Position numbers and translations under genes: made by a program. 21,947 nt of DNA. Origin: a virus. Below, in pieces: positions 1 to 21,947 of this stretch (position 1 is its first letter; each line of letters begins with the position of its first letter). The stretch lies in IMG/VR virus record IMGVR_UViG_3300025769_000961, positions 1 to 21,947 of that record. One strand, 5' to 3'. The notes below the pieces were generated by a model that ran no database searches, was not told the DNA's origin, and saw only the letters and a program-made list of their open reading frames with translations.

Positions 1-1377
1 AATAACTACGGCACAGTTACAGGCACAGGAAGTGTACTAGGTGTTTGTGTAGCAGATGGAATTAATGACGGTATATTTGCCTGTAGAAAACCATCGTCAG
101 GTAATAACTATTTACACAAATGGAATAACTCTAGTTCAGCTTGGCAAGCAATAACTACGTCAGGTTCACCTACAATGGTAGGTGTAAGTAAAGTTAGATT
201 TTCAAGACTTAACTTTGGTACTCCAAAAATAGTATTAACAGATGGTATAAATCCTGCAGCTACTTATGACGGTACAACATATACACAGATTACTCATTCA
301 GATGCACCAACTGATCCAAAGTTTTCTGCAATATTTCAAAACCATTTATTTTTAGCAGGTGATCCTGCACACCCAACTAAATTATTTTTTAGTGCGCCAC
401 TAGCAGAAACAGACTTTGCGTCAGCTAATGGAGCAGGAGTAATAAACGTAGGTTTTCCTATAGTTGCTATCAAATCATTTAGAAACGAACTATTTGTATT
501 TGGATCAACTAATATTAAAAAACTAGGTGGTACTGCATTAGCTAACTTTGCATTACAAACTGTTACGGAAGACCTTGGGTGTTTAGCTACAGATAGTGTT
601 ATAGAAATTGGTGGTGACTTACTATTTTTATCTCAAGATGGTTTACGTCCTATTGCAGGTACAGCTAAAATTGGTGACGTTAATTTAGAAACAGTATCTA
701 AAAACATCCAGTCTATTTTTACTGACATTGTATTTGACATTGATCTTGATACTCTTAATGCTGTAGTAATTAGACAAAAGTCACAGTTTAGATATTTCTT
801 TGGTGCAGCAGACTCACAAGGTATTATAGGTGGATTTAGACAAACACCAAACGGTTTGCAGTTTGAATATAGTCAGATGCTAGGTATTACAGCTACGTGT
901 GCAGATAGTGGTTATATAGGACAAAATGAATTTGTACTGCATGGTACTTCAGATGGTAAAGTACAACAACAAGAAAGTGGTAATAGCTTTGCAGGTGATC
1001 CAATCTTTAGTATTTTTCAAACTCCTTTTTATTATTTACAAGACCCTGAACAAAGAAAAATATTTTATAGTGTAGCTACATATTTACGATCTGAAGGTGA
1101 TAATTCAATAGTATTATCTACTGTATACGATTACGAAGATGTAGATACATTAAATCCAACAAACTTTAATTTAACAACAACAGGTACAGCAGCATATTAT
1201 AATGAAGCATTATATAATAGTACCGCAATATTTGATGGTAATCCATCACCAGTACAACGAACTAACATTGAAGGATCAGGCAAATCCGCATCTTTAAAAT
1301 TCGTTACTAATGACACAAGTGCATCACACAGTATACAAGGTCTAGTGATTACATTTGGAGTAGGAGACAGGTTATAA
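1..1377 (+). CDS. Virion protein, tail/DNA-stabilisation type (5' truncated)
   Basis: The reading frame is open from the first base of the window, so this is the C-terminal part (458 residues) of a longer gene. The first in-window ATG (position 175) lies mid-domain and is not the real start. The protein is rich in short beta strands with repeated aromatic/Gly turns (for example NHLFLAGD, NELFVFGS, GDLLFLSQDGLRPI), which suggests a beta-propeller. Similar proteins in marine phages are annotated as structural or P22 gp10-like DNA-stabilisation proteins, which close the portal channel and join it to the tail. A T7 gp12-like tail-tube protein is the main alternative. It directly precedes the fibre genes, which fits a tail-hub role. 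The stop (1375-1377) is one base before the next ATG, and a GGAG/AGGAGA Shine-Dalgarno for the next gene lies inside this coding region. The structural role is likely; the exact family is uncertain. Confidence 0.6.
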   Translation, partial: NNYGTVTGTGSVLGVCVADGINDGIFACRKPSSGNNYLHKWNNSSSAWQAITTSGSPTMVGVSKVRFSRLNFGTPKIVLTDGINPAATYDGTTYTQITHSDAPTDPKFSAIFQNHLFLAGDPAHPTKLFFSAPLAETDFASANGAGVINVGFPIVAIKSFRNELFVFGSTNIKKLGGTALANFALQTVTEDLGCLATDSVIEIGGDLLFLSQDGLRPIAGTAKIGDVNLETVSKNIQSIFTDIVFDIDLDTLNAVVIRQKSQFRYFFGAADSQGIIGGFRQTPNGLQFEYSQMLGITATCADSGYIGQNEFVLHGTSDGKVQQQESGNSFAGDPIFSIFQTPFYYLQDPEQRKIFYSVATYLRSEGDNSIVLSTVYDYEDVDTLNPTNFNLTTTGTAAYYNEALYNSTAIFDGNPSPVQRTNIEGSGKSASLKFVTNDTSASHSIQGLVITFGVGDRL

Positions 1378-1378
1378 C

Positions 1379-3379
1379 ATGGCAGGTTATTCAAGACAAT
1401 CAGCAGCCGATATTATCGCTAATGCGGTTATTAAAGCTGCACCAGTAAACGCAGAGTATAATGCTCTACGAGATGCGTTTGCTTTATCAGGTGGACACAA
1501 GCACGATGGTAGTTCTACTGAAGGTGCATACGTACCTCTTATAGCTGACAGTGATGCATTAAACAAAGTTGTAATAGATACTAGTAACAATAGAATAGGT
1601 TTTTTTAGTGAAGTAAGTGGGTCAGCAGTAGAACAACTTAGAATACAAGACGGTGCTATTGTTCCTGTAACTGATGATGATATTGACATTGGTACATCTT
1701 CACTTAAATTTAAAGACCTGTATGTTGACGGTGTAGGCTATATAGACTCTGTTACTGTGACAGGTGCAGCTACATTTTCTAATATAGATATTAACGGTGG
1801 TGCAATAGACGGTGCAACTATCGGTGCAGCTTCAGCAGGTGCAGGTACATTTACTGATCTTACTGCCACAGGAACTACAACAGTAACTACAGCAGATATT
1901 AACGGTGGTAACATAGATGGCACTACCATAGGTTCTAGTAGTGCAGGTGCAGGTACGTTTACTAACCTAACAGCCTCTGGCACAACTACAGTTACAACTG
2001 CAGACATAAATGGTGGTAATATTGATGGTACAACTATTGGTGCTTCTAGTGCTGCAGCAGGTAGCTTTACAACTGTATCGACATCTGGACAAGCTACACT
2101 GGCAAGCGTTGATGTTAACGGTGGTAATATTGACGGTACTATTATCGGTGCGTCAAGTGCTGCTGCTATAACAGGAACAACTATTACAGGTACAAGCCTT
2201 GTAGGTACAGTTACAGGTAACGTCACAGGAAACTTAACAGGTAATGTTACTGGTAATGTGACAGGTGATTTGACAGGTAATGTAACTGCAGGTTCAGGTA
2301 CATCTACATTTAACAATGTAACAGTCAACGGAACACTAGACGTTACAGGTACAACAATTGCTAACGTTACTGATCCCAGTAATGCACAAGATGCTGCGAC
2401 AAAAAATTATGTTGACACAGAAGTAGCTGCTCTTGTTGACTCTGCACCTTCTGCATTAAACACTCTAAACGAATTGGCTGCAGCATTAGGTGACGATGCA
2501 AATTTTAGTACAACTATTACAACTAGTATAGCTACTAAGTTACCACTTGCAGGTGGCACTATGTCTGGTGCTATAGCAATGGGTACAAATAAGATTACAG
2601 GCTTGGGTGATCCTACAGCTAACCAAGATGCAGCAACTAAAAAATATACAACCGATACATTTTTACCATTAGCAGGTGGAACGTTAACAGGTGCAGTAGA
2701 TGCAGGTAGTAATAAAATTACCGCAAGTTATACACCAAGTGCAAATTCGGACTTGACAACGAAGACATATGTTGATAGTATTCTGGGATCAAGTACTGCA
2801 GCAGCAACATCAGCTACAGCAGCCGCTACCAGTGCTACAGCCGCAGCAACAAGTGCAACTAATGCAGGTAATAGTGCAACAGCAGCAGCTTCTAGTGCAA
2901 CCTCTGCAGCAGCTAGTTTTGATTCGTTTGATGACAGATACCTTGGTGCTAAATCATCTGCACCTTCTACAGATAATGACGGTGATGCTCTTCAGGTAGG
3001 AACTCTTTATTTTAATACTACTACAAACTCTATGCAAGTTTATGGTAGTTCAGGTTTTACCGCAGCAGGGTCATCTGTAAACGGTACATCAAATCGTAAT
3101 ACATATACAGCCACAAGTGGACAAACTACATTTTCAGCTACATACGATGCAGGATTTGTAGATGTTTATTTAAATGGTGTAAAACTATTAGCAGGTACAG
3201 ATTTTACTGCTACGTCAGGTACAGCAGTTGTACTGGCATCGGGTGCTACAGCAGGAGATATTGTAGACATTGTAGCCTACGGTACATTTACGTTGTCAAC
3301 CCATTATACAAAAACAGAAAGTGATGCTCGTTTTGCCCCAATAGACGATCCCATTGCTTTTGCTATTGCGTTAGGATAA
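1379..3379 (+). CDS. Repeat-rich tail fibre protein
   Basis: This 666-residue protein is a probable receptor-binding or fibre-shaft protein. Residues 1-130 form a non-repetitive N-terminus, presumably the virion attachment end, including the GGHKHDGSS segment common in phage fibres. Residues 137-265 hold four copies of a 36-residue unit centred on D(I/V)NGGxIDGxxIG. Residues 276-303 are a four-residue TGN(V/L)-type repeat. Residues 339-467 contain three TKxY(V/T)D motifs, two of them preceded by LPLAGGT, a pattern typical of phage fibre stalks. Residues 471-513 are an Ala/Ser/Thr heptad-like stretch (SATAAAT units), probably a trimeric coiled coil. The C-terminus has the YLNGVKLLAGTDFT strand domain often seen in marine phage fibres. 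The ATG at 1379 is supported by the AGGAGA just upstream, inside the previous gene. No enzymatic motif is seen. The fibre role is well supported; the receptor is unknown. Confidence 0.85.
   Translation: MAGYSRQSAADIIANAVIKAAPVNAEYNALRDAFALSGGHKHDGSSTEGAYVPLIADSDALNKVVIDTSNNRIGFFSEVSGSAVEQLRIQDGAIVPVTDDDIDIGTSSLKFKDLYVDGVGYIDSVTVTGAATFSNIDINGGAIDGATIGAASAGAGTFTDLTATGTTTVTTADINGGNIDGTTIGSSSAGAGTFTNLTASGTTTVTTADINGGNIDGTTIGASSAAAGSFTTVSTSGQATLASVDVNGGNIDGTIIGASSAAAITGTTITGTSLVGTVTGNVTGNLTGNVTGNVTGDLTGNVTAGSGTSTFNNVTVNGTLDVTGTTIANVTDPSNAQDAATKNYVDTEVAALVDSAPSALNTLNELAAALGDDANFSTTITTSIATKLPLAGGTMSGAIAMGTNKITGLGDPTANQDAATKKYTTDTFLPLAGGTLTGAVDAGSNKITASYTPSANSDLTTKTYVDSILGSSTAAATSATAAATSATAAATSATNAGNSATAAASSATSAAASFDSFDDRYLGAKSSAPSTDNDGDALQVGTLYFNTTTNSMQVYGSSGFTAAGSSVNGTSNRNTYTATSGQTTFSATYDAGFVDVYLNGVKLLAGTDFTATSGTAVVLASGATAGDIVDIVAYGTFTLSTHYTKTESDARFAPIDDPIAFAIALG
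1787..2174 (+). repeat. Four 108-bp coding repeats (36 aa) in fibre gene
   Basis: There are four in-frame units whose conserved Asp falls at residues 137, 173, 209 and 245, an exact 36-residue period; the last unit is partial. The core reads D(I/V)NGGxIDGxxIGxxSAxAG. The protein sequence is well conserved but the DNA is not: codons for the same residues differ between copies. They probably form successive turns of a fibrous beta shaft. Confidence 0.9.
2204..2287 (+). repeat. 12-bp coding repeat (TGNV-type tetrapeptide)
   Basis: Seven near-perfect tetrapeptides of the form (V/L)TG(N/D) run through residues 276-303 of the fibre. Wobble bases vary between copies. This is a low-complexity fibrous segment, not a regulatory iteron. 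Confidence 0.85.
2798..2917 (+). repeat. Ala/Ser/Thr heptad-like coding repeat
   Basis: Encodes SATAAAT-type units at residues 474-513 of the fibre. A period of about seven residues with small side chains suggests a trimeric helical stalk, as found in many T7-like and marine phage fibres. Confidence 0.75.
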
Positions 3380-3389
3380 GGATTAAAAA

Positions 3390-3722
3390 ATGGCTAACAC
3401 TTTTAAAAACGCAGTTAGTTCAGCAATAGGCACATCTCAGACAAGTGTTTATACTGTACCTGCGTCTACCACATCAACAGTCATAGGTTTGACTGTATCA
3501 AATATACATTCATCTGATATTACGGTGGATGTAGTTATAACTGACACCTCTGCTTCTGCTAGTGTGCACATAGTAAAGGCAGCTACTATTCCAGTAGGAG
3601 GAGCACTAGTTCCGATAGGTGGTGATCAAAAAGTAGTATTAGAAACTGGTGATATAATTAAGATTACAAGTAGTGCAGCTTCAAGTGCAGATGTTATAGT
3701 TTCTGTACTACAACAGACGTAA
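3390..3722 (+). CDS. Small virion structural protein
   Basis: This 110-residue protein has no signal peptide and no membrane span. It is predicted to be almost all beta (VYTVPASTTSTVIGLTVSNIH, then VVITDT, KVVLETGDIIKITS), which suggests one jelly-roll or Ig-like domain. Proteins of this size and pattern occur in marine tailed phages among tail-fibre and other structural genes, where they are listed as virion proteins without a defined role. The start is supported by AAGGA about 7 bases upstream. It lies 10 bases after the repeat fibre and 12 bases before the next fibre, so it is co-expressed with them. It could be a small fibre-tip or capsid decoration protein, and the sequence alone does not decide between these. 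Confidence 0.7.
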   Translation: MANTFKNAVSSAIGTSQTSVYTVPASTTSTVIGLTVSNIHSSDITVDVVITDTSASASVHIVKAATIPVGGALVPIGGDQKVVLETGDIIKITSSAASSADVIVSVLQQT

Positions 3723-3734
3723 GGGAGAATATAG

Positions 3735-4541
3735 ATGTCATATATAGGAAATCAACCTGCACCAGTAAATGTTGGTAGTTCTAATATTTCTGATGGTGCT
3801 ATAGTTAATGCTGATATTAATACAAATGCATCTATCGCTATAAGTAAACTTGACGGTGTTACAGCAACTAATACAGAACTTAATATACTTGATGGTGTAA
3901 CAGCAACGACTGCCGAGTTAAATTATGTAGATGGTGTAACATCAGCAATACAAACTCAAATAGATGCTAAATCACCTGTAGCAAGTCCAACGTTTACAGG
4001 AACTGCAACCGCACCAACAATTAATGCTAGTACAGCATTACAAATTGGTGGTGTTGCTATTACCTCTACAGCAGCAGAACTTAATATACTTGATGGTGTT
4101 ACAGCCACAGCAGCAGAGCTTAACTATAACGATATTACAACTTTAGGTTTATCTCAAGCAAGTAAAGCTGTAACAGCAGATGCTAACGGTGTTGTAAGTT
4201 TTGACAATGGTACAATAGAAGAAAGTACAGCAATTACATCTAGCTCAAACGCAGCAACGATTAATTTACGTGATGGTAATGTATTTACACATACACTATC
4301 TGAAAACGTAACTTATACATTTAGTAATCCTGCTGCATCTGGACGTGCTTCAGCATTTATTTTAAAGATAACTCAAGATAGCACAGCAAGAACAATTACA
4401 TGGCCTGGAAGTGTAGACTGGGCTTCTGCAACTGCACCTACAATTACTGCAACAAACGCAGGTGTTGATGTATTTGCATTTCTTACAGTAGATGGTGGAA
4501 CTACATATTATGGGTTCACTTTAGGTCAGGCAATGGGATAA
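3735..4541 (+). CDS. Tail fibre protein with AELNILDGVTAT repeats
   Basis: This 268-residue fibre protein opens with a short N-terminal head (MSYIGNQPAP, then an NADINTNASIA segment). Residues 45-70 and 111-131 carry four copies of the (A/T)ELN(I/Y)xDGVT repeat, which is widespread in marine phage fibres. Between them, residues 80-106 hold one SPxFTGTxxAPTINAST module. The C-terminal third (about 170-268) is a separate beta-rich domain with the ITWPGSVDW and VDGGTTYYGF signatures frequent at marine phage fibre ends, probably the tip. A GGGAG Shine-Dalgarno lies 9 bases before the ATG. The repeat block is closely related to that of the 701-residue fibre encoded from 7132, so the two probably share an attachment site or partner. 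The fibre assignment is strong; target specificity is unknown. Confidence 0.82.
   Translation: MSYIGNQPAPVNVGSSNISDGAIVNADINTNASIAISKLDGVTATNTELNILDGVTATTAELNYVDGVTSAIQTQIDAKSPVASPTFTGTATAPTINASTALQIGGVAITSTAAELNILDGVTATAAELNYNDITTLGLSQASKAVTADANGVVSFDNGTIEESTAITSSSNAATINLRDGNVFTHTLSENVTYTFSNPAASGRASAFILKITQDSTARTITWPGSVDWASATAPTITATNAGVDVFAFLTVDGGTTYYGFTLGQAMG
3867..4127 (+). repeat. AELNILDGVTAT fibre repeats, set 1
   Basis: There are four copies of the DGVT-containing repeat in two pairs, flanking one FTGTxxAPTINAST module. The DNA of the first copies of the two pairs is identical over 23 bases around GAACTTAATATACTTGATGG. A homologous set lies at 7219-7641. Confidence 0.85.
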
Positions 4542-4545
4542 TAAT

Positions 4546-6588
4546 ATGACAGCTTCCAAAATTGTAGCAGCAGCAGCCTCTGGCGTAGGTGGTGCAGGTC
4601 CAGATGTAGATGAAGTATATGCTATTCGTATGTGGGAAGGCACAGGTGGTAGTCGAACAATTACCAATGATATAGATTTGTCAGGTGAAGGTGGATTAGT
4701 TTGGATAAAAAAATATACAGCTAGTGATAATCATGTTCTTATTGATACAGTACGAGGGGCTACAAAAAACCTCAGATCAAATGGAGATACTGCAGAAGGT
4801 ACTGAAATTAATACTGTAGATAGTTTTAATAACAATGGATTTACCATGGGTGCTGATGGCTTGGTAAATGAAAATAGTTCTGGGTATATAAATTTTACAT
4901 TTCGTAAAGCGGAAAAGTTTTTTGATATTGTGCAATATACTGGAAATGGATCAAATAGGGCAATAGATCATAACCTTGGTAGTGTTCCTGGTATGATGTT
5001 ATTTAAAAAAACGAGTGGGCCACAAAACTGGGCAGTTTATCATAGGGGTGCGAATGGTGGTAGTAATCCAGAAGATTATTATTTCAGACTAAATCAAAAT
5101 ATTACACAAGTTAATGACACCAATCAATTTCAAAGTACAGCACCTACAGCTACTCAATTTTTTCTTGGAACTGATTCAGATACAAATACAAATGGTCAAA
5201 CTTACATATGTTATTTATTTGCTCATAACGATGGTGATGGTGGCTTTGGTGAAAACGGTAATGCTGATATTATTAAATGTGGTTACTACACAGGTAATAG
5301 TAGTTCAGGATCAGAACCTGTAATAAACTTAGGTTTTGAACCACAGTGGATACTATTTAAAAATACTGACACTGCATCAGATTGGTTTATGTATAATACC
5401 CAACAAGGATGGAGAAATAAATTAAGTAGTGATAAAGATTTTTCATTAGCAGCAAATTCAAGCAGTGCTCAAAATGGTACCTCTGGTGCTGCTGAAGCAG
5501 GAAATCCAACTTCAACTGGTTTTGATCTTAGGGGTTGTGGTCTTACTGCTATAAATGCTACAGGAGATAATCATATTTATGTAGCAATTCGTAAAGGTTC
5601 ATTAAATGTACCTACAAATGCAACTAAAGTATTTGGTGTAGATACAGACGCAACTGGAGGAAGTACCCAAGAGAATTTTAGACCACATCTATGTGATATG
5701 GCATGGTTTGCAAAACTAGATGGACATTCTAGAAATGTTCAAGTAGCAGATAGAGTAAGAGGTTTTCACCAAACAAACCAGACTTCAGATGATAATTATA
5801 CTAGTCCTACTCTTATTACTAATGCTAACGATTCTGAATTTACTTCTGGTAATGCAATTTTTCAAAATACAACAACTAATCCTCAAACTTTTCCAGTAGT
5901 TAGAGTACAATCTCAAGGCGGTAATTTTTGTTTATGGAGTTTTAAAAGAGCACCTTCTTATTTTGATATAGTGGCATATGAAGGAACGTCATCGGCTCAA
6001 AATATAACACATAACCTTGGCGTTAAACCTGAAATGATGTGGATAAAATCTAGAGCAAACGCTAATAGTTGGATAGTTTATCATAAACAACAAGGTGCAA
6101 CTAAACGTGCTTTTTTACACAATGATCAAGCTTTTGATTCAGGTTCAAGTATATTTAATGACACCGAACCAACTGCAACACAATTTACCGTAGGCACTGA
6201 TAGCAATACAAACTCTAGTGGTCATAGCTTTGTTGCTTATTTATTTGCAACTGCAGACGGTGTATCTAAAGTAGGAAGCTATACTGGTAATGGTGGAGAA
6301 CAAACTATAGACTGTGGTTTTACTAGTGGTTCTAGACTTGTTATGATCAAAAGAGCAGATAGTACAGGTAACTGGAGACTTTTTGATACTGCTAGAGGCA
6401 TATCTTCTACTAAAGCAGAAATGTTACGGTTAGATACAACGGATGCTCAAGTACCAAATGCAGGTTCAGCTTCTCAAGTTTATCACAATCTTGTTGAACC
6501 TGCAAACTCAGGATTTTTAGTAAATGCTACTGCTGCGTTAGAAGTAAATACCAGTAGTGTGCCATTTATTTTTTGGGCGATTGCATAA
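4546..6588 (+). CDS. DUF7483-like modular tail/receptor-binding protein
   Basis: This 680-residue protein is built from about six divergent copies of a roughly 100-residue beta-rich module. Each has a (W/L)(I/F)K(K/R/N) strand followed by W/H-xx(Y/F/D)D/H motifs. The copies fall at about residues 45-120 (GLVWIKKYTASDNHVLIDTVRG), 124-228, 240-350, 382-468, 472-568 and 574-680 (LVMIKRADSTGNWRLFDTARG). Modules 2 and 5 are the closest pair, sharing FDIV, HNLG and (A/I)VYH motifs and ending in TxxGxx(Y/F)xxYLFA. This pattern matches my recollection of DUF7483-type proteins of marine phages, which are usually annotated as tail or virion proteins. Its position between two fibre genes, directly before the chaperone-like gene, suggests a host-recognition protein. 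The start lies 4 bases after the preceding stop; no strong Shine-Dalgarno is visible, so re-initiation is likely. Confidence 0.7.
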   Translation: MTASKIVAAAASGVGGAGPDVDEVYAIRMWEGTGGSRTITNDIDLSGEGGLVWIKKYTASDNHVLIDTVRGATKNLRSNGDTAEGTEINTVDSFNNNGFTMGADGLVNENSSGYINFTFRKAEKFFDIVQYTGNGSNRAIDHNLGSVPGMMLFKKTSGPQNWAVYHRGANGGSNPEDYYFRLNQNITQVNDTNQFQSTAPTATQFFLGTDSDTNTNGQTYICYLFAHNDGDGGFGENGNADIIKCGYYTGNSSSGSEPVINLGFEPQWILFKNTDTASDWFMYNTQQGWRNKLSSDKDFSLAANSSSAQNGTSGAAEAGNPTSTGFDLRGCGLTAINATGDNHIYVAIRKGSLNVPTNATKVFGVDTDATGGSTQENFRPHLCDMAWFAKLDGHSRNVQVADRVRGFHQTNQTSDDNYTSPTLITNANDSEFTSGNAIFQNTTTNPQTFPVVRVQSQGGNFCLWSFKRAPSYFDIVAYEGTSSAQNITHNLGVKPEMMWIKSRANANSWIVYHKQQGATKRAFLHNDQAFDSGSSIFNDTEPTATQFTVGTDSNTNSSGHSFVAYLFATADGVSKVGSYTGNGGEQTIDCGFTSGSRLVMIKRADSTGNWRLFDTARGISSTKAEMLRLDTTDAQVPNAGSASQVYHNLVEPANSGFLVNATAALEVNTSSVPFIFWAIA

Positions 6589-6614
6589 TCAACTGACGAA
6601 AGGAGAATCAACTG

Positions 6615-7112
6615 ATGTCAGAATATAGAGAAAGAAAAACAGGTGAAGTTAAAACACAAGGTGAATGGAGAGCAGCCTTTAAAAATATGTCTCTTCCAAA
6701 GGTTTGGAACACTAATGTCTGTGATGCTTTAAATCTAGACCCAGTGTTTGCATCTCCTGCAGCTACAACAACAGCATATCAAACAAGTGTGCGTGATGGT
6801 GTTGAGCAAGACAGCAACGGCAACTGGGTTGAGAAGTATGTAGCAAGGGATATGTTTGCTGATACAACTGAGGATGGCGTTACAACCACCAAAGCAGAGC
6901 ACGAAGCTGCATATCAGGCAACGCTAGATGCAAGAACAGCCGAAGGTCACAGAGCCACACGAGATGCCAAACTTGCAGAGACAGACTTCTATGCACTGTC
7001 AGATGTTACAATGTCAGATGCTATGACAACATATAGACAGGCATTACGTGATCTACCTGATCATAGCAACTGGCCTAACTTAGAAAGTGATGACTGGCCT
7101 ACAAAGCCGTAA
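6615..7112 (+). CDS. Tail fibre assembly chaperone-like protein
   Basis: This 165-residue soluble protein is probably a chaperone that helps the neighbouring fibre proteins fold, trimerise or attach. The C-terminal half carries the signature of the phage tail assembly chaperone family (Phage_tail_APC type): a basic RATRDAKLAETDFYAL helix, a (S/T)xxMTTYRQALRDLP helix and a final W-P-x-(L/K)P tail (NWPNLESDDWPTKP). The N-terminal half (YRERKTGEVKTQGEWRAAF) resembles the leader of similar marine phage proteins. A strong AAAGGAG Shine-Dalgarno lies about 8 bases before the ATG. It sits between the modular protein and the propeller fibre, so it may serve either or both. The family call rests on the C-terminal motif. 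Confidence 0.75.
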   Translation: MSEYRERKTGEVKTQGEWRAAFKNMSLPKVWNTNVCDALNLDPVFASPAATTTAYQTSVRDGVEQDSNGNWVEKYVARDMFADTTEDGVTTTKAEHEAAYQATLDARTAEGHRATRDAKLAETDFYALSDVTMSDAMTTYRQALRDLPDHSNWPNLESDDWPTKP

Positions 7113-7131
7113 TAAATAGAGGATAGACAAT

Positions 7132-9237
7132 ATGGGTAAACCTAGAGATTTAGCAAACGTAGTTGCTACTGGAAATATATTAGCTGACGGTGCAGTAGCT
7201 CCTGCTGAATTGACAGGTGTTACATCTACAGCAGCAGAGATAAACATACTAGATGGAGTAACTGCAACTGCAGCAGAGTTAAACATCATGGATGGTGTAA
7301 CTGCTACCACTGCAGAACTTAACCATGTAGACGGTGTTACATCTAATGTGCAAACACAGATGGATACTAAAGCACCTGTAGCTGATCCTACGTTTACTGG
7401 CACTGTTACTGGTCCTACTATTAATGCTTCTACAGCTTTACAGATAGGCGGTACAGCAATTACAGCTACGGCTGCAGAGTTAAACAAGATGGATGGTGTA
7501 ACTGTCAGTGCGTCTGACATAAACTCTGTGACTTCAAAATCTCCTACTGCTGATCCTACATTTACTGGTACTCTAGCTGCACCTACTATTAATGCTTCTA
7601 CTAAATTGCAAGTAAATGGCACAGATGTAATTACCAATGCTAGACAACTTAGTAATATTGCTAGTGTAGATGCTACAACTGCTGCTGCAATTACAACGGC
7701 AGGAGTTGGTGGTGCTAATTCATTTGACGCCACTGCATCAGGTGCTTTAGCAAATGGTGACCCTGTTATACTCAATGCAAATGGTACGGTAAGCAAACCT
7801 GCCGTTACTCAAAGTGTAAATGATCCTGCAACATTAGGTTATACCAACGCAACATTATTTAATAGTCAAGGTACATCAAGCGTAAGTGCAGCTTACAATT
7901 CTGCTTCAAGTGGAAATGGCAAGGGTGCATTTATGATTGTATTTAAAGATACATCTGACGGTAATCAGTTTAAAGGTAATACAATGACAATTCGCAGCGA
8001 TGGCGAATTAAATGTTGAAGGTGAGTTTACTATAGATAGTGTACAAGCACAAAATGATGATGACGCTGACATTGTTTATGACCCAAACCAAAATAAGTTT
8101 TTAGTTGTTTATACTAGAGGTACTTATATGGATGTTAAAGTCAGAAGATTAGAAGGTGATAATGCAAGCAATCCAAGAAGTTATTCAGTTGGAGCTTTTA
8201 GTACGATTGCTCAAGTAAGTTCTGGCGAAGGTCACAGAAGACCTAGAATTGCTACTAATGGTAGCGGTGGTTTTGTGTGTATATATTCAAAAGGAAGTGG
8301 TTCCGAATTATATTGTAAAGGTTTTACTGATATCGGAGGCTCTATGACATTTGGGAGTGAAACCCAAATATCAAACAATACAGTTTCTCAAGCTAGTTTA
8401 GTTTATGATAGTGCTAGTTCAAAATTTGTTGCATCATTTATTGAAACTGGAGATAGTGGTAAAATAAAAACTAATGCTATTGGTTTAAGTGGCACATCTG
8501 CATCAGCCGCTTCAAGTCAAGCTGTTAGTGGTGTTACCAGTAGCAGTACTTATTTAAGTGCTGTTTACACTACGGGTGGTAAAGTTGTTTTAGCTTTTAG
8601 AGATAGTAGTAATAGTAGTTATGGCTCAACAGTAGTTGCCACTTATAATTCAAGTAGTAATTCTTATACCTATGGTTCTGTGCAAGTTTTCAATGCTGCA
8701 AACTCGCAATACCCTTCTATAGGATATGATAGCAATTTAAATAGGGTAGCTATTTTTTATAAGGATGGAGGTAATAGCGGTCTTGCTTCTCTTAAACATG
8801 CCTCTGTGGGAACTAACTCTTTAACATTTCAATCTAACGCAGCAAAAGTATTAAGCAGCGCAGGAGACACTGTAGATAGAAAAAGTGAAAGACTTCCTTT
8901 CAGTGGAATAAATATGGGTAATGGTTATGATGATAATAAAATACTTGTTCCTTGGGTAAATACTAACCCTCAAGGCAGAGTAAATGTTGCAAATTTAGGT
9001 TCATCATCGACAAGTCTTACAGCAACAAACTATATTGGTATAGCTGATGCTGCTTATTCTGATGGTGCAACAGCAACTGTTCAAACTCAAGGTGCGATAG
9101 ATGATGCTCAATCAAGTATGACAATTGGTGCAAAACAATATGTGCAAGGTGATGGAACAATAGCAGGTACGGCAGACACACCATCTGTTGAGGCAGGGTT
9201 AGCACTCTCAGCAACAAAGCTATTGGTCAAAGGTTAA
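7132..9237 (+). CDS. Tail fibre with repeat shaft and probable beta-propeller tip
   Basis: This 701-residue protein is probably a second receptor-binding fibre. Residues 1-28 form a short head. Residues 30-135 hold (A/S)E(L/I)NxxDGVT repeats interleaved with two DPTFTGTxxxPTINAST modules (81-107 and 136-163), homologous to those in the fibre at 3735. Residues 195-240 form a linker. Residues 255-622 contain seven blade-like repeats, each a hydrophobic strand pair of the type Y(D/N)xxxxKxxxxF/Y followed by a charged turn: about 255-285, 314-340, 371-398, 421-450, 474-505, 528-559 and 592-622. This suggests a seven-bladed propeller. The last 70 residues (YIGIADAAYSDGATATV, then a GTADTPSVEAGLALSAT end) are a common marine phage fibre C-terminus. 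There is a GAGG Shine-Dalgarno. The propeller is an inference from repeat pattern, and no sialidase Asp-box series is evident. Confidence 0.8.
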   Translation: MGKPRDLANVVATGNILADGAVAPAELTGVTSTAAEINILDGVTATAAELNIMDGVTATTAELNHVDGVTSNVQTQMDTKAPVADPTFTGTVTGPTINASTALQIGGTAITATAAELNKMDGVTVSASDINSVTSKSPTADPTFTGTLAAPTINASTKLQVNGTDVITNARQLSNIASVDATTAAAITTAGVGGANSFDATASGALANGDPVILNANGTVSKPAVTQSVNDPATLGYTNATLFNSQGTSSVSAAYNSASSGNGKGAFMIVFKDTSDGNQFKGNTMTIRSDGELNVEGEFTIDSVQAQNDDDADIVYDPNQNKFLVVYTRGTYMDVKVRRLEGDNASNPRSYSVGAFSTIAQVSSGEGHRRPRIATNGSGGFVCIYSKGSGSELYCKGFTDIGGSMTFGSETQISNNTVSQASLVYDSASSKFVASFIETGDSGKIKTNAIGLSGTSASAASSQAVSGVTSSSTYLSAVYTTGGKVVLAFRDSSNSSYGSTVVATYNSSSNSYTYGSVQVFNAANSQYPSIGYDSNLNRVAIFYKDGGNSGLASLKHASVGTNSLTFQSNAAKVLSSAGDTVDRKSERLPFSGINMGNGYDDNKILVPWVNTNPQGRVNVANLGSSSTSLTATNYIGIADAAYSDGATATVQTQGAIDDAQSSMTIGAKQYVQGDGTIAGTADTPSVEAGLALSATKLLVKG
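7219..7641 (+). repeat. AELNILDGVTAT fibre repeats, set 2
   Basis: Five DGVT-type or degenerate repeats and two FTGTxxxPTINAST modules, in frame within the propeller fibre. Homologous to the set at 3867-4127. The amino-acid sequence is conserved while synonymous sites differ widely, so the duplication is old or codon-diversified. Confidence 0.85.
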
Positions 9238-9491
9238 TGAACAACATCACCCTCACAATAGAACAGATAGAAGAGATGCTAGACAAAGCAGCTAGACGTG
9301 GAGCTAAAGAGGCACTACGTTCTATTGGGTTACTTGATGATGATGCACAAAAAGATATTATAGAAATGAGAAGTTTACTAGAAGCATGGCGTGATACACG
9401 TAAATCGTTCTGGTCAACTGTAGTTAAATTAGCCACTGTCGCACTGCTAACATTTATTGCAGGTGCAGTGTGGATGACAATGGGTAAATAA
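9237..9491 (+). CDS. DUF6127-like single-span membrane protein, possible holin
   Basis: This 84-residue protein has an amphipathic, charged N-terminal helix region (residues 5-57, EQIEEMLDKAARRGAKEAL). It is followed by a hydrophobic span at about 61-80 (TVVKLATVALLTFIAGAVWM) and a very short tail, so the bulk probably stays in the cytoplasm. Length and layout match DUF6127-type proteins as I recall them; these are small, with one C-terminal transmembrane helix. A single-span phage protein encoded beside tail genes is a holin candidate, but no endolysin gene is seen in this window to support that. Its ATG overlaps the preceding stop by one base (TAATG), with AAAGG just upstream, which indicates coupled translation with the fibre. 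A virion-associated membrane protein is the alternative. Confidence 0.65.
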   Translation: MNNITLTIEQIEEMLDKAARRGAKEALRSIGLLDDDAQKDIIEMRSLLEAWRDTRKSFWSTVVKLATVALLTFIAGAVWMTMGK

Positions 9492-9501
9492 GGAATAGAT
9501 T

Positions 9502-12500
9502 ATGGTTTATAGTTTTGGTAATACTCCTGTAGGAAATTTAAGTAACAGCACTACTGGCAGTGGCATGTCTTTTGGAAATACTCCTGTAGGAAATTTAAGT
9601 AATAGTAATACACAAGCACAAGATAATAATCCAAATGCAGGTGATGGTGGTGGTCCACCTAATACTACTGGAGCAAGCAGTGCATCTAGTTCTGCACCTG
9701 TAATAATAAATAATAACGATGACGATAATGATAACAATAATAATAATGACAACAATAACAACGATAACAACGAAAGTTCAACTACAACTACAGACACAAC
9801 TACAACTACAGAGCAAACAGGATTTACTCTAGACCCTGATTATGCTCAATATGTAGGACAAGGAACAGACCGTGTTGTAGATGGTATAGCAATACCTGAT
9901 TGGGTAGATAATGATTATTTAGATAGTTATGTTAATTCTGCTAAAAGCGGTAATCCACGCCCACCTAATACACGAGAAATGACTGAATTAATTACAGGTA
10001 TTCCTATTGAACAACTATATGCACAATTAGATGTTTCTCAATGGTCAAAATTTACAAATCTAAGCAGCAGTCTTTTATATGGTGTTGTAGGTAGTAACAC
10101 TGATACACGTGATTGGCAAGCTATTACAACAGCAGCTACAGACCCTACTACAGGGAGTATTGACGCAAACAAATTTGTTTCAGCTACACAAATTGCTACG
10201 TCACAAATGTATGGTGGTACAACCGTAGCTTACACATCTGGTAAGGATAAAAATGGTGATCCATTACCTCCTGCTTTATACGTTGTGGCTGCAGATGGGC
10301 GATTATTAACAAGTCTTTCTCCTAATGTTGATTCAATGACAACTACATTACAAAATTTTGGTGTACAAAATGTGTCTTGGGTTGATGATGTAAGTGCAAT
10401 TATGGGTAAGGATTTGGATCAATATAAATCTGCATTTGATAAATTAAAAGAAACATACAATCCTTTTAAAGATGTTACAGATTTATTTAATGTACAAGGG
10501 TTAACTACAGGGCTATCAAAATCTGGAGCTTCTGTCGTAACTAATGAAACTATTAGTGAAACAGGTGCAGGAACAGAAACTACACAGGTAGGTACAACAG
10601 GAACGCAAGTAACAGGACAAACAGGTGCAGAAAATATTGCAGGTACTTCTAATGTAGTTACAGCAGATATGACACAACAAACTTTACCTCAAACTGTGTC
10701 TTATTCGTTACCACAAGGTTATACTGGATCAGGTTATTTACCTAATACAATGGGTACAACTCAAACAGGTTTACCTACAATAACACCCATGACAGGAACA
10801 TTTACTAAACCTGCAGGTACAGGTATGATGACAGCTACACCAAGTCAACAATACACTGTAGGTAGTACAGCCCCTCAACAACAACAACAAGCAACTGCTA
10901 CACCACAATATGATGTACGCATGTATCGTAATAATGCAGGTATGACAACAAGTATAACATTTGTAAATGGTAAACCCCAAACACCAATTCCTTCTGGTTT
11001 TTATCCTGTAGGACAACAACCTGCAAATCAAACACCATTTGTGCCACAAGTTAATACAACACCTGCGCCTACAGTTACGCCTGTAACTGGCTATACTCCC
11101 CAGTTTAATATGGCGCAGGGTGGTATTGTACCTGAGTTACCTAGACCTTCAGGTAAAAAGTTTGGTGGATTTAAACCAGAGGCAGAAGAACGTATTGCAC
11201 AAAGCCTTGGCTATACAGGTGACATGGAAGAGTTTGATAAGTTCTTAGAAGAAAATCCTGAGAAAAAAGAAGAGATGGACAAGTACACTGAGACAGCTAA
11301 ACAAATGGCTGAAGGTGGAGCAGTTCTAAAAGCACAAAGCGGTGTAGATGTTACAGGTGCAGTTAATACTGGTAATGCAACAACAGTATCACTGCAACAG
11401 TACGATCCTCGTGCTCTTAATCAACAGTTTATTCCACAACAACCTAGTTTTACTGGGCAAGATATTACTCAAGTACAGGCAACATTAGCTAAGACCCCAG
11501 GATTACCTACAGGTGCAACTGTAGTTCCTGTTGGTACACAACTTGAAGCAGGTCAAATTGTATCACCTTATTCTGGTCAGGTAGCAGGTTCACTAGCACT
11601 ACCTACAGGTCTTGCCTCCACTGAGCAAGCTTTCTTGCCAACACAAACACCAACTACAATGATGTCTCCAATAGAGGCTTCAGGTGCAATAGCTGCAACA
11701 GCAAATCAAACACAAGCTGCACAGTTAAGTCAGATAGCTCAAATAAATGCTGCACAAAATGTGGGTACATCTGTATCTAATGTAGAAGCTGCTCAAGGTA
11801 CAGGTATATTAATGAACAATCCTGTACAAAGACAGATACAGGACGGTGAGCTTATATCTGGTGTAGCTAATGCGGAGACTGCAGCTAAATTTAATGAAGA
11901 AATACAGGCTGCAACTGCTACACCTACTAAGCAAGCTACTGTACAAGGGCAACTAGAAGGGTTGATGGCTCAATTTGAGGGTGGTAATACACCTGCATGG
12001 GCAGCAGGATCAATGAGAGCCGCTACAGCTACAATGGCTGCACGTGGATTAGGTGCATCTAGCTTGGCAGGTCAGGCTATTATACAGGCAGCTATGGAAG
12101 CTGCATTACCTATAGCACAAATGGACGCACAGGTAACTGCACAGTTTGAACAACAGAACTTGTCAAACAGACAACAACGTGCTATACTTGCTGCACAACA
12201 AAGAGCACAGTTCTTAGGTCAAGAGTTTGATCAAGGCTTTCAGGCACGTGTAGCTAACTCAGCACGTATTGGTGACATTGCAAATCAAAACTTTACAGCA
12301 GAGCAACAAGTAGCATTAGAGAACTCTCGTATAGCAAACACCATGAACCTCACTAACCTGTCTAACTCACAGGCTAGAGTAATGGCAGAAGCTGCTGCAT
12401 TAGCTAACATGGACATGGCTAATCTAAACAATAGACAACAAGCTGCTGTACAAAATGCACAGAACTTTTTACAGGCTGATCTAACTAATTTAAATAACAA

Positions 12501-13116
12501 ACAGTCTACAGAATTGTTTAAGGCTCAACAACGTATACAGTCTTTGTTTACAGATCAGGCCGCACTTAACGCTGCACAGCAATTTAATGCAACGTCACAA
12601 AACCAAACCGATCAGTTCTTTGCGCAGATGCAAAACCAGACTGCTCAGTTTAATGCATCACAGGCAAATGCACAGGCACAGTTTAATGCAGGTCAGGTTA
12701 ATGTTATTGAAAGATTTAATGCTGAAATAAATAATCAGCGTGATCAGTTTAATGCTACCAATAGATTAGTGGTTGATCAAGCTAATGCTCAATGGCGTAG
12801 ACAAATAGCTACAGCAGATACAGCAGCCGTAAATCGTGCTAATGAAATAAATGCACAGTCACTATTAGGATATTCACAACAAGCTTATAATAATCTGTGG
12901 CAGTTTTATAAAGATAATATGCATTGGGCATGGACATCTGCGGATAATGAGCGTGATAGATACGCAAGAATTGCTATAGCTCAACTGCAAGCAGACACTG
13001 AAAAAGAAATTGCAAACTTTAAAGCAGATGCAGAATTTTCAAGTGGCTTTGGTAGTTTAATTGGTAAGATACTGACCACAGATTTATCTGGATCGTTTTT
13101 AGGTGGTCTATTTTAA
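9502..13116 (+). CDS. Large Q/N/A-rich internal virion-type protein
   Basis: At 1204 residues this is probably a virion or ejected protein; no enzyme motif is seen. The N-terminus carries SFGNTPVGNLSNS twice (residues 4-16 and 23-35). A near-pure Asp/Asn tract (about 69-91) and a Thr-rich linker follow. Residues about 106-330 look like a folded domain. Residues 340-536 are Thr/Gln/Pro-rich and probably flexible. Residues 537-608 form a charged island bounded by MAQGGIV and MAEGGAV, with an acidic helix (EEFDKFLEENPEKKEEMDKY). Residues about 849-1110 are long Ala/Gln/Asn helical repeats, including several QFNA units. The C-terminus (SSGFGSLIGKILT, then GSFLGGLF) is Gly/hydrophobic and could touch a membrane. 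Proteins with the same QFNA repeats occur beside internal-core genes in marine phages. The AAGGAA before the ATG supports the start. Confidence 0.65.
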   Translation: MVYSFGNTPVGNLSNSTTGSGMSFGNTPVGNLSNSNTQAQDNNPNAGDGGGPPNTTGASSASSSAPVIINNNDDDNDNNNNNDNNNNDNNESSTTTTDTTTTTEQTGFTLDPDYAQYVGQGTDRVVDGIAIPDWVDNDYLDSYVNSAKSGNPRPPNTREMTELITGIPIEQLYAQLDVSQWSKFTNLSSSLLYGVVGSNTDTRDWQAITTAATDPTTGSIDANKFVSATQIATSQMYGGTTVAYTSGKDKNGDPLPPALYVVAADGRLLTSLSPNVDSMTTTLQNFGVQNVSWVDDVSAIMGKDLDQYKSAFDKLKETYNPFKDVTDLFNVQGLTTGLSKSGASVVTNETISETGAGTETTQVGTTGTQVTGQTGAENIAGTSNVVTADMTQQTLPQTVSYSLPQGYTGSGYLPNTMGTTQTGLPTITPMTGTFTKPAGTGMMTATPSQQYTVGSTAPQQQQQATATPQYDVRMYRNNAGMTTSITFVNGKPQTPIPSGFYPVGQQPANQTPFVPQVNTTPAPTVTPVTGYTPQFNMAQGGIVPELPRPSGKKFGGFKPEAEERIAQSLGYTGDMEEFDKFLEENPEKKEEMDKYTETAKQMAEGGAVLKAQSGVDVTGAVNTGNATTVSLQQYDPRALNQQFIPQQPSFTGQDITQVQATLAKTPGLPTGATVVPVGTQLEAGQIVSPYSGQVAGSLALPTGLASTEQAFLPTQTPTTMMSPIEASGAIAATANQTQAAQLSQIAQINAAQNVGTSVSNVEAAQGTGILMNNPVQRQIQDGELISGVANAETAAKFNEEIQAATATPTKQATVQGQLEGLMAQFEGGNTPAWAAGSMRAATATMAARGLGASSLAGQAIIQAAMEAALPIAQMDAQVTAQFEQQNLSNRQQRAILAAQQRAQFLGQEFDQGFQARVANSARIGDIANQNFTAEQQVALENSRIANTMNLTNLSNSQARVMAEAAALANMDMANLNNRQQAAVQNAQNFLQADLTNLNNKQSTELFKAQQRIQSLFTDQAALNAAQQFNATSQNQTDQFFAQMQNQTAQFNASQANAQAQFNAGQVNVIERFNAEINNQRDQFNATNRLVVDQANAQWRRQIATADTAAVNRANEINAQSLLGYSQQAYNNLWQFYKDNMHWAWTSADNERDRYARIAIAQLQADTEKEIANFKADAEFSSGFGSLIGKILTTDLSGSFLGGLF
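9511..9606 (+). repeat. Direct repeat encoding SFGNTPVGNLSNS twice
   Basis: Two 39-base units (9511-9549 and 9568-9606), 57 bases apart start to start, identical over a 26-base core. They encode the N-terminal tandem motif of the 1204-residue protein. Confidence 0.9.
9706..9774 (+). repeat. Asp/Asn-coding low-complexity tract
   Basis: An AAT/AAC/GAT/GAC codon run encodes about 21 consecutive Asp or Asn residues, followed by a Thr run. It is in frame and probably a disordered, acidic linker. Confidence 0.85.
12560..12766 (+). repeat. QFNA repeats in internal virion-type protein
   Basis: In-frame repeats of the form (Q/R/A)QFNAxxxNxxxQ recur about every 8-15 residues, with varying codons. They form the most regular part of a longer Ala/Gln/Asn-rich helical region (about 12046-12830). 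Confidence 0.75.
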
Positions 13117-13132
13117 TTATTAAGGAAATAAA

Positions 13133-13321
13133 ATGAACGTAGCAAAAGTAGCATATAAAAACTTAGAAATGTCTAAAGCAAAATCTGCTCCTAAAGGTGG
13201 GGGGTTGTTAGCTAGAGATGTTTCTGAAAATACAGACACTAAAAATTTAGAACCACGTAAGAGGGTGGCTATGTATGTTGCGGAACTACGCAAAGCAAGA
13301 CAAGGATTGAAAGATGGCTGA
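13133..13321 (+). CDS. Small basic unknown protein
   Basis: This 62-residue protein has a net positive charge (Lys/Arg-rich ends such as KAKSAPKGGG and LRKARQGLKDG) and no membrane span. I do not recognise a family. It is supported as real by an AAGGA Shine-Dalgarno about 7 bases before the ATG, by filling the gap between two virion genes, and by an 8-base ATGGCTGA overlap of its end with the next start, which is typical of translational coupling. The segment GGGLLAR resembles GGLMSRR at the end of the next protein. It is probably a minor virion or assembly protein encoded with the internal-core genes. Confidence 0.65.
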   Translation: MNVAKVAYKNLEMSKAKSAPKGGGLLARDVSENTDTKNLEPRKRVAMYVAELRKARQGLKDG

Positions 13322-13805
13322 TTTACCAGAAGTATTAATAGATGCACCGATTGCAGGTCAGTCTCTTACTTCAGAGGTAGGTGGATGGCCTTGGGAACAA
13401 CCTCCTCAGTATTCTACTGTGGAAGAAGCACTAGAGTTTTATGTACCCAGACTAACTGAACCTACATTACAGAATGAATTAATGGATGTAATAGAAATGG
13501 GTTTACCTTTGACTACAATTGCTAACTCTTTACAGCAAGGCGCAGTCATGCAGGGCAAACACAGTTTAGATGTAGGTATATTGGTGATGCCTGTGATTAT
13601 GGAAATGCTTGCATATCTTGCAGAAGAACGAGGTGTAAAGTTTAATATGGGAACTAATGTAGAGGTAGACGATAGTCCTTCTGGTGTTGCAGTTAAACTA
13701 GCTCTTAAAAAATTAAAGGCTAAAGAAGGTGAACCTGAAGAAGAGCCTGAAGAAGAAATAGTAGAAGAACCTACAGGTGGGTTGATGTCTAGGAGAACGG
13801 TATAA
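13314..13805 (+). CDS. Conserved marine-phage virion-associated protein, unknown role
   Basis: This 163-residue protein opens with a proline-rich N-terminus (residues 9-32, IDAPIAGQSLT followed by WPWEQPPQY), then a helical core (35-108) of amphipathic helices (TVEEALEFYVPRL, LMDVIEMGLPLTTIANSLQ, VMPVIMEMLAYLAEE). It ends in a strongly acidic tail (138-152) and GGLMSRR. The APIxGQSLT/PWExPP/TVEEAL layout matches small proteins I recall next to internal-core genes of marine podovirus-like phages, where no function is assigned. The acidic tail suggests it binds a basic partner or acts as an assembly chaperone, which is an inference. An AAGGA Shine-Dalgarno lies in the upstream gene, and its stop overlaps the next ATG by one base. 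Confidence 0.7.
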   Translation: MADLPEVLIDAPIAGQSLTSEVGGWPWEQPPQYSTVEEALEFYVPRLTEPTLQNELMDVIEMGLPLTTIANSLQQGAVMQGKHSLDVGILVMPVIMEMLAYLAEERGVKFNMGTNVEVDDSPSGVAVKLALKKLKAKEGEPEEEPEEEIVEEPTGGLMSRRTV

Positions 13806-14893
13806 TGGGTTTTAATCTTGGTGCATTTATTGGTGGTATGTCACGTCAGATAGTCTCTGACATTGAGGCAGATGAAGCGTATGATCAACAGCTAGGCTTG
13901 TTTAGAGAAAAACAAAACATACTTAGTAGTAATGAAATAGAAAAAGAACGAAGGCTAAAAGATTTAGAACTTCAAAATAAAATAAAGTCATTAAAGTTTG
14001 CAGGGTATGATGATGCACGTGCTTCACAAATTGCAATGTCAGGTGACTATGCAGTTGAAAGATCATTAGCTGTAGCTGAAAAAGTTAGTCAGGTTGGTGG
14101 TGATGTTAATACTTACTACAAACTTGCAGATAATTCACCAGAAAACATGGACGCTTTAGAAAGTGAGATAGAAGGTATAACAGGTACAGCTAAAAAGGTA
14201 TCTACTGGTGTTGCAGGTTTTGATCCTGAAATGATGGCTGACCTTTATGAAAAACCAAAAGAGGTTGACGGTTCTTATGGCGCAGCAATAGCTAGAGTAA
14301 GTCAAGAGCAAGCATTACTTGATCCGTCCTCAAAAGAATGGGCTAGTTTAGAAGAAAAAAGACAACAGTATTTAAAAGACCTGTCTGAATTAAAACAGGC
14401 AGAGTTAAAAAAGGACGGTACAGTTACACCTTCTTTTGATGTGAATACAATTGAGCCTGTAGTAAACTCAGTACAACGCAGAAAAATGAGTAAGTTAAAA
14501 ATACAGGTAGACTTTAAAACTGGTCTTGAAAAAAGAATGTCAGGTGATGAGGGTAGATATGGTGTTGCCCTACTGCAAACAGTAAATGAACTACAAGGTA
14601 CGTATGGAAATTTAAATGACGCTTTGATGACAGATAAAATTGCGTACAAGCGACAAGAAGCTATGGAAGAATTAAAACAGTATGCGTTAAATCAATCTAA
14701 CTCGTATGCTAAAAATCCAAAAATGCAAACGGCTGTTAAGGTAGCGTCAAGCGATACAGAGTTTATGGAAAATATATTAAAAGGAGAGTACAAAGCAGGA
14801 GATGTAGTTCAGTACACAGATACTAACGGTCAACTGCAGATATTTGTATACACAGGTATAGAAGGTGATGACATAGTCGTAGGTATAAACTAG
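13805..14893 (+). CDS. Internal virion-type protein
   Basis: This 362-residue protein starts with a short Gly/hydrophobic segment (MGFNLGAFIGGMSRQI) of the kind seen in phage proteins that enter or cross the host envelope. Residues about 20-66 form a charged, probable coiled-coil helix (EKERRLKDLELQNKIKSLK). The middle is mostly helical. The last 45 residues (AGDVVQYTDTNGQLQIFVYTGIEGDDIVVGI) look like a small beta-barrel or SH3-like domain. No catalytic motif is visible. Its start overlaps the previous stop (TAATG) and an AGGAG lies upstream. Placed directly before the largest protein, it resembles the set of T7-style internal core proteins that are ejected with the DNA. The sequence is not recognisably similar to T7 gp14 or gp15, so this rests on context. 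Confidence 0.6.
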   Translation: MGFNLGAFIGGMSRQIVSDIEADEAYDQQLGLFREKQNILSSNEIEKERRLKDLELQNKIKSLKFAGYDDARASQIAMSGDYAVERSLAVAEKVSQVGGDVNTYYKLADNSPENMDALESEIEGITGTAKKVSTGVAGFDPEMMADLYEKPKEVDGSYGAAIARVSQEQALLDPSSKEWASLEEKRQQYLKDLSELKQAELKKDGTVTPSFDVNTIEPVVNSVQRRKMSKLKIQVDFKTGLEKRMSGDEGRYGVALLQTVNELQGTYGNLNDALMTDKIAYKRQEAMEELKQYALNQSNSYAKNPKMQTAVKVASSDTEFMENILKGEYKAGDVVQYTDTNGQLQIFVYTGIEGDDIVVGIN

Positions 14894-14894
14894 T

Positions 14895-17800
14895 ATGGCA
14901 GAGCAACAAAATTTATTAGATTTAATACGGTCAAAAGAAAGGGGTTCAGAGGCATCTGTTCCCCTTATTGACATTGAAAAACCAGAACCTAAAGTAGAAC
15001 AGAATAGTTTATTAGATTTAATACGGTCAAAAGAAGTTGAGTCTGTAAATCCTAGTCCAGTTATACAGGATCAGCCTACTCAAAAAAGAGTTATAGAGCC
15101 TTTAGTTATACCCAAAGAAACAACAGAAGATCAGGCGTTGGCATTACAGCTTGCACCTGCTGAAGCTCGTGAAGAAGTTCTAGAAAATATACAGCCTACC
15201 GTTGAGGATCAAACAGATCAAATGCTATCAACAACTCGTGTAGAGAAATCGGAAGATTTATTTGACACTATCTACGAGATGGCTAACGATATAGAAAATA
15301 TGTCAGACCAAGAATTTATGGATGAGTATGGAATATCTAAAGAGGAAGGTAAAAGAGAAGACGATAAGTTCATGGCTCAGATAGGTACAAATACAGCCGA
15401 ACAAATGCGTGAAGATTTTAAAAGTGGGTATCAAGCATACGGTGCGTTAGATATATGGATAGCAAACAAAGTAGATGGTGACGCAGACAACATGCGAACA
15501 CTATTAAATGTAGGTAGGGCTATGTCTTATATAACTAGTGGTACAGTAGATGGTATTGAAGAAGGTCTTACAATTTTAAATGATCAGGGTGAAGGTTATA
15601 TACCTATGTTCGGAAGGTTTCTTTATAAAGGTCTAAATAAAGCTATGAGTGGTAGACTTGGTGCTGCTAGGAATGAAGAAGAGTTAGCAAATAGAATAGC
15701 AGGTAATATGGGTGCATTTTTTGAGTTCAGTGAAACAATACCTGCATTGGGTAGAGTTACGTCAGCTATAAATGTTGCATATTCATTAGCACCAAAACGT
15801 GCAGCAGCAGGACTTGCTAAAACATATAAGAAAGAACAGAAGCAATTAAAACGTGCAGAGCGTATGAGTCCTGAACGTGCAGAGATGGCAACACGTGAAG
15901 CTACAGCAGACAAACAAAACTTAGCGGCACAAGTAGCAGCAGAAAATGCTGACATGATGGAAGACATGATACTGCAAACTGAAAAGAAGCTAAGTGACAG
16001 GGCAGGTGAAGAGGTAAGTATATCAAAAGTAGTTGATGGTGTGCTTGTGCTAGACACAAAGAAAGCAAGAGAGGTAGGTAAACAAACTACACAACGAATT
16101 GCTGACGCTGAGAGAACAAGTAGAAAACAGGTAGCCACTGGTTCAGCAGATATTAGAATGAGTGAGTTTGCAGAGCTTGCAGTTGGTGGTGACGAAATAA
16201 CCATACCTATATTAAAACCAGAAAAGTTGGATGGTATAGTAGCCATAGCAAGTGACTACAAAAGAAAATTTAAAAACGATTGGGATGAGTCGGATACAGT
16301 CATAGACAATTTATTTAGACTAACAGTTTCAAAAGACATTGAGCTTGACGGTCAAGATTTAATAGACGATTTAGATAAGTATGGTCTATCATTTGAGGAC
16401 TACGTCTTGTCTGTAGTTGGGTCTGGGTCTGACGCAGGTAGAGTTCTAGAGAGACTGTCACGTATTAAACGTGTACGTCCTTTGTCTGAGAAAGATGATG
16501 CTATAGTAAAGGCAATGGCAGAGGCACAAGGAGATTTCCGTAAGTTTGTTGTAAGACTAGAGGGTATAAGAAGAGGATTGCTTGTCTCACAACTTGCTAC
16601 TGCTGCACGTAACTTAGAGTCTGCTGTTGTCCGTAGTCCTCTGGAATCTCTAGCAAATGTGTTTGACACTGCACTATGGAACGTATCTAACAAAGGCTAT
16701 GGTGCAGGTGCTACAGCTTTGATAAGCCCACAAAACTGGAAAGATAGTTTCAATGTACACAAATATATGTTTAATGGTAGACCAGATGAAGTAGCAGGGT
16801 TTGTAGATTTAATACTAGATAGACCAGAGTTTGACTCACAATTTAGCAGGATGTTTGATAACCTTAACGAAATTCAAATGGCTCAAGGCAGAGGAAGTGG
16901 CACTATAGTAGATAAAATACTAAGTGAAACTGAAGACGTTGTGCAAGCATTGAATATGCCTAACCGTTGGCAAGAATTTTTAGTAAGACGTGCTACATTT
17001 TTAGGTGAGTTAGAAAGACTAGTAAAACGTGAGTATGATTTAGATTTGTTGGACGCTTTACAACAGGGTAAATTAAGATCATTAATGAATGATGCATCTG
17101 ATGTAAAACCTGATAATGCTAGAAGTTTTATTGACTTAATTGACGAGTCAGTAACAAAATCATTAGACGTTACCTATGCAAAGACACCAGACGTTCCTCT
17201 GTTCAGAAACATATCTAGCTTTATAACACGTAATGGTTTAACTGTAGCTATACCTTTTCCTAGATTTATGTTTAACTCTATGGAACTCATGGGTCAATAC
17301 GCAGGTGGTGCTTTAATACCACTTACAAGAAAAATGATGGGGTTGGTAGATCAAAGGTACAGAGGAGCACTTACAACAAAAGATAGACAACGTATTAGCC
17401 GTAATGCTGTAGGAGTATTAGGTGGTGGTGGTACAGGGTTAGCTGCACTTAGTGTATTAACAGAGGATGAAGAAGACCCAGAGTCACTACAACAAGCAAT
17501 GTCTGATGCTCTTATGTCTGTGGCTACCATAGGTGCAGCGTATCAATATAGGTCGGGATTTGCAGGAGATGTACCTGCTAGTTTTAATGAGGTATATACA
17601 GGAACTGAAGAAGATGGTACTAGGGTAGTACTGGATATTAAACCTCAGTTTCCTCTATCACAATACATGTACTTAGGAGAGGCTACAAAACAACTAGAAA
17701 AAGGAACGTTCAGTGATTTCTTTGATGCACGTGAGTTTATAGAAACCTTTACTGGGTCAAACTTTAGAAGAGGTTCAGGTCACGTTATTCTAGATGAGGT

Positions 17801-18740
17801 AGCTAATATAATAGATGGAAGTTCAGATGTTATGGCACGAGAAAATGTAGCCAGAGCAGCAGGTAGAGCATTAGGAGAATATTTAGGTACATGGGCAGTT
17901 CCATTTGGACAAGCAATTGAAGCTCAAAGAGCAGGTGGTTCTCGTTCTTTGGATTACCTAGATTATAGACCTGATCCTAGTCTTGGTGGATTTGAAACAT
18001 TCCTTAAAACTGCTAAAAGATATGCCATAGATAACAGGGGTATTAATAGAGGACCAGACCTAAGAGAAAGAGACAGGTTTGGTATATTAAATTTTCTTGG
18101 TTCACCAGAAGAACCTGTTGAACAGTCTGATGTACCTAGCAGGGTAGATATATTTGATCCTGAGTCCAGACGTGTAAGACCTATGCAAAGATTACTATTT
18201 GGTTTAGGTCAAAGAACTGCTGACGCTGAGTACGCAGAGTACCTAAAGGCAATGGGTTTTGACAGCTATGATTTGCAGAGCAAAAGTAAAGTACCATCCA
18301 TAGAAAATTTTGAAAACTCTATTTTATTGGAACAGCTTCCCATGATAACAGAAGCTGCCAAAGCGTTTGAGGAAAGTATAAGAGAAGGTTATAAAAATGG
18401 TTTGCTTCCAGACGGAACTCCTATGGAAAACCCAGACCTATATAGAAGAAAAATATCTGAAGATAAATTTACAAATAATTATGTAAGGGCATTTGTAGAA
18501 GGGCAAGTCAAAGAGGTAAAAGCTTTATTAAAAGATACTGGTTATTCTCAGACAACTCCTTATGTAATGGCTGTTATGGAGTTTCGTAAGTTAAAGTCTA
18601 ATTTTCAAAAACTGGCAGTACAGGAATATGAAGCTAGGTTTGGAGAGTACCCAGAGATAACAGGAGAAGATGAAGAAAAATCTACGATGGTTTTAGAAAC
18701 ACTAACTCAGATAGCTACATTTCTTCAAGAAAGATTATAA
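14895..18740 (+). CDS. Large internal virion/DNA-ejection-type protein
   Basis: At 1281 residues this is the largest protein in the window and the last gene of the virion block. The N-terminus carries LLDLIRSKE twice (residues 7-15 and 39-47), then an acidic disordered stretch to about residue 150. The rest is mainly helical. It includes a Lys/Arg/Ala-rich helix (about 305-345), a region with VSQLATAARNLESAVVRSPL, a Gly-rich hydrophobic patch (about 836-858, GVLGGGGTGLAALSVL) followed by an amphipathic helix, and a DYLDYRPDPSLGGFETFLKTAKRYA segment. The C-terminal 200 residues resemble those of large internal proteins in other marine phages. No lytic transglycosylase motif like that of T7 gp16 is apparent. 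By size, place and patches it is probably ejected to form part of the DNA channel. The start follows the previous stop by one base. Confidence 0.65.
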   Translation: MAEQQNLLDLIRSKERGSEASVPLIDIEKPEPKVEQNSLLDLIRSKEVESVNPSPVIQDQPTQKRVIEPLVIPKETTEDQALALQLAPAEAREEVLENIQPTVEDQTDQMLSTTRVEKSEDLFDTIYEMANDIENMSDQEFMDEYGISKEEGKREDDKFMAQIGTNTAEQMREDFKSGYQAYGALDIWIANKVDGDADNMRTLLNVGRAMSYITSGTVDGIEEGLTILNDQGEGYIPMFGRFLYKGLNKAMSGRLGAARNEEELANRIAGNMGAFFEFSETIPALGRVTSAINVAYSLAPKRAAAGLAKTYKKEQKQLKRAERMSPERAEMATREATADKQNLAAQVAAENADMMEDMILQTEKKLSDRAGEEVSISKVVDGVLVLDTKKAREVGKQTTQRIADAERTSRKQVATGSADIRMSEFAELAVGGDEITIPILKPEKLDGIVAIASDYKRKFKNDWDESDTVIDNLFRLTVSKDIELDGQDLIDDLDKYGLSFEDYVLSVVGSGSDAGRVLERLSRIKRVRPLSEKDDAIVKAMAEAQGDFRKFVVRLEGIRRGLLVSQLATAARNLESAVVRSPLESLANVFDTALWNVSNKGYGAGATALISPQNWKDSFNVHKYMFNGRPDEVAGFVDLILDRPEFDSQFSRMFDNLNEIQMAQGRGSGTIVDKILSETEDVVQALNMPNRWQEFLVRRATFLGELERLVKREYDLDLLDALQQGKLRSLMNDASDVKPDNARSFIDLIDESVTKSLDVTYAKTPDVPLFRNISSFITRNGLTVAIPFPRFMFNSMELMGQYAGGALIPLTRKMMGLVDQRYRGALTTKDRQRISRNAVGVLGGGGTGLAALSVLTEDEEDPESLQQAMSDALMSVATIGAAYQYRSGFAGDVPASFNEVYTGTEEDGTRVVLDIKPQFPLSQYMYLGEATKQLEKGTFSDFFDAREFIETFTGSNFRRGSGHVILDEVANIIDGSSDVMARENVARAAGRALGEYLGTWAVPFGQAIEAQRAGGSRSLDYLDYRPDPSLGGFETFLKTAKRYAIDNRGINRGPDLRERDRFGILNFLGSPEEPVEQSDVPSRVDIFDPESRRVRPMQRLLFGLGQRTADAEYAEYLKAMGFDSYDLQSKSKVPSIENFENSILLEQLPMITEAAKAFEESIREGYKNGLLPDGTPMENPDLYRRKISEDKFTNNYVRAFVEGQVKEVKALLKDTGYSQTTPYVMAVMEFRKLKSNFQKLAVQEYEARFGEYPEITGEDEEKSTMVLETLTQIATFLQERL
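14912..15035 (+). repeat. Exact 28-bp direct repeat encoding LLDLIRSKE
   Basis: Positions 14912-14939 and 15008-15035 are identical over 28 bases, with a 96-base (32-codon) period, in frame. They encode the same nine residues twice at the N-terminus of the 1281-residue protein. Confidence 0.92.
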
Positions 18741-18748
18741 CAAAACAA

Positions 18749-18775
18749 AGGGGGCAAACGGCCCCCTCTTTTTTT
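18749..18775. terminator. Intrinsic terminator between convergent gene blocks
   Basis: A 6-bp all-G/C stem (GGGGGC/GCCCCC, 18750-18755 with 18761-18766), extended by an A-T pair, has a 5-base loop AAACG. It is followed on the plus strand by seven T (18769-18775). Read on the minus strand, the same stem is followed by TTTGTTTTG, so it probably also ends the opposing transcript. It begins 9 bases after the end of the 1281-residue gene, and its T tract overlaps the stop codon of the MazG gene. Confidence 0.92.
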
Positions 18776-19151
18776 ACCTAGTGTCTCCACTTCCACCTAT
18801 TGTTCCCTTGGCTTTACGTTTCTGTAGCTTGGCTAAGTTCTGTGAGGCTATCATACCTAACGTTAAGTTAAGATCGTCAGCCAGTGCAGCGCAGTACCAC
18901 AGTACATCTCCTATCTCACTGGCTATGTCCTCTCGCCATGTGTCAGGTCTTTTATCTGGCCCATCACGAATAAGTTTCTTTACCTTGTTGGCTACCTCAC
19001 CTGCCTCACCTGCCATGCCCAGTGCAGGATAGGTAATCTTATGTTGATTAGGATAGATTGCTGTAGTAACGGCTGACCTTTGATATGAATTAAAATCAAC
19101 CATGTCGTACTTGTCCTTCAGAAACTGCTCTGCCTCTTGCTTTAAGTTCAT
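18774..19151 (-). CDS. MazG-like nucleotide pyrophosphohydrolase
   Basis: This protein (125 residues) hydrolyses nucleoside triphosphates to the monophosphate and pyrophosphate; phage members are thought to clean the nucleotide pool or act on alarmones. The all-alpha NTP-PPase metal site is visible: E49xxE52 in GMAGEAGEVANKVKK, and E79xxD82 in ASEIGDVLWY, followed by the typical NLAKLQKRK helix. Length fits the short, single-domain phage type. Start choice is open. The ATG at 19151 overlaps the previous gene by 56 bases, with its best GGG 9 bases away. The ATG at 19103 (residue 17, MVDFNSYQ) has GAAGGA about 10 bases upstream, an 8-base overlap (ATGGTTGA), and matches where relatives usually begin. 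It is last in the minus-strand operon and ends in the terminator. Confidence 0.88.
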   Translation of the reverse strand: MNLKQEAEQFLKDKYDMVDFNSYQRSAVTTAIYPNQHKITYPALGMAGEAGEVANKVKKLIRDGPDKRPDTWREDIASEIGDVLWYCAALADDLNLTLGMIASQNLAKLQKRKAKGTIGGSGDTR

Positions 19152-19347
19152 TCCCCTTTACCCTTTTTAGTTGCTCAAAGTAGGCTTTATTAAACCCACG
19201 TAGCCATTCCCGATGCTGCATAGTATCTTTATGGAATGGATTAAACACTCGCCCATGTTTAAAGTCGTTGTAACCTTTCTCGTGTTGAAATTTTAACGGT
19301 GCATCATACTTGCCAAGGCCACGTTGTTTGCGAGTTAAATGTTTCAT
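19096..19347 (-). CDS. RMF/CrpP-like small protein
   Basis: This 83-residue basic protein has a central segment (about 25-60) that follows the pattern of ribosome modulation factor: GY at 25-26, GR at 32-33, P(F/Y) at 37-38, then REWLRGF at 46-52 (compare the GY, GR, PY and QWLGGW of E. coli RMF). RMF binds the 30S subunit and drives 100S ribosome dimers in starved cells; CrpP-like relatives have other proposed roles. Here the function is inferred only from this short motif. The ATG at 19347 is preferred over the TTG at 19353 because AAGGAG lies 7 bases before ATG but only one before TTG. The 20-residue basic C-terminal tail overlaps the MazG gene. It lies 11 bases after the nuclease-like gene. 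Confidence 0.68.
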   Translation of the reverse strand: MKHLTRKQRGLGKYDAPLKFQHEKGYNDFKHGRVFNPFHKDTMQHREWLRGFNKAYFEQLKRVKGNELKARGRAVSEGQVRHG

Positions 19348-19354
19348 ATGCAAT

Positions 19355-19360
19355 CTCCTT
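19355..19360 (-). promoter_or_regulatory. Ribosome binding site that fixes the RMF-like start
   Basis: AAGGAG on the minus strand, 7 bases before the ATG at 19347. It is too close to the in-frame TTG at 19353 to serve that codon. It overlaps the TAA stop of the upstream nuclease-like gene. Confidence 0.8.
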
Positions 19361-19832
19361 ATACTAAGTTTACTAATTCTGCTTCTTGATATGGTATGTG
19401 AAAGAAGTGCTCATAACGTCCTGCGTTAGATAGCCATATCTCCTTTGCACATTCTTTGGTAAGTTGGTAGTCCTTTATTCTCCAAGCTTTCTGACAGTCT
19501 CTACGTATAATATAAAAGTTACAAAATGTTTTGTCACCTTGTAGCTGTGTATATTTATTTATGAGTCTGTGTTTTCTATAGGGTATGCGTATGTCAGCCC
19601 AACTAGGATTCCAATCACCTGTCCATTGGTTCTTCATCTCTACCTCACTGTAGTACATGCACCCATTCTTCTCGCTTTTTATATCAAAAGAATAATCTTC
19701 TTTCGTATCAAGAATAGTGTGTCCAATACTTTCTAGATAGTTTGTTATCGTTATCTTACCTTTACTATCATTCTCATTATAAGACTGAGGTTGAAATTTT
19801 CTATAATATGATCCTTTAATTGGTTCTAACAT
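19359..19832 (-). CDS. PD-(D/E)XK nuclease-like unknown protein
   Basis: This 157-residue soluble protein shows the bare pattern of the PD-(D/E)XK nuclease fold: a helix (ITNYLESIGH, 28-37), then a strand with D50 (DYSFDIKSE), a turn, a strand with E65-x-K67 (YYSEVEMKNQW), and then a helix with basic residues (IPYRKHRLINKY). D50, E65 and K67 would be the metal and catalytic residues. Similar small EVExK...IPxRK proteins occur in other marine phages without assigned function. Possible roles are host DNA degradation, recombination or DNA repair; none is shown here. The start has AAGGAG 6 bases upstream, overlapping the stop of the ribonucleotide reductase gene, so the two are probably co-translated. 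The fold call is from motif reading only. Confidence 0.55.
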   Translation of the reverse strand: MLEPIKGSYYRKFQPQSYNENDSKGKITITNYLESIGHTILDTKEDYSFDIKSEKNGCMYYSEVEMKNQWTGDWNPSWADIRIPYRKHRLINKYTQLQGDKTFCNFYIIRRDCQKAWRIKDYQLTKECAKEIWLSNAGRYEHFFHIPYQEAELVNLV

Positions 19833-19843
19833 ACGCTTCTCCT

Positions 19844-21748
19844 TTATGCTCCAATGTCCACAACTTCACAGACATCACCAGTGCAAGCAAATGTTTGACT
19901 TGACTTAGTGCTGTCCTCTTTTTCATACTCAGATAACACAGACCAATCAATAGCCTTTGGCATCTGCTTTAGTAATGCCTGATATTCTTCCTTAGTGCAA
20001 TCCTGATATGGTGCTTGCTGATAAGTATGATCAGAGTGTGGTAGAAATGACACACCTGACATCTCATCAAAATGTTTATACACAAATGCACCTACCTCTA
20101 GCCATTCATCGTCACGCACTGTACAGGTCACGCTAGGTTTATGCTCACACCAATGCCGTTGATACATCAACCATGTCTCTAGCTGCTCAACTGCTGTCAT
20201 GTCATTACGAGTAACAGCTTTGTGCGGTGCTTTCATCGGGAAACTAAACACTGTAGTAGTCTCAGGATTAAACACACATGGTTCAGCAGGTATGCCTTGG
20301 TCTTTCATCATGGTTGTAAGGGGGTCATTGTTATCTCCCCTAACGGTTCTAATGTAATACTCGTTATGACGTGCATGTATCCCACTGGCTGAGTCCACGA
20401 GTTGTGATACAGTTCCGCTAGGTTTATTGCACGAAATAGCTGTGCTATGATTAATACCAAGACGGTCAGCCCACAGAGCATTAGTAGTAACAGCAATTTT
20501 ACGTAAGTGTTCAAGTGTCTTGTCCAATCCCTTGTTCTTTGTTGTCATTAATGGGTTGTCCATTACCCCTGTGAGTGACACACCGAGCAGACGCTCTTCT
20601 TCTGTATTTCGCTGCCACACTTTTCGCAGGTATGGAAACTTGGTGTATGTAGACTGTATAGTTCCAAGAATTGTAGCCAGTCGTACTTTACGTTCCAAAT
20701 CTTCCAGACTGTCAGTTGCACGTACAACCACCTCAGTAAGATTGCAGACTTGACCTGATCGTAATATGATTTCGGAACAAGGATTAGTACCGAACTCGTG
20801 GTCAGGATCACGCCTACCATATTTTGCAGCTTGTTTCTTAGATGCTTCACGATTAAATATCCCCCTCTCACCTGATTTACTTTCTACTAATGCCAACCAC
20901 TCACGCATAAACGTTTCTGAATCTGGCTTTTCTGTATACGACACACTGTTGTTAGCTAACGCCCTGTGTGCAGCTTCATTCCACCACTGTCCTGACTTAG
21001 CATGACGCATACGATCATCACTAAGGTTAGACAAACTAATCATGGCACTACGTCTGACACCACCTACGACAACTATCTGTCCTATGAAACACATAATGTC
21101 GTGACACTCTAGTGACGTAAGCTGTCTGCCTTGTGCATTTTTAAATGTTGCTACCGTAAAGTTAAACAGATCAACCAACGGTGCAGGTCCACTAGCTCTG
21201 CCACCAAATGTTTTTAGTCTAGAACCTGCAGGACGTACTCTAGTAACATCCCACTGTGGAATCTCACCTGCCCATAGAAGAGCCAACAATTGACGATAAG
21301 ACTTAGCCCATCCTTCCTTGCTGTCCTTTACCACAATGGTAGTATCACTATTGAACAGTTCAGGCACTTCGGGAAGCTTGCTAATGAACTGACGCTCTAC
21401 GCTGAAACCAACGCCAGTGCCACAGAGGAGAATGAACATTGCTTCATCAAAGGCGTGGGGATGGTCTACGTGAAGGTATGAGCAGTTGTACATACAGATG
21501 TTATCACGGTCTGCTGCTGCACCTGCTGTCATCATTGCTCTCATGCTAGGCATTACGTCTAAGCTAAGTATAGCATCACGTATTTGATTTATATAACTAT
21601 CGTCACCTGCAATCTTACGTACAACGTTATCCATGTAACGTTCTACTGTCTCGCTCCAACTCTCTCGTCTTTGTTCTTTCTCTAACCACCTAGCATAACG
21701 AGAGGTATGTATAAATGCTTGGTAGTCTGTTGGTAAATAATTGTTCAT
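19844..21748 (-). CDS. nrdJ: Adenosylcobalamin-dependent (class II) ribonucleoside-triphosphate reductase
   Basis: This enzyme reduces ribonucleoside triphosphates to dNTPs in the cytoplasm, using a radical generated from adenosylcobalamin, and so feeds phage DNA synthesis. The 634-residue length fits the monomeric type. Key features are complete: the N322-C324-E326 active site in NPCSEI (C324 is the expected thiyl-radical Cys), the redox pair C89 (MYNCSYLHV) and C335 (VCNLTEV), and the C-terminal shuttle pair C622/C627 (ACTGDVCE). The N-terminus has no obvious ATP-cone. Other family motifs include PSMRAMMTAG, GTGVGFSVE and NKPSGTVSQLVDS. No intein or break is seen. AGGAG lies 5 bases before the ATG and includes the stop of the 53-residue gene upstream, which implies coupling. 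It needs cobalamin from the host, and thioredoxin or a similar reductant not encoded here. Confidence 0.96.
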   Translation of the reverse strand: MNNYLPTDYQAFIHTSRYARWLEKEQRRESWSETVERYMDNVVRKIAGDDSYINQIRDAILSLDVMPSMRAMMTAGAAADRDNICMYNCSYLHVDHPHAFDEAMFILLCGTGVGFSVERQFISKLPEVPELFNSDTTIVVKDSKEGWAKSYRQLLALLWAGEIPQWDVTRVRPAGSRLKTFGGRASGPAPLVDLFNFTVATFKNAQGRQLTSLECHDIMCFIGQIVVVGGVRRSAMISLSNLSDDRMRHAKSGQWWNEAAHRALANNSVSYTEKPDSETFMREWLALVESKSGERGIFNREASKKQAAKYGRRDPDHEFGTNPCSEIILRSGQVCNLTEVVVRATDSLEDLERKVRLATILGTIQSTYTKFPYLRKVWQRNTEEERLLGVSLTGVMDNPLMTTKNKGLDKTLEHLRKIAVTTNALWADRLGINHSTAISCNKPSGTVSQLVDSASGIHARHNEYYIRTVRGDNNDPLTTMMKDQGIPAEPCVFNPETTTVFSFPMKAPHKAVTRNDMTAVEQLETWLMYQRHWCEHKPSVTCTVRDDEWLEVGAFVYKHFDEMSGVSFLPHSDHTYQQAPYQDCTKEEYQALLKQMPKAIDWSVLSEYEKEDSTKSSQTFACTGDVCEVVDIGA

Positions 21749-21750
21749 GC

Positions 21751-21912
21751 CTACTCCTGTGTAATTATTTTCATGTTTCTAATCTTGATGCCATCCACAT
21801 CGTGAATGTAATCATGTAATGTGTCCTCTATTTCTGGGTCAATGAAACCGTCCACAGGAACAGGGTACTCTTCTTCGTCAATCTCTAATGTAAGAAATAC
21901 CTTAACTATCAT
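21751..21912 (-). CDS. Short acidic unknown protein upstream of RNR
   Basis: This 53-residue protein begins MIVKVFLTLEIDEEEYPVPV and ends IKIRNMKIITQE. It is acidic in the middle (PEIEDTLHDYIHDVDG) with a beta-alpha-beta look. I do not know a function, but short proteins with this VFLxLxxDxxEYPxPxDG layout occur in other marine phages. Support comes from a GAGGTGG Shine-Dalgarno 4-5 bases before the ATG, an 11-base overlap with the gene upstream, and a two-base gap to the reductase start. Its stop codon lies inside the reductase ribosome binding site, so its translation probably affects reductase expression. Confidence 0.7.
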   Translation of the reverse strand: MIVKVFLTLEIDEEEYPVPVDGFIDPEIEDTLHDYIHDVDGIKIRNMKIITQE

Positions 21913-21947
21913 CAACCACCTCTATTAGTTTATTCAAATACCATTGG
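21902..21947 (-). CDS. C-terminal end of an unknown gene (truncated by window)
   Basis: One minus-strand frame is open from the right edge and ends at TAA (21902-21904), giving the protein-like tail QWYLNKLIEVVDDS. Its stop overlaps the start of the 53-residue gene by 11 bases, like other junctions in this operon. Only 14 residues are visible, so the product cannot be named and the reading is tentative. Confidence 0.4.
   Translation of the reverse strand, partial: QWYLNKLIEVVDDS

Follow-up and report, generated by a model that had tools for sequence, protein, structure and literature searches.

Organization of the locus

The window, meaning the whole 21,947-nucleotide stretch of viral DNA analyzed here, encodes a small protein that resembles ribosome modulation factor (RMF) (Table 1). 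On the plus strand the interval 19096-19347 is full of stops, and the open reading frame runs on the minus strand from 19347 down to 19096. Its product is basic, with a net charge of +12 over 83 residues, and contains GY (residues 25-26), GR (32-33), PF (37-38) and REWLRGF (46-52), as described in the initial annotation. The reading frame is a genuine gene, because comparison of 50 codons with five relatives indicates purifying selection (dN/dS of about 0.04-0.25) and because at least 559 relatives were confirmed in IMG/VR.

Table 1. Positions of the RMF-like gene, its neighbours in the window and previously unannotated homologues in isolated phages.
Feature	Position	Strand	Remarks
Terminator-like hairpin, bidirectional	18747..18769		Between the RMF-like operon and convergent structural genes
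mazG, downstream	18774..19151	minus	PF03819, E 9.9e-8; phrog_229, E 4e-38
RMF-like gene, 83 aa	19096..19347	minus	83 codons + stop
RMF-fold core, residues 12-63	19159..19314	minus	AlphaFold model (alignment A2); Foldseek, VIA-align
Shine-Dalgarno sequence AAGGAG	19355..19360	minus	7 nt before ATG; unique match 19360-19345
Upstream gene, 157 aa	19359..19832	minus	Judged nuclease-like by eye alone; shares a family with CRP-1 gp28
Class II (B12-dependent) ribonucleotide reductase	19844..21748	minus	phrog_367, E 6e-185; TIGR02505, E 2e-91
Unannotated RMF-like gene, CRP-3	L086:2968-3153		
Unannotated RMF-like gene, CRP-235	L087:1459-1647		
Unannotated RMF-like gene, CRP-212	L088:1486-1680		

On the minus strand, the genes follow the order class II ribonucleotide reductase (RNR), 157-residue nuclease-like protein, RMF-like protein and mazG, and the hairpin ends the operon. 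This order bears out the earlier placement of the gene within a nucleotide-metabolism operon beside RNR and mazG. The start of mazG lies inside the RMF-like gene, whose end it overlaps by 56 nt. Family searches with the 157-residue upstream product gave no match, and the protein is 42% identical to CRP-9 gp33.

Similar arrangements recur among the 183 distinct loci that were compared. A nuclease-like gene from one of five families is directly upstream of the RMF-like gene in 111 of them, and the main such family is directly downstream in 17 more. In about two-thirds of the loci mazG follows the RMF-like gene, and in many the neighbour is RNR, NrdB or PhoH. One of the five families was confirmed as T5orf172/MUG113 (GIY-YIG-type), while the other four are PD-(D/E)XK-like by eye and have no nuclease profile match. 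The pairing of RMF-like and nuclease-like genes is thus frequent but not obligatory, because CRP-9 possesses the main nuclease-like family without an RMF-like gene in the stretch searched. The slot beside the RMF-like gene, at 19359-19832 in the window, is occupied in different phages by at least five unrelated nuclease-like families.

Distribution among phages and hosts

The closest isolate to the window is Roseobacter phage CRP-1, which is of the HMO-2011 type, and the hundreds of RMF-like relatives in IMG/VR are found in HMO-2011-type marine phages. Orthologues occupy the same operon position before mazG in Roseobacter phages CRP-1 (gp29) and CRP-345 (gp38) and in Puniceispirillum phage HMO-2011 (phage1322_20), and each is annotated as 'hypothetical protein'. 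A homologue that immediately follows RNR is left unannotated in the GenBank records of CRP-3, CRP-212 and CRP-235 (Table 1). Not every phage of the group has the gene, since CRP-2, CRP-9 and CRP-13 had no copy within the 12 kb searched.

A single scan of genome contigs found no clear cellular copy. The only matches were five contigs in marine metagenome-assembled genomes (MAGs), made up of two contigs that each occur under two organisms and one further contig. The duplicated entries (L291-L294) are the same two contigs filed under both Neomarinimicrobiota MED589 and Flavobacteriales TMED123. The MAG contigs carrying the RMF-like gene are probably phage contigs that were binned into MAGs.

The initial annotation had also proposed that the phage protein might compete with host RMF. 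This is unlikely because the literature describes RMF as a protein of Gammaproteobacteria (PMC8126665), isolates of the phage group infect Alphaproteobacteria, and Caulobacter, included as a control, had no RMF over the cut-off.

Sequence evidence for homology to RMF

The window protein scores 15.3 bits against the RMF family PF04957, for which the curated cut-off is 27.9. PF04957 is nevertheless the only Pfam family listed for this protein, and the RMF-like gene is the sole site in the window that matches it. RMF is also the most frequent Pfam family among 20 relatives, matching 16 of them with a best E of 1.3e-5. One relative, L280, passes the cut-off with 28.3 bits (E 1.8e-6, profile positions 1-48) and is 57% identical to the window protein over 47 aa. 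The proposed match to the RMF profile is therefore upheld through the relatives, while the window protein by itself remains sub-threshold. Because PF04957 is the sole family listed, recurs in most relatives and matches at a single site, the resemblance of the motif pattern to RMF goes beyond chance. The spacing of the motifs, which had been described as that of E. coli RMF, is similar but not identical. The distance from G to P is 5 in the window protein versus 7 in RMF, and that from P to W is 11 residues versus 10.

Searches with a profile of the family gave concordant results. Two RMF chains came first in the PDB (E 0.01), and among the ORFs of 296 loci E. coli RMF was the sole match outside the family (E 9e-4). 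In the stretches of Agrobacterium phage Milano that were searched, the profile recovered only the two proteins (E 1e-4 and 3e-4) that the authors of that genome had named as members of the RMF-domain superfamily (PMC6588377). Not every comparison was equally strong. When only four gammaproteobacterial RMFs were used, hhalign gave a probability of 7% and a score of 18.5, with 200 column shuffles reaching at most 17.4, and the closest subfamily alone did not score above its shuffles against the same four RMFs. A narrow HMM built from these four RMFs placed the window protein in the top 2.3% of shuffles. A phmmer search of the PDB with the single window protein found no RMF match, and neither did tblastn of E. 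coli RMF find a match in 50,697 phage records. P63C, touched by six of the 20 relatives with a best E of 0.002, was set aside as weak.

Based on the Pfam and profile matches, the passage of L280 over the cut-off, the recovery of the Milano proteins and the RMF matches of the structural model described below, the window protein is assigned to the RMF superfamily. It is not an RMF orthologue, because the structural core is kept and the residues with which RMF contacts rRNA are lost.

Predicted structure

Since the single-sequence AlphaFold model was poor (pLDDT 62.5), only the alignment-based model was used. With 42 sequences, the pLDDT was 82 overall and 91-97 at residues 21-70, and helices were predicted at residues 18-30 and 43-77. 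The RMF-fold core comprises the first helix, the loop with PF and the start of the second helix with EWLRGF. In a Foldseek search of the PDB, the top two entries were Vibrio RMF (2jrm) and the E. coli RMF in 9iot, the latter with a probability of 0.97 and 1.6 A over 45 columns; the E-values of 0.75-0.8 are weak because the domain is tiny. Three RMF entries also ranked ahead of all else compared with VIA-align, although their Z scores of 6.0, 5.6 and 5.4 are modest for a two-helix protein, and the weight lies on the consistency of the top matches. Predicted viral structures that match the model include the 'Ribosome modulation factor' of Caulobacter phage CcrBL9 and that of a myovirus. The two-helix RMF arrangement expected from the initial annotation was thus recovered in the model, where two linker-joined helices are predicted to be superposable on RMF.

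Residues kept and lost relative to RMF

Mutagenesis of E. coli RMF has identified residues needed for 100S formation (PMC8126665), and these were mapped onto 42 members of the phage family. RMF no longer binds the ribosome when G16, W40 or W44 is changed to alanine (PMC8126665). The equivalents of G16, W40 and G43 are each invariant in the family (42/42), and the W44 position is aromatic in all 42. G23, which is important for dimerisation (PMC8126665), is kept in 37 members, and P30 in 33. In contrast, R45, which reportedly contacts C1536 of the anti-Shine-Dalgarno sequence and is needed for dimerisation (PMC8126665), is replaced by N in 33 members and by D in the other 9, with R in none. At the R11 position most members have a hydrophobic residue (R in 2/42), and C29, needed for ribosome binding (PMC8126665), is N or S in most members. 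R3 and K5 of RMF are not alignable, and the N-terminal tail of the family is basic, with a median net charge of +3. The family has invariants of its own at F29, E47, R50 and A55.

Judged from this alignment, the RMF scaffold is conserved and the RMF contact set appears lost. The residues that are kept are mostly structural, so that they speak for the fold and not for the target. The formation of 100S particles by the window protein is not supported, because R45 is N or D in all 42 members and R11 and C29 are mostly replaced. These replacements argue against the protein's being simply a copy of RMF, and the protection, parking or redirection of host ribosomes suggested in the initial annotation is at present a hypothesis.

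Possible functions of the phage protein

In the preferred reading, which is plausible though still short of probable, the window protein belongs to the RMF superfamily as a divergent member specific to phages, binds the host small ribosomal subunit and alters translation during infection. The favoured hypothesis is that it binds host ribosomes, because both the family and the positive charge point to this target. The protein is predicted to consist of a basic N-terminal tail and a two-helix RMF core. During infection, the tail may form, together with the conserved EWxRGF(N/D)xA face that is particular to the phage proteins, the surface that binds the small subunit, probably near the mRNA-exit or anti-Shine-Dalgarno region, where RMF sits. 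Host translation could be altered by slowing or biasing initiation or by shielding ribosomes or rRNA, while the products of the adjacent genes, RNR, the nuclease-like protein and MazG, would rework the nucleotide pool. No 100S dimers would be expected from the RMF-like protein by itself. Since the contacts with which RMF pairs ribosomes are lost, the effect of the phage protein on host translation is probably exerted by a route other than this pairing. It is quite doubtful that a non-dimerising, ribosome-targeting RMF-fold protein forms a single module with the nuclease-like protein, class II RNR and MazG that redirects or recycles host ribosomes. If it does, translation takeover or rRNA salvage would feed phage DNA synthesis.

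The main alternative, unlikely but deserving of serious weight, is that the RMF fold has been reused for a small partner (an adaptor, inhibitor or specificity factor) of the nuclease-like neighbours or of enzymes of nucleotide metabolism, with nucleic acid or protein as its target in place of the ribosome. The frequent nuclease-like neighbours (directly upstream in 111/183 loci, with the main family directly downstream in 17 more), the confirmed T5orf172/MUG113 family among them and the loss of RMF's rRNA-contact residues all favour such a role, and the new invariants E47, R50 and F29 point to a different surface. However, CRP-9 has the nuclease-like gene without the RMF-like one in the stretch searched, at many loci the adjacent gene is instead RNR, NrdB or PhoH, and a nuclease profile matches only 1/5 families, the others having been recognized by inspection. 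It is improbable that the protein truly mimics RMF and, by driving 70S or 100S hibernation, shuts down or preserves the ribosomes of the host. Homology to RMF, the shared fold and retention of G23 would fit a mimic, but R45 is replaced in every member, the equivalents of C29 and R11 are not kept, and RMF is not known to be used by alphaproteobacterial hosts. The loss of R45 makes a 100S-forming mimic less likely, and full shutdown of translation would presumably hurt a lytic phage.

It is very unlikely that the resemblance to RMF reflects convergence on a short two-helix pattern instead of descent. The sub-threshold single-sequence scores, the hhalign scores near or within column shuffles for four RMFs and the contact of six members with P63C (best E 0.002) would be consistent with convergence, but L280 exceeds the Pfam cut-off, the top structural matches are all RMF, and the profile recovers exactly the annotated RMF-like proteins of Milano. 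Scarcely credible is a small enzyme of the CrpP type, a family reported to modify ciprofloxacin, in place of a ribosome factor. The best NCBIfam match of the window protein, NF041886, does group Rmf with CrpP, but it is sub-threshold, the CrpP models themselves have no listed match, and it is not evident what a marine phage would gain from modifying fluoroquinolones. Nothing specific to CrpP was found to sustain that half of the original 'RMF/CrpP-like' label.

Phage proteins known to act directly on host ribosomes are few. The RMF-like gene is present in hundreds of viral contigs and was until now called hypothetical or missed. Its recognition provides a concrete candidate, open to experiment, for the way in which lytic marine phages deal with ribosomes in slow-growing hosts that are not known to possess RMF. 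Phages of the HMO-2011 type have been described as dominant and widespread across the ocean (PMC9038755).

Comparison with known systems

RMF-fold proteins of phages are already known as annotations, including NCBIfam NF041887 and proteins of phages Milano and CcrBL9. Full-text literature searches found phage RMF only as an annotation (PMC6588377) and no functional study. The HMO-2011-type family is a new, large and unrecognised branch. It shares with the other phage Rmf/CrpP-fold proteins (NF041886/NF041887; Milano QBQ72082 and QBQ72098; the CcrBL9 'Ribosome modulation factor') a pattern like G..AF..GR....NPF........W..GF, phage encoding and a fold or profile match. Unlike them, it forms a separate branch with the EWxRGF(N/D)xA signature and is linked to RNR, a nuclease-like gene and mazG in HMO-2011-type phages. 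The window protein has no listed match to Rmf_like_phage (NF041887, cut-off 40 bits), for which the best E among the 20 relatives was 0.094. The macro-domain gene Milano_061 of phage Milano (L302:8584-9066) has an ORF that continues in frame on its upstream side, where GTLAYRAGDYENPFEDDRQATAWVNGWRFE forms a third RMF-like motif immediately following the annotated RMF-like gene, and Milano_061 is possibly an RMF-fold/macro-domain fusion.

CrpP, the ciprofloxacin-modifying protein of pUM505, is grouped with RMF by NCBIfam, and the ICE-associated CrpP family (NF033696) is absent among the window protein's matches listed up to E 10. With RMF itself (PF04957; E. coli b0953; PDB 6h4n, 9iot and 2jrm) the phage family shares a two-helix fold, a basic character, a similar core size and equivalents of G16, Y17, G23, R24, P30, Y/F31, W40, G43, W/F44 and A47. 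In contrast to RMF, the phage family has N or D for R45, a hydrophobic residue for R11 and N or S for C29. Its loop between the two helices is shorter, or in the HMO-2011 subgroup (L209 and relatives) carries a long insert such as KTLKSKKGKFYIGDSGIDH. The N-terminal tail and second helix are longer than in RMF, F29, E47 and R50 are new invariants, and the gene sits in a phage operon.
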